Assembly (NCBI GenBank): GCA_013373515.1
Contig: JABXHR010000085.1
Location: forward strand, 1 to 50,713
DNA length: 50,713 bases
Direction of reading: 5' to 3'
DNA from: Gammaproteobacteria bacterium
GTDB lineage: Bacteria; Pseudomonadota; Gammaproteobacteria; JABXHR01
Notes under the pieces: generated by a model
What the model was told of the DNA's origin: nothing
Database searches by the model: none
Seen by the model: only the letters and a program-made list of their open reading frames with translations
Translations under genes and position numbers: made by a program
Shown here: one piece after another, positions 1 through 50,713 of the stretch
How positions within the stretch are numbered: position 1 is the first letter of the stretch
Layout: each line of letters starts with the position of its first letter

Positions 1-151
1 CGAGCTCGAGCGCTTCAAAGCAGCGGCCGGATACCAACGCCCAGAATGGGACGATTTCAAGAAAGACCTCGCTGGGTCATTGGCCAAGTTCGACGAACTC
101 TTAGAGGCGTCAAAGACCACTAACCCGCGCTACTACGTCGACAACGTCTAA
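1..151 (+). CDS. TRAP transporter substrate-binding protein, C-terminal end (partial)
   Basis: The window opens inside this gene; the reading frame starts at base 2 and ends at TAA 149-151, giving the last 49 residues. The tail is charged and helical and ends in YYVDNV, which resembles the end of DctP-type periplasmic solute receptors of TRAP transporters. The assignment rests mostly on context: genes for the small (DctQ) and large (DctM) TRAP membrane subunits follow directly on the same strand, and P-Q-M is the usual gene order. The protein would bind a carboxylate-type ligand in the periplasm and deliver it to DctQM. The ligand cannot be told from this fragment. Confidence 0.7.
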   Translation, partial: ELERFKAAAGYQRPEWDDFKKDLAGSLAKFDELLEASKTTNPRYYVDNV

Positions 152-208
152 ACGACACAGACCCAGGGGCGCCCATTGCGCCCCGTGTCATCTGCATTGG
201 AAAAGATC

Positions 209-715
209 ATGTTGCAGTTTTTGAATAAAAATCTAGAACGTTGGCTGATGCTTGGCTTCTACCTTTATATCGTGGTGGTGGTCTTCGTCGAAGTCATTAG
301 ACGCTTCGTATTCAACTACTCTTCCATTTGGGGCGAAGAAACCGCCCGCTATGCCTTTGTATATTTGGTTTGGATTGGCGCCGCAGCTGCGGTTACCGAC
401 CGCGCGCATATACGGATTGATGTGGTCTTTTCGATGGTGCCGCAGAAAGCCAAAAATTGGCTCTATGTGTTTGGCGATGTTTTGATGCTGACATTCGCCT
501 GTATTGCGTTTTATTACTCAGCCGAGTCCCTAATGTCTTCTTTGAAATTCGGCTCCTCAACCTTTGGCCTCAGAATCAATACTGCTTGGTTTACGGCCGC
601 AGTTCCACTTGGCTTTCTGTTGATCGCCATTCGACTGATCCAATCCATACGCCGAGACATCAGCGACATCCGTGCTGGCAAGCCTGTCTTTACCGGCAAA
701 GCCATGTTTAGTTAG
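209..715 (+). CDS. TRAP transporter small permease subunit (DctQ family)
   Basis: Small membrane subunit of a tripartite ATP-independent periplasmic transporter, pairing with the DctM subunit encoded next. The product is about 168 residues with four hydrophobic segments, and shows the family features of an early E-V-I-R-R-F-V-F stretch after the first helix and a W-G-E-E-T-A-R-Y motif before the second. ATG 209 is preceded by GGAAAAG at 199-205, though close to it. An upstream in-frame TTG at 176 with AGGGG at 165-169 would add 11 residues and cannot be excluded. The gene lies 57 bases after the receptor gene and 9 bases before dctM, so it sits in one operon. Confidence 0.9.
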   Translation: MLQFLNKNLERWLMLGFYLYIVVVVFVEVIRRFVFNYSSIWGEETARYAFVYLVWIGAAAAVTDRAHIRIDVVFSMVPQKAKNWLYVFGDVLMLTFACIAFYYSAESLMSSLKFGSSTFGLRINTAWFTAAVPLGFLLIAIRLIQSIRRDISDIRAGKPVFTGKAMFS

Positions 716-724
716 GAGAAATCA

Positions 725-2032
725 ATGCTTTACGCTGCACCCGAAGCCGCAGTTGACTGGGGCTGGGAAATTACCGCACCGCTGGTGTTGATTGTCGTGC
801 TATTGGGTCTGGGCGTTCCAATGTGGGTGGCTATGGGCATTGGCTCTGTCCTACTGCTCGCCTTTACAGGTACGCTGCCGGTTGCACTGATCGGCGAAAG
901 TTTATTTGAAGGCATGGATGCATTTGCGCTGATCGCTGTGCCTTTGTTTATATTGACCGGCGACGCCTTGGTTCGTACCGGCCTATCCAACCGCCTTTTA
1001 GACATTGCCGCGGCCACCACTGGCAGCCTAAGAGCTGGTTTTGGCTCTGCCACCGTACTCGGCTGTGGGTTCTTTTCTTGTATCTCCGGCTCAGATGCCG
1101 CAGGCTGTGCCGCCGTTGGCCGGATGACAGTCGATCGACTGGTCGAATCGGGATATCCCAAAGCCTACGCTAGCGCGCTGGTCGCCTCGGGTGCCTGTAC
1201 CGGGATATTAATTCCGCCGTCCATTGCTTACATCGTGATTGGATTGGTGCTCGGCGTCCCTAGCGCCACACTGTTTACAGCCGCCATTATCCCGGGGATC
1301 ATGGTGCTCGGCACGATCATGCTGTCAAATGCAGCACTCAATCGAGTCTATGGATACGAAAACTCCACCACCAAATTTAGCTTTTACGTCTGGCGCAATG
1401 CTATCTGGGACGGCAAGTACGCGCTACTCGTTCCGCTCATCATTTTGGGCGGGATCTATTCGGGCATTTTTACCCCCACTGAGGCGGCGGCCATTGCAGT
1501 GGTCACCACCATTTTCATTGGCTTCGCCATTGGCACTCTAAAGCCAGGCGACTTACCCGAAATGCTCATCAGCTCGGCCAAAGTCAACGGTGTCATCTTG
1601 CCTACGGTAGCTTTGTCATTACCATTGGCCGAGGCCATCGGTGCGATAGGCATACCGCAAGCGATTATCGAAAGCATGCTCAGCCTGACCGAAAACCGCG
1701 CGATTATCATTTTGCTGATGATGATGATCTTTATCGTGGCGGGCTGCGTGATGGAAGCCGTGCCCAATATCGTACTGATTGCGCCTGTTCTGTTTCCGCT
1801 GGCCAATGAAATTGGAATGGACGATATCCATTTTTGCATCATGATGGTCACCTCGCTTGGTATCGGATTTGTTACGCCACCAATCGGTCTAAACCTCTTT
1901 GTCATCACCGGTATTACCGGCGAGCCCATCATGAAAGTCGCCACCTATGCCGCGCCCTTCGTACTGGCCATGCTGGTTGTCGCGTTTATTCTGGCCTATG
2001 TTCCCTGGTTCTCAATGGTGTTAATTTCATAA
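725..2032 (+). CDS. TRAP transporter large permease subunit (DctM family)
   Basis: Large membrane subunit that forms the sodium-coupled transport path of the TRAP system. The 435-residue product is hydrophobic throughout, with about 12 predicted helices, the usual length for DctM. Family signatures include MDAFALIAVPLFILTGDAL near residue 65, a G-C-G-F-F-S-C-I-S-G-S segment near residue 114, and FTPTEAAAIAV near residue 250. The start ATG follows the sequence TAGGAGAA, whose GGAG is a good ribosome-binding site overlapping the end of dctQ. A hairpin follows the stop, so this is the last gene of the operon. The substrate is unknown; C4-dicarboxylates and other organic acids are common for the family. 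Confidence 0.94.
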   Translation: MLYAAPEAAVDWGWEITAPLVLIVVLLGLGVPMWVAMGIGSVLLLAFTGTLPVALIGESLFEGMDAFALIAVPLFILTGDALVRTGLSNRLLDIAAATTGSLRAGFGSATVLGCGFFSCISGSDAAGCAAVGRMTVDRLVESGYPKAYASALVASGACTGILIPPSIAYIVIGLVLGVPSATLFTAAIIPGIMVLGTIMLSNAALNRVYGYENSTTKFSFYVWRNAIWDGKYALLVPLIILGGIYSGIFTPTEAAAIAVVTTIFIGFAIGTLKPGDLPEMLISSAKVNGVILPTVALSLPLAEAIGAIGIPQAIIESMLSLTENRAIIILLMMMIFIVAGCVMEAVPNIVLIAPVLFPLANEIGMDDIHFCIMMVTSLGIGFVTPPIGLNLFVITGITGEPIMKVATYAAPFVLAMLVVAFILAYVPWFSMVLIS

Positions 2033-2045
2033 CACCAATACTGTG

Positions 2046-2073
2046 CCCGAGCATCGCGCTCGGGTCTCATTTA
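2046..2073 (+). terminator. Hairpin after TRAP operon
   Basis: CCCGAGC at 2046-2052 pairs perfectly with GCTCGGG at 2058-2064 around a five-base loop, followed by a short T-containing run (TCTCATTT). It lies 13 bases after the dctM stop, as expected for a rho-independent terminator, although the T tract is weak. Confidence 0.65.
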
Positions 2074-2192
2074 GCTCGACTACACCATCCATTGCCCCAC
2101 TGATCGAATTGCCCCCTGAAGTTCACAGCGATTTGCGAAGAATTGTGCACCGTGGCGGTTTAAACTAACCGGATATTCACGAGAGCCAAGCG

Positions 2193-3359
2193 ATGAGCAA
2201 ATTCGACGAAATCATTGAACGACGCGGCACCCACTCAATGAAGTGGGACAATATGCAAAACGCCCTCGGCGTATCGCCAGACCAAGGCTTGGCTATGTGG
2301 GTGGCCGACATGGATTTTCGGCCCCCCGCCAGTGTCCAACAGGCGTTGGAAGCGCAAATTGCTCACGGTGTCTACGGTTATTTCGGCGATCCAAGCGACG
2401 CCAATCACGCGGTACAGTGGTGGATGCAACAACGCCACCAATGGGCAATCGAGACCGACTGGATTTCCCACACTCACGGCCTAGTCAACGGTACCGCGCT
2501 TTGCTTACAAGCCTTCACACAACCGGACGACGGCGTATTACTGCTGACTCCGGTGTATCACGCCTTTGCGCGCACCATCAAAGCCATGGGCCGCCAAGTG
2601 GTGGAATGTCCGCTGCCGATCATTGAGGGTCAGTATCAAATCGATATGCAGCGCTATGAGGCGCAGATGACCGGTCAGGAATCGATGCTGATTCTGTGTT
2701 CGCCGCACAATCCGGGTGGCAGAGTATGGACGCGCGAAGAGTTGCAAGACGTGATCGCATTCTGTCAGCGCCACAACCTGCTGTTGGTCTCAGATGAGAT
2801 TCATCACGATCTGGTCATGCCGGGCCACAAGCATCACGTGCTGGCCACCCTCGATGACGCTGACCCAGCGCACACCGTCACCCTCAGCGCCACCACCAAG
2901 AGCTTCAACTTGGCGGGCGGATTGACGGGACAAGTGATTATTGCCGACGCAGCACTGCGCGAAAAATTTCGCCAAACCACGCTCGCCTATGGCATCTCCC
3001 CCAATGCCTTCGGCATGCACATGATTCCAGCCGCCTACTCCGAGGCCGGCGCAGCATGGATTGACGAACTGATGGCCTATATTGCTGAAAATCAGCGTCT
3101 ATTTAATGCTGCGATTGACGGTATCGACGGCCTCACGGCAATGCCACTGCAGTCCACTTACCTGTCGTGGGTCGACTTGAATCAGCACCCCAAGGGTGCC
3201 GACGAAGTGGCGAGAATCATCAAGGAAGCGGCTCAAATTGCCGCCAACGTGGGCAGCACCTTTGGTGCCGGTGGCGAAGGGTTTTTAAGGTTCAATCTGG
3301 CCACCCCACGAGCCCGCGTCACTGATGCCATCAACCGATTACAAAACGCGCTGGGGTAA
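2193..3359 (+). CDS. PatB/MalY-type C-S lyase (cystathionine beta-lyase-like)
   Basis: PLP-dependent fold-type I enzyme of the MalY/PatB family, which cleaves C-S bonds of cystathionine, cysteine or cysteine conjugates. The 388-residue length is typical. Visible signatures are the opening stretch with R-R-G-T-H-S-M-K-W-D, MWVADMDF near residue 35, the PLP-aspartate region SDEIHHDLV near residue 203, and TKSFNLAGG near residue 235, whose lysine should hold PLP. ATG 2193 follows GAGAG. The next gene starts two bases after the stop, so the two are probably cotranscribed. The exact thiol substrate cannot be read from the sequence; calling it MetC-equivalent would be inference. Confidence 0.9.
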   Translation: MSKFDEIIERRGTHSMKWDNMQNALGVSPDQGLAMWVADMDFRPPASVQQALEAQIAHGVYGYFGDPSDANHAVQWWMQQRHQWAIETDWISHTHGLVNGTALCLQAFTQPDDGVLLLTPVYHAFARTIKAMGRQVVECPLPIIEGQYQIDMQRYEAQMTGQESMLILCSPHNPGGRVWTREELQDVIAFCQRHNLLLVSDEIHHDLVMPGHKHHVLATLDDADPAHTVTLSATTKSFNLAGGLTGQVIIADAALREKFRQTTLAYGISPNAFGMHMIPAAYSEAGAAWIDELMAYIAENQRLFNAAIDGIDGLTAMPLQSTYLSWVDLNQHPKGADEVARIIKEAAQIAANVGSTFGAGGEGFLRFNLATPRARVTDAINRLQNALG

Positions 3360-3361
3360 GC

Positions 3362-4861
3362 TTGCAACCAATTCTTCTGTGCACGCTGAATGCAAAGTAC
3401 TCGCACGCTTCTTTGGGCCTGCGCTATCTGTACGCCAACTTGGGCGATCTGCAGACTGACGCGAAAATGGTCGAATTTACGATCAACCAGCGACCACTGG
3501 ATATCGTGGAGCAAATCATCGCGCACTCACCAGAGATCGTCAGCTTCGGGGTCTATATCTGGAATATCAGTGAGACCACAGACGTCGTCACACTGCTACG
3601 CGCCGTTCGCCCTGATATCAAGCTCATTGTCGGCGGCCCCGAAGTCAGCTACGAGTTTGAGTCGAGCCCATTACAGCCCTTGGTCGACTTCTGCATTCAA
3701 GGACCGGGTGAAATTGCACTGACTCAGCTGTGTCATCAGTTGCGCGCAAACCAAGCCCCTCCGTCGCAAATCATTGCCGGTGTCCAGCCAGATCTAAAGT
3801 CGCTGGTATTGCCCTATCGCTATTATGACGACGATGATTTAAAGCAACGCATCGTCTATGTTGAAGCCTCGCGCGGCTGTCCATTTAAATGCGAATTTTG
3901 TCTATCTTCGCTCGACAAAACCGCCTATCCCTTTGATCTGGATACATTCTTGGCAGAGATGGATCGGTTATGGCATCGCGGCCTTCGCAGCTACAAATTC
4001 GTCGATCGCACCTTCAATCTCAAGGTAGCGACCACGCTTAAGATTCTCGACTTTTTCCTCGAGCGCATCGATGAGAACACCTTTTTGCATTTTGAGCTCA
4101 TCCCAGATCATTTGCCCGATACGCTGAAAACCAAAATTGCCGAATTTCCAGCGGGTAGCTTGCAATTCGAAATCGGCATTCAAAGTTTCGATGAGTCGAC
4201 TCAAACTCGTATCAGTCGTCGACAAAACAACGAAAAATCAAAGCAAAACTTGGCATGGCTTCGTGAAAACACACAGGCACACTTGCACACCGATTTAATA
4301 TTTGGACTGCCAGGCGAAGACATGAATACCTTCGCCGATGGATTTGATCAGCTGGTGGCACTCAATCCCCACGAAATTCAGCTCGGTATTCTCAAGCGCC
4401 TACGTGGCACGCCAATCATTCGCCACACGGATGAATATCAAATGGTCTACAACCCAGCGGCGCCTTATAACATCTTGCAAAGCGACTGCGTGAGCTTCGA
4501 ACAGCTGCAGCAAATCAATCGCTTCGCGCGCTATTGGGATTTGATTGCCAACTCGGGCCGCTTTGAGCACAGCTTGCCCTTAATCCTGAGCGACCGCCCC
4601 TTCTGGCGATTCTGGGCCTTGAGCAATTCCATCTGGCAACACAGCCAACAAACCCACAAAATCGCCTTACCACGCCTGTTTAAACTGCTCAACACCATTG
4701 TGCCCAGCACTTTAGACGTGGATGCCGGCACACTGGAACAAGCACTATTGGCAGACTATGCCAAGTCGGGGCAAAAAGGCGAAATTCCGTTTAAAGCGGG
4801 TATGACGCAAAAGCAAAACCTTGCCGCCAACGCTCGCCAGCGGCGTCATCTTACTTCTTGA
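3362..4861 (+). CDS. B12-binding-domain radical SAM protein (DUF4080 type)
   Basis: The 499-residue product has an N-terminal cobalamin-binding-like region (opening ILLCTLNAKYSHASLGLRYL, then VGGPEVSYEFE near residue 91), followed by a radical SAM core with the cluster motif RGCPFKCEFC (C-x3-C-x2-C) near residue 172. The C-terminal third resembles DUF4080. Such proteins use S-adenosylmethionine and a 4Fe-4S cluster, often for methylation or anaerobic-type chemistry; the substrate is unknown. The start is a TTG two bases after the C-S lyase stop, with GGGG five bases before it. The last 11 bases overlap the convergent end of the GGDEF-EAL gene. Confidence 0.87.
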   Translation: MQPILLCTLNAKYSHASLGLRYLYANLGDLQTDAKMVEFTINQRPLDIVEQIIAHSPEIVSFGVYIWNISETTDVVTLLRAVRPDIKLIVGGPEVSYEFESSPLQPLVDFCIQGPGEIALTQLCHQLRANQAPPSQIIAGVQPDLKSLVLPYRYYDDDDLKQRIVYVEASRGCPFKCEFCLSSLDKTAYPFDLDTFLAEMDRLWHRGLRSYKFVDRTFNLKVATTLKILDFFLERIDENTFLHFELIPDHLPDTLKTKIAEFPAGSLQFEIGIQSFDESTQTRISRRQNNEKSKQNLAWLRENTQAHLHTDLIFGLPGEDMNTFADGFDQLVALNPHEIQLGILKRLRGTPIIRHTDEYQMVYNPAAPYNILQSDCVSFEQLQQINRFARYWDLIANSGRFEHSLPLILSDRPFWRFWALSNSIWQHSQQTHKIALPRLFKLLNTIVPSTLDVDAGTLEQALLADYAKSGQKGEIPFKAGMTQKQNLAANARQRRHLTS

Positions 4862-7100
4862 CGCGTGTGAAATGATCCGCCTCACGGCGGCGCATATTAA
4901 AGAGCTCGGGCACAGAGGCTGTTTCAGCCATCGGAACTGGCCGCCCGAGCAAGAAACCCTGTAATTTGTCGATCTTGAATTCTTGGGCCAGCCGCAAATG
5001 GGCAGGCGTAGATACACCCTCGACCACCAATTGCGCGCCCAATTTCCGCCCCAACTCCACAGCCGACTGGAACGCAGCAGAGGAACCCGACACGGCCGAG
5101 TCGATCAAGGTACGATCGATTTTCAGGGTTTCAATCGGCAAATCGCCCACTCGACTCATTGAAGTATAGCCAGTGCCAAAGTCATCTAAGGCCACAGAAT
5201 AACCATAGGCGCGCAGTTTAAAGATCGCCTCACTCAGATCCGACAAATCCGCATCGTCCTCAATGATTTCAATGGTGGTTTTTTCGACCTCTCGCCCGGC
5301 CGCTTGTAACCAACCATGTAGAAGCTTGATTGAATCCGGACGCGAGATCCAATGCGGATTGACGTTAATGGCAATTTTGTGATTTTTTACTCGCTCTGGC
5401 AGTGCGCGCAAGCTCATCACAAGCTTTTCAGTTAATTGCTCTTCTAGATTGTCATTTTTGACCACGTCCAAGAACCGGTCTGGCGTCAGGATTTGACCAT
5501 TCTTACGGTCATACAAACGTGCCAGTGCCTCGAAGGAATCAAGCCGCCCATTGAGCTGGTATATAGGCTGCAAATGCACGGGAATAATCGGTTCTTCGAG
5601 AGCCACCAAAACTCTCTGCCGACGCCATTGACGATTTTCAACTTCAGACGCGATGTGGGTGCTGGCCACCACACCCAATCTTTCACGCTTCGCCTGATAC
5701 ATCGCTGTGTCAGCCGCTCTGACCAGCTCATCCACGTTGGCATAGCCATCGCCTGCAATGCCAACCGTCACAGTGACATAAATTCTGCTGCCGCCGACAT
5801 CATGCCAACCGCACAGCATTTCGCGCAATCGCCGCCCGCGCAGCTCAATATCAATATCATCATGCTTAAACAGCACCACAAATTCATCACCACCAATGCG
5901 AGCACAGGCTAAACAAGCGCGATTTTGCAGACCTCTGGCGATCTTGATTAAGATTTCATCGCCGCCCTGATGACCCAGAAAGTCATTAACTGCCTTGAAA
6001 TCATCGACGTCGATGTAAGCCATGCCAATTTGCTCAATCGGCTGATCGTCGAGCCAGGTTAGCAAACCTCGCCGATTGAAAATTCCGGTCAGTTCGTCAT
6101 GTAGCGCCTCTTGCCGCGAGCGTTCGTGATGGCGTGCTTCATCGCGCAGCAAAAATATAATGCGCAACACCAAGGCAGTAGTGCCAGTGGTAGCGGCAAC
6201 CACCAGTGAAATCAAGCTAGGATCACGCCCAGTGAAATGGGCTATCGTTAAGGCGGCCGGTGTGCTCAGGAGCACCACCACACATCCAAATATCAGCAAT
6301 CGATTGACCGTCGGACGACGACGTCGCGGCTCTTTGTAGCGCGGCGGGCGAAATGCCAATGGCATGGCAAAGACACCGCAGAAATTGTAGAAAAATAAAC
6401 TGACACGATCCCCAAGCGCTAGATATTGCGAATCTGGATAGGTGTGCCCGAAAAACTGCAACGCAAAATACCCAGCAAGCGTAATCGCCATGCCCATATC
6501 GAGAAGGTGCTTATTGCGATCTGCAATTGAATAAAATCCAAATCCAATGGCCACAGGAATTGCCCCTAAAAAGCTCACCAAGCCAATAAAAGACACAAGC
6601 CCAGGCACGCCACTACGCGAGACCATTGCCACCACATCGGGATAGAACAACAACATGGCAAACAGCCAAAAGCCGACATAAACCAAAATGAGATCGACAG
6701 CAAAACCATTTGAGTTGGTGCGGTACTCATATTCACGCACGGCCTCAACGGTATAGGCGGTTGCCGTCAAGCTAGCCACAATTTCCGCAATGGCACCATA
6801 GCTCATGTCGAATGCGCCCCACTCCGCCAATACATAAACCAAGTGGGATAATGGATACGCCACCGCAAGCGCAATGATCAGTTTGAAATTGCCATTTTTC
6901 CGCCGCTCGGGGTTGAGCAGATTAATCAGCGCATACCCCGTGTACATAAAGCTCACCAGAAATACCGCTGTACGGCCGTATTCCAATGGACGAGCGATAT
7001 GTACCAGCGCAGCGACCAACGCAGTGATCACACACCACATAAACGTCCAATCGGTCGTGTTTTCAAACTCGTCGGTGTCAATCAGGGGATTGCTTGCCAT
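4851..7100 (-). CDS. Membrane GGDEF-EAL protein (second of tandem pair)
   Basis: Cyclic-di-GMP enzyme of 749 residues. About 320 N-terminal residues form a membrane region with roughly eight hydrophobic helices, followed by a GGDEF domain (IGGDEFVVLF near residue 402) and an EAL domain (FEALARL near residue 523). The EAL domain keeps the residues of active phosphodiesterases: INVNPHW, IEIIEDD, DDFGTGYTS, LKIDRTLI, VVEGV and QGFLLGRP. The inhibitory I-site R-x-x-D before GGDEF reads RACL, so product inhibition is probably absent. The start ATG shares one base with the stop of the upstream paralogue (TAATG), implying translational coupling. No known sensor family is recognised in the membrane part. 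Confidence 0.92.
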   Translation of the reverse strand: MASNPLIDTDEFENTTDWTFMWCVITALVAALVHIARPLEYGRTAVFLVSFMYTGYALINLLNPERRKNGNFKLIIALAVAYPLSHLVYVLAEWGAFDMSYGAIAEIVASLTATAYTVEAVREYEYRTNSNGFAVDLILVYVGFWLFAMLLFYPDVVAMVSRSGVPGLVSFIGLVSFLGAIPVAIGFGFYSIADRNKHLLDMGMAITLAGYFALQFFGHTYPDSQYLALGDRVSLFFYNFCGVFAMPLAFRPPRYKEPRRRRPTVNRLLIFGCVVVLLSTPAALTIAHFTGRDPSLISLVVAATTGTTALVLRIIFLLRDEARHHERSRQEALHDELTGIFNRRGLLTWLDDQPIEQIGMAYIDVDDFKAVNDFLGHQGGDEILIKIARGLQNRACLACARIGGDEFVVLFKHDDIDIELRGRRLREMLCGWHDVGGSRIYVTVTVGIAGDGYANVDELVRAADTAMYQAKRERLGVVASTHIASEVENRQWRRQRVLVALEEPIIPVHLQPIYQLNGRLDSFEALARLYDRKNGQILTPDRFLDVVKNDNLEEQLTEKLVMSLRALPERVKNHKIAINVNPHWISRPDSIKLLHGWLQAAGREVEKTTIEIIEDDADLSDLSEAIFKLRAYGYSVALDDFGTGYTSMSRVGDLPIETLKIDRTLIDSAVSGSSAAFQSAVELGRKLGAQLVVEGVSTPAHLRLAQEFKIDKLQGFLLGRPVPMAETASVPELFNMRRREADHFTRVKK

Positions 7101-9379
7101 TAGCTCACACTCGCATGCCCGAAGCTGGAACTTTGTGGCCGCAAACTCATTGAGAAGCGCTGAGGCACTAGGTGCGCCTCAGAAACTGGCACTGGACGGC
7201 TAAACAAAAAGCCCTGGACATAATCCACTTGGTACATCTGCACCGCCATCAGATGTGCAGGCGTTGCGACACCCTCAGCCACAACGGACGCCCCCATCTT
7301 GTGGGCGAATTGAATGGCGCTTTGCAGTGCGGCATTAGAGCCAGTGGCCGCCGCATCAATAATGGCGCGGTCAATTTTTATGTGATCGATCTTAAAATCA
7401 CCCAAGCGGCTCAAAGAGGTGTAGCCCGTGCCAAAGTCATCCAGCGCAATCTGATAACCAATGGCTCGCAAATAGTAAATTGCATCGTGCAAGCCGTCGG
7501 TGCGATCTTCGTCTTCGATAATTTCAATGATGGTCTTGTGTGGTTTGCGCCCTGCCCTAATCAACCAGCGATGCAATGTCTCGGCATTTTCTTTCAAGGC
7601 TAGCCAACTGGGCGATACATTTATTGAGATGGTATACCTCGCCACGCTGGAGTGGATGTTACCTAACCCGGAGATCAGCAGTTGCGTGAGCTGATGCTCT
7701 AAACCATCTGATTTGACCGTCGGTAAGAATTTCTCCGGCGTCAGCATCTGCCCAGTTTCAACATCAAATAAACGAGACAGTGCCTCAAAACCCGCCAACT
7801 CTCCGGCCATGTCATAAACAGGCTGCAAATGCACCGGAATGGAATCGACATCCAGCGCACGCACCACCTGCTGACGTCGATGTAGGCGGCTACTGAGCTG
7901 ATGATGATCCAGCGACGCCGAATGGGCATAGCCCAAACGCTCATGTTTGGCGTGATACATCGCCAGATCTGCTGCACGCAATATAGACTCTGAACTTCGG
8001 TGACCGAATCCACTGATTCCTACGGTGGCCGTGACATAAATATTTTGCTGCCCAATTTTTCGCCAGCCACACAGCCGCGTGCGCAACTGCAGGCCAACCT
8101 GTGTCAGCGGTTCCTCACCTTGCTCGTAGGCCACCACAAACTCATCACCACCCAAACGTGCTGCTGCAGCGCAGTTCTCGCGGCGCAGGATATCTGCCAC
8201 CATGGTCAACACTTTATCGCCGCCTTGATGACCGAGAAAATCATTGGTTGCCTTAAAATCATCGATGTCGATAAAAGCGAGACTGTATTTTTCCACCGGC
8301 TGACTATCCAACCACTTCAACAATCCACGGCGATTGAGAAGGCCGGTCAAATCATCGGTAAGTGCATCGCGGCGAGATGCCCTGTGCTCTTGCACTTCAT
8401 TAAGCAGCAGCAAAACAATGCGAATCACCAATAGACTGGTTGCGATCGTGGAGGCAATGACCGTTGGGATCAGGCCCGGTGTACGATCGAAGAGATATCC
8501 GAGAATGACTGATAATGGCAAGCCAATCACCACGATTGCGCTACCCACCACCAGTAGGCCGTTGTAGCCAGATCGCTTGACCACCTTGGTCGGTGCGAGC
8601 CTTGGCGGATTGGCGACCACGGCAACCGCAATAATGGCGCTCCATGCGTAACCGACATACCCGATTCGATTCCACCACTCGATCATCGGCGATGCCGGAT
8701 AAGCGATTATCAAAAAATTGAGCAAAAAGAATACAGAGATACAAATCGACAGCATCCCGTCGAGTATATGAGTACGCATATCAGCGACTCTAAACGCCAT
8801 GGCAGCCAATGCCAGAGGGATCGAGGCCAGCAAAGTGCTCATATTGATTGCGGCGATTAAGCCTGTGTGGCCACTTTTCTCGATTGCGACTTCGATGTCT
8901 GGCAGTAGCAATAACGTCAGCGGCAATATAAAGCCAAAGTAGGTGACCATTAGATCGACCGCCACGCCCCGCAAACCTGAGACCTTCTCATAGAGATCGA
9001 CCGTGGCCAGCACGAATACCAATGCGCCAGTGCATGCCGCCAGCTCTAGGTAAGAACCAAGATCACGACTATCCACCACACCCCATTCGTTTAGCGCATA
9101 GCCAAAGTGACCCAATGGGTAAGTCAGGAGTAGAGACCAGACCATGCTGGTTTTGCGTGGGTTTCTCCAGTCTCGCAAACCGCCGAAATAGGCTGCTGTG
9201 ATTCCAGTCATCAGCGTAATGCCAAGCATATAGGTGCGGCTGAGCTCTATGGGACGCCAAAACGCCAGTGCCATCGAGGCGAGCAAACTTGCGAAAAATA
9301 CGGCTGGCCAGAACATCTGCGGCAAGCTAATGCTTTTCGACAGACGACTGTGATCCGATTTTTCGTTGCGCTGACTCAT
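7100..9379 (-). CDS. Membrane GGDEF-EAL protein (first of tandem pair)
   Basis: Paralogue of the following gene with the same design: about eight membrane helices in the first 330 residues, then GGDEF (LGGDEFVVAY near residue 410) and EAL (FEALSRL near residue 531) domains, 759 residues in all. EAL catalytic motifs are present (INVSPSW, IEIIEDED, DDFGTGYTS, IKIDRAII, VAEGV, QGFLFSRP), so phosphodiesterase activity is plausible. The four residues at the I-site position are ENCA, so the site is lost. The ATG has AGGGA five bases upstream. The two proteins are alike in layout and in many motifs, which indicates an old tandem duplication. The promoter should lie in the gap above 9379. Confidence 0.92.
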   Translation of the reverse strand: MSQRNEKSDHSRLSKSISLPQMFWPAVFFASLLASMALAFWRPIELSRTYMLGITLMTGITAAYFGGLRDWRNPRKTSMVWSLLLTYPLGHFGYALNEWGVVDSRDLGSYLELAACTGALVFVLATVDLYEKVSGLRGVAVDLMVTYFGFILPLTLLLLPDIEVAIEKSGHTGLIAAINMSTLLASIPLALAAMAFRVADMRTHILDGMLSICISVFFLLNFLIIAYPASPMIEWWNRIGYVGYAWSAIIAVAVVANPPRLAPTKVVKRSGYNGLLVVGSAIVVIGLPLSVILGYLFDRTPGLIPTVIASTIATSLLVIRIVLLLLNEVQEHRASRRDALTDDLTGLLNRRGLLKWLDSQPVEKYSLAFIDIDDFKATNDFLGHQGGDKVLTMVADILRRENCAAAARLGGDEFVVAYEQGEEPLTQVGLQLRTRLCGWRKIGQQNIYVTATVGISGFGHRSSESILRAADLAMYHAKHERLGYAHSASLDHHQLSSRLHRRQQVVRALDVDSIPVHLQPVYDMAGELAGFEALSRLFDVETGQMLTPEKFLPTVKSDGLEHQLTQLLISGLGNIHSSVARYTISINVSPSWLALKENAETLHRWLIRAGRKPHKTIIEIIEDEDRTDGLHDAIYYLRAIGYQIALDDFGTGYTSLSRLGDFKIDHIKIDRAIIDAAATGSNAALQSAIQFAHKMGASVVAEGVATPAHLMAVQMYQVDYVQGFLFSRPVPVSEAHLVPQRFSMSLRPQSSSFGHASVS

Positions 9380-9687
9380 TTCGTCCCTATCGATGCCGGC
9401 CTGACAAATTCACCCAATCAGGTGACCCCAATGTCAAATTTACGCCATTTACCAATTAATGTCACAATAATCAGGCCACTACACTTAACGAATTGCTGAT
9501 AATCAGATCAAAAACCAGCCCCTGCGCGACATCATCACAATACTATTTTTTGTAAAGCCTTGCCTGAGTGGTTTTAGCGCGATCATGGCGATGATATTGC
9601 GTAGATTTTGATCAAAACACTGTTAACACGTTAACCAAAATCACCTGACCTGAAAGTTAATCTGCCCTGAATTCCCTGGTTAGTAAT
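9380..9687. other. 308-base gap with several palindromes, likely regulatory
   Basis: No coding potential is seen. The stretch is AT-richer than its surroundings and holds TTTTGATCAAAA (9606-9617, perfect palindrome), a pair of GTTAAC hexamers separated by two bases (9622-9635) and CTGATAATCAG (9496-9506). It must carry the promoter of the leftward GGDEF-EAL pair and the 3' end of the HAD transcript. No clear terminator was found after the HAD gene. The palindromes could be operators, but no regulator can be named. Confidence 0.45.
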
Positions 9688-10350
9688 TTAGATAATGTCA
9701 ATAATGTCAGAGAGTTGACTCACCGTGTAGGTGGGCGACGCACCCCAAACGTCAAAGACCTGCCGACGATCGCGTTGTACCCAAATGGTTTGCCAGCCGA
9801 CATTGTGCGCCCCGATTACATCAAATGGATTACCCGAGATCAAAAAGGTGTTGGCAGGCTCACTCTGTGTCTGCTGATTAAAGTGATGGTATACAGCCGG
9901 GTTTGGCTTAAATGACGCCACGGGCTCTACGCTGACGGCGCCCCGCAAATAGGTATTAAGACCACTGACAGCCATCAATTGGTCTATCGCTGACTGCTCG
10001 CCATTTGAAAAGGCCCAACATGCCGAGTTTGGCGACAATGCGGCCAACGCCCGCTCTGCATCATCAAATGCAGGTAGCTTGCCGTATACCGCCATCAAAT
10101 CGTCGACTTGAGGCTCTGACAGGGATTTACCATACGACGCCAAACAAAAACTCAGCGCCTCACGGGTACATTGAGAGAATGGAACCGCACTTTGCATCAA
10201 TCCGCGACGAAAAGAATATTCCAATTGCTTGGCGCGCCATGCGGCGGAAAACGCATGCGCGTGATCATCAAAATAAGGCGTCAGCGCATCGATAACGCCA
10301 TGCGTGTCGATCAGCGTCCCGTAAATATCAAATGCCAAGGTTGCCTTCAT
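9688..10350 (-). CDS. HAD-superfamily hydrolase, haloacid dehalogenase type II-like
   Basis: About 220 residues with the four HAD motifs: the nucleophile in AFDIYGTLID at residues 6-15, the motif II serine in FSNGE, the motif III lysine in SFKPNP, and an acidic motif IV region SGNPFDVIGA. The D-I-Y-G-T form and the S-G-N-P-F-D-V segment match S-2-haloacid dehalogenases (type II), which hydrolyse 2-haloalkanoates, but many members act on other small substrates. ATG 10350 is chosen because GGCGGTGG precedes it and MKATLAFD is a normal family start; a TTG at 10368 in the same frame would add six residues. It ends the glnE-ilvE-pqiA-like cluster, 21 bases after the preceding gene. Confidence 0.83.
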   Translation of the reverse strand: MKATLAFDIYGTLIDTHGVIDALTPYFDDHAHAFSAAWRAKQLEYSFRRGLMQSAVPFSQCTREALSFCLASYGKSLSEPQVDDLMAVYGKLPAFDDAERALAALSPNSACWAFSNGEQSAIDQLMAVSGLNTYLRGAVSVEPVASFKPNPAVYHHFNQQTQSEPANTFLISGNPFDVIGAHNVGWQTIWVQRDRRQVFDVWGASPTYTVSQLSDIIDII

Positions 10351-10371
10351 TGCCACCGCCACTGCCAATCG

Positions 10372-10923
10372 CTACAAGTGTTTGGACTGTAGCGAGTTTG
10401 GATTGGAAAGTCGATTGGCCTTATGGGTAAGAAACATCACGATCAAGACGCTGGCAGCGAAAAAATATAGGCCATTGTGCAACTCGACTTGCATGAACTT
10501 ACCCAGCTTCACGCCGACCAGCAGCACTGCCACCACAAATACGTCCAACATGGCCCAGCGCCCGAACTCATGCATCCAGTGCAGTAGTTTACGCTGCAGT
10601 GGCGAACCCGCTTTTTGGGAGAAGGCTAGAAACAGCACCAGCAGCTTTAGTGCGGGCAGCAACAACGTGAATATACCGATAATCGCCACCATCACATAGT
10701 CACGATTGTCCAAGCTCACCCAGATACCGCTCAGCACCGAGACGGGCTTGTCGATTACAAAGAATTGCGTCAATGTCATCATCGGCAGCGAGACGCCGAA
10801 GACAAACAAAAGCATGGCCCCAAACAGTAGGGCACGATAAAAACGATAGGGATGAATTGGCCTTTGTTGAACGCTCGCGGCAGATGATTTACCGCGAGCA
10901 GAACGCTGACGAGATTTAGCCAA
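10372..10923 (-). CDS. PqiA-like inner membrane protein
   Basis: About 183 residues with a basic, Ser-rich N-terminus of some 30 residues and then four membrane helices. The segment FGVSLPMMTLTQF and the following VLSGIW resemble PqiA-domain (paraquat-inducible protein A) proteins, which work with MCE-domain partners in lipid transport between membranes. No PqiB-like partner is encoded nearby, so the role here is open. The open frame extends far into ilvE; I place the start at TTG 10923, overlapping the ilvE stop by 8 bases, because no later start keeps the first helix. The start is the weakest part of this call. Confidence 0.72.
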   Translation of the reverse strand: MAKSRQRSARGKSSAASVQQRPIHPYRFYRALLFGAMLLFVFGVSLPMMTLTQFFVIDKPVSVLSGIWVSLDNRDYVMVAIIGIFTLLLPALKLLVLFLAFSQKAGSPLQRKLLHWMHEFGRWAMLDVFVVAVLLVGVKLGKFMQVELHNGLYFFAASVLIVMFLTHKANRLSNPNSLQSKHL

Positions 10924-11839
10924 CGTACGTGAGCCAGTGATCGAAATCTGGATTCTTACCTTTGACAATGTCGAAATAGCTCGACTGAATTTTCTCGGTG
11001 ATGGGGCCGCGAGAGCCGCTGCCGATGGGTCTGCCATCTAACTCGCGAATCGGCGTCACTTCAGCAGCAGTACCCGTGAAGAAGGCTTCATCGGCGATAT
11101 ACACTTCATCACGGGTGATGCGCTTTTCAACCACTTTGTAGCCGTGCAACTCAGCCAGCTGAATCACTGTACGGCGGGTGATCCCATTGAGTGCCGAGGT
11201 GAGTTCTGGCGTATAGATAACGCCGTCGTACACCATAAAGAAGTTCTCGCCTGAGCCCTCTGCGACAAACCCATCAACATCGAGCAGCAGTGCTTCGTCA
11301 TAGCCGTTGGCGATCGCTTCCTGCAGTGCGAGCATGGAGTTCATGTAGTTACCATTGGCCTTTGCGCGGCACATGGTGATATTGACGTGATGACGCGTGT
11401 AAGACGACGTATGAATGCGGATACCGCGGGTCATGCCCTCTTCACCTAAGTAAGCGCCCCAGTGCCAAGCGGCAACCATCAAGTGCGTCTTTAAGTTGTC
11501 AGCACGCAAACCCATGCCTTCGGAGCCATAAAATGCCATCGGGCGAATATAGGCGCTATCGAGGCCATTGCGTTTGACGGCATCGACTTGTGCTTGGTTG
11601 ACCTCGTCGACCGAATATGGAATGTCCATCTTTAGAATTTTGGCAGACTCAAACAACCGTTTGGTGTGCGCCTGCAAACGGAAGATCGCTGCACCCTTGG
11701 GGGTTTGATAGGCGCGCACGCCTTCGAATACACCCATCCCATAATGCAAGGTATGCGTGAGCAAGTGCGTATTGGCGTCACGCCAATCGATAAACTCACC
11801 GTCGAACCAAATTTCTCCATCACGATCGGCAAATGACAC
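10916..11839 (-). CDS. ilvE: Branched-chain amino acid aminotransferase
   Basis: Catalyses the last transamination in isoleucine, leucine and valine synthesis, with PLP as cofactor. The 307-residue product is of usual length and fold-type IV. Visible features are IWFDGEFIDW at residues 10-19, HYGMGVFEGVRAY near residue 32, the PLP lysine in CRAKANGNYMNS near residue 160, and ALNGITRRTVIQLA, VYIADEAFFTGTAAEVTPI and GPITEKIQ in the C-terminal half. The start codon is GTG with AGGAG seven bases before it. It lies 28 bases downstream of glnE, an arrangement also known from pseudomonads. Confidence 0.96.
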   Translation of the reverse strand: MSFADRDGEIWFDGEFIDWRDANTHLLTHTLHYGMGVFEGVRAYQTPKGAAIFRLQAHTKRLFESAKILKMDIPYSVDEVNQAQVDAVKRNGLDSAYIRPMAFYGSEGMGLRADNLKTHLMVAAWHWGAYLGEEGMTRGIRIHTSSYTRHHVNITMCRAKANGNYMNSMLALQEAIANGYDEALLLDVDGFVAEGSGENFFMVYDGVIYTPELTSALNGITRRTVIQLAELHGYKVVEKRITRDEVYIADEAFFTGTAAEVTPIRELDGRPIGSGSRGPITEKIQSSYFDIVKGKNPDFDHWLTYVG

Positions 11840-11867
11840 TAGAAAACTCCTAAATTAGTAAACGGTC

Positions 11868-14558
11868 TTAAAAACCGAGGATATTAAAAAATTGTTTTGC
11901 AACGCTTTGACAATGGGGCTTGATATCGTCTGTTAACGAAACTAGCCCTTTGTGCTGTCTCAGCGCCTGCCGATGACTCACCTCACGCAGAGCGATATAT
12001 GCGCTAATCAGAAACTTGCCAATTTCATCGCTCAGCACGCCCACTTGCACCGCTCGTTCAAGAATCCTGACGTTGTCCGTAAACTCGACCAATACCGGGT
12101 GCTCGGCCGCAAAGCGCAAAACGATATATTGTACGATAAATTCGAGATCAACAATTCCCCCTTGCCCATGTTTGAGGTCAAATTGGTCGTCTCGGCTCTT
12201 GTCCAATGACTCGCGCATTTTTTGACGCATGTCGCGGACGTCTGTTTGCAAGACCGCTGGATCGCGATTGGCGCATAAGATCTCGCGTCTAATGTCATCA
12301 AACTGCGCCATCAATGCCGGTGGACCAGAGATTGCCCTCGCCCGCACCAGCGCCTGTAGCTCCCAAGTCCACGCATCGTTTTGCAAATATTGTCGATACC
12401 GTGAAATGGGCGCCACCAATGCACCGCTCTCACCGTTAGGGCGCAGGCGCAAATCAATGTCATATAAACGCCCCAGCGCCGTCGGCGCCGTCATAAAGTT
12501 AATCCAGCGTTGCACCAAACGAATATGCCAAGTGGCACTATCTAGTGGTCGCTCTCCCGTTGACTCGGCGCTCGTATCATCGCGCAAGGCCACCAAATCA
12601 AGATCGGATCCATAAGACAGTTCTAAGCCGCCAAGCTTGCCGTAACCAACCCATAACACCCCACCCTCTTCGATAGGGCCGTGTTTCTGCTCGAACTGCT
12701 GTTGCACATAAGCAGTCCCCGCATCGACCAAAGCCTCGGCTGTCCAAGTCAACTGATCGCTCACTTTCATCAATGGCAGCATAGTATCCAGATCCTGCAA
12801 GGCCACGCGCATTAAATACTGACGCTTGGCCGCACGAAAGCTGTCCATCACCTCGTCCAGCTCACCGGTGGTTTCATAGGTTTGCGCTAGCGCCGCTGCC
12901 GTTGCAGCGGCATCGTGCGCCGAAATTGGCACTGGGTTGATCAGCTCATCAATGACCATCGGGGTTTTGGTCACCTGCTGTGCGATCATCGGGCTTTGCA
13001 CAAATAAAGTCAGCAATCGCTCAAAGGCACTGGGCCGATCGATCAAGGCTTGCAAATACCCCGAACGTCCCGCGATTGTGCGAATAAAGGTCAAGCCATC
13101 CAATGCAGCCTGTTCTGACGGCGCCATGCGCAGAAGCATCAAAACGCTTTGATCGACCCGGCGCTGCGCCTCACGGCTAGCGCTGCGATAGGCAAAGCCA
13201 CTTCGATACTGCGCCAACGCGTCAGCAAAGTGACCACTGACTGACAAGCCCACCGCATACAGCCCTTCTTGTAAATCATCTGCCCCAACCCCGTCGATCC
13301 ACAAAGATGCAAATTTTTCCTGCACAGGATCGCTATCCTCGTCCTCGGATTGAAAGTGCGTCTGAAACGCGGTCTCCAATGCGGTGCGCTGCGCCTCCAG
13401 TGTCGCAGCCAAGCTTTCCCAATCTCCAGCCCCCGCCCAACGCGCGATCAGTGCCTGTTCAGCCTCATCTTGGCTGAGCACATGCATCGGCTTGTCGCGC
13501 AACATCTGCTGGATATTCTCAAGCTTGCGAAGCAGGCGGTAACTGGTCTCAATCTGCGTGGCGTCGGCCGCAGGAAGAATGTCGGTGGCGGCCAGATGCG
13601 ATAACGCCTCTAAGAAATGCGTGGTTTGCAGCAAGGGTTCGCGTCCGCCTCGGATCAACTGAAGCGAATGAACCAAAAACTCCGCCGTGCGTATTCCACC
13701 GAACCCGAGCTTGAGATTGTCTTGGTCCTTGCAGCCTTCGCGAATTTGAAGTTTGAGCTCACGCAACGCGTCAATGACGCCGTAGTCGAGGTAGCGCCGA
13801 TAGACGAACGGGCGCAACCATTGATGCACTGCATCCCAGTCTTGGGCACGACCACACATCAGCCGCGCCTTTTGCATGGCGTAACGTTCCCACTCGCGCC
13901 CCTGGGTTTGGTAGTAGTTTTCAGCCGCATCGATACTCATCGCCAACGGACCACTTTTGCCAAACGGGCGCAATCGCATATCCACGTCATATAGACGGCC
14001 GGCAGGCCCAATCTCAGAGAGCAACTTAATGATCATTTGTCCATAGCGCACCATATAGGTGTGAACGTCTAGCGATCGCCGACCATTGCTCTCACCAACC
14101 GCGGCGTGGAAAAAAATCAAGTCGATATCGGAGGAGAAATTCAACTCACGCCCACCGAGTTTGCCCATGCCGAGAATCAGCATGGGCGCTACATTGCCAC
14201 GCTCATCTTTCACCTCACCGTGACGCTCAACCATCGTTCGCTGTGCCTGAGCATCTGCAGCTTCAATAAAACACTGCGCCAAATCACTGGTTTCTTGCAA
14301 AGTTTGTTCAAGTGGCGCCAACGCCAAGTAATCACGTGCGGCGATGCGCAACATATGCAAATGGCGAAGCGCTCTGGCTGAGATCATCCACTCGGATTCA
14401 GCTAACGGCTCAAGCATCGCCATCAGTGCACGATAGCGAGTTAAGTCGTAAGACTCCGACAAAATGTCAGCCAACTGCGCTTGACGTTCGGCATGGCTTG
14501 CCAAATGTTGCTTGGCAAACGGGCATTCGGTGATAAATGATTCGATCGATTTTTCCAT
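11868..14558 (-). CDS. glnE: Bifunctional glutamine synthetase adenylyltransferase/adenylyl-removing enzyme
   Basis: Adenylylates and deadenylylates glutamine synthetase in response to PII protein and glutamine, setting ammonium assimilation. At 896 residues it is slightly shorter than the E. coli enzyme. Two nucleotidyltransferase domains are seen: the N-terminal adenylyl-removing site with GKLGGRELNFSSDIDL near residue 131, and the C-terminal adenylyltransferase site with GKLGGLELSYGSDLDLVAL near residue 645. The repeats YDVDMRLRPFGKSGPL and YDIDLRLRPNGESGAL follow each site. The gene starts at ATG 14558 and is divergent from the iron transporter operon, with a 142-base shared promoter region. 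It heads the leftward cluster. Confidence 0.97.
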   Translation of the reverse strand: MEKSIESFITECPFAKQHLASHAERQAQLADILSESYDLTRYRALMAMLEPLAESEWMISARALRHLHMLRIAARDYLALAPLEQTLQETSDLAQCFIEAADAQAQRTMVERHGEVKDERGNVAPMLILGMGKLGGRELNFSSDIDLIFFHAAVGESNGRRSLDVHTYMVRYGQMIIKLLSEIGPAGRLYDVDMRLRPFGKSGPLAMSIDAAENYYQTQGREWERYAMQKARLMCGRAQDWDAVHQWLRPFVYRRYLDYGVIDALRELKLQIREGCKDQDNLKLGFGGIRTAEFLVHSLQLIRGGREPLLQTTHFLEALSHLAATDILPAADATQIETSYRLLRKLENIQQMLRDKPMHVLSQDEAEQALIARWAGAGDWESLAATLEAQRTALETAFQTHFQSEDEDSDPVQEKFASLWIDGVGADDLQEGLYAVGLSVSGHFADALAQYRSGFAYRSASREAQRRVDQSVLMLLRMAPSEQAALDGLTFIRTIAGRSGYLQALIDRPSAFERLLTLFVQSPMIAQQVTKTPMVIDELINPVPISAHDAAATAAALAQTYETTGELDEVMDSFRAAKRQYLMRVALQDLDTMLPLMKVSDQLTWTAEALVDAGTAYVQQQFEQKHGPIEEGGVLWVGYGKLGGLELSYGSDLDLVALRDDTSAESTGERPLDSATWHIRLVQRWINFMTAPTALGRLYDIDLRLRPNGESGALVAPISRYRQYLQNDAWTWELQALVRARAISGPPALMAQFDDIRREILCANRDPAVLQTDVRDMRQKMRESLDKSRDDQFDLKHGQGGIVDLEFIVQYIVLRFAAEHPVLVEFTDNVRILERAVQVGVLSDEIGKFLISAYIALREVSHRQALRQHKGLVSLTDDIKPHCQSVAKQFFNILGF

Positions 14559-14624
14559 GCACGCATCGTCGGCGATGGGCGAACGCTTGTAAAGAACCTG
14601 TCAACGACAAATTTTCGCCAATCT

Positions 14625-14645
14625 AAATGCGAATCACTTGCATTT
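14625..14645 (+). promoter_or_regulatory. Putative Fur box upstream of iron ABC transporter
   Basis: The 21 bases start AAATGCGAATC and end TTGCATTT, with perfect six-base arms (AAATGC/GCATTT) around a nine-base centre, close to the AATGCGAAT-type half-sites of proteobacterial Fur boxes. It lies 55 bases before the start of the ferric transporter gene and 66 bases before the divergent glnE start. Repression by Fe-Fur of the iron operon is inferred. Confidence 0.6.
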
Positions 14646-14700
14646 GCATTTAAATTCCGTATCATTCACATCATCAAACACGTCAGATGGAAACTCCAAC

Positions 14701-15702
14701 ATGCGCCTGATATCGCTACTTCTAATTGCGCTCGGCACAGCAGCACAGGCCGATAGTGTGAATGTTTACTCCAGCCGAGGCGAATCTCTGATTCGCCCCT
14801 TGTTCGATCAATTCACCGAACAAACCGGCATTGACGTCAAAGTGTTGTCTGCAGATCCTGGGGCACTGCTCTCGCGTTTGCGACTTGAGGGCTCTGCGAC
14901 CCCAGCCGATGTCATTTTGACTTCGGATGCAGGCAACCTCGCCGCGGCCAAAGATGCCAATGTGCTCCAAGCGGTCGACAGCGACATCCTCGAGTCCGCC
15001 ATCGAATCCAGCTTGCAAGATAAGGACAACCAATGGTTTGGCGTTTCCATGCGTGGCCGAGTGGTGGTTGCCGCCAATCGTGTCGACCCAAGCGAAGACC
15101 CTGCATCAATCATGGACTTGGCCGACGACAAATATGAGGGCCGCATCTGCGTACGCAGCTCAAGCAATGTCTACAACCAATCGATGCTGGCAGGCATCAT
15201 CATCAACCATGGTGAGCAGGCCGCCGAGACATGGGCCCAAGGGATCGTGAAAAACTTTGCACGTATACCAGAGGGCAATGACCGCGCGCAGATCAATGCC
15301 GTTGCTGAGGGCAAATGCGATTTCGCGATGATCAATACCTATTATCTGGGCATCATGCTCAGTGACCCTGCTCAAGCGCCGAATGCGCGTGAAGTCCGTG
15401 TGGTCTTTACCGACCAAGCGAGCACGGGCAACCACGCCAACGTCTCGGGCATCGCCATGACCAAGCACGCCAAAAATAAGGTAGCGGCGCAAAAACTCAT
15501 GGAATTTATGGTCAGTGAATCGGCACAAACTTGGTATGCCGACGACAATCACGAATACCCCATCACCGCCAATGCCAAAACCAGTGCGCTGGTCAAATCT
15601 TGGACGCCTGATGATGTTAAATTCGACAAAGCGGCAGTGGCTAACCTCGGCGCTTATAATGCAGCCTCTGTAAAGATTTTTGACCGAGTCGGATGGCCAT
15701 AA
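14701..15702 (+). CDS. Fe(3+) ABC transporter periplasmic binding protein (FbpA/FutA family)
   Basis: Binds ferric iron in the periplasm and passes it to the permease encoded next. The 333-residue product begins with a signal peptide (MRLISLLLIALGTAAQA, probable cut after AQA), then VNVYSSRGESLIRPLFDQF, the typical start of the mature FbpA/FutA group. The paired tyrosines in MINTYYLGIM near residue 216 are the family's iron ligands. ATG 14701 is chosen over an in-frame upstream start because it gives a proper signal peptide and follows GGAAAC. The stop overlaps the permease start by 10 bases. The likely Fur box upstream supports an iron substrate. Confidence 0.92.
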   Translation: MRLISLLLIALGTAAQADSVNVYSSRGESLIRPLFDQFTEQTGIDVKVLSADPGALLSRLRLEGSATPADVILTSDAGNLAAAKDANVLQAVDSDILESAIESSLQDKDNQWFGVSMRGRVVVAANRVDPSEDPASIMDLADDKYEGRICVRSSSNVYNQSMLAGIIINHGEQAAETWAQGIVKNFARIPEGNDRAQINAVAEGKCDFAMINTYYLGIMLSDPAQAPNAREVRVVFTDQASTGNHANVSGIAMTKHAKNKVAAQKLMEFMVSESAQTWYADDNHEYPITANAKTSALVKSWTPDDVKFDKAAVANLGAYNAASVKIFDRVGWP

Positions 15703-17246
15703 AGTCCACCGCGCTAGTTGCGTTAGTTAGCATCCTAATATCGCTGCCCACACTGGTTGTGTTGGGCAGCTTTTTCGTGCCTGACTATGCCTTATGGTCG
15801 CACCTACTCGATACGGTGTTCACCCGCTATGTCGCCAACTCGGCAGTTGTGGCTATCGAGGTTGCCATCGGCACCTTTGTCATGGGCGTCAGTAGCGCTT
15901 GGTTTATCGTCAACTACCAATTCCCCGGGCGAAATATTTTTGCATGGGCACTGATGCTGCCACTGGCATTTCCCGGTTATATTTTTGCATTTTTCGTGCA
16001 GCCCCTCAGTGCCTATCTACCGTTTGTGCCTGCCCGTGAATGGGTGTCGTTTTGCTTGATCATGACGCTCTACCCCTATGTTTACCTGTCCGCTCGAGCG
16101 GCGTTTATCGACCAAAGCGTTTGCGCCCTCGAGGCGGCACGCACACTGGGCTGCAATCGACGCCAAGCCTTTCTGCAGGTTGCGCTACCCATGGCACGCC
16201 CCTCAATTGTTGCAGGCGTCACCGTGGCGACAATGGAGTCCCTTGCCGACTATGGCACCGCGCAATATTTTGGACTAGAGACCATCAGTACAGGCGTACT
16301 ACGCACTTGGTTTGGCCATTACAATCTCACCGCCGCAGCGCAACTGGCAGCAACTTTGGTTGGCGCAGTATTGCTGCTGTCAGCCCTCGAGCGCAGCCTG
16401 CGCTCTAAAGCCAAATTCCACCACGCCAGTCACCGCTATCAACAAATGCACCTCAGCTGGCTTAGCCCCTCGGGTCGGTTTGGATTGACAGCGTTGATGA
16501 GCTTTCCGGTTGTTGTCGGCTTCGGCCTCCCTTCGCTTTGGTTGATCCATCAAGCCACCGGGGCGGAAAACTTTGGCTTGAACTCGCAATTCTTTGAGCT
16601 GGCAATCAACAGCCTTGGGCTTGCGATCATCGTCGCCTTGGGCCTCGTGCCATTGGCGGTAATGATTGCCATTTCACGCCGCGATAAACCCTCGCGCTGG
16701 TCAGCCGCACTTGCCGCACTAAGCCGCCTTGGCTACGCAACACCAGGCACCGTATTGGCCATCGGTGTGCTGGTACCGCTAGTGTATATTGATCGCAGCC
16801 TTGCCGAGGCGGGCTATACGCCACTTGGGCTTACCACTGGTTTTGGCGGGTTGATTTTTGCTTATTTTTCACGCTTCTATTCAGTGGCCGCCAATACCGT
16901 CGAAGCGGGCCTCGAGCGCATTCACCGCAGCATGAACGAAACCGCAAGAACACTCGGCGCGTCGTCTTGGCGACTTATCAGTAAAGTGTATTTCCCACTG
17001 ATGCGCGGCAGCGCGCTGGCTGCCGTGCTGATGGTGTTTGTCGATATCATGAAAGAGCTGCCCGCAACGCTGGTACTGCGACCGTTTGACTTCAATACCT
17101 TGGCAGTGCGGGCCTTTGAATTGGCCTCGGACGAACGCCTCGCTGCCGCGGCCGCACCGGCATTGTGCATTGTATTGACGGGACTCATTCCCGTGCTCTA
17201 TCTCTCCAGACAAATCACACGATCGAGGGCAGGCCATGGCCGGTGA
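15693..17246 (+). CDS. Fe(3+) ABC transporter permease (FbpB family)
   Basis: A 517-residue inner-membrane permease made of two fused halves, each with about six helices, as usual for FbpB/SfuB-type ferric transporters. Each half carries an ATPase-contact (EAA-like) loop: EAARTLGCNRRQAFLQVALP near residue 145 and NETARTLGASSWRLISKVYF near residue 412. It starts inside the end of the binding-protein gene and ends 11 bases into the ATPase gene, so the three are translated as a coupled unit. The fused two-domain form means one polypeptide can provide the complete membrane channel. Confidence 0.93.
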   Translation: MAIKSTALVALVSILISLPTLVVLGSFFVPDYALWSHLLDTVFTRYVANSAVVAIEVAIGTFVMGVSSAWFIVNYQFPGRNIFAWALMLPLAFPGYIFAFFVQPLSAYLPFVPAREWVSFCLIMTLYPYVYLSARAAFIDQSVCALEAARTLGCNRRQAFLQVALPMARPSIVAGVTVATMESLADYGTAQYFGLETISTGVLRTWFGHYNLTAAAQLAATLVGAVLLLSALERSLRSKAKFHHASHRYQQMHLSWLSPSGRFGLTALMSFPVVVGFGLPSLWLIHQATGAENFGLNSQFFELAINSLGLAIIVALGLVPLAVMIAISRRDKPSRWSAALAALSRLGYATPGTVLAIGVLVPLVYIDRSLAEAGYTPLGLTTGFGGLIFAYFSRFYSVAANTVEAGLERIHRSMNETARTLGASSWRLISKVYFPLMRGSALAAVLMVFVDIMKELPATLVLRPFDFNTLAVRAFELASDERLAAAAAPALCIVLTGLIPVLYLSRQITRSRAGHGR

Positions 17247-18288
17247 ACTACTGATCCACGAAGTCGATATTGAACTGAGCGATGATGTTGCCGTGCGCAA
17301 CGTCAGTTTGTCGCTCGATCGCGGCACCATAGGCTGCCTAATGGGCCCCAGTGGCTGTGGCAAAACCACCTTGCTGCGCTCAATTGCAGGCTTTGCCGAT
17401 CTTAGCCATGGCCACATTGAAATCGACCAAAAAATCGTCGCCGACGTCAATCAGGCACTGCCAACCGAAAAACGCCAAGTCGGTATGGTGTTTCAAGACT
17501 ACGCCCTCTTCCCACATCTTAATCTACGTGACAACCTCAAATTTGGACTGCAAGGCGTCAAAGCCAAAGACGCCAATGCACGTATCGACGAATTGGTGCG
17601 CCGAGTTGATTTGACCGGCTTACTTGACCGCTACCCTCACGAACTATCGGGCGGCCAACAACAGCGAGCAGCGCTAGCGCGCGCCCTGGCGCCGCGGCCC
17701 AAAGTGCTGCTGCTCGACGAGCCTTTCTCCAGCCAAGACGCGCATCACCGCGAGCAACTGGCACGCGAAGTCGGCCAAATTCTGCGCGATGAGGGTGTCA
17801 CTGCCCTGTTGGTGACGCACGACCAATACGAAGGTTTTGCCATGGCCGATATGGCCGGTGTGATGAATCAGGGACGGTTGCTACAGTGGTCCAATGCCTA
17901 CGATCTTTATCACATGCCCACTGACCGATTTGTGGCGAAGTTTATTGGTGAAGGCATTTTGGTGTGTGGAGTGGTCACTGATCACAACAAACTACAAACC
18001 GACTTTGGCGAGCTGACCGGCGAGCTATCGCAGCCGTTCAAACCCGGCCAAATCGTGGATCTTTTGGTGCGGCCCGACGACATTTTGCACGATGACGATA
18101 GCCCGCTCAAAGGTGAGGTCGTGGAAAAAACGTTTCGCGGCTCCGAACACTTATATCAAGTCAAATTGCCCACCAATACCCGTGTTTTCTGCGTGGCACC
18201 GAGCCACCATGACCACTATATCGGTGAAAAAATCGGCCTGACTTTGGCACTGGATCACTTGGTGGTGTTCGCGACTGACAACGCCTGA
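17236..18288 (+). CDS. Fe(3+) ABC transporter ATP-binding protein (FbpC family)
   Basis: ATPase that powers ferric uptake through the preceding permease. The 350-residue product has Walker A GPSGCGKTTLL near residue 37, Q-loop VFQDYALFPHL near residue 87, signature LSGGQQQRAALARAL near residue 136 and Walker B VLLLDEPF followed by the switch histidine in LVTHDQYEG. The C-terminal hundred residues form a TOBE-like regulatory region (LVRPDDIL). It overlaps the permease gene by 11 bases and is the last gene of the operon. Homologues in this family may also serve thiamine or polyamine permeases, but the FutA-like receptor favours iron. Confidence 0.92.
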   Translation: MAGELLIHEVDIELSDDVAVRNVSLSLDRGTIGCLMGPSGCGKTTLLRSIAGFADLSHGHIEIDQKIVADVNQALPTEKRQVGMVFQDYALFPHLNLRDNLKFGLQGVKAKDANARIDELVRRVDLTGLLDRYPHELSGGQQQRAALARALAPRPKVLLLDEPFSSQDAHHREQLAREVGQILRDEGVTALLVTHDQYEGFAMADMAGVMNQGRLLQWSNAYDLYHMPTDRFVAKFIGEGILVCGVVTDHNKLQTDFGELTGELSQPFKPGQIVDLLVRPDDILHDDDSPLKGEVVEKTFRGSEHLYQVKLPTNTRVFCVAPSHHDHYIGEKIGLTLALDHLVVFATDNA

Positions 18289-18351
18289 GAGGTATCGTCA
18301 GCCTTTCAAGCGTGATACGATTTTGGGTTAATTTCACTAGGAATACACAAC

Positions 18352-18633
18352 ATGGCACAAGCAGCTGCACGCCACCTTTTGGTGGACTCAGAAGAAAAAT
18401 GCAATGAACTCAAAGCGCAAATTGAAGCCGGCGCAGATTTCGCAGAAATCGCCCGTGAACACTCAAGCTGCCCATCAGGCCGCCAAGGCGGAGATTTGGG
18501 TACATTTGGTCGTGGCATGATGGTGCCTGAGTTTGATGCAGTGGTCTTCAGCGCACCGCTCAACACCGTACAAGGACCTGTTCAGACGCAATTTGGCTAT
18601 CACCTACTCGAAGTGACAGCACGCAGCGAATAA
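18352..18633 (+). CDS. ppiC: Peptidyl-prolyl cis-trans isomerase, parvulin type
   Basis: A 93-residue cytoplasmic parvulin, the same length as E. coli PpiC, consisting of a single rotamase domain and no signal peptide. Matching stretches are the AARHLLV start, GADFAEIAREHSSCPSG at residues 27-43, GGDLGTFGRGMMVPEFDAVVF and TQFGYHLLEV near the end. It catalyses prolyl bond isomerisation to help protein folding. The start ATG follows TAGGAAT. It stands 63 bases after the iron operon and is followed by a hairpin, so it may have its own promoter. Confidence 0.95.
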   Translation: MAQAAARHLLVDSEEKCNELKAQIEAGADFAEIAREHSSCPSGRQGGDLGTFGRGMMVPEFDAVVFSAPLNTVQGPVQTQFGYHLLEVTARSE

Positions 18634-18641
18634 TCCGTTGG

Positions 18642-18662
18642 CGGCCACCTCACCGGTGGCCG
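18642..18662 (+). terminator. GC-rich hairpin after ppiC
   Basis: CGGCCACC at 18642-18649 pairs perfectly with GGTGGCCG at 18655-18662 around a five-base loop, starting eight bases after the ppiC stop. There is no T run after it, so it may end transcription only partly or protect the 3' end. Confidence 0.5.
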
Positions 18663-18746
18663 TAGGTCTCGCCCACGCCATGCAGCCTTCAGCAAGCTTT
18701 CACGGTGTATCGTTTCCCTTTTTCCAGTTCATGAGTTGACCCTGAC

Positions 18747-19328
18747 ATGCGCAAATTGTTTGCCCTTTTTATGTTGTCCAGCCTGTTGACCAGTTGCGGC
18801 ATCAACACTATCCCTACGCTTGACGAAGGCGTCAATGCGGCCTGGGCTCAAGTGCAAAACCAATATCAGCGCCGCGCCGATCTCATTCCCAATCTGGTCG
18901 AAACCGTTAAGGGCTACGCTGCCCACGAAAAAGAGACGCTCGATGCGGTGGTGTCGGCACGCTCAAAAGTGGGCAGTATTCAGTTGACGCCAGAGCTTCT
19001 CAATGACCCACAGGCCATGCGACAATTTGAGGCCGCGCAAGGCGAGCTCAGCAGCGCGCTCAGCCGCTTAATGGCCATCTCTGAAAACTACCCAGATCTC
19101 AAGGCCAATCAAAACTTTCTCGCCTTGCAATCGCAGCTTGAGGGCACCGAAAACCGCATCAGTGTGGCGCGTCGTGACTATATCGCCGCGGTGCAATCGT
19201 TCAATACCGAGATTCGCACCTTCCCAGGAAAGCTTTGGCATATGTTTTTGTACTCGGAGTTAGAGCGCAAATCTAACTTCGAAGCCACCACACCCAATGC
19301 AGAGAGTGCACCCGCTGTTGCGTTCTAA
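18747..19328 (+). CDS. LemA family lipoprotein
   Basis: A 193-residue LemA-family protein. The N-terminus is a lipoprotein signal with lipobox LLTSC, putting the modified cysteine at residue 17. The rest is helical, with the family hallmark YQRRADLIPNLVETVKGYA near residue 42, VVSARSK, and RDYIAAVQSFNTEIRTFPG near residue 141. The biochemical role of LemA proteins is unknown. The two TPM-domain genes that follow form a widespread LemA-TPM cluster thought to act in membrane or protein quality control; that role is inference. The gene overlaps the next by 32 bases. Confidence 0.92.
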   Translation: MRKLFALFMLSSLLTSCGINTIPTLDEGVNAAWAQVQNQYQRRADLIPNLVETVKGYAAHEKETLDAVVSARSKVGSIQLTPELLNDPQAMRQFEAAQGELSSALSRLMAISENYPDLKANQNFLALQSQLEGTENRISVARRDYIAAVQSFNTEIRTFPGKLWHMFLYSELERKSNFEATTPNAESAPAVAF

Positions 19329-20040
19329 TTTTGCGCCAGCGCTGTTGGTCGTTTGGCTGCTGTCACTCAGCAGCACAGTGCTCGCTGCGCCGACCTTTCC
19401 CGAGCTCAGTGGCAGAGTGGTCGATTTGGTGGGCTGGATTTCGCCCAGCGCAGAAACACAACTTAAATCAAAACTCGAACAGCACGAAAATGCCAGCAGC
19501 AATCAAGTTGTCGTGGTGACCCTGCCTGACCTTCAGGGCTATCCGATCGAAGATTTTGGCTACCAACTAGGTCGCCATTGGCAAATCGGCAGCCAACAAA
19601 ACAACGGTGTGCTGCTGATTGCTGCCAAAGCAGAGCGCAAACTGCGAATTGAAGTCGGCTATGGCTTAGAAGGGACATTGACCGACGCCATTTCGGCAAA
19701 CATTCTCAACCAAGTCATTACCCCGGCTTTTCGCGCAGCGCAATTTGAGCAAGGGCTGGTGGCCGGCGCTGATGCAATCGTCCAAGCGCTCGGCGGGCAG
19801 TATCAAATGAAGGCAGCTCGCCAGTCCAAAACCGATCCGCAACTGCTTTTATTTATCGCAATCGTCATACTGATACTCATCATCAATCGCAATGCCCCAC
19901 CCGGTAGCCGCAGTCGTCGTAGAAGCGGCATCCATACTGGTGGTTTTGGCGGCGGCTACAGCGGTGGCGGTGGATTTGGTGGTGGTTTCAGTGGCGGCGG
20001 TGGATCGTTCGGTGGCGGCGGGGCATCTGGAGGCTGGTAA
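19297..20040 (+). CDS. TPM-domain (YgcG-like) secreted or membrane-anchored protein
   Basis: A 247-residue protein with a signal-like hydrophobic segment (residues 13-31), a TPM domain (LSGRVVDLVGWIS, then NNGVLLIAAKAERKLRIEVG near residue 103), one helix near residues 187-196 and a glycine-rich tail from about residue 212 made of repeated G-G-G-F-G-G-G/S units ending in GGASGGW. This is the usual layout of YgcG-type proteins. TPM domains have been reported to have phosphatase activity in plants, but the bacterial role is not settled. It starts inside lemA and its stop overlaps the next start as TAATG. Confidence 0.9.
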   Translation: MQRVHPLLRSNFAPALLVVWLLSLSSTVLAAPTFPELSGRVVDLVGWISPSAETQLKSKLEQHENASSNQVVVVTLPDLQGYPIEDFGYQLGRHWQIGSQQNNGVLLIAAKAERKLRIEVGYGLEGTLTDAISANILNQVITPAFRAAQFEQGLVAGADAIVQALGGQYQMKAARQSKTDPQLLLFIAIVILILIINRNAPPGSRSRRRSGIHTGGFGGGYSGGGGFGGGFSGGGGSFGGGGASGGW

Positions 20041-20672
20041 TGTTTAAGTTGATCAACGCCACTGAGCAATCAAATCTTCGCGCCAAAATCGAGCAGCTCG
20101 AGAGCCAAACCAGCGCAGAGGTGGTTGCTGTGCTGCAAGATCAAGCAGACAGCTATCGCTATATCCCTTCGTTATGGGCGGCGGTTGTCGCATTGAGTTT
20201 GCCATTTTGGCTACCTTTACTGCCGTTCTGGCTCGACGCCTCAATAATCCCGAATATCCAGGTCTTTTGTTTTGCCACTCTGGCGCTGCTGTTTCAATTC
20301 ACGCCAATCAAATACGGCATGGTGCCAAAATCCGTGAAACACCGAAGAGCCGCTTTAAGCGCACGTGAAGTGTTTTTAGATCTTGGTTTACACAGTACCA
20401 AGGCCAACACCGGTGTGATGTTGTTTGTAAGTGAAGCCGAACACTACGTTGAGATTTTGGTCGATCACGGCGTTCGAGCCAAAATAGACAACCAACAATG
20501 GCAATTGCTAATCGAGCGCTTCACAGCACATGTCAAAGCGGGCAATGCCTATATGGGTTTTGAAGATGCGATTGATGGGATTGGCTCGACGCTAACCGCA
20601 GCACTGCCATGGCAAGACAGTGAAAATGAATTGCCAGATCATTTGGTGGTGATCACCAACCGTAAGGCTTAA
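20040..20672 (+). CDS. TPM-domain membrane protein
   Basis: A 210-residue protein with an N-terminal TPM-like half (residues 1-40: AKIEQLESQTSAEVVAVLQD), two hydrophobic helices between about residues 45 and 95, and a C-terminal part that resumes the TPM pattern (NTGVMLFVSEAEHYVEILVD near residue 123). It is the second TPM protein in the lemA cluster, and its ATG shares a base with the previous stop. The 3' end overlaps the convergent acyltransferase gene by 20 bases. The function is unknown; the cluster suggests the three products act together at the inner membrane. Confidence 0.87.
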   Translation: MFKLINATEQSNLRAKIEQLESQTSAEVVAVLQDQADSYRYIPSLWAAVVALSLPFWLPLLPFWLDASIIPNIQVFCFATLALLFQFTPIKYGMVPKSVKHRRAALSAREVFLDLGLHSTKANTGVMLFVSEAEHYVEILVDHGVRAKIDNQQWQLLIERFTAHVKAGNAYMGFEDAIDGIGSTLTAALPWQDSENELPDHLVVITNRKA

Positions 20673-21531
20673 CCGCCAGCGGAACACTTCGAAATAGCGG
20701 TATTCTCAGCAAATACTGACTCGGATTTTCGCGCAGTTCTCGCTCCAAATGCGCCGAAACCAAATCCGCCGCTTGTTGTACAGTCTCAACGTTGGCAATC
20801 GGTGGCTGAATACTCAGCCGATACAGACCTGTCTCACTATCAAACTGTGCCGTCAGCGGCACGACTTGTGCGCCACTCGTCCGCGCCAGCCCTGCTAGCA
20901 CCCTGAGAGTAGGGCGCTGATAGCCAAATAAACTCGACTCGACAGCGTGTTTGCCCTCGAAGTCTTCATCGGCAAAATAGTAAAGTGCTCGACCTGGGCG
21001 AAGCGCTTTGATCACCGCTCTAAGCCCCGATTCTCTTGGCAGCAATGTCGCCCCAAATCGAGCACGACTCTGATGCACTACATTCGCGAGCGCTTGATTT
21101 TTCGGCGCCTTGACGAAGCCGATCATATCAAAACGGACATTTAACGCCTGCGAGGCCATCTCGAGATTTAGACTGTGATTAACCAGAATGATCACCGGCC
21201 CAGCAGATAAGGCACTTTGCAAGTGGGCTTCGCCCTCGATTTCAACTAAGCGATCAATTTGGGCTCTCGAACCCCACCAGATATAACCCACATCGAGCCA
21301 AATTCGCGCCCAGTTGAAAAAGTAATCCCGTAGCGCCGCCTGCAACGCTTCGCCATGCATTTGTGGAAAACAAAGCCGAAGGTTACGCTCAGCAATATGG
21401 CGTGCCTTTGGGTAATGGCGGTAGCTCAGCGCCGCAAACGCGCGAGCGATAGTATTTTTGAATGAATGCGGCAACCAAGCCAAAGCACCGACAAATCCAA
21501 TCGCCATGAAGCTGGCAACGCGAGTCACCAT
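20653..21531 (-). CDS. LpxL/HtrB-type lysophospholipid acyltransferase
   Basis: About 292 residues, close to the length of lipid A late acyltransferases, with an N-terminal hydrophobic helix. The H-x4-E active-site motif is seen as VNHSLNLEMA near residue 157, and AERNLRLCFPQ near residue 48 is a further LpxL-family mark. It would transfer an acyl chain to a lipid A precursor or an ornithine-type lipid at the inner membrane. ATG 21531 shares one base with the trkH stop (TAATG), so I prefer it to an upstream TTG at 21543. It is the last gene of the long def-to-trkH cluster. Confidence 0.85.
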   Translation of the reverse strand: MVTRVASFMAIGFVGALAWLPHSFKNTIARAFAALSYRHYPKARHIAERNLRLCFPQMHGEALQAALRDYFFNWARIWLDVGYIWWGSRAQIDRLVEIEGEAHLQSALSAGPVIILVNHSLNLEMASQALNVRFDMIGFVKAPKNQALANVVHQSRARFGATLLPRESGLRAVIKALRPGRALYYFADEDFEGKHAVESSLFGYQRPTLRVLAGLARTSGAQVVPLTAQFDSETGLYRLSIQPPIANVETVQQAADLVSAHLERELRENPSQYLLRIPLFRSVPLAVKPYGW

Positions 21532-22979
21532 TATTTGCGCCAAAACACAGGGGTAAACAGCAACAAGAGTGTGAATATTTCAAGCCGCCCGAGCAGCATG
21601 GCATAGGTCAATATTAATAGCCCAACGTCGCTGACACTGGCGTAGTTAGCACCGACATCTTCAAGCCCTGGACCAAGGTTATTAATACAAGCGGCGACCG
21701 CAGAAAATGCGGTTAAAGGCTGCTCACCGGTTGCGATGAGCAGCAGCATCAGCGTAATAAATAACGCCACATAGGCCGCAAAAAAACCCCACACAGCCTC
21801 TGATAGACGCTGTGGTAACGGCCGGTCGCCAATCTTGATTTGCACACGCGCCTGCGGATGGACGACTCGTGTCAATTCTCGCAACCCTTGCTTAAACAGC
21901 AGCAGCACCCGAATCACCTTCATACCACCGCCCGTTGAGCCAGAGCAGCCGCCGACAAAACTGGTAAACAGCAACAAGATAGGTAACACACCTGGCCAGT
22001 AGAAGTATTCGGCGGTCGTAAACCCCGTTGTCGTCGCAATCGAGACGGTTTGGAAAATGCCGTGAAAGAACGCACGCTCACCGGATAAATTAGTGGAAAT
22101 ATACAAGTGCAACACGGTCACCAGCCCCACAAAGGCCAACACTAGCAGATAAAACCGAGCCTCTTCGTCCATCCAATATTGCTTGAACTGTAAATGACGG
22201 ATTGCGACATAGTGCAGCGTGAAGTTCAGCCCCGAAATAAGCATAAACACCACCGCCACACTTTCGATCAAATGGTTGTCGAAGAAGCCAATACTGGCAT
22301 CATGGGTCGAAAAGCCACCAATGGCCACTGTTGAGAAGGCATGACCGATTGCATCAAAAGGCGTCATCCCGGCCCACCAGTAAGCCGAGGCACAAAGCAC
22401 CGTCAAACCGACATAAATCGCCCACAGCATCTTGGCGGTTTGCGCAATGCGAGGGGTGAGCTTGGAATCTTTTTGTGGTCCGGGTGTCTCGGCACGATAG
22501 AGCTGCATGCCACCGATCCCGAGCAAGGGCAACACGGCAACCGCTAAGACGATGATACCCATACCGCCAAACCACTGTAGCCACTGGCGGTAAAACAATA
22601 GCGACTTGGGCAATTCGTCCAAGCCGACAATGACAGTCGCACCGGTGGTGGTCAACCCAGAAATCGACTCAAACACTGCCCCCATCACTGAGAGATCACT
22701 GCTGGGCTCCAGCAAAAAAGGCACGGCTCCAGTAACGCCTAAGCCTACCCAAAACGCAGTAACCACGACGTAGCCATCTCGAATTCGCAAACTGCCGCTG
22801 GATTTACGAACAGGCCACCAAATGGCCAAACCCACAAGAAAAATCAACAGAAAACTAAAAGCAAAGACCCATCGCCCATCATCTTGGTAGTAGACACCGA
22901 CGGCCATCGGTACAAGCTGCAAAAAACTAAACAGCGCAATCAGTACACCGATAATTCGGCGAATTACGGGCCACTGCAT
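21531..22979 (-). CDS. trkH: Trk potassium uptake protein TrkH
   Basis: Membrane channel of the Trk K+ uptake system, 482 residues with about ten helices. The four pore loops with filter glycines are visible: SGLTTTGATV near residue 110, STVAIGGFSTHD near residue 218, TVSIATTTGFTTAEYFYW near residue 310, and ACINNLGPGLEDVGANY near residue 430. It binds the cytoplasmic TrkA encoded just upstream. The start ATG overlaps the trkA stop (TAATG) and the stop overlaps the acyltransferase start in the same way. Confidence 0.96.
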   Translation of the reverse strand: MQWPVIRRIIGVLIALFSFLQLVPMAVGVYYQDDGRWVFAFSFLLIFLVGLAIWWPVRKSSGSLRIRDGYVVVTAFWVGLGVTGAVPFLLEPSSDLSVMGAVFESISGLTTTGATVIVGLDELPKSLLFYRQWLQWFGGMGIIVLAVAVLPLLGIGGMQLYRAETPGPQKDSKLTPRIAQTAKMLWAIYVGLTVLCASAYWWAGMTPFDAIGHAFSTVAIGGFSTHDASIGFFDNHLIESVAVVFMLISGLNFTLHYVAIRHLQFKQYWMDEEARFYLLVLAFVGLVTVLHLYISTNLSGERAFFHGIFQTVSIATTTGFTTAEYFYWPGVLPILLLFTSFVGGCSGSTGGGMKVIRVLLLFKQGLRELTRVVHPQARVQIKIGDRPLPQRLSEAVWGFFAAYVALFITLMLLLIATGEQPLTAFSAVAACINNLGPGLEDVGANYASVSDVGLLILTYAMLLGRLEIFTLLLLFTPVFWRK

Positions 22980-24352
22980 TAGAAAAATCCTATCCCGACT
23001 TGGAACAGCGCTTCGACTTGGCGAATTCGCGATTTATCAGATACGAACAGAATCACATGGTCTTCAGATTCAATTTTTACATCGTGATGCGCCATAATGA
23101 CCTCATGACCACGCACCACACAGCCAATACGCGTATCCGGCGGCAGCTTGATTTGCTCGATGGTCTTGCCAACAACTTTTGAGGTTTTTTCATCGCCGTG
23201 GGCAATGGCTTCAATACTCTCGGCCGCACCACGACGAAGTGAGTGCACCGCAACAACATCTCCGCGGCGAATATGTGTCAAAAGCGCACCGGTGGTCACC
23301 AAGTTTGGTGACACAATCAAATCAATCGCGCTTGGCGGCAGTGTATCGATGTAAGCTTGCTGTCCAACCAATGCCAGCACCTTTTTGGCGCCGAGGCGTT
23401 TAGCCAACAGCGCTGCCAATACATTGGCCTCCTCGTTATTGGTGACCGCCGCAAAGAAATCACATTGATCGACATTTTCTTCAGTCAGCAGCTCAACATC
23501 TGACCCTGTGCCTTGTAGCACCAACGCCTTGGATAACTGATCGGCCAGAAATTCTACGCGCTTAGTATCGCGGTCGATGACCTTGACGTTGTAGCGGCGC
23601 TCCATTTGCTTGGCCAAGCCAAACCCTATATTGCCACCACCAATGACCATCAGTCGCTTTGAGACCGGCTCATTGGGTTTCATCGCCCGCATTAACGGGT
23701 GCGCATCAGCTCCCGATACCAAGAAAAACACCTCATCACCGTCTAGGATGTCGGTGTTGCCACGTGGAATTACTGTTTCGCCGCCCCGATAAATGGCGAC
23801 AATCCGCACATCAATTGACGGCAAAATCTCAGTCAGCGCGCTGAGCGGTTTGCCAACCATTGGCGTCTCGGGAGTCATGCGCAGTGCTAACATCCAAACG
23901 CGGCCGCCAGCAAATTCCAAGGCCTGCAACGCACCTGGAAATTCAATTAAGCGCCGAATTTGCGAGGTCACCAACTGCTCTGGACTGATCACACTGTTAA
24001 TGGGAAAGTGCTCATCAGCAAATAATGTGGGATCGCGTGACAGCTCGGGTTGGCGAATCCTTGCAATGCGCCGAGGAGTGCGAAAAACACTATGCGCCAA
24101 CTGACAGGCCACAATGTTTACTTCATCACTATCGGTCGTCGCCACAATCAAATCGGCGTCTTCTGCACCAGCGTCACGCAAAACTTGCGGATGCGTAGCA
24201 TGGCCGTGCACGGTTCTGACATCGTGACGATTGGCCAATGCATCTAGAACTGCACGATCTTTGTCGACCACCGTAATATCATTCATTTCTTGGGCAAGAT
24301 CAGCGGTGACTGTCGAGCCCACATGGCCTGCACCCAAAATGATGATTTTCAT
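22979..24352 (-). CDS. trkA: Trk system potassium transporter peripheral subunit TrkA
   Basis: Cytoplasmic NAD(H)-binding regulator that gates TrkH. The 457-residue protein has two RCK units, each with a Rossmann nucleotide site: IILGAGHVGSTVTADLAQE at residues 3-21 followed by VVDKD, and LMVIGGGNIGFGLAKQME near residue 234 followed by VIDRD. Each is followed by a TrkA-C domain. The start overlaps the stop of the NtrX-like gene as ATGA, so expression is tied to the two-component genes. This linkage occurs in several gammaproteobacteria. Confidence 0.97.
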   Translation of the reverse strand: MKIIILGAGHVGSTVTADLAQEMNDITVVDKDRAVLDALANRHDVRTVHGHATHPQVLRDAGAEDADLIVATTDSDEVNIVACQLAHSVFRTPRRIARIRQPELSRDPTLFADEHFPINSVISPEQLVTSQIRRLIEFPGALQALEFAGGRVWMLALRMTPETPMVGKPLSALTEILPSIDVRIVAIYRGGETVIPRGNTDILDGDEVFFLVSGADAHPLMRAMKPNEPVSKRLMVIGGGNIGFGLAKQMERRYNVKVIDRDTKRVEFLADQLSKALVLQGTGSDVELLTEENVDQCDFFAAVTNNEEANVLAALLAKRLGAKKVLALVGQQAYIDTLPPSAIDLIVSPNLVTTGALLTHIRRGDVVAVHSLRRGAAESIEAIAHGDEKTSKVVGKTIEQIKLPPDTRIGCVVRGHEVIMAHHDVKIESEDHVILFVSDKSRIRQVEALFQVGIGFF

Positions 24353-25725
24353 GATTTACTGGCCTCTTTTTTGGCGTCCAGACCAAGGTTTCTAAGCTTG
24401 CGATAGAGGTGGGTACGCTCCATGCCTGTACGCGCAGACAACTGCGCCATGCTGCCCTCTGCCGCCCGTAATTGATGCTGCAAGTAATAGCGCTCAAACT
24501 CATTGCGCGCATCACGTAGATTCATATGCAGCGGCATTTTGAATAAGACGCCGTCGTCTTCAGGCACCAAGGGCTGTGTAATCAGCTCCTCAATCTCAGC
24601 CGCCGTCACATCGCCTTCCCCGCCCAAGGTCAGCGCACGTTTAACAATATTATGCAGCTCACGAACGCCACCCGATAACGAATGATTGCGAATGCGATTT
24701 TGAGCACTGACGTCGAAATGACGATACGGTAGGCTATCGTCTTTGACCAATTGATCGACAAAGTGCTCAATCATGCTCGGAACATCTTCGAGGTGCTCGG
24801 CAAGTGCCTTGGTTTCAATTTCGATCACCGCCAACTGATGGTACAGCTCGACGTCAAAACCGCCACCCAACAATTCACCACGGGTCAGCTCACTGGTGAT
24901 CACAAAACGCGCGTTTAATCGTTGCTCTTGCATCGCTCCGACCGCTTTGTAAGCACCGCGTTCAATCGAAGACAACAACAATCGCTGGCTCTCTGCGTCA
25001 AGCTCTTCTGCATTGAGGAGAATTAGAGTGCCGCCATTGGCTTGTTGCAACAAGCCCTCTGCCAAAACACCATCATGCTCTAATCCAAACCATTCAATTG
25101 CCGCGCGCGCCGCATCGATACCATCGGCTCGAACCGAAATCACTGGCCCTGCACTGCGAGTGCTTTGGTGATGGATATGCCGCGCGATCAACGATTTACC
25201 TGTACCGTTTGGCCCGCATAGGCAAACGCCATCATCACCTTGCGCAACGCGCTCGATCGCTTGACGCAGTGTTTTGATGTACTGACTGACGCCCACCAAC
25301 TTTGGAGGCGGTTCGACGGGTCGTTGGTCGGTCGTTATGATTTGTCGACTGGCCCAGTACTGCCGCGCTTTTTCGATGGTGGCCAGCAACTTAGCCATGG
25401 AGATGGGCTTCTCAACAAAGTCAGCGGCGCCTAAACGTGTCGCCTCTACCGCAGTTTCAACTGTGCCGTGACCAGACATCATCACAACCGGAAAGCCCAG
25501 CGCTCCGCTCTGCGACCACTCGCGCAGCAAGCTGACGCCATCCGTGTCCGGCATCCAGATATCCAACAACACTATCCCCGGCGTAAACTCAGCCACTTTT
25601 TCACGTGCTTCCGCCGCATTGGCCGCCAAGGTGACGTCGTACCCCTCATCTTCGAGGATGTCACCCACCAGCTCGCGAATGTCCGTTTCGTCGTCGATGA
25701 TTAAAGCTGTGCGATCTGAATTCAT
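24349..25725 (-). CDS. NtrX-like response regulator with degenerate sigma-54 AAA+ domain
   Basis: About 458 residues. The receiver domain looks intact (IIDDE acidic pair, phosphoacceptor in VLLDIWMPDTDG, MMSGHGT, and the lysine in EKPIS). The central domain has Walker A GPNGTGKSLIARHIH but no GAFTGA loop, a Walker B changed to LILLNAEELD, and no arginine finger where FDVELYHQLAV replaces the usual R-x-D-L-Y-Y-R-L. A Fis-type helix-turn-helix closes the protein (SMAQLSARTGMERTHLYRKLRNLG). It probably binds DNA but should not remodel sigma-54 polymerase. ATG 25725 is preferred; GTG 25740 would add five residues. It lies about 18 bases after the kinase gene. Confidence 0.88.
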   Translation of the reverse strand: MNSDRTALIIDDETDIRELVGDILEDEGYDVTLAANAAEAREKVAEFTPGIVLLDIWMPDTDGVSLLREWSQSGALGFPVVMMSGHGTVETAVEATRLGAADFVEKPISMAKLLATIEKARQYWASRQIITTDQRPVEPPPKLVGVSQYIKTLRQAIERVAQGDDGVCLCGPNGTGKSLIARHIHHQSTRSAGPVISVRADGIDAARAAIEWFGLEHDGVLAEGLLQQANGGTLILLNAEELDAESQRLLLSSIERGAYKAVGAMQEQRLNARFVITSELTRGELLGGGFDVELYHQLAVIEIETKALAEHLEDVPSMIEHFVDQLVKDDSLPYRHFDVSAQNRIRNHSLSGGVRELHNIVKRALTLGGEGDVTAAEIEELITQPLVPEDDGVLFKMPLHMNLRDARNEFERYYLQHQLRAAEGSMAQLSARTGMERTHLYRKLRNLGLDAKKEASKS

Positions 25726-25743
25726 AGCGATAGTGCTCACTGA

Positions 25744-27894
25744 TTATTCGGTTTCGTCGTTAGGGGACACGGCAAAAATAACATCCACGCGCGCTCCCTG
25801 AGGAGGGTTGGCGCCCAACTCCAGTTTGGCGCCGTGCTCATCTGCAATTTTATTGACCACCGCAAGGCCAATACCGGTGCCTTTAGATTTGGTGGTTACG
25901 TAAGGCTCATAAATGCGTCCGATCAAACTTTGATCAAATCCCGGGCCATTGTCCAGTACGCTCAACACAACGTGCTGCTGATCGCAGGTGACCGAAACGC
26001 TGACGTGGCCGGGTGGCTGGTCCATGCTCGACTGCTCCGCCAGCGCTTCAACTGCGTTTTTGATCAAGTTGATCAACATCTGACGCAATCGGTTGGCATC
26101 GCCCAGGATCCATGCTGGCGCAGAATCCAACAGGCAAACGTCGGCACGCTCAAGCCCTTGATACAGCGTGACCACAGACTCTGCAATCTCGGTTAAATTG
26201 AGGCGCCGGTTATCCAGCTGTGGGCTTGCAGCGTATTGTGCGAACGCGTTGACCATCGACTTCAAGCTATCGACCTGCGACACAATGGTCGATGTGGACT
26301 TATTCAAAAGCAGTGCATCGCTTTGCTCAAGCTTGCCATCGAGCTTGCGGGCCAATCGCTCTGCCGACAACTGAATCGGCGTCAGTGGGTTTTTAATTTC
26401 GTGCGCCAACCGTCGAGCGGCTTCACCCCAAGCCGCGTCACGCTGAGTGCGCACGATGTCAGAAATATCGTCAAGCACCAGAATCCAACTGGTGCTCAGC
26501 TTTTGGACTAGGGGCGTTGCTCGGCACACCATCTGCCGAGTTCGCGCATCGGCTTGCGACTCCCACTGCACCTCAAAAGCATGCTGATCGGCAAATGGCT
26601 GCAACACACTCTCCGGAATCATGGACTGTGGTTGCGACGGATTGAACACCGCTGCCATCAGCTCCTCAAGCTCCACTCCCAAGAGTTCTGCCGCGGCTTG
26701 ATTGGCTGTGCGCACCGAGAAATTCGGCTCCAGCACAATCACGCCCGAGGACAATTGCCCAAACACCGCTTGCAGATAGGCTCGTTCGGTCTCCAAAGCC
26801 AGCTGATGCCGATCGTTTTGCATCTGCATCTGCTCTAATTTTGAGGTCATTCGGTTGAACGACAACACCAAAAATCCTAATTCATCATTGGTGTTGACGG
26901 CTAGGCGCTGCGAGTAATTTCCCTCAGCCACCGAGCGCGTACCCGCGGCCAACTGGCGAATAGGCAGCATCAGCCAACGCGCTGTCAAAAAGGACACCCA
27001 AATGGCCATTAATAAACTCAAAGCCAAGGCCATCGACAAGGTCAACACGAACGACAACCGCAGCGGTGTGCGCAGAAACAGCAACTGCTTGTATTGGCTG
27101 TAAACGTTCTCTACTTCGTTGGCGAGGGCGTTGGTGGCCTCATCCAGTGGGAACATCATGACCAATACTTGTGGAACATCTGCAGTTAAGCTCGGCACCA
27201 GTGTCAAGGTGGTGGCGACCAAACCCTTGTCTGGAAGGCTATCCAAATACGCCACTTGCTGTGTATTGACTGCATCTTGTAAAAATTCCCTTGCAGGGAT
27301 TTGTGGCTGCAAATCGCCAATGCTTGCACCACCCGATGTAAAGACGATTTCGCCGTTGTCCTTGATCAGGCTGAGCTCCAAAGCGCCCAATTGCACAATT
27401 AAGTTGTCGATCTGCTCTGCACTGGGATCGAGTTCCCACAGGGCGACATCCTCCGCGGCGGTTGCGCTAATTTGGTTTAGTAGACCCAGCGTCGATGCGG
27501 CAGAGCGCTGGCTGAGCTCTAAGGAGTTTTGCAGCGCGTTTTCGACGTTGACGTCATACCAGCGGTTGATACCCGTTTGGATAAATCGCAGCGAGAAGAA
27601 ATAAATAATCAGTACCGGTAACAATGCCAGCGTCGAAAGCGCAATCACCAACCGAGAGGTGAGCTTCGCGCCATCGTCTCCGCGTTGCAGCGAGCGCCAT
27701 AGCACCCACGCACGTCGCCCCACCACGACGATAAAGCCAAATAGCGCTATGGCATTGATAAACAGAATCCAGCCATAAATATTCGCGCCTGCGCTCGGGT
27801 CTTCTAGGCTTCGCCCCATCAAATACAGCGCCAATATCAATAGCGCAAACAGCGTCACAACGCCGTAAAGCTCCCTGCGACCGCCCTGACTCAC
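25744..27894 (-). CDS. NtrY-like membrane sensor histidine kinase
   Basis: About 716 residues. It has N-terminal hydrophobic helices (three near residues 10-120), a large periplasmic region, another helix near residue 290, HAMP linker (WLMLPIRQLAAGTRSVAEGN), PAS domain, HisKA box RRLAHEIKNPLTPIQLSAE with the phosphorylated histidine, and a HATPase domain with INLIKNAVEAL, DNGPGFD and GTGIGLAVVNKIADEHG. This is the NtrY layout; the partner is the NtrX-like regulator downstream. I take GTG 27894, which overlaps the upstream stop as GTGA, instead of a TTG at 27933. The signal is unknown; neighbouring trkA-trkH hint at envelope or ion stress, not only nitrogen. Confidence 0.9.
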   Translation of the reverse strand: MSQGGRRELYGVVTLFALLILALYLMGRSLEDPSAGANIYGWILFINAIALFGFIVVVGRRAWVLWRSLQRGDDGAKLTSRLVIALSTLALLPVLIIYFFSLRFIQTGINRWYDVNVENALQNSLELSQRSAASTLGLLNQISATAAEDVALWELDPSAEQIDNLIVQLGALELSLIKDNGEIVFTSGGASIGDLQPQIPAREFLQDAVNTQQVAYLDSLPDKGLVATTLTLVPSLTADVPQVLVMMFPLDEATNALANEVENVYSQYKQLLFLRTPLRLSFVLTLSMALALSLLMAIWVSFLTARWLMLPIRQLAAGTRSVAEGNYSQRLAVNTNDELGFLVLSFNRMTSKLEQMQMQNDRHQLALETERAYLQAVFGQLSSGVIVLEPNFSVRTANQAAAELLGVELEELMAAVFNPSQPQSMIPESVLQPFADQHAFEVQWESQADARTRQMVCRATPLVQKLSTSWILVLDDISDIVRTQRDAAWGEAARRLAHEIKNPLTPIQLSAERLARKLDGKLEQSDALLLNKSTSTIVSQVDSLKSMVNAFAQYAASPQLDNRRLNLTEIAESVVTLYQGLERADVCLLDSAPAWILGDANRLRQMLINLIKNAVEALAEQSSMDQPPGHVSVSVTCDQQHVVLSVLDNGPGFDQSLIGRIYEPYVTTKSKGTGIGLAVVNKIADEHGAKLELGANPPQGARVDVIFAVSPNDETE

Positions 27895-28448
27895 TGCAGG
27901 GTCCAGATGGCCGGAGGCGTCGACATACGCCAATCGCTCGACAAGAACGATGTTGGGCGCAGCGGTGCAGGTAATTGCGTGGCATCGAGCGCCACTAAAA
28001 CTTCAATTTCTGTCTCAGACGGATTTTCAATCGCGGCGCGAGGTAGCAAAGGATAGGCCACCAAACGTCCGACTTCGGCCAAGGCAGTCTCTAAGGTTGG
28101 GAAAAATCGCTCCTCGCCAGTGTCCAAATATTGCAACAAATAGCGATTGGTGAGGTTGCGGTAGGAGACGCGGTACTGAATCGAGCGATCGAGTAGCACT
28201 TGTGGAAACCAAAACTTCCGATTGCGACGCAGCTCAATATCGACCTGAAAATACAACGCCAGACCGCTGCTGAGTGCTTCTGCGGGGCGCTTTGGTAACT
28301 TCAGGTCGGATGCCAAGGACAGCACCCACTGGTCGCCTAGCAGCTCCGATCGCGCCTCAACTACCGAAAACCCCGCATCCTCTGCCTGCACTGCTAGCGC
28401 TCCAACGCCAAGCAAACACATGCAAATGATTCGAAGCAGTTTTGTCAT
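27891..28448 (-). CDS. DUF4390 exported protein
   Basis: About 185 residues with a cleavable-looking signal peptide (MTKLLRIICMCLLGVGALAVQA). The mature part carries family marks of DUF4390: LYFQVDIELRRNRKFWF near residue 84, YRVSYRNLTNRYLL near residue 110 and FPTLETALAEVGRL. Function is unknown; it is found between rsmB and ntrY in many gammaproteobacteria, so a periplasmic link with the sensor kinase is an inference. ATG 28448 gives a standard signal peptide; an in-frame TTG at 28460 would add four residues. The stop overlaps the kinase start. Confidence 0.85.
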   Translation of the reverse strand: MTKLLRIICMCLLGVGALAVQAEDAGFSVVEARSELLGDQWVLSLASDLKLPKRPAEALSSGLALYFQVDIELRRNRKFWFPQVLLDRSIQYRVSYRNLTNRYLLQYLDTGEERFFPTLETALAEVGRLVAYPLLPRAAIENPSETEIEVLVALDATQLPAPLRPTSFLSSDWRMSTPPAIWTLQ

Positions 28449-28478
28449 CAAAGAGGCCAAGTACGGAACACCCGTATT

Positions 28479-29735
28479 CTAACGCTTTCGGATTAACGCA
28501 TAGTAAAAACCATCGCCATCACTCGGAAATACTTGAATACCGGCGGGACGCGTCTGTGCCCATGGTTGATTCAATGGCTGCAGTACAGCATCTGAGTGGC
28601 GATCGAGAAAGGCCAACACTTGTGCCTCGTTTTCGGACTGCAAGACCGAGCAAGTGGTATACAAAAGCTGCCCACCAGAGACCAATTGCTGCCAAAGGTT
28701 ATCGACAATCGATTGCTGTAGCTCGACCAGTTGTCGAATATCGGAGGCATAACGATTCCATTTGATATCCGGATGACGTCGAATAACCCCTGTCGCACTG
28801 CACGGCACATCAGCCAAAATAGCGTCAAAGCTGCCGATTTTGGCGCTCTGCAAATCTGCCACCTTTGAGGTCACACTGTGATTGAGCCGACTAAACCCCT
28901 CGCGCATTCTATCCACCCGTGTGGCATCCACATCAACCGCCGTGAGCGCAATACTTGGACATTGTTCGATCAGAGCAGACGATTTACCGCCTGGCGCCGC
29001 ACAGGCATCAAGCACCCGCGCTTCCTTTGCAGGCGATAGCAATGCCGACGCCCATTGCGCCGACAAGTCCTGAACGCTCACTTCGCCCGCCGTAAAGCCG
29101 GGGATTTCGTTTACACTCATGGCAGATACCAACGCCACGGCCCATCCCGGTTGGTGCAGGGGAAGCCGATAGGCGATATTCGCGGCATCGAGCTTGGCGA
29201 GATAATCATCCAGAGCGCTAAACCGCGTGGCGTTGACCCGCAACCACATGGGTGCCTGGTGGTTATTTTCCGCCAATATGGCCGCATGGTGCTCTGGCCA
29301 ATCCCGCTTGAGCGCGCGCTGCAACCATCCCGGATGTGATGGGTGGGTCAAGACCTGTTCAATATCAATCTTACGCAATATGGCATTGGCAATGCCCGAG
29401 GCCCAGTTGGCTTTAAGTTGCTTGATCGCCTCAACGGTTTCATTGACCACCTTGGCACGTCGTGTAGGGTCAGTGGCCACTTGAAAAGCGGCGATCAGCA
29501 ATAGGTAATAGAGTGTGTGATCTTTGGGTTTAAAGGGCTTTTTTAGCCACGGATCGATCGCATTACAGAGGCCGGTACGATGACGCAGCACCCCATAGAC
29601 CAGCGCCTGAACAAAGCCACCACTGCGTTCGTCGAGCACATCTGCACAAGAACGCCCATCGTCGAGCACCGCCCTGATCGCTTTGGCGGCGACAATACGT
29701 TCATCAACCTTACTCAACTGTGCTACTCGCGGCAA
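28479..29735 (-). CDS. rsmB: 16S rRNA (cytosine(967)-C(5))-methyltransferase RsmB
   Basis: Methylates C967 of 16S rRNA with S-adenosylmethionine. The 418-residue product has an N-terminal NusB-like helical domain (residues 10-140: AAKAIRAVLDD, KVVNETVEAIKQLK) and a C-terminal methyltransferase with the SAM site DACAAPGGKSSALIEQ near residue 243, the catalytic-loop DVPCSATGVIRRHPD near residue 306 and the nucleophile region YTTCSV near residue 362. The start is TTG 29735, inside the end of fmt, with GGAAAGG eight bases before it; a second TTG at 29717 has no such site. Its place between fmt and DUF4390 is conserved. Confidence 0.96.
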   Translation of the reverse strand: MPRVAQLSKVDERIVAAKAIRAVLDDGRSCADVLDERSGGFVQALVYGVLRHRTGLCNAIDPWLKKPFKPKDHTLYYLLLIAAFQVATDPTRRAKVVNETVEAIKQLKANWASGIANAILRKIDIEQVLTHPSHPGWLQRALKRDWPEHHAAILAENNHQAPMWLRVNATRFSALDDYLAKLDAANIAYRLPLHQPGWAVALVSAMSVNEIPGFTAGEVSVQDLSAQWASALLSPAKEARVLDACAAPGGKSSALIEQCPSIALTAVDVDATRVDRMREGFSRLNHSVTSKVADLQSAKIGSFDAILADVPCSATGVIRRHPDIKWNRYASDIRQLVELQQSIVDNLWQQLVSGGQLLYTTCSVLQSENEAQVLAFLDRHSDAVLQPLNQPWAQTRPAGIQVFPSDGDGFYYALIRKR

Positions 29736-30663
29736 AGGTCATGCCTTTCCATGACAAGCCATGCCAAATGTCAGCCACTTGCATTCGCTTGGCCCCTGGT
29801 TTTTGAATTTCGAGAAGGCGAATGGTGCCGTCTGCCGTCGCCACCTCAACGCCCGCTTTGGAGACCTCGACGATCTCTCCTGCGCTGGCCGCAGTGGCAG
29901 ACCCGGCCTCGGCATCCCAAATTTTGATAGTATCTGCGCCGAGTTCCGCAAAGCAGCCTGGATAAGGATTAAACGCCTTGATCTGCCGCAGCAAGGTGGC
30001 CGAATTTTGCGACCAATCTAACCACCCTTCAGCTTTACTGAGTTTTGCTGCATAGGTTGTCCCTTCCTCCGGCTGCGCGCGGGCAGTGAGCTCTCCTGCC
30101 AGAAGTTTGGGCAAGGATTCCGCCAGCAGCGAACCTCCCAGTGTCGCGAGGTGCTCGGTTAAGCTCGATGCGGTATGCGCGCCAATTGGCGTCGTCACTC
30201 GAGCCAAGATCGGACCAGTGTCCAGCCCCTCATCCATCTGCATCAAATCAACGCCGGTGTATTCATCGCCCGATTGAATCGCGCGTTGAATAGGCGCCGC
30301 CCCACGCCACCTCGGCAGCAACGAGCCATGCAAATTGACACATCCCAATCGGGGCATTTCAAGCACTGCTTTTGGCAGCAATAAGCCATATGCCACCACG
30401 ATCAGCAAATCCAACTGCTCAGCCGCCAATGCTGCCTGCGCCGATTCGTCACGCAAGGACACAGGCTGGCGTACTGGCAGACCTGCAGCAATCGCCAATT
30501 GCTTGACCGCAGAGGCTTGCAGCTTGCGTCCGCGTCCAGAGGGACGATCAGGCTGCGTGTACACCACCGTCGGATTGCTACCCGCATCCAGCAGCGCTTG
30601 TAACGCTGTCGCGGCAAACGCTGGCGTGCCCGCGAACCCTATTCGCAATGCAGAATCAATCAC
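29710..30663 (-). CDS. fmt: Methionyl-tRNA formyltransferase
   Basis: Formylates initiator Met-tRNA using 10-formyl-tetrahydrofolate. With GTG 30663 as start the product is 317 residues, as in E. coli, opening with [20 protein letters not shown]. Other marks are [14 protein letters not shown] near residue 35, the folate-site loop with [15 protein letters not shown], and [18 protein letters not shown] near residue 141. GTG 30663 overlaps the def stop by eight bases and is preceded by GGAAAAA, so I prefer it to the longer frame reaching 30699. The gene pairs functionally with def. Confidence 0.96.
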
Positions 30664-31156
30664 GTTTGAGTTTTTCCATTTTTTTGCGAATACGGTCACG
30701 CTTCAGACTCGACAGCCCATCGATAAACAGCTTGCCGTCCAAGTGATCAATTTCGTGTTGGATGCACGCCGCGAGGAGCCCTTCGGCTGCCATCTCATAA
30801 GACTCGCCACTGCGATCCAAGGCTCTAAACGTCACCTGAGCCGGGCGCGTCACGTTGTCGTGCACGCCGGGAATCGACAAACACCCTTCCGAGCGCTCCG
30901 CCGTCTCCGACGAGGCAGTTACGATCATTGGATTGATAGCCACAATGGGGCTGTCACCTGCCTCGGAGCAGTCCATCACCACCACGCGCTTGATTACGTT
31001 GATCTGAGTCGCAGCCAACCCAACCCCTTCAGCGTCGTACATAGTCTCCAGCATATCGTCGACAAGCGTTTGAATCTCATCATCAATATTCTGGACTTCT
31101 GCCGCTACCTTACGAAGGCAGGGATGGGGAAAAATCATGATGTCACGAATTGCCAT
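30656..31156 (-). CDS. def: Peptide deformylase
   Basis: Removes the formyl group from the N-terminal methionine of new proteins; Fe2+ or similar metal enzyme. The 166-residue product shows all three motifs: GVGLAATQ near residue 45, EGCLSIPG near residue 90 and the metal-binding HEIDH near residue 133. It is the first gene of the long leftward cluster running to the acyltransferase at 20653, and its promoter should lie in the 91-base gap shared with the rightward gene at 31248. Confidence 0.97.
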
Positions 31157-31247
31157 GCCTATCTCATTTTTAAAAAGGTCATCTTAGGCAAACCCAATGT
31201 TCGCCGTTAAATGACATACAGGAATTGAATCGATTCGGGTTATTACG

Positions 31248-32444
31248 ATGCAAACGGGAATTTTATCGGAAAATCGTGTCCTTAGGGTTGCGATCATCGC
31301 AACGCTGACACTTTTGACAAACCACAGCGCAAATGCAACTGACGACGGCGGGCTGCCGATGGTGAATCAACTGCCCACGCTAAACAGCGAACTCTATCAA
31401 ACGGAGGAGTTCAAAACCCAGCGCGCGGTACTTGGCTATTCCTCGGAATTGCCTGCAATTGTGGATATAGGCACGCCGGTGGAAATCGGCCAGCTTCCTC
31501 AGCCCGCACACACTGACATCGGCGCAGCCCCTATCGCAACCGCTGCGCCCGCGCCAACCACCCAACAGTACAGCTATGACAGTGTGGCTGCCGAGCCCTC
31601 ATCCATCGCGCTACCCACATTTCAATCCACACCGGCGATCAAATCTGGTCAGGGCTACATCGTCGAGCAAACCATCGCAGGCAACCCTTATTATTTCAAT
31701 CGTCCGACATTTGATCGCAAAGACAACTACTCAACGCGCTCAACCTACGAGGCCGAGACATCCAATTTGGACATCACCGAGAGTGGCGGTTACCCGACGG
31801 TCCCTGTCACGCGAGGGGTTCGCTTCAGCGCGCTCCCCGAACAAGCTGAACTCGACCGATTGGCCGATTTGCCCAACGCTTGGCCGCATCTCTATACCGT
31901 TATCAGCGGCAAACCCACTGTACAGGCCATCGAATCGGGACGTTCCCTTGGCGGCGTGGGCGATCGCGTAATTGCGGATTTTAGTCGCTATCCCACCGGG
32001 ACGGTGTTGCGTACTTATGTGACAGAGGGCAACAGCGAAGTCTCCGTACCCACGGCAGAAATTGTGGTTCAAAGAACTGGCCCTGACGGCGTTGCACAAA
32101 TCACGCGTGCACATCGCGAAATCAGAATTGGCGATCATATTTTAAGTACGCTCGAAGTGAGCATGCTGAGCAATCTCAGCCAGCAAGCCAACATTGCCAG
32201 TGCACAAATCGTAGAAACACCGGGCTCGGTAATCGGTGCAATTCCTGGTGGACTGGTGTACATCAACAGCAATGCGTTTAGCGTCGGTGATATCCTGCAG
32301 TTTAGTGATGATCGAGCCGACCGCTATGCCCGAGATAGTGTAAGCGACATTCAAATCGTCTCCGTCGATGGACGCTACAGCGTGGGCCGCGTCCTCAGTG
32401 CAACTCGCCCGGTTGAAGTTGGCTTTGAATTGGCGATGAACTGA
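31248..32444 (+). CDS. DprA-linked exported protein related to LysM-family proteins but without LysM motif
   Basis: A 398-residue protein, probably exported (hydrophobic residues 11-26, then ANA). The first half is low-complexity, rich in P, T, A and Q. From about residue 208 it resembles the C-terminal domain of the LysM proteins encoded beside dprA in many gammaproteobacteria: SGRSLGGVGDRVIADFSRYP, then REIRIGDHILS near residue 294, GGLVYINSNAFSVGDILQF near residue 333, and VGRVLSATRPVEVGFELAM at the end. I see no LysM repeat; the segment HLYTVISGKPT may be a remnant. Its job is unknown; relatives are thought to bind peptidoglycan. It is read toward dprA with a 66-base gap. Confidence 0.68.
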   Translation: MQTGILSENRVLRVAIIATLTLLTNHSANATDDGGLPMVNQLPTLNSELYQTEEFKTQRAVLGYSSELPAIVDIGTPVEIGQLPQPAHTDIGAAPIATAAPAPTTQQYSYDSVAAEPSSIALPTFQSTPAIKSGQGYIVEQTIAGNPYYFNRPTFDRKDNYSTRSTYEAETSNLDITESGGYPTVPVTRGVRFSALPEQAELDRLADLPNAWPHLYTVISGKPTVQAIESGRSLGGVGDRVIADFSRYPTGTVLRTYVTEGNSEVSVPTAEIVVQRTGPDGVAQITRAHREIRIGDHILSTLEVSMLSNLSQQANIASAQIVETPGSVIGAIPGGLVYINSNAFSVGDILQFSDDRADRYARDSVSDIQIVSVDGRYSVGRVLSATRPVEVGFELAMN

Positions 32445-32510
32445 GGGTTGGTAAGTTTCTGACCAAATTGACACCCCTCAACACGGGATGATCGGCGATA
32501 TACTACGCCG

Positions 32511-33548
32511 ATGACCCCACTCGCCATATTTTTAAGCACACGGTATACCCCGAGCCAAAAGCAGGCGCTCTATGAAGCGCCTGAGCGGTTCACCGCCAAC
32601 GATGAAGAGCTGGCACGCCTCGAACAGCACCTCGAATGGCAAGCCAAACACACCACCCATCACATCATCGAACTAGGGTCACCACATTACCCAACGGCCT
32701 TACAACAAAGCGCCACCCCCCCAAAGTTTATCTTCGCCACTGGTGATCCAGAGCTACTTAACCTTCCTACCCTATCGATTGTCGGCAGTCGAAAATGCAC
32801 CAAAGAGGGGTATTTAACCGCCAAAAGCTGGGCGCAAGAATTGGCGACCAATGGGTTAGTGATTGCCTCTGGCCTTGCAGAGGGCATCGACAGTGCAGCG
32901 CATGATGGTGCGTTGTGCGCAGAGGGCTACACTATCGCCTACATGGGCACCGGCGCCAACAGGATCTACCCCCGCCGCAATCACGACCTTGCTAAGCGTA
33001 TCGCAGAACAAGGGCTTCTGGTCACAGCGCTACCGCTCGATAGCGAGCCCCGCAAACACCACTTCCCGCAGCGCAACCAACTGATTGCCACCAATACACT
33101 CGGCGTGCTGGTGGTGGAAGCCAGTCTCCGCTCAGGCTCATTGATCACTGCAAAACTCGCCGCTGACGCGGGCAAATCGGTTTTTGCCATCCCTGGCTCA
33201 CGGCATAACCCGGTGACCGAAGGATGCCACCACTTGATCCGCCAAGGCGCAGAGTTGGTCACCCAAACCGGGCACATCTTGCAATCGCTGCTACCCCACT
33301 TGCCAGTCGATCTGTCTGTCATCGAGTCATCCTTGCACCAAGACACCAAAAAAGCGCCCCCCGAAGTCCAAAACCCAATCACAGAAACCATTCTGTCCAA
33401 CATGGGATTTGAGCCAATTTCTATCGATCAACTCAGCGTTGACACAGGTTTGAGAGCAGAAGAGATTGCATCGTCAATGCTCCTGCTAAGCTTAGAGGAT
33501 CAAGTGCAATCACTTGGCGGCGGTCGTTATCAAAGAATAAAAAAATAA
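32511..33548 (+). CDS. dprA: DNA-processing protein DprA
   Basis: Single-stranded-DNA-binding protein that loads RecA during natural transformation. The 345-residue product has the Rossmann-like DprA core: LSIVGSRKCTKEGYLTAKSW near residue 88, VIASGLAEGIDSAAHDGAL near residue 118, MGTGANRIYPRRNHDLA near residue 144, FPQRNQLIATNTLGVLVVEA near residue 185 and SGSLITAKLAADAGKSVFAIPG. A winged-helix-like tail follows (ILSNMGFEPISIDQLSVDTG). The start ATG 32511 has a weak ribosome-binding site (GATGATCGGCG upstream). Its presence does not by itself show that the host is competent. Confidence 0.95.
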   Translation: MTPLAIFLSTRYTPSQKQALYEAPERFTANDEELARLEQHLEWQAKHTTHHIIELGSPHYPTALQQSATPPKFIFATGDPELLNLPTLSIVGSRKCTKEGYLTAKSWAQELATNGLVIASGLAEGIDSAAHDGALCAEGYTIAYMGTGANRIYPRRNHDLAKRIAEQGLLVTALPLDSEPRKHHFPQRNQLIATNTLGVLVVEASLRSGSLITAKLAADAGKSVFAIPGSRHNPVTEGCHHLIRQGAELVTQTGHILQSLLPHLPVDLSVIESSLHQDTKKAPPEVQNPITETILSNMGFEPISIDQLSVDTGLRAEEIASSMLLLSLEDQVQSLGGGRYQRIKK

Positions 33549-33688
33549 CAACTCACCATTGACGAATCGATGATTGGGCATTACTCCTTATTAAGAAGCC
33601 TCTCGCACTTGCCTTGTAAACAAGTTACCATTCGCGGCCCCTGCGGAAGCTAAACAATCAAAAACTATAGGGAGCCAGTTCGCCAATT

Positions 33689-36079
33689 ATGAGTTCAAAT
33701 CTCGTTATCGTAGAGTCGCCTGCCAAGGGCAAAACAATCGAAAAATATCTTGGGCCTGACTACACGGTATTGGCGTCCTACGGGCATGTGCGCGATTTAG
33801 TGCCGAAAGAAGGCGCAGTGGATCCGGCCAACGATTTCGCCATGCGCTACGAGCTGATCGACCGCAACAAAAAACACGTTGATGCCATCCGCAAAGCGCT
33901 AAAAAAAGCCGACCATCTACTGCTCGCAACTGACCCCGATCGCGAAGGCGAAGCCATTTCATGGCACCTAATGGAGCATCTGCGCGACAAGGGCGACCTC
34001 AAGGGCAAGACCGTAAAACGCGTCGTGTTCCACGAGATTACCAAAGGTGCGGTACGCGATGCGGTGGCCAACCCACGGGATGTTTCGGTCGATTTGGTGA
34101 ATGCGCAACAGGCGCGTCGCGCGCTCGACTATTTGGTGGGCTTTAATCTCTCGCCGTTACTATGGCGCAAAATCAAGGCAGGTCTGTCGGCTGGGCGCGT
34201 TCAAAGCCCAGCATTGCGTTTGATCGTCGACCGCGAAAAGGAAATCGAGGCCTTTATCGCCCAAGAATATTGGACCATCGATGCGAAAAACCGCCATCAC
34301 GACACCGAATTCACCGCCAAAATTTCATTGATCGCGGGCGAAAAAGCCAAGCAATTCAGCGTCACAAACGAAGCAGATGCCACTGCGCTCAAAGCGCGCC
34401 TGCTGGCAGCCGCCTCTGGCACCTTGATCGCACAGGAACCAAAGCGCCGCGAGCGCAAGCGCAACCCATCGCCGCCATTTACCACCTCAACCTTGCAGCA
34501 GGAGGCCGTGCGCAAACTTGGCTTCTCCTCGCAGCGCACCATGCGCGTGGCGCAAGGCCTATACGAGGGGGTATCGCTCGGCAGTGAAGGCCAAGTGGGT
34601 TTAATTACCTATATGCGTACCGACTCATTAGCACTGTCGCAAGATTCGCTGAACGAAATTCGAACCATGATCCCAGAGCATTACGGCCCAGAGTTTTTGC
34701 CAGAAAGTGCGGTGGTTTACAAAAACAAGTCTAAAAACGCCCAAGAAGCGCACGAAGCGATTCGCCCAACCTCAGCCTATAGAACCCCAAAATCGCTAGC
34801 GCCCTACCTCGACAAAGATCAAGCCAAGCTCTACGAGTTGATCTACAAGCGCACCATCGCCTCGCAAATGACGCCCGCTGTTTACGACCAGATGAGCGTC
34901 GAGCTCGACTGCGGCAGTTCCAATGATCAATTCCGTGCAACAGGCTCGGTGTTGAAATTCTCAGGATTTTTGTCGGTGTACCGCGAAGGTTTGGACGACA
35001 ACGAATCCGAAGACAAAGAAAACAGCCGCCTGCCAGAGATCGAGGCGGGCGATCGCATTACCTTGCTCGATATCGTCGCCGATCAGCACTTCACCGAGCC
35101 ACCACCGAGATTTACCGAGGCGACACTCGTTAAGGCACTTGAAGAATTCGGCATCGGTCGCCCATCGACCTATGCCTCGATCATCTCGACCTTGCAGTCC
35201 CGCGATTACGTCGAAATCGAAGCCCGCCGCTTCTTCCCCACCGATGTGGGCAAGGTCGTGGCCAATTTCCTATCCAATCACTTCGAGCGCTACGTCGATT
35301 ACGACTTTACTGCCCAGCTCGAAGACAAGCTCGATGCCATCTCACGGGGTGAGTCCGAGTGGGTACCCGTGCTCGGTGATTTTTGGGGAGACTTTAAGAG
35401 CACGGTCGACGAAAAGTTTGAGACGGTCAGTCGTGATGAAGCCATCCAGTCTCGCGAGCTTGGCACCGATCCAGTCAGTGGCAAGCCTGTCTCTGCACGC
35501 CTTGGCCGCTTTGGCCCTATCGTGCAAATCGGCCATCGCGACGACGACGAGAAGCCACGCTTTGCGCCACTGCTACCCGGCCAGCGAATGGATAGCATCT
35601 CTCTAGAGGAGGCGCTGGAACTATTTAAACTCCCAAGAGAATTGGGAGAGACCGAAAGCGGCCAGAAAATCACCACCAATATCGGTCGATTTGGCCCTTA
35701 TGTGAAATATGGCAGTAACTTTGTGTCGCTAAAGGAACATGATCCTTACACGATCACGCACGAGCAAGCGCTCGAGGTGATTGCCGCTAAAATCAAAGCT
35801 GATGCCGAAAAACTCATTAAGACCTTCGACGGCACTGACATCCAGATTTTGATGGGCAGGTGGGGGCCGTACGTCACCGATGGCAATAAAAACGGCAAAA
35901 TCCCCAAAGAGCTCAAAGAAACGCCGAAGGCAGTCACGTTGGAGCAAGCGCAGCAGTGGCTAGCAGAAGCCCCTGAGAAAAAAGGCCGTCGCAAAGCTGT
36001 GGCCAAAAAGGCGCCTGCCAAAAAGGCGACCGCAAAGAAGACTACCACCAAGAAAACCACAACCAAGAAAGCAACCTAG
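33689..36079 (+). CDS. topA: DNA topoisomerase I (zinc-finger-free form with lysine-rich tail)
   Basis: Relaxes negative supercoils by single-strand passage. The 796-residue protein has the Toprim domain (LVIVESPAKGKTIEKYLG at residues 5-22; DPDREGEAISWH near residue 82) and the active-site tyrosine in GLITYMRTDSL near residue 312. In place of the four-cysteine zinc ribbons of E. coli TopA it has C-terminal repeats (ARLGRFGPIVQIG, TNIGRFGPYVKYG, LMGRWGPYVTDG). Only one cysteine occurs in the whole protein. The last 30 residues are a repetitive K/A/T tail (KKAPAKKATAKK and TTKKTTTKK). AGGGAG lies 14 bases before the ATG, which is rather far. Confidence 0.96.
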   Translation: MSSNLVIVESPAKGKTIEKYLGPDYTVLASYGHVRDLVPKEGAVDPANDFAMRYELIDRNKKHVDAIRKALKKADHLLLATDPDREGEAISWHLMEHLRDKGDLKGKTVKRVVFHEITKGAVRDAVANPRDVSVDLVNAQQARRALDYLVGFNLSPLLWRKIKAGLSAGRVQSPALRLIVDREKEIEAFIAQEYWTIDAKNRHHDTEFTAKISLIAGEKAKQFSVTNEADATALKARLLAAASGTLIAQEPKRRERKRNPSPPFTTSTLQQEAVRKLGFSSQRTMRVAQGLYEGVSLGSEGQVGLITYMRTDSLALSQDSLNEIRTMIPEHYGPEFLPESAVVYKNKSKNAQEAHEAIRPTSAYRTPKSLAPYLDKDQAKLYELIYKRTIASQMTPAVYDQMSVELDCGSSNDQFRATGSVLKFSGFLSVYREGLDDNESEDKENSRLPEIEAGDRITLLDIVADQHFTEPPPRFTEATLVKALEEFGIGRPSTYASIISTLQSRDYVEIEARRFFPTDVGKVVANFLSNHFERYVDYDFTAQLEDKLDAISRGESEWVPVLGDFWGDFKSTVDEKFETVSRDEAIQSRELGTDPVSGKPVSARLGRFGPIVQIGHRDDDEKPRFAPLLPGQRMDSISLEEALELFKLPRELGETESGQKITTNIGRFGPYVKYGSNFVSLKEHDPYTITHEQALEVIAAKIKADAEKLIKTFDGTDIQILMGRWGPYVTDGNKNGKIPKELKETPKAVTLEQAQQWLAEAPEKKGRRKAVAKKAPAKKATAKKTTTKKTTTKKAT

Positions 36080-36085
36080 CGCATT

Positions 36086-36631
36086 GTGAAAAGCAGTATT
36101 AAGCAAAGCGCAGTCCACCTAATGGCTGGTGGGGTAGTACTTTACCCCACCGAAGGCGTCTACGGGCTGGGCGCATTACCCAACCGCCCCGACGCGATTT
36201 CGCGCATTATTGATATCAAGCAGCGAGATGCCGCGAAGGGCATTATTTTGATTGCCGCGCATCTTGCACAGCTTGAGGATTACATCGACACCGATGCACT
36301 CGCGTCGCACTTGACCGCGCGCTGGCCACAAGCGATTACTTATGTTGTGCCGGCAAAAGCCGAAACCTCGCCGCTGCTGACCGGTGGGCGCGACAGCATT
36401 GCCGTGCGCGTCACAGCGCACCCCACCGCTCGCGCGCTATGTATCGCCAGTCGCAGCGCCTTGCTATCGACCAGTGCAAATGTTTCCGGCCATCCCGCCG
36501 CCGCGGCCGAGGCCAACATCGACCCTTATCTGTTCTCGAAAGTTGACGCGTTTTGTGAGGGGAAACTCGGCGGGCTCAACAAGCCCTCCGCCATTTTTGA
36601 CACATTAAATAACCGTTGGATCCGAAAATGA
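36086..36631 (+). CDS. tsaC: L-threonylcarbamoyladenylate synthase (TsaC/Sua5 family)
   Basis: Makes threonylcarbamoyl-AMP from threonine, bicarbonate and ATP, the first step of the t6A37 modification of tRNAs. The 181-residue length is that of TsaC, without the Sua5 C-terminal domain. Family features are [18 protein letters not shown] near residue 15, the basic pair in [14 protein letters not shown] near residue 48, and the ATP-site [14 protein letters not shown] near residue 127. The start is GTG 36086, six bases after topA. The stop overlaps the hemF start (ATGA). Confidence 0.94.
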
Positions 36632-37539
36632 GCGATCTAGACATCAGCCCTTTCTATAATTTTTTCACTTGCCTTCAAGACAACATCACCCGCACGCTAG
36701 GCGAGCTCGATGGCAATGCGTTTATCGAAGACGCCTGGACACGCGAAACGGGTGGCGGTGGTCGAACGCGCGTTTTAGCCAACGGCAATATTTTCGAGCA
36801 AGCGGGCGTGGCGTTTAGCCATGTGATGGGCGATAAACTCCCGCCATCTGCCAGCCAACATCGCCCAGAATTGGCCGGCGCAACCTGGCAAGCGATGGGC
36901 GTATCCTTGGTGATCCATCCCCACAACCCACATGTCCCGACATCGCATATGAATGTGCGCATGTTTATCGCATCACCCGAGGGCAAACTGCCTGTGTGGT
37001 GGTTTGGCGGTGGCTTCGATTTAACGCCCTTCTATCCCGTCGATGAGGATTGCCAGCACTGGCACCAAACCGCAAAAGATGCGCTCGACCCATTTGACGC
37101 TTCGCTCTATCCAAAATTCAAAGCGTGGTGCGACGACTACTTCTACCTAAAGCATCGTCAAGAAGCTCGCGGGATTGGCGGTGTATTCTTTGACGATTTC
37201 AACGACTTTGACCAAGACACGAGCTTTGCGATGACCCAAGCAGTTGGCAATGCATTTCTCGATGCCTATGTGCCCATCGTCAAGCGGAATCATGCGCGCG
37301 AGTACACTGATGCACAGCGGCAATTTCAGCTCTACCGCCGCGGTCGCTATGTGGAGTTCAATTTGGTGTGGGATCGCGGTACGATTTTTGGGTTACAAAG
37401 CGGTGGCCGAACGGAATCAATTTTGATGTCAATGCCGCCAAATGTTCGCTGGGAATATGGCTACCAAGCCGCACCGGGCTCGGCAGAAGCGGCGCTGACT
37501 GAGCACTACCTGAAACCCCGCAACTGGCTAGCAGAGTAG
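36628..37539 (+). CDS. hemF: Aerobic coproporphyrinogen III oxidase
   Basis: Oxygen-dependent oxidative decarboxylation of coproporphyrinogen III to protoporphyrinogen IX in haem synthesis. The product of 303 residues has the signatures [20 protein letters not shown] near residue 34, SHMNVRMF near residue 105, [14 protein letters not shown] near residue 124, [12 protein letters not shown] near residue 181 and [20 protein letters not shown] near residue 245. ATG 36628 overlaps the tsaC stop as ATGA, so I prefer it to an in-frame TTG at 36616. The convergent kinase gene ends one base beyond its stop. Confidence 0.97.
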
Positions 37540-37540
37540 T

Positions 37541-38737
37541 TTATTTGGCGCTGTGATCGGCCAAAGCGGCAATCCAGCGCCAGAAACGCAGCTGATCTTT
37601 GGTGGTCAGCCCCTCCAGCGCCCAGTGAGGCAGATAGCGAATTGCGCCAGATTTGAGGAACTCGATCGGGGTGACCGATTGGTGCCAGAATGCGCCACCC
37701 TCACGCAGCACCTGCCGCCCACGCTTCACAATGCCACTCTCAACGACTACAAGCCCAGAGGGTTCATTAAACAAATGCGTCGCTGGCTCAAAAGCAACGC
37801 TAAGCCAATGTGGCTTTAGCGCTGTCGACTGAAGCCAATGCTCTGCACGCAAAAGATCCGGCGATAACTCGACCGACTCAAGCGCATGGCGCATCGCCGT
37901 CAAGCTGGCAAATCGCTCGTCCCGCTGTTTAGACATTGCGCGCGACAAAATCCGGCTGAGCTCAACCGGCAAATCAGGCCGCCACAGCGACAAATCAGGC
38001 GTCGCGTCATTACAAATGCGCTGAAACAACTCTTCTTTTGGACACTCCCCAAAAGCGGCACGACCAGCAAAGAGTTCAAATAGCGTGATTGCTAAGCCAT
38101 ACTGATCAGTCGCCTCCGACACTGGCATCGAGCGGACTTGTTCTGGCGCCATATAGTGCGGCGTACCCATCAACCGACCATAATGCGGCTGACCGCGCCA
38201 TGCCGCGATGCCAAAATCAAACAAAATTGGGCTGAGATGCTCATTGAGCAATATATTGGCGGGCTTTATGTCTCGGTGAATGACGCCAACGCCGTGCAAT
38301 GCGGTAAGCGCATCACACAACTCAACGCCAATTTGCAACAACGCGCCATCGTCGAGTCGACGACCATTGCGGCCAAAGGCTTTGAGCGTCAGCTGCGTTT
38401 TGACCCAAGGCGTAACGATGTAGCTCCAGTCTTGCTCCACACCTACATCCAGCACCGGCAGAATATTGGGATGATCCACCGTCACCAAAGATCCCACTTC
38501 ATTTAAGAAGCTTCGATGAGCACCCAAGCCGTTGTCGGAATAACTCAATCGCGACAGCTTTAACGCTAGGGTTTGATCATCGCGTTCACACTTAAAAACG
38601 GTGCCTGTACTACCCTGCCCGATCTTCTCACCCAGTCGATAGCCACCCAGCGCACAAGGCAGCGCGACTGACTTGGTTCGAGCCGAGGCAATACTGACAA
38701 CTTGGGCAGTAGGAATTGTTTCTGCAGAATCAACCAT
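37541..38737 (-). CDS. Hanks-type Ser/Thr protein kinase with unassigned C-terminal domain
   Basis: A 398-residue kinase with all core motifs: glycine loop GEKIGQGSTGTVF near residue 35, VAxK-like lysine in LALKLSRL, catalytic loop VIHRDIKPANILLNE near residue 156, FDFGIA near residue 177, TPHYMAPEQV near residue 191 and DQYGLAITLFELFAG. There is no membrane helix or PASTA repeat, so it is probably cytoplasmic. The last hundred residues follow a strand-rich pattern (FEPATHLFNEPSGLVVVESG, then GRQVLREGGAFW) faintly like a cyclic-nucleotide-binding barrel; I am not sure of this. No phosphatase or obvious target gene lies beside it. Confidence 0.9.
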   Translation of the reverse strand: MVDSAETIPTAQVVSIASARTKSVALPCALGGYRLGEKIGQGSTGTVFKCERDDQTLALKLSRLSYSDNGLGAHRSFLNEVGSLVTVDHPNILPVLDVGVEQDWSYIVTPWVKTQLTLKAFGRNGRRLDDGALLQIGVELCDALTALHGVGVIHRDIKPANILLNEHLSPILFDFGIAAWRGQPHYGRLMGTPHYMAPEQVRSMPVSEATDQYGLAITLFELFAGRAAFGECPKEELFQRICNDATPDLSLWRPDLPVELSRILSRAMSKQRDERFASLTAMRHALESVELSPDLLRAEHWLQSTALKPHWLSVAFEPATHLFNEPSGLVVVESGIVKRGRQVLREGGAFWHQSVTPIEFLKSGAIRYLPHWALEGLTTKDQLRFWRWIAALADHSAK

Positions 38738-38863
38738 TTGAGCGAAACAGGCGACGATAAATTGAGTTTAGCTGCAAAGGCTGAATAATGTCCGAACAAT
38801 TGCATGCGCGTCGAATAGGCATAGCTGGCATAATAGAACGCTTGTTGAGCAACAGCCTATCGA

Positions 38864-39901
38864 ATGGAACTGATCATTACACAGCCAGATGACTGGCACC
38901 TCCACCTGCGCGACGGTGCAGGCATGCAAGATGTAGCCAAACACTCTGCCGCACAATTTGGCCGTGCGATCATCATGCCCAACCTCAAGCCACCCGTCAC
39001 CACGGTGGATGAAGCGCTCGAATATCGCGCGAGAATTTTGCGCTCTTTGGGCTCGAATTCTGGATTCAATCCTTTGATGACGCTCTATTTAACCGACAAC
39101 ACCACCGTGGCTGATATCGAAGCCGCCAGCGCCTCCGAGCATGTGGTCGCCGCTAAGCTCTACCCTGCTGGCGCCACCACCAACTCAGACGCAGGCGTCA
39201 CCGACATCAAAAATATGGCCCCCATTTTTGACGCCATGCAAGAACACGGAATTGTGCTGTGCATACACGGTGAAGTGGTTCAACACGATGTTGATATCTT
39301 TGATCGTGAAGCGCGGTTCGTCGATAGCACGCTGCGCTACATTGTCGACACCTTTCCTGGACTTAAAGTCGTGATGGAGCATATCACCACTTCTGAGGCC
39401 GCTGAGTTTTTGCAGTCTGCCCGAGAAGGTGTTGGCGCAACAATCACGCCACAGCATTTGCTCTACAATCGGAATCACATGTTGGTTGGCGGTGTTCGTC
39501 CGCATTATTACTGCCTGCCGATTCTCAAACGAGAAGCGCACCGCGCCGCACTGTGTAAATTAGTTGCAAGTGGTTCAACCCGCGCTTTTCTCGGCACTGA
39601 CAGTGCACCACATGCAAAGCACACCAAAGAAAACGCCTGTGGATGTGCTGGCGTTTTCTCTGCACACGCGGCAATCAACTTCTATGCCGAAGCTTTTGAG
39701 GCCATCGACGCACTAGACCACCTCGAAGCATTTGCGAGCCTGAATGGCCCAGCATTCTATGGTTTTGCGCCAAATACCCGCAAAATGAAGCTCACCAAAC
39801 AAGCATTTGACGTGCCTGCCGAATACCAATTTGGCGAGCATACCGTCGTGCCCTTGCGCGCCAGCGAAACCGTCAGTTGGACGGCGGAGCTGTTGGACTG
39901 A
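38864..39901 (+). CDS. pyrC: Dihydroorotase
   Basis: Catalyses ring closure of N-carbamoyl-aspartate to dihydroorotate in pyrimidine synthesis. The 345-residue product is the E. coli PyrC type. The metal-binding start [10 protein letters not shown] is at residues 9-18; further marks are [15 protein letters not shown] near residue 97 (the lysine expected to be carboxylated), VLCIHGEV near residue 131, VVMEHITT near residue 168, [16 protein letters not shown] near residue 191 and FLGTDSAPH near residue 242. It is divergent from the kinase gene, with a 126-base intergenic region, and its stop overlaps rnt as TGATG. Confidence 0.97.
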
Positions 39902-40530
39902 TGGCCTCGCATTACACGCCAGGCAAACCATTTGAATGGTCGCAGCGCTTTAGAGGTTTTCTACCGGTGGTGGTCGATGTCGAAACCGGCGGTTTCGACT
40001 CAAACCGCGATGCTTTACTTGAGATCGCCGCAGTCTTGATCGACATCGATGATCGCGGCCAACTCGTACCCGGCGATGCCTACTCTACCCATGTCATTCC
40101 CTTCGATGGCGCAAATATCGACCCCAAATCGCTGGCCGTCAACGGGATCGACCCCTTCCACCCTCTGCGCGCCGCACGCGACGAGCAAAAAGCCCTCGAT
40201 TACATCTTTAATCCCATTCGCCAAGCCGTGAAAGCACATGGCTGCAACCGTGCGGTCTTGGTTGGCCACAATGCCTTTTTTGACCTGGGATTTGTCAATG
40301 CTGCCGTCGAGCGCACCGCCCATAAGCGCAATCCATTCCACCCATTTACCAGCTTCGACACCGCTACACTAGGCGGCTTTGTTTATGGCCAAACCGTACT
40401 GGCGCGGGCACTCAAAGAAGCGGGAATTGAATTTGATGGCAATGAAGCCCACAGCGCCCTGTATGACACGCGAAAGACCGCAGAGTTGTTTTGCATGATG
40501 GTCAACCGCTGGGAAACGCTCAATAATTAG
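39901..40530 (+). CDS. rnt: Ribonuclease T
   Basis: DEDDh 3'-5' exonuclease that matures tRNA, 5S and 23S rRNA 3' ends. The 209-residue product has the three exonuclease motifs: [20 protein letters not shown] at residues 24-43, [18 protein letters not shown] near residue 121 and [17 protein letters not shown] near residue 180. [16 protein letters not shown] is a typical RNase T start. ATG 39901 shares its first base with the pyrC stop region (TGATG), so the longer frame beginning at TTG 39877 is not used. Confidence 0.95.
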
Positions 40531-40535
40531 CCCAC

Positions 40536-41075
40536 ATGGACACCTCTGCGCCAAACACTGCGTTTATCATCGCTGCCGCGGCCTGCGCGCCAATCAGTTG
40601 GACATTGGGTTTCAATCTCGGCGCTTACCACGCAGTCTTCTATGAGCACCAATTTGCCATCTGGGCGATCTCACTTGCGCTTCTCATGGCCGTTGTTTAC
40701 CTTCGAACACGGCCCAATCTCGGCACTGGATTATTTGACATTCCAATACTGTGCTTGCCCACCCTTTGGGTCGTCGTGGATGTGGTTTTACTCAATCGCC
40801 CAACAGACTTAGGTCTCTGGCTGCAAACTGCGGTCGCCATACTCAATCTTGGTATCGCGCTGCCTTTTATCATGTACCTTATGTTGAAGCTCATCGTGCC
40901 GGGCTTTGCCGACATCAAAGCGCGGCGCCTCAAGTGGGGTGTGATTGCAATTGCCTTGTGCATTGGGGCCATCGGTTGGCTGGCAGGTCAAAACAACGAT
41001 TACTTACTACACTGCAGCGACTTTGAAATCGCCGGCAGTGCCAAGCCGAGTAATTGTTATTCAGGCGCAGACTAG
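40536..41075 (+). CDS. Four-helix membrane protein of unknown function
   Basis: A 179-residue protein with hydrophobic helices near residues 8-30, 40-56, 65-85, 94-117 and 131-146 (four or five), and a polar tail with two cysteines (LLHCSDFEIAGSAKPSNCYS). I do not recognise a family. It begins five bases after rnt on the same strand, which suggests cotranscription, but no functional link with RNase T is evident. No good ribosome-binding site precedes the ATG. The sustained hydrophobic pattern makes a real gene likely. Confidence 0.7.
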   Translation: MDTSAPNTAFIIAAAACAPISWTLGFNLGAYHAVFYEHQFAIWAISLALLMAVVYLRTRPNLGTGLFDIPILCLPTLWVVVDVVLLNRPTDLGLWLQTAVAILNLGIALPFIMYLMLKLIVPGFADIKARRLKWGVIAIALCIGAIGWLAGQNNDYLLHCSDFEIAGSAKPSNCYSGAD

Positions 41076-41163
41076 CCCCGTCGCTTCGGCAACGACGCTA
41101 TAAAACTTTACCATTTGGAAAGGTTTTATTATATTGGCAGGCAGGTTACACCGGATTTCGCTT

Positions 41164-41436
41164 ATGTTGAGCTTTCCTAGCAATTCCACAAACCTAGTGG
41201 CACAAAAGCCAGATGTTCGCTATGCCATCTCATCTGGCACTGCCGCTGGACAAACCGCCTCTGTCAATGCAGCAGGCCATAGTCAAACCTCTACCACATT
41301 TAATTCCGCCACTTGGTCGATGCGCCGTGCCGAAGAGCTGAGCGCCCCTAAACCCATTTCAGACAACAGCGGCAATTCTGCGGCTGCCTATGCCAACGCC
41401 ACTCGCATCGTCAGCGAGAAGATTGCCGAAGCGTAG
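41164..41436 (+). CDS. Small Ser/Ala-rich protein of unknown function
   Basis: A 90-residue protein from ATG 41164, rich in Ser, Ala, Thr and Asn, with no signal peptide, helix or recognised domain. The middle (SGTAAGQTASVNAAGHSQTS) is low complexity and the end (ANATRIVSEKIAEA) looks helical. A TTG at 41134 would add ten residues. The 88-base gap before it contains an AT-rich segment that may hold a promoter. A strong terminator follows directly after the stop, which supports the idea that this is an expressed gene. I cannot assign a function. Confidence 0.5.
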   Translation: MLSFPSNSTNLVAQKPDVRYAISSGTAAGQTASVNAAGHSQTSTTFNSATWSMRRAEELSAPKPISDNSGNSAAAYANATRIVSEKIAEA

Positions 41437-41439
41437 ACA

Positions 41440-41484
41440 TAAAAAAACCCCAACCGACCATGAATCGCGTTGGGGTCTTTATTT
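41440..41484. terminator. Bidirectional rho-independent terminator
   Basis: ACCCCAAC (41447-41454) pairs perfectly with GTTGGGGT (41469-41476). A run of seven A precedes the stem and CTTTATTT follows it, so it should work in both directions: for the small gene at 41164 and for the leftward sodB-grxD genes, whose end is at 41493. Confidence 0.9.
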
Positions 41485-41492
41485 GATTGGCA

Positions 41493-41813
41493 TTAGCCTG
41501 CTGCTGCAGCCTCTACCATTGGTTGCAATTCACCACTTTCGTTCATTTCCATCACGATATCGCAACCGCCAACCAACTCGCCGTTGATGAACAACTGAGG
41601 AAAGGTCGGCCACTCAGAAAACTGAGGCAGATTGGCGCGAATTTCTGGATCGGCAAGCACATTCACAAAGGCAAACTCTTTACCGTAACCTTTGAGAACC
41701 TCTACAGTGCGCGCTGAAAAACCGCACATCGGCATCTGTGGCGTGCCCTTCATGTAAAGCAAAACAGGATTTGACTCTACCTGAGATTTAATACGCTCGA
41801 GTACATCTGACAT
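41493..41813 (-). CDS. grxD: Monothiol glutaredoxin (Grx4 family)
   Basis: A 106-residue monothiol glutaredoxin with the CGFS active site in GTPQMPMCGFSA near residue 28, preceded by VLLYMKGTP, and with the glutathione-site segment WPTFPQLFINGELVGGCDIV near residue 68. These proteins bind a bridging 2Fe-2S cluster with glutathione and take part in iron-sulphur cluster transfer. It lies ten bases after sodB and ends 17 bases from the bidirectional terminator. The sodB-grxD pairing fits an iron and oxidative stress theme. Confidence 0.96.
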   Translation of the reverse strand: MSDVLERIKSQVESNPVLLYMKGTPQMPMCGFSARTVEVLKGYGKEFAFVNVLADPEIRANLPQFSEWPTFPQLFINGELVGGCDIVMEMNESGELQPMVEAAAAG

Positions 41814-41822
41814 GGTGACCTC

Positions 41823-42425
41823 TTATTTTGCAGCGTCAAAGCGCGCAGAAACCTTTGCCCAGTCAACGACGTCGAACCAAGCCTTGATGTAGTCAGGACG
41901 CTTGTTTTGATACTTCAAATAGTAGGCGTGCTCCCAAACATCCAGCGCCAAAATTGGCGTGCCCTGAACCTCTGCAACATCCATCAGTGGGTTGTCTTGA
42001 TTCGGGGTTGATGTCACGTGAAGCTCGCCGTCTTTAACGATCAACCAAGCGAAACCAGAACCAAAACGAGTCAAGCCCGCTTGGGTCATTTTTTCGGTCA
42101 GTGCATCTGTCGATCCGAAGGTGCTGTTAATCGCTGATTCGAGCTCTGCGCTTGCGGAGCTACCACCGGCGCACATGCTGTTCCAGTAAAGAATATGGTT
42201 ATATAAGCCCCCACCGTTGTTGCGAACCGCAGCGCTTTGTGACGACACATTGGCCAATATTTGCTCTAGGGACTGATCTGCCGCAGGAGTACCGTCGACT
42301 GCTGCAACAAAATTGTTGAAGTAAGTGCGATGGTGACGGTCGTAGTGGATTTCCATCGTCTGAGCATCGATCGATGGCTCTAGCGCGTTGAAGTCGTAAG
42401 GAAGATCTGGAAACTCAAAAGCCAT
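41823..42425 (-). CDS. sodB: Superoxide dismutase, Fe type
   Basis: Converts superoxide to oxygen and hydrogen peroxide. The 200-residue product is of standard length, with metal ligands in IHYDRHHRTYFNN near residue 27 and NHILYWNSM near residue 76, and in the D-x-W-E-H-A-Y-Y-L motif (LALDVWEHAYYLKYQNKRPD) near residue 157. The GGGLYNHILYW and GSGFAWLIV forms fit iron-dependent enzymes. The ATG is preceded by AGGGG lying within a perfect ten-base palindrome (GGGGTACCCC) that abuts the start codon. The 197-base gap above it is shared with the divergent argD. Confidence 0.95.
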   Translation of the reverse strand: MAFEFPDLPYDFNALEPSIDAQTMEIHYDRHHRTYFNNFVAAVDGTPAADQSLEQILANVSSQSAAVRNNGGGLYNHILYWNSMCAGGSSASAELESAINSTFGSTDALTEKMTQAGLTRFGSGFAWLIVKDGELHVTSTPNQDNPLMDVAEVQGTPILALDVWEHAYYLKYQNKRPDYIKAWFDVVDWAKVSARFDAAK

Positions 42426-42622
42426 GGGGTACCCCTCAAATGCAAAGAATTTATTGGTTTAAGTGTCAAGTGTAAGTGGTTTAGGGCGAGCGGTGCAATT
42501 TTCAATAGAGCCCCGGGGAAAAAGTTTGTTGCAAAAGTTTCGACAACGCCATCGACATCAGCCCAAAGCCAGTTTGGCCGTGCTATAGTCCACGTCAAAA
42601 ATCATGTCTTGTAACGGATCCC

Positions 42623-43792
42623 ATGAACAACCTAATGCGTGCATACGCGCCCCCCTCTTTGGTGGTTAGCCACGGCAAAGGCGTTTGGCTTTTCGACGAA
42701 AATGGTGAACAGTACCTCGACGGCTTTGGGGGCATCGCTGTCAATTGCCTAGGCCATGCGCACCCCGCGATCGCTGCCGCCATTGCAGACCAAGCCACCC
42801 GCATCAACCATTGCTCGAACATCTTCGTCAATCAACAGCAAATCAAAGCAGCCCAAACGCTGTGCGAGCTGGCAAATATGGATCGAGTATTCTTTTGCAA
42901 TTCTGGCGCCGAGGCCAACGAGGCAGCAATTAAGCACACACGGCTACACGCAACCAAGCGTGGCATTAGTAACCCCGTCGTCATTACTTTTGAGCACAGT
43001 TTTCATGGCCGTACCATGGCCACACTGTCAGCCACAGGCAACGCATCGGTGAAAAAGGGCTTTGAACCATTGGTTGGCACGTTTGTACACCTGCCTTACA
43101 ACGATGTGGCGGCGTTAGAGCAAGCCTTTGAAAAACACGACAATATCGTGGGTGTGATGGTCGAGCTGATTCAAGGCGAAGGCGGCATTCGCCCTGCAAC
43201 TCAAGCCTTCGCCAACGCAGTGCGCGCGCTCTGCACCGAGCACGATGCACTGATGATTTGCGACGAGATTCAATGTGGCATGGGACGTACTGGCCATTGG
43301 TTTAGCTACCAGCATTATGGTGTGCAACCCGATGTCACCACGCTCGCAAAATCGCTCGGCAACGGCTTCCCCATCGGCGCATGTCTGAGCTGGGCAGAGG
43401 CTGCAGATCTCATTCAACCGGGCACCCACGGCACCACTTACGGCGGTAATCCAATGGCGGCACGTGTGGCGCTGGAGGTGATTTCGGTCATTCAAACCGA
43501 AGCACTGTTGGCGTCCAACCTACAAAAAGGCGACGTCATCATGCAAGGGCTGCGCGAAGCGCTTGGTGACAGTATTGTCGAAGTGCGCGGTCGGGGGCTT
43601 ATGATTGGCATTGAGCTACCGACTGATCCCTCCGACTTTGTCACAGCCTGTAAAGCCCATAAATTGCTCGTGGTCAAAGCGGCCAACAACACAGTGCGCT
43701 TGTTGCCTGCCTACACCATCAGCGAAGCCGAAATCCAAGACATCATCGAACGCATGACAAAGGCCATGCATGACCTAAAGGAGGCAGCATGA
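42623..43792 (+). CDS. argD: Acetylornithine/succinyldiaminopimelate-type aminotransferase
   Basis: PLP enzyme making N-acetylornithine in arginine synthesis. The 389-residue product begins like ArgD (MRAYAPPSLVVSHGKGVWLF) and has YLDGFGGIAVNCLGHAHPAI near residue 32, FCNSGAEANEAAIKHTR near residue 91, FEHSFHGRTMATLSATGN, the PLP-aspartate in LMICDEIQCGMGRTG near residue 211 and the PLP lysine in TTLAKSLGNGFPIGA near residue 239. It overlaps argF by four bases (ATGA). The ArgD family may also serve in lysine synthesis; the argF partner favours arginine. Confidence 0.95.
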   Translation: MNNLMRAYAPPSLVVSHGKGVWLFDENGEQYLDGFGGIAVNCLGHAHPAIAAAIADQATRINHCSNIFVNQQQIKAAQTLCELANMDRVFFCNSGAEANEAAIKHTRLHATKRGISNPVVITFEHSFHGRTMATLSATGNASVKKGFEPLVGTFVHLPYNDVAALEQAFEKHDNIVGVMVELIQGEGGIRPATQAFANAVRALCTEHDALMICDEIQCGMGRTGHWFSYQHYGVQPDVTTLAKSLGNGFPIGACLSWAEAADLIQPGTHGTTYGGNPMAARVALEVISVIQTEALLASNLQKGDVIMQGLREALGDSIVEVRGRGLMIGIELPTDPSDFVTACKAHKLLVVKAANNTVRLLPAYTISEAEIQDIIERMTKAMHDLKEAA

Positions 43793-44700
43793 TGCGCCAC
43801 TTTCTTGACGACGACGATTTAAGCCGCAGCGAATTACTCACGCTCATCGAGCGCTCTGTCGAACTGAAATCCGAACTGCGACAGGGCAAACGTCCCGACA
43901 TCTTAAAAAACAGAGTGCTGGGTATGATTTTCAGCAAAGCCTCCACGCGCACCCGTACTTCGTTTGAAGCCGGTATGGCGCAAATGGGCGGCCATGCCAT
44001 CAACCTCACACCAAACGACACGCAGCTGGGACGCGGCGAACCCTTGACCGACACTGCGAAAGTGCTATCTGAGATGGTCGATGCGGTGATGATTCGCAAC
44101 GACAGCCAAACGGACCAGATCGCATTCGCCGACAATGCAAGCGTGCCGGTCATCAATGGGCTCTCCGATCTTCTGCACCCTTGTCAAATGCTGGCAGATG
44201 TCCAAACCATCATCGAGCTTCGCGGCGCCATAGACGGCGCAAAGGTGGCTTGGATTGGCGATGGTTGCAACATGTGCAACTCTTGGATCAAGATCGCCGC
44301 CAAAATGGGCTGTGAATTGACCATCGCCTGCCCTGAAGGTTACGACCCGAACGCAAAAATATTAACCACTGCACAGGAACTCGCACCGGGCAAGATCCAA
44401 ATCGTACGCAACCCTGAAGACGCGGCCAAAAATGCCGATGTTGTGATGACCGATGTCTGGGCCAGCATGGGCCAAGAATCCGAGGCACAAGCCCGCATGA
44501 AAGCCTTCAACGGCTACTGTGTGGACGACAGGCTGATGAAGGGCGCACACCCAGATGCGATCTTCTTGCACTGTTTGCCCGCGCATCGTGGCGAAGAAGT
44601 TTCAGCATCGGTCATCGACGGCGAGCAAAGCGTGGTCTGGCAACAAGCTGGCAATCGCTTACACGCTCAAAAAGCCCTGTTGGAATTATTGCTAACCTAA
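43789..44700 (+). CDS. argF: Ornithine carbamoyltransferase
   Basis: Makes citrulline from ornithine and carbamoyl phosphate. The 303-residue product shows the carbamoyl phosphate site SKASTRTRTSFEAGMAQMGG near residue 48, LTPNDTQLGRGEPLTDTAKV, the LLHPCQMLAD motif near residue 127, VAWIGDGCNMCNSW near residue 153 and the ornithine-site HCLPAHRGEEVSASVIDG near residue 259. Catalytic residues look complete. The start ATG overlaps the argD stop, so ArgD and ArgF are translated as a coupled pair for arginine synthesis. Confidence 0.97.
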   Translation: MMRHFLDDDDLSRSELLTLIERSVELKSELRQGKRPDILKNRVLGMIFSKASTRTRTSFEAGMAQMGGHAINLTPNDTQLGRGEPLTDTAKVLSEMVDAVMIRNDSQTDQIAFADNASVPVINGLSDLLHPCQMLADVQTIIELRGAIDGAKVAWIGDGCNMCNSWIKIAAKMGCELTIACPEGYDPNAKILTTAQELAPGKIQIVRNPEDAAKNADVVMTDVWASMGQESEAQARMKAFNGYCVDDRLMKGAHPDAIFLHCLPAHRGEEVSASVIDGEQSVVWQQAGNRLHAQKALLELLLT

Positions 44701-44707
44701 AGAGACC

Positions 44708-45463
44708 ATGATCGACCTAAAAGTCCGCGCCAAAGCCGCTCTGATTCATTTTGCCGGCAGCCTGCTGGTATTCGCGGCTGTCATTCTGTTGTTTATCTAC
44801 TGGTTCCCCGGCGGATTGCTCAAAAACGCTGGTGGCTATGACGGACTAAAGCTGATCGCGATGGTCGATGTGGTCTTGGGGCCCGTTCTGACGTTGCTCG
44901 TGTGCAAGCCCGGCAAACCCGGTTTTTGGCGAGATTTTTCCGTGATCGCAGGACTGCAAATTGTGGCATTGGGCTATGGTTTGTACTCGTCTAATTTGGC
45001 TCGCCCTGTTGCATTGGTTTACAACCACCATGCATTGATGGTGGTTAACAACAAAGCCATGTCTGAGGCCAATCGCAAACTCGAGGCCGCTGGTTTTGAA
45101 ACCCAACCCCTCAGCCGTTTTGACGGGCAAAGACCTGCTGTCATCATTGCCGATATCGACGCGGCCAATTCACTCGATATCGATGAAACTGCCTTTGAGG
45201 ACGGCATGCCAGAGGCGCATCAGTGGTCGAATTTATACCGCCAATACAGTGCCGAAGCGCCGGTTCTCGAAACGCTCTATGTCGACGGAACACCACTCAG
45301 CGACAACCAAACTGCATTTCTATCAGCGCTCAAACAAGAACATCCCGAGCGCAAGCTCCGACTGATCAACGTGGGCACAGGATTTAAATTTGGCTACGGC
45401 GTCGTAGATCAGAACACCGGTGAATTTATCGACATGTTGCCAGAGCCCATCATCAACCAATAA
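44708..45463 (+). CDS. TfpZ-like type IV pilin accessory protein
   Basis: A 251-residue protein with three N-terminal helices (residues 12-34, 45-65 and 75-95) and a soluble C-terminal part. The early segment LKVRAKAALIHFAGSLLVFA and VDVVLGPVLTLLVCKPGK near residue 56 match what I know of TfpZ/FimB-type proteins, which are usually encoded beside a type IV pilin. No pilin gene is here; it instead follows argF by seven bases. The pilus link is therefore weak for this copy. Its 3' end overlaps the convergent EamA gene by 11 bases. Confidence 0.65.
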   Translation: MIDLKVRAKAALIHFAGSLLVFAAVILLFIYWFPGGLLKNAGGYDGLKLIAMVDVVLGPVLTLLVCKPGKPGFWRDFSVIAGLQIVALGYGLYSSNLARPVALVYNHHALMVVNNKAMSEANRKLEAAGFETQPLSRFDGQRPAVIIADIDAANSLDIDETAFEDGMPEAHQWSNLYRQYSAEAPVLETLYVDGTPLSDNQTAFLSALKQEHPERKLRLINVGTGFKFGYGVVDQNTGEFIDMLPEPIINQ

Positions 45464-46337
45464 TTAAGGCGGACCCGAGCACACACAGTGCAGCGCCCAC
45501 CCAAGCCATCAACGCTGGACGCTCGCGATTCTTTAACCAAAGCAGCGGCAGAATAACGACCGGTGTCGTTGCGGACAAAATAGACGCCACCCCGACATCC
45601 CCCTTGGAAAACGCCACCAATAAAAACGACATACCCAGTGTCATGCCGAGCAAACCGCTCATCGCCAACCCGAGCCAAAGCTGCGAATTCATCGGTTGAG
45701 TCGTCATGGGAAATCGACTACGAAACACCGCATAAATCAACTGCATCATAACGGCCGAAGCGGCGACGCGAAGCGCACTGATTAACCATGGATCGATACC
45801 TGCATCAACAACTGGCTTAATTAACAATGCGCCACTCGCCTGCCCAAGGGCTGCCAGCAACCCCAGACTCACGCCAATCAGTAAAGTGCCAGTAGTCGCT
45901 TCATCTGGATTAAATGCGCCACTTGGCTTACGTCCAAACCAGATCGCAATTACAACACCCACCGATACCATTGCAGCGCCCAGAATAACCACAACACCAT
46001 AAGAAATATCAAACACCACGACGTTCAGTGCCGCGGTGAGTGGGGCGTTGGCGGCAAACAGGACACCGGTGCGCCTTGGGCCCAATCTCGCCATGCAAGC
46101 AAACATGGACACATCACCCAACACAATCCCAACAAAGGCAGACAGCAACACCAGCCCTACCCATGGCTCGATATCAGACAATGACGATGACAGCCCGACA
46201 ATCGGCAGCATCGCCACCCCCATTAAACTCATGCGCAAGCGGCTGAAATGAAAACCACCCAAGTGCCGCGCGGGCGCAGAGGCGAACAAACTCGCCGTCG
46301 CCCAACTGAGCGCAGCTGCAAAAGCAAACAATTCCAC
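45453..46337 (-). CDS. EamA-domain (DMT superfamily) transporter
   Basis: A 294-residue membrane protein with about ten helices in two EamA repeats, the typical layout of drug/metabolite exporters. Marks are ELFAFAAALSWATASLFAS at the start, LGPRRTGVLFAANAPLTAAL near residue 85 ending the first repeat, and GDVGVASILSATTPVVILPL near residue 243 in the second. The substrate is unknown; members often export amino acids or other metabolites. It lies between the arginine genes and the amino acid transporter but is on the opposite strand and shows no operon link. Confidence 0.86.
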   Translation of the reverse strand: MELFAFAAALSWATASLFASAPARHLGGFHFSRLRMSLMGVAMLPIVGLSSSLSDIEPWVGLVLLSAFVGIVLGDVSMFACMARLGPRRTGVLFAANAPLTAALNVVVFDISYGVVVILGAAMVSVGVVIAIWFGRKPSGAFNPDEATTGTLLIGVSLGLLAALGQASGALLIKPVVDAGIDPWLISALRVAASAVMMQLIYAVFRSRFPMTTQPMNSQLWLGLAMSGLLGMTLGMSFLLVAFSKGDVGVASILSATTPVVILPLLWLKNRERPALMAWVGAALCVLGSALIIG

Positions 46338-46452
46338 GAGACTACGCCATCCATCTATGACCCACGGTCGGAGTGGCGATTTTGCGCTAAGTTTCAGACG
46401 ATTTCACTAACAAACCACCAGTTCTACAAAATTTAAAGACCAAATAACCTGT

Positions 46453-46481
46453 TTGCTAATCCTTTAAATTGGTGTTAATTT
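46453..46481 (+). promoter_or_regulatory. Possible sigma-70 promoter for the aap operon
   Basis: TTGCTA at 46453-46458 and TAATTT at 46476-46481 are separated by 17 bases, in an AT-rich stretch 70 bases before the aapJ start. The match is partial, and only position and spacing support it. Confidence 0.3.
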
Positions 46482-46496
46482 TCAGAGTGTCCCGAC

Positions 46497-46515
46497 CGTG
46501 CACGTTTTGTGCACG
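46497..46515 (+). promoter_or_regulatory. Inverted repeat upstream of aapJ, possible operator
   Basis: CGTGCAC (46497-46503) and GTGCACG (46509-46515) form a perfect inverted repeat around GTTTT. It lies just after the possible promoter and 35 bases before the aapJ ATG, where a repressor or an mRNA hairpin could act. The half-sites are like those of NtrC, but the spacing is two bases too short. Confidence 0.45.
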
Positions 46516-46550
46516 AATCGAACAAAAACCCAAATTGGAGCCTAATTAAA

Positions 46551-47570
46551 ATGAAACTAAACAAAACATTGGTCGCTGCAGCAGTCACCGCAACATTTGC
46601 CCTCGGCGCTAACGCCCAGGCAGGTACCCTCGACGACGTGAAAGCCAAAGGTCACGTACAGTGCGGCGTAAGCCAAGGTCTCCCAGGTTTCTCAAACCAA
46701 GATGACGATGGAAATTGGACTGGTCTCGACGTAGATTTGTGCCGCGCAGTGGCGGCCGCCGCACTCGGCGATGCATCTGCAGTAAAATTCAGCCCCTTGT
46801 CTGCTAAAGAGCGCTTCACTGCTCTGAGCTCTGGCGAAATCGATATTCTCTCTCGCAATACGACATGGACGATGACACGTGACACCCAGCTCGGCCTGAA
46901 CTTTGCTGGCGTGAACTACTACGACGGTCAAGGCATGATGGTTCCATCTAGCTTGGGTGTTACCTCTGCGAAAGAACTCGATGGCGCAAACATTTGTACC
47001 AACACCGGTACCACCACCGAGCTCAACATCACTGACTACTTCCGTGCAAACGACATGTCTTTCCAACTCGTTGCATTCGAAAAAGCGGACGAAGTTGTCG
47101 CGGCTTACAACACTGGTCGTTGCGACGTTTACACCACTGACCGTTCAGGTCTAGCGGCTCAGCGTTTGAAGCTCGAAAACCCAGATGGCCACACTGTACT
47201 GCCAGAAATCATCTCTAAAGAGCCACTCGGCCCAGTTGTTCGCCAAGGCGACGACCAGTGGTTCAACATCGTAAAGTGGGTTCACAACGCGATGGTAAAT
47301 GCTGAAGAAATGGGTGTGACCAGCGCCAATGCTGAAGAAATGGCGGGCTCTGACAATCCGAACATCAAACGTTTGCTGGGCACTGAAGGCAACTTCGGTG
47401 AGTCTCTCGGCCTGTCTGCAGATTGGGCGATGCAAGCGATCAAACAAGTTGGCAACTACGGCGAATCTTATGAGCGCAATGTTGGTCCAAACACGCCACT
47501 CAAATTGGCACGCGGTGCAAACGCATTGTGGACCGATGGCGGCTTGATGTATGCGCCACCAATTCGTTAA
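46551..47570 (+). CDS. aapJ: General L-amino acid ABC transporter periplasmic binding protein
   Basis: Binds a broad range of L-amino acids in the periplasm. The 339-residue product starts with a signal peptide (MKLNKTLVAAAVTATFALGA, cut near ANAQA). The mature part opens with GTLDDVKAKGHVQCGVSQG, followed by GFSNQDDDGNWTGLDVDLCR, FTALSSGEIDILSRNTTWT near residue 102 and CTNTGTTTELN near residue 153, all characteristic of AapJ. ATG 46551 is chosen since GGAG lies ten bases upstream and the signal peptide begins there; the in-frame start at 46509 falls within the inverted repeat. Confidence 0.96.
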   Translation: MKLNKTLVAAAVTATFALGANAQAGTLDDVKAKGHVQCGVSQGLPGFSNQDDDGNWTGLDVDLCRAVAAAALGDASAVKFSPLSAKERFTALSSGEIDILSRNTTWTMTRDTQLGLNFAGVNYYDGQGMMVPSSLGVTSAKELDGANICTNTGTTTELNITDYFRANDMSFQLVAFEKADEVVAAYNTGRCDVYTTDRSGLAAQRLKLENPDGHTVLPEIISKEPLGPVVRQGDDQWFNIVKWVHNAMVNAEEMGVTSANAEEMAGSDNPNIKRLLGTEGNFGESLGLSADWAMQAIKQVGNYGESYERNVGPNTPLKLARGANALWTDGGLMYAPPIR

Positions 47571-47591
47571 TTCGAATTTGGCTCACTAGCC

Positions 47592-47655
47592 TGTGAGACC
47601 GCATCCCGCGGTCTCACATCCTAAGGGAATACGACCCAATTTTTGCCACAATTGG
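47592..47655 (+). terminator. Two hairpins between aapJ and aapQ
   Basis: TGTGAGACCGC (47592-47602) pairs with GCGGTCTCACA (47608-47618), an eleven-base perfect stem with a five-base loop. A second, weaker stem is CCAATT (47636-47641) with AATTGG (47650-47655). No T run follows the first stem, so it more likely limits read-through or protects the aapJ mRNA end, giving more binding protein than permease. Confidence 0.7.
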
Positions 47656-47706
47656 ACCGTGTTTCTAATGGGGATCATTCCAACTATAACCCCTGGATGA
47701 CGCAAT

Positions 47707-48924
47707 ATGGCGAATCGCAACAATGCGGGCATCGGTCGATTGATCTATGACCAAAAATTCCGCAGTATATTTTTCCAAGTCCTTGTCGCCGTCGCGCTGA
47801 TTGCTTTTGTTGCCTGGATTGCAGACAACACCCTCAGCAACATTGACGCGCAGGAAAAAAAGAAGGGCTTTGGCTTCCTTGAAGACACAGCTGGCTTCCA
47901 AATCCTCAACACTCTCGGTACAGCAATTACCGACTACACGCCCGGCGTATCGACCTACTGGGACGTCTTCGTCACTGGTGTCGCCAATACCTTAGTCGTC
48001 GCATTTCTCGGGGTCATCGCGGCGACTGCGATCGGTTTTGTAATGGGCATTTTCCGATTGTCTAACAACGCAATACTCAAAGGTTTTTCAACGGTTTACG
48101 TTGAAGTTTTGCGCAATGTACCGCTGCTCCTTCAATTGTTCTTCTGGTACTTCTTCGTGCTGCGTGCAATGCCTGACGCACGAAGCCGAATTCAACTCTG
48201 GGGAGAAGAAGTCGGCATCAATATCACAGGTCTTTATGCACCTGCGCCACAACCTCAAGAAGGATTTGGCTGGGTCTGGCTGGCACTTGCTGTGGCCGTT
48301 GTCGGTGGCATCTTGTTTAGCAACTACGCCAAGAAGCTACAAGCGGAAACCGGTAAGCAGCTCCCTGTGCTTTGGACACAAGTTGGCTTGATCATCGGCC
48401 TCCCGCTTATCACTTACTGGGTCATGGGCAGCCCGTTGGAGTGGGAATACCCCACATTTAACGAAACCGGCCCAATTTTCAAACGTGGCTTTGGAGACAC
48501 GGGCTTAGTCCTAATCCCAGAAATGATTGCGGTGTGGCTAGCGCTGTCACTTTACACTGCATCGTTTATTGCAGAGATTGTCCGAGCCGGCATTATGGCT
48601 GTTCCAAAAGGTCAGTCCGAAGCCTCGTCTGCACTTGGATTAAAGCCTAATGTTGCCTTGCGAATGGTCATCATCCCACAGGCAATGCGGGTCATCGTAC
48701 CGCCACTCACTTCGCAGTATCTCAACCTCACCAAAAACTCCTCACTCTCTGTGGCGATTGCATATCCAGACGTGGTGTCAGTGTTCGCAGGTACCGCACT
48801 CAACCAAGTAGGGCAAGAGATTGAAATGGTCTTTATGATGATGATGGTGTATCTCACCGTCAGCTTATCAACCTCAATCTTTATGAACTGGTTTAACGGC
48901 AGAATTAAGTTGGTGGAGCGATAG
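47707..48924 (+). CDS. aapQ: General L-amino acid ABC transporter permease AapQ
   Basis: One of two membrane subunits of the amino acid importer. The 405-residue product has an N-terminal helix (residues 19-38), and ABC amino acid permease features: YVEVLRNVPLLLQLFFWYFF near residue 130, EMIAVWLALSLYTASFIAEI near residue 274, and the ATPase-contact loop SSALGLKPNVALRMVIIPQA near residue 311. The internal segment around residues 165-260 is the spacer normal for AapQ. It starts 136 bases after aapJ and ends two bases before aapM. Confidence 0.95.
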   Translation: MANRNNAGIGRLIYDQKFRSIFFQVLVAVALIAFVAWIADNTLSNIDAQEKKKGFGFLEDTAGFQILNTLGTAITDYTPGVSTYWDVFVTGVANTLVVAFLGVIAATAIGFVMGIFRLSNNAILKGFSTVYVEVLRNVPLLLQLFFWYFFVLRAMPDARSRIQLWGEEVGINITGLYAPAPQPQEGFGWVWLALAVAVVGGILFSNYAKKLQAETGKQLPVLWTQVGLIIGLPLITYWVMGSPLEWEYPTFNETGPIFKRGFGDTGLVLIPEMIAVWLALSLYTASFIAEIVRAGIMAVPKGQSEASSALGLKPNVALRMVIIPQAMRVIVPPLTSQYLNLTKNSSLSVAIAYPDVVSVFAGTALNQVGQEIEMVFMMMMVYLTVSLSTSIFMNWFNGRIKLVER

Positions 48925-48926
48925 AC

Positions 48927-50381
48927 ATGAAAACCAATTATCAATATCTCAGAACCGAAGAAGCGCCGATTCTGCCGCCACCAGCAACCCAAAGCGGCAT
49001 TATGGGCTGGCTGTGGCAGAACATGTTCTCGTCTATGGTTCAATTCCATAATGTCGGCGCAGCCATCAGATCATTGCTGATGATTGCGTTGACGGTGGTG
49101 CTGGCGTACGCAGGGTTTAACACCATTGTAAGTCTTGTGCAGTTTGCATTTATCGACGCAGTGTGGAGCGATCCGGACGGCTTAAAACGCGGTGTATGCA
49201 CAACCGTCGATCAAGGTGGTATTGCCACATCACAGGTCGGCGCTTGCTGGCCATATGTAGGCGCGAAGTTCAAAACCATCGTCTATGGTGCATACCCAAC
49301 CGAAGAGCTCTGGCGAGTGGACATTGTCTTTGCTTTGCTAGCCGTTGGCATCGTCTGGCTAGTGCTCGAAAACACGCCCGGACGCAAGCTTGTTGGCATC
49401 AGCATGTTGACTGTATTCCCCGTCATTGCGCTGATTCTACTGACCGGTGGGCACTTTGAAATCGAAGCACAAACCTTTGTGATAATGGCCATCGTTGGCT
49501 TGGGTGGCGTTGCACTGTGGGTGTTAGGTAGAAATGGTGGCCTTGGTGCATTTATTGAAGCCTTCTCTGCGATGTTCTTGCTAGCTGGAGTGACATCACT
49601 TGCACTGTTGGTCGCTGCGTTTGCCACATCGATCGACTTTGGCTTGGTAGAAGTAGAAACCTCTTTGTGGGGCGGACTGCTGGTGACGCTTGTCGTCGCG
49701 CTGACCGGCATCGCCGCATCGCTACCGCTTGGCGTGCTGTTCGCACTCGGTCGCCGTTCGGAAATGCCTCTCATTCGTTATCTCTCTGTTGGATTTATCG
49801 AATTTTGGCGTGGCGTGCCATTGATTACGGTGCTATTTATGTCATCGGTCATGCTGCCCATGTTTTTGCCAGGTACTGAATATCAAGTTGATGAACTAGG
49901 CCAAACTGTGCTCGATGCCGAAGGCAAGCCCGTCATCCTCTCGGAAGGCTGGGATTTTGACAAACTTCTGCGTGCGCTGATCGGCGTCGCGTTGTTCTCG
50001 GCAGCGTATATGGCTGAAGTGATTCGTGGGGGCCTGCAAGCCATTCCAAAGGGACAGTACGAAGGGGCGATGGCACTAGGGTTATCCTACGGCCAAATGA
50101 CCCAACTCATTGTTCTGCCTCAGGCATTGAAAATCGTTATACCGGGGATTGTGAATACGTTTATCGGACTATTTAAAGATACGACTCTCGTATTGATTAT
50201 CGGTATATTCGATTTACTTGGCGCCATTCAAAGCTCGTTTACAGATTCAAGCTGGGCAACGCCAACCACTAATGCGACCGGTTATTTGGTCTGCGCCCTG
50301 ATTTTCTTCGTATTTTGTTTTGGGATGTCTCGTTATTCGGTCTACCTAGAACACAAACTCGACACTGGCCACAAGTCTTAA
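48927..50381 (+). CDS. aapM: General L-amino acid ABC transporter permease AapM (extended)
   Basis: Second membrane subunit of the importer. At 484 residues it is longer than many AapM proteins, mainly because residues about 130-235 hold extra hydrophobic helices (VFALLAVGIVWLVL, VFPVIALILL, and a long stretch through SLALLVAAF). The transport domain starts near residue 245 and has FIEFWRGVPLITVLF near residue 290 and the ATPase-contact loop GAMALGLSYGQMTQLIVLP near residue 380. An insert with EYQVDELGQTVLDAEGK near residue 315 lies between helices. It starts two bases after aapQ and is followed by aapP. Confidence 0.94.
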   Translation: MKTNYQYLRTEEAPILPPPATQSGIMGWLWQNMFSSMVQFHNVGAAIRSLLMIALTVVLAYAGFNTIVSLVQFAFIDAVWSDPDGLKRGVCTTVDQGGIATSQVGACWPYVGAKFKTIVYGAYPTEELWRVDIVFALLAVGIVWLVLENTPGRKLVGISMLTVFPVIALILLTGGHFEIEAQTFVIMAIVGLGGVALWVLGRNGGLGAFIEAFSAMFLLAGVTSLALLVAAFATSIDFGLVEVETSLWGGLLVTLVVALTGIAASLPLGVLFALGRRSEMPLIRYLSVGFIEFWRGVPLITVLFMSSVMLPMFLPGTEYQVDELGQTVLDAEGKPVILSEGWDFDKLLRALIGVALFSAAYMAEVIRGGLQAIPKGQYEGAMALGLSYGQMTQLIVLPQALKIVIPGIVNTFIGLFKDTTLVLIIGIFDLLGAIQSSFTDSSWATPTTNATGYLVCALIFFVFCFGMSRYSVYLEHKLDTGHKS

Positions 50382-50394
50382 GGAGCTGAGAACT

Positions 50395-50713
50395 ATGACA
50401 AACCAGTCGCCAAACATGGCAGTCTCCAATGAGACAGTCATCCGCATTGAAAACATGAACAAGTGGTACGGCCAATTTCACGTGCTGCGAGACATCAACC
50501 TTGAAGTCAAAAAAGGTGAGCGCATTGTTGTTGCCGGCCCATCGGGCTCTGGCAAATCGACAATGATTCGCTGTGTAAACCGCTTAGAAGAACACCAAGA
50601 CGGCCTCATTGAAGTCAATGGCACAGAACTGTCGAATGACCTCAAAAATATCGACGCCATCCGCCGTGATGTCGGCATGGTGTTTCAGCACTTCAACCTG
50701 TTCCCGCACCTGA
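50395..50713 (+). CDS. aapP: General L-amino acid ABC transporter ATP-binding protein AapP (partial)
   Basis: The first 106 residues are present before the window ends. The start ATG is preceded by AAGGAG nine bases upstream. Visible parts are IRIENMNKWYGQFHVLRDIN at residues 16-35, Walker A VAGPSGSGKSTMIRCVNRLE near residue 48 and the Q-loop VGMVFQHFNLFPHL near residue 92, the usual form of polar amino acid transporter ATPases. It completes the J-Q-M-P order of the general amino acid transporter and lies 13 bases after aapM. Confidence 0.95.
   Translation, partial: MTNQSPNMAVSNETVIRIENMNKWYGQFHVLRDINLEVKKGERIVVAGPSGSGKSTMIRCVNRLEEHQDGLIEVNGTELSNDLKNIDAIRRDVGMVFQHFNLFPHL

Follow-up and report, generated by a model that had tools for sequence, protein, structure and literature searches.

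What does a gene in the slot of tsaP encode when its product carries no LysM domain? We address this question for positions 31248 to 32444 (forward strand) of a 50,713-nucleotide stretch of gammaproteobacterial DNA (contig JABXHR010000085.1), the whole of which we call the window. TsaP (type IV pilus secretin-associated protein) helps, according to passages of two papers, to anchor the secretin to peptidoglycan (PMC8811193, PMC9239104). According to passages of the first, deletion of tsaP had no effect on pili in P. aeruginosa (PMC8811193, citing Koo 2016) and lowered transformation about 70-fold in A. baumannii (PMC8811193). Neither result in these passages separates the LysM part of TsaP from its C-terminal part, and natural variants that lack one of the two are of interest for that distinction.

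RESULTS

The gene lies in the usual tsaP slot

The open reading frame begins with an ATG at 31248, its stop codon ends at 32444, and it is intact over 398 codons; the four sequence strings on which an earlier note on this DNA was built are all present in it. On its upstream side lies an opposite-strand gene (30656 to 31156, minus strand) that, from its sequence, we take to be def, encoding peptide deformylase. The downstream neighbor that marks the slot is dprA (32511 to 33548, plus strand), whose product finds matches in 100 of 114 genomes, and further downstream follow what are presumably topA, tsaC, and hemF, likewise named by their sequences. In other genomes, the position upstream of dprA is occupied by a LysM protein at 26 of 29 comparison loci (23 recognized by pattern; L009, L024, and L033 by eye). 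In two of the remaining loci (L026 and L027) a TsaP-like frame is absent at this position, and in the third (L030, from G001, a genome of the same family as the window genome) the frame upstream of dprA is truncated at the 5' end. One LysM protein from this slot (L006), compared with the PDB, matched the TsaP of entries 6ve2 (chain O; E, 5e-106) and 3jc8 (E, 3e-30). According to its title, 6ve2 contains a TsaP heptamer in complex with a PilQ 14-mer, chain O being P. aeruginosa TsaP. The 398-aa window protein, LysM-less and TsaP-like as detailed below, is encoded in this usual slot, between def and dprA.

The C-terminal half is related to the tandem domains of TsaP

Residues 219 to 394 match the C-terminal half of TsaP by hhalign, with both tandem domains in order. 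The E value was 1.3e-5 against 26 full LysM-TsaP proteins and 4.2e-7 against 97 TsaP rows, 10 of which, meant as C-terminal halves, still included LysM; with the LysM parts of those 10 trimmed it was 5.6e-7, and against 105 rows (the 97 plus eight LysM-less relatives) it was 1.2e-8. When the G001 protein was added to the query, the values became 8.3e-12 (97 rows), 1.6e-12 (trimmed), and 2.9e-13 (105 rows), the G001 protein alone giving weak matches (E, 0.0008 to 0.0065). In controls against the 105-row profile, the best of 200 shuffles of residues 201 to 398 reached an E value of 0.015, and the best of the 37 other window frames of at least 200 codons reached 0.073. The match to the dprA-adjacent family at 5.6e-7, against a best control of 0.015, bears out the relationship to the C-terminal domain of the LysM protein that the earlier note had proposed, with the start at about residue 219 instead of 208.

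HMMER matches of the window gene were weak (E, 0.0086 and 0.010 with LysM-TsaP profiles and 0.00013 with a third profile), and the window gene nevertheless ranked first and its G001 counterpart second of 371 open reading frame segments with all three. Its match with profile A3 is circular, because A3 includes the window row (profile A1 used 21 of the 26 LysM-TsaP rows, A2 and A3 used 18 each, and A4 used 46 of 80 fetched loci). Whole-genome HMMER searches with LysM-TsaP profiles did not find the window gene at an E value of 0.001 or below; the match at 2.3e-9 in the window genome (G000) is, by eye, a BON+LysM protein on contig C258. Likewise, a whole-protein search across 56 genomes returned only the window protein's own genome, a pattern search of genome contigs gave 52 matches with none confirmed, and a sequence search of the PDB gave no relevant match. 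A scan of viral contigs with TsaP rows, which returned mostly LysM stretches, was discarded.

By these hhalign matches, the C-terminal half of the window protein is homologous to the domain tandem at the C-terminal end of TsaP. The first domain (about residues 219 to 305; 31902 to 32162, plus strand) is predicted to be a beta structure as in TsaP, like the C-terminal domain of FlgT, with block pLDDT values of 90 to 96; the second (about residues 313 to 398; 32184 to 32441, plus strand) is collinear by hhalign to residue 394, with block values of 54 to 92.

Divergence on this scale raises the thought of a decaying remnant, a TsaP that lost LysM first, whose rest is now drifting and which has little function left. 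Identity to the TsaP rows is 14 to 23%, both the window and the G001 rows lack a loop in the second domain, and the window DprA row is long-branched, as expected of a fast-evolving lineage. We nonetheless consider decay unlikely: the frame has stayed open throughout, its third-position G+C (0.57) compares with 0.59 to 0.63 in four neighbors, G001 keeps a collinear copy upstream of dprA at 29% identity to the window protein, and the genome retains pilus machine genes (see below).

The predicted fold agrees with TsaP

The full-length AlphaFold model was built from 47 rows, TsaP rows among them (mean pLDDT, 63; pTM, 0.35). Among 868 Foldseek matches of the model in the PDB, chain O of 6ve2 alone had an E value of 0.001 or below (4.5e-6), in a superposition that is not rigid (TM score, 0.19/0.32; rmsd, 22 over 240 columns). 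With VIA-align the same TsaP chain was the only one of 997 to reach a Z score of 8 (9.5, over model residues 214 to 310). For the second domain, TsaP of 3jc8 gave a Z score of 6.1 over residues 313 to 394, below the level where Z is telling. Because TsaP rows built the alignment of the model, the resemblance to TsaP cannot count as evidence separate from the homology; the predicted fold agrees with that homology and is no proof of it.

The same comparison brings up FlgT, since the first C-terminal domain also resembles this flagellar protein (Z, 7.4 for 8z5n and 6.5 for 3w1e, below the level where Z is telling and amid unrelated ATP synthase chains at 6 to 7), and two of the LysM-less relatives described below have sub-threshold matches to the Pfam family FlgT_C (E, 0.012 and 0.06). 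That the window protein belongs to the flagellar ring, as a FlgT-like protein, and not to the pilus is, however, extremely unlikely. PilQ-bound TsaP matches better, and the gene slot is that of tsaP. Moreover, Pfam finds no FlgT_C in the window protein and none over cut-off in its genome, where the best E value is 0.4.

A P/T/A/Q-rich arm stands in the place of LysM

The N terminus (about residues 1 to 30; 31248 to 31337, plus strand) is by eye a probable signal peptide, with a helix at residues 6 to 28 in the model and, also by eye, no lipobox cysteine. It is followed by an arm rich in P, T, A, Q, and S (about residues 31 to 178; 31338 to 31781, plus strand) that is mostly predicted to be disordered and takes the place of LysM. 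P, T, A, and Q together make up 37% of residues 31 to 180, 42% of residues 82 to 180, and 23% of residues 210 to 398, in line with the earlier description of a P/T/A/Q-rich segment replacing LysM. Residues from about 179 to 217 (31782 to 31898, plus strand) are a possible remnant of the linker that follows LysM in TsaP: the hhalign match with the 105-row profile begins at residue 179, facing the VKLSPxxR linker of the TsaP family, and it begins at 219 to 220 when the profile is made without LysM-less rows.

A Pfam scan of the window protein with the E limit set to 10, whose filters remove most matches weaker than about 0.1, listed no LysM, and an NCBIfam scan listed nothing. In the full-length model, residues 69 to 186 and 188 to 196 have pLDDT values below 50, and short helices are placed at 45 to 50 and 53 to 62. 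Residues 30 to 215 modeled alone gave no LysM fold (mean pLDDT, 47; no strands and one short helix), in a single-sequence prediction that is weak evidence and cannot exclude a fold. The absence of a LysM motif, noted earlier from the sequence, thus holds in Pfam as in structure prediction, neither model predicting a hidden LysM fold in the N-terminal half.

We also considered whether the LysM part had become a separate gene. The window genome has three LysM matches at an E value of 0.001 or below, of which, by eye, one is NlpD-like, one is a BON+LysM protein, and one is a LysM protein whose tail resembles a binding protein; none of them is a TsaP half. At locus L003 (contig C276 of this genome), LysM is fused to a tail that by eye resembles a periplasmic substrate-binding protein.

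LysM-less TsaP proteins occur elsewhere in the class

The LysM-TsaP profile matches 295 of 369 genomes of the class, some via other LysM proteins, and by eye all the matches listed start at or before model position 26, so that they cover LysM. We followed up 87 genomes picked for a weak, middling, or absent match (46 plus 44, with 3 in common), setting aside the others, which include 54 unlisted genomes without a match, G019, G032, and some middling ones (e.g., G008, G139, G223, G278, and G304). At least 12 of the 87, from eight family codes including that of the window, have LysM-less TsaP proteins: the window genome, G271, G364, G252, G348, G105, G069, G060, G007, G050, G188, and G292. Pfam found no LysM in the window protein or in the 10 relatives scanned, and G060 was judged by eye. 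The count leaves aside G207, G226, and G316, whose frames are broken or partial, and G001, whose protein lacks its N terminus. The TsaP frames of G316 (L133) and G226 (L168) contain internal stop codons and may be pseudogenes or assembly errors; a TsaP match in G330 (C27:71999-72943) lies in an open frame given as 24327 aa, which looks like an artifact.

Ten of the 11 other LysM-less genes adjoin dprA, that of G060 (L270:3302-4054) being located away from it. The G060 protein is LysM-less and TsaP-like, with no known wall-binding part in either the protein itself or PilQ. The eight relatives from G271, G364, G252, G348, G105, G069, G060, and G007 share with the window protein the lack of LysM and the presence of the TsaP C-terminal half. 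They differ from it in their greater similarity to LysM-TsaP, with hhalign E values of 1.8e-16 to 4.3e-54 against LysM-TsaP rows and a match starting between residues 20 and 107, and in their shorter length of 251 to 318 aa.

A quick DprA tree (68 rows, with 29 of the 80 fetched loci used), in which 40 of 64 inner branches are weak, requires seven changes of the LysM-less label if G001 is counted as LysM-less and six if it is not; three changes are forced by well-supported branches (G001 counted). Since shuffled labels need 11.2 changes on average, the label is also clustered. The DprA row of G001 groups with a Granulosicoccaceae row and one other, both of which have LysM (support, 95), and the long-branched window row is unplaced. 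Judging from these sequences, LysM has probably been lost on more than one occasion. In the same tree, G271 and G364 (L268 and L271) fall in a four-row clade (support, 100) with Cobetia and Halomonas rows that have LysM, and the loss in the G271/G364 clade is possibly recent. The end branch of the window DprA (2.43) is the second longest of the 68 rows, after that of G007 (3.86).

OmpA replaces LysM in one family

The three remaining relatives, of family code f50, combine an OmpA domain with a divergent TsaP C-terminal half and are encoded beside dprA (L273:3498-4751 in G050, L274:3213-4445 in G188, and L275:2934-4205 in G292). The OmpA domain (Pfam PF00691; E, 2e-14 to 1e-16) is found where LysM would stand, behind an N terminus that by eye is of the lipoprotein type. 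Their C-terminal halves matched LysM-TsaP rows by hhalign with E values of 7e-8, 2e-8, and 1.3e-9 (2e-11 for the three rows together), and 100 shuffles of one row gave a best E value of 0.031. Because an OmpA domain replaces LysM, wall binding may be kept in these proteins.

The pilus machine and PilQ AMIN domains

The window genome encodes PilQ (468 bits), PilB (778 bits), and, side by side, two PilT-family proteins, all over cut-off. A single AMIN domain scores over cut-off in this PilQ (residues 300 to 388). AMIN domains are described in a passage of a paper on M. xanthus as binding peptidoglycan and recruiting PilQ to the poles (PMC10653833). PilQ itself is over cut-off in eight of the nine LysM-less genomes examined, a set outside which G105 and G069 fall, the exception being G348. 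AMIN stretches number two each in the PilQ of G271, G007, G364, and G252 and one each in G000 and G001. In terms of scanned genomes, AMIN is over cut-off in the window genome, in G001, and in four of the five other LysM-less genomes outside f50, the scan not extending to G348, G105, and G069. The best PilQ frame of G060 (448 aa) has no AMIN domain, and in f50 the AMIN matches of PilQ are below threshold in two of three genomes and absent in the third. AMIN as a general substitute for LysM is ruled out by these last two cases.

The f50 proteins also bear on the window arm, which might bind the wall by a new, unrecognized mode and so preserve anchoring. Another module can evidently occupy the place of LysM, and in f50 this coincides with a PilQ whose AMIN matches are sub-threshold or lacking. 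Still, we regard a wall-binding arm as very unlikely in the window protein, given a composition like that of a tether, the lack of any Pfam or NCBIfam match, and the lack of a predicted fold in the single-sequence model.

DISCUSSION

The gene at 31248 to 32444 likely encodes a LysM-less TsaP variant, a reading that draws on sequence comparison and under which the protein would form a belt around PilQ and leave the hold on the wall to the AMIN domain of PilQ. We class it as a LysM-less variant, distinct from TsaP proper, since a search for LysM gave none. With its signal-type N terminus, the protein would be exported to the periplasm. There, its tandem C-terminal domains may surround PilQ as a belt or as spikes, by analogy with P. 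aeruginosa TsaP in 6ve2, in which the part bound to PilQ is, we assume, this same pair of domains. The P/T/A/Q-rich arm might act as a tether, and the cell-wall hold of the pilus machine would come from the AMIN domain of PilQ and not from this protein. The window lineage, like others, has probably lost LysM.

The earlier note went on to suggest that the essential function resides in the C-terminal part and not in peptidoglycan binding. What stands of this is the role of the C-terminal part as the conserved core, which LysM-less TsaP proteins in seven further family codes also support; the remainder goes too far. The dispensability of wall binding does not follow: in f50 the OmpA domain may take over this role, and most of the other genomes scanned have AMIN domains over cut-off in PilQ. 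Rather, we think it fairly likely that the core role of TsaP is to form a belt around PilQ and that its wall anchor can be exchanged, most lineages having LysM, one family OmpA, and several lineages, including that of the window, no anchor at all. If so, wall anchoring would not be the defining function of TsaP, and the anchoring of the secretin to the wall would be a lineage-specific choice, which TsaP shares with the AMIN domains of PilQ. The natural LysM-less and OmpA-bearing variants offer ready-made tests of the role of TsaP as a PilQ belt, in surface sensing, and in anchoring. Of practical note, annotation that relies on the LysM domain misses part of the TsaP family. A brief literature search found no published description of LysM-less or OmpA-bearing TsaP, which may nevertheless exist in print.

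In comparison with known systems, the flagellar basal-body protein FlgT (3w1e, 8z5n) may resemble the window protein in the fold of one C-terminal domain, at Z scores below 8, and is set apart from it by another gene context and the lack of an FlgT_C sequence match. The f50 fusion, to which the Francisella OmpA-like lipoprotein FTT0831c/FTL_0325 is similar in make-up, resembles the window protein in its position beside dprA, its lack of LysM, and its divergent TsaP C-terminal half, and differs in its lipoprotein-type N terminus and in the OmpA domain that replaces LysM. TsaP itself, as represented by P. aeruginosa 6ve2 and the M. xanthus model 3jc8/3jc9, differs from the window protein in having LysM where the latter has a mostly disordered P/T/A/Q-rich arm, in the loop of the second domain, which is shortened in the window protein, and in sequence, given the low identity. 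The two have in common the slot upstream of dprA, a C-terminal half that matches in order over both domains, and a genome that encodes PilQ.
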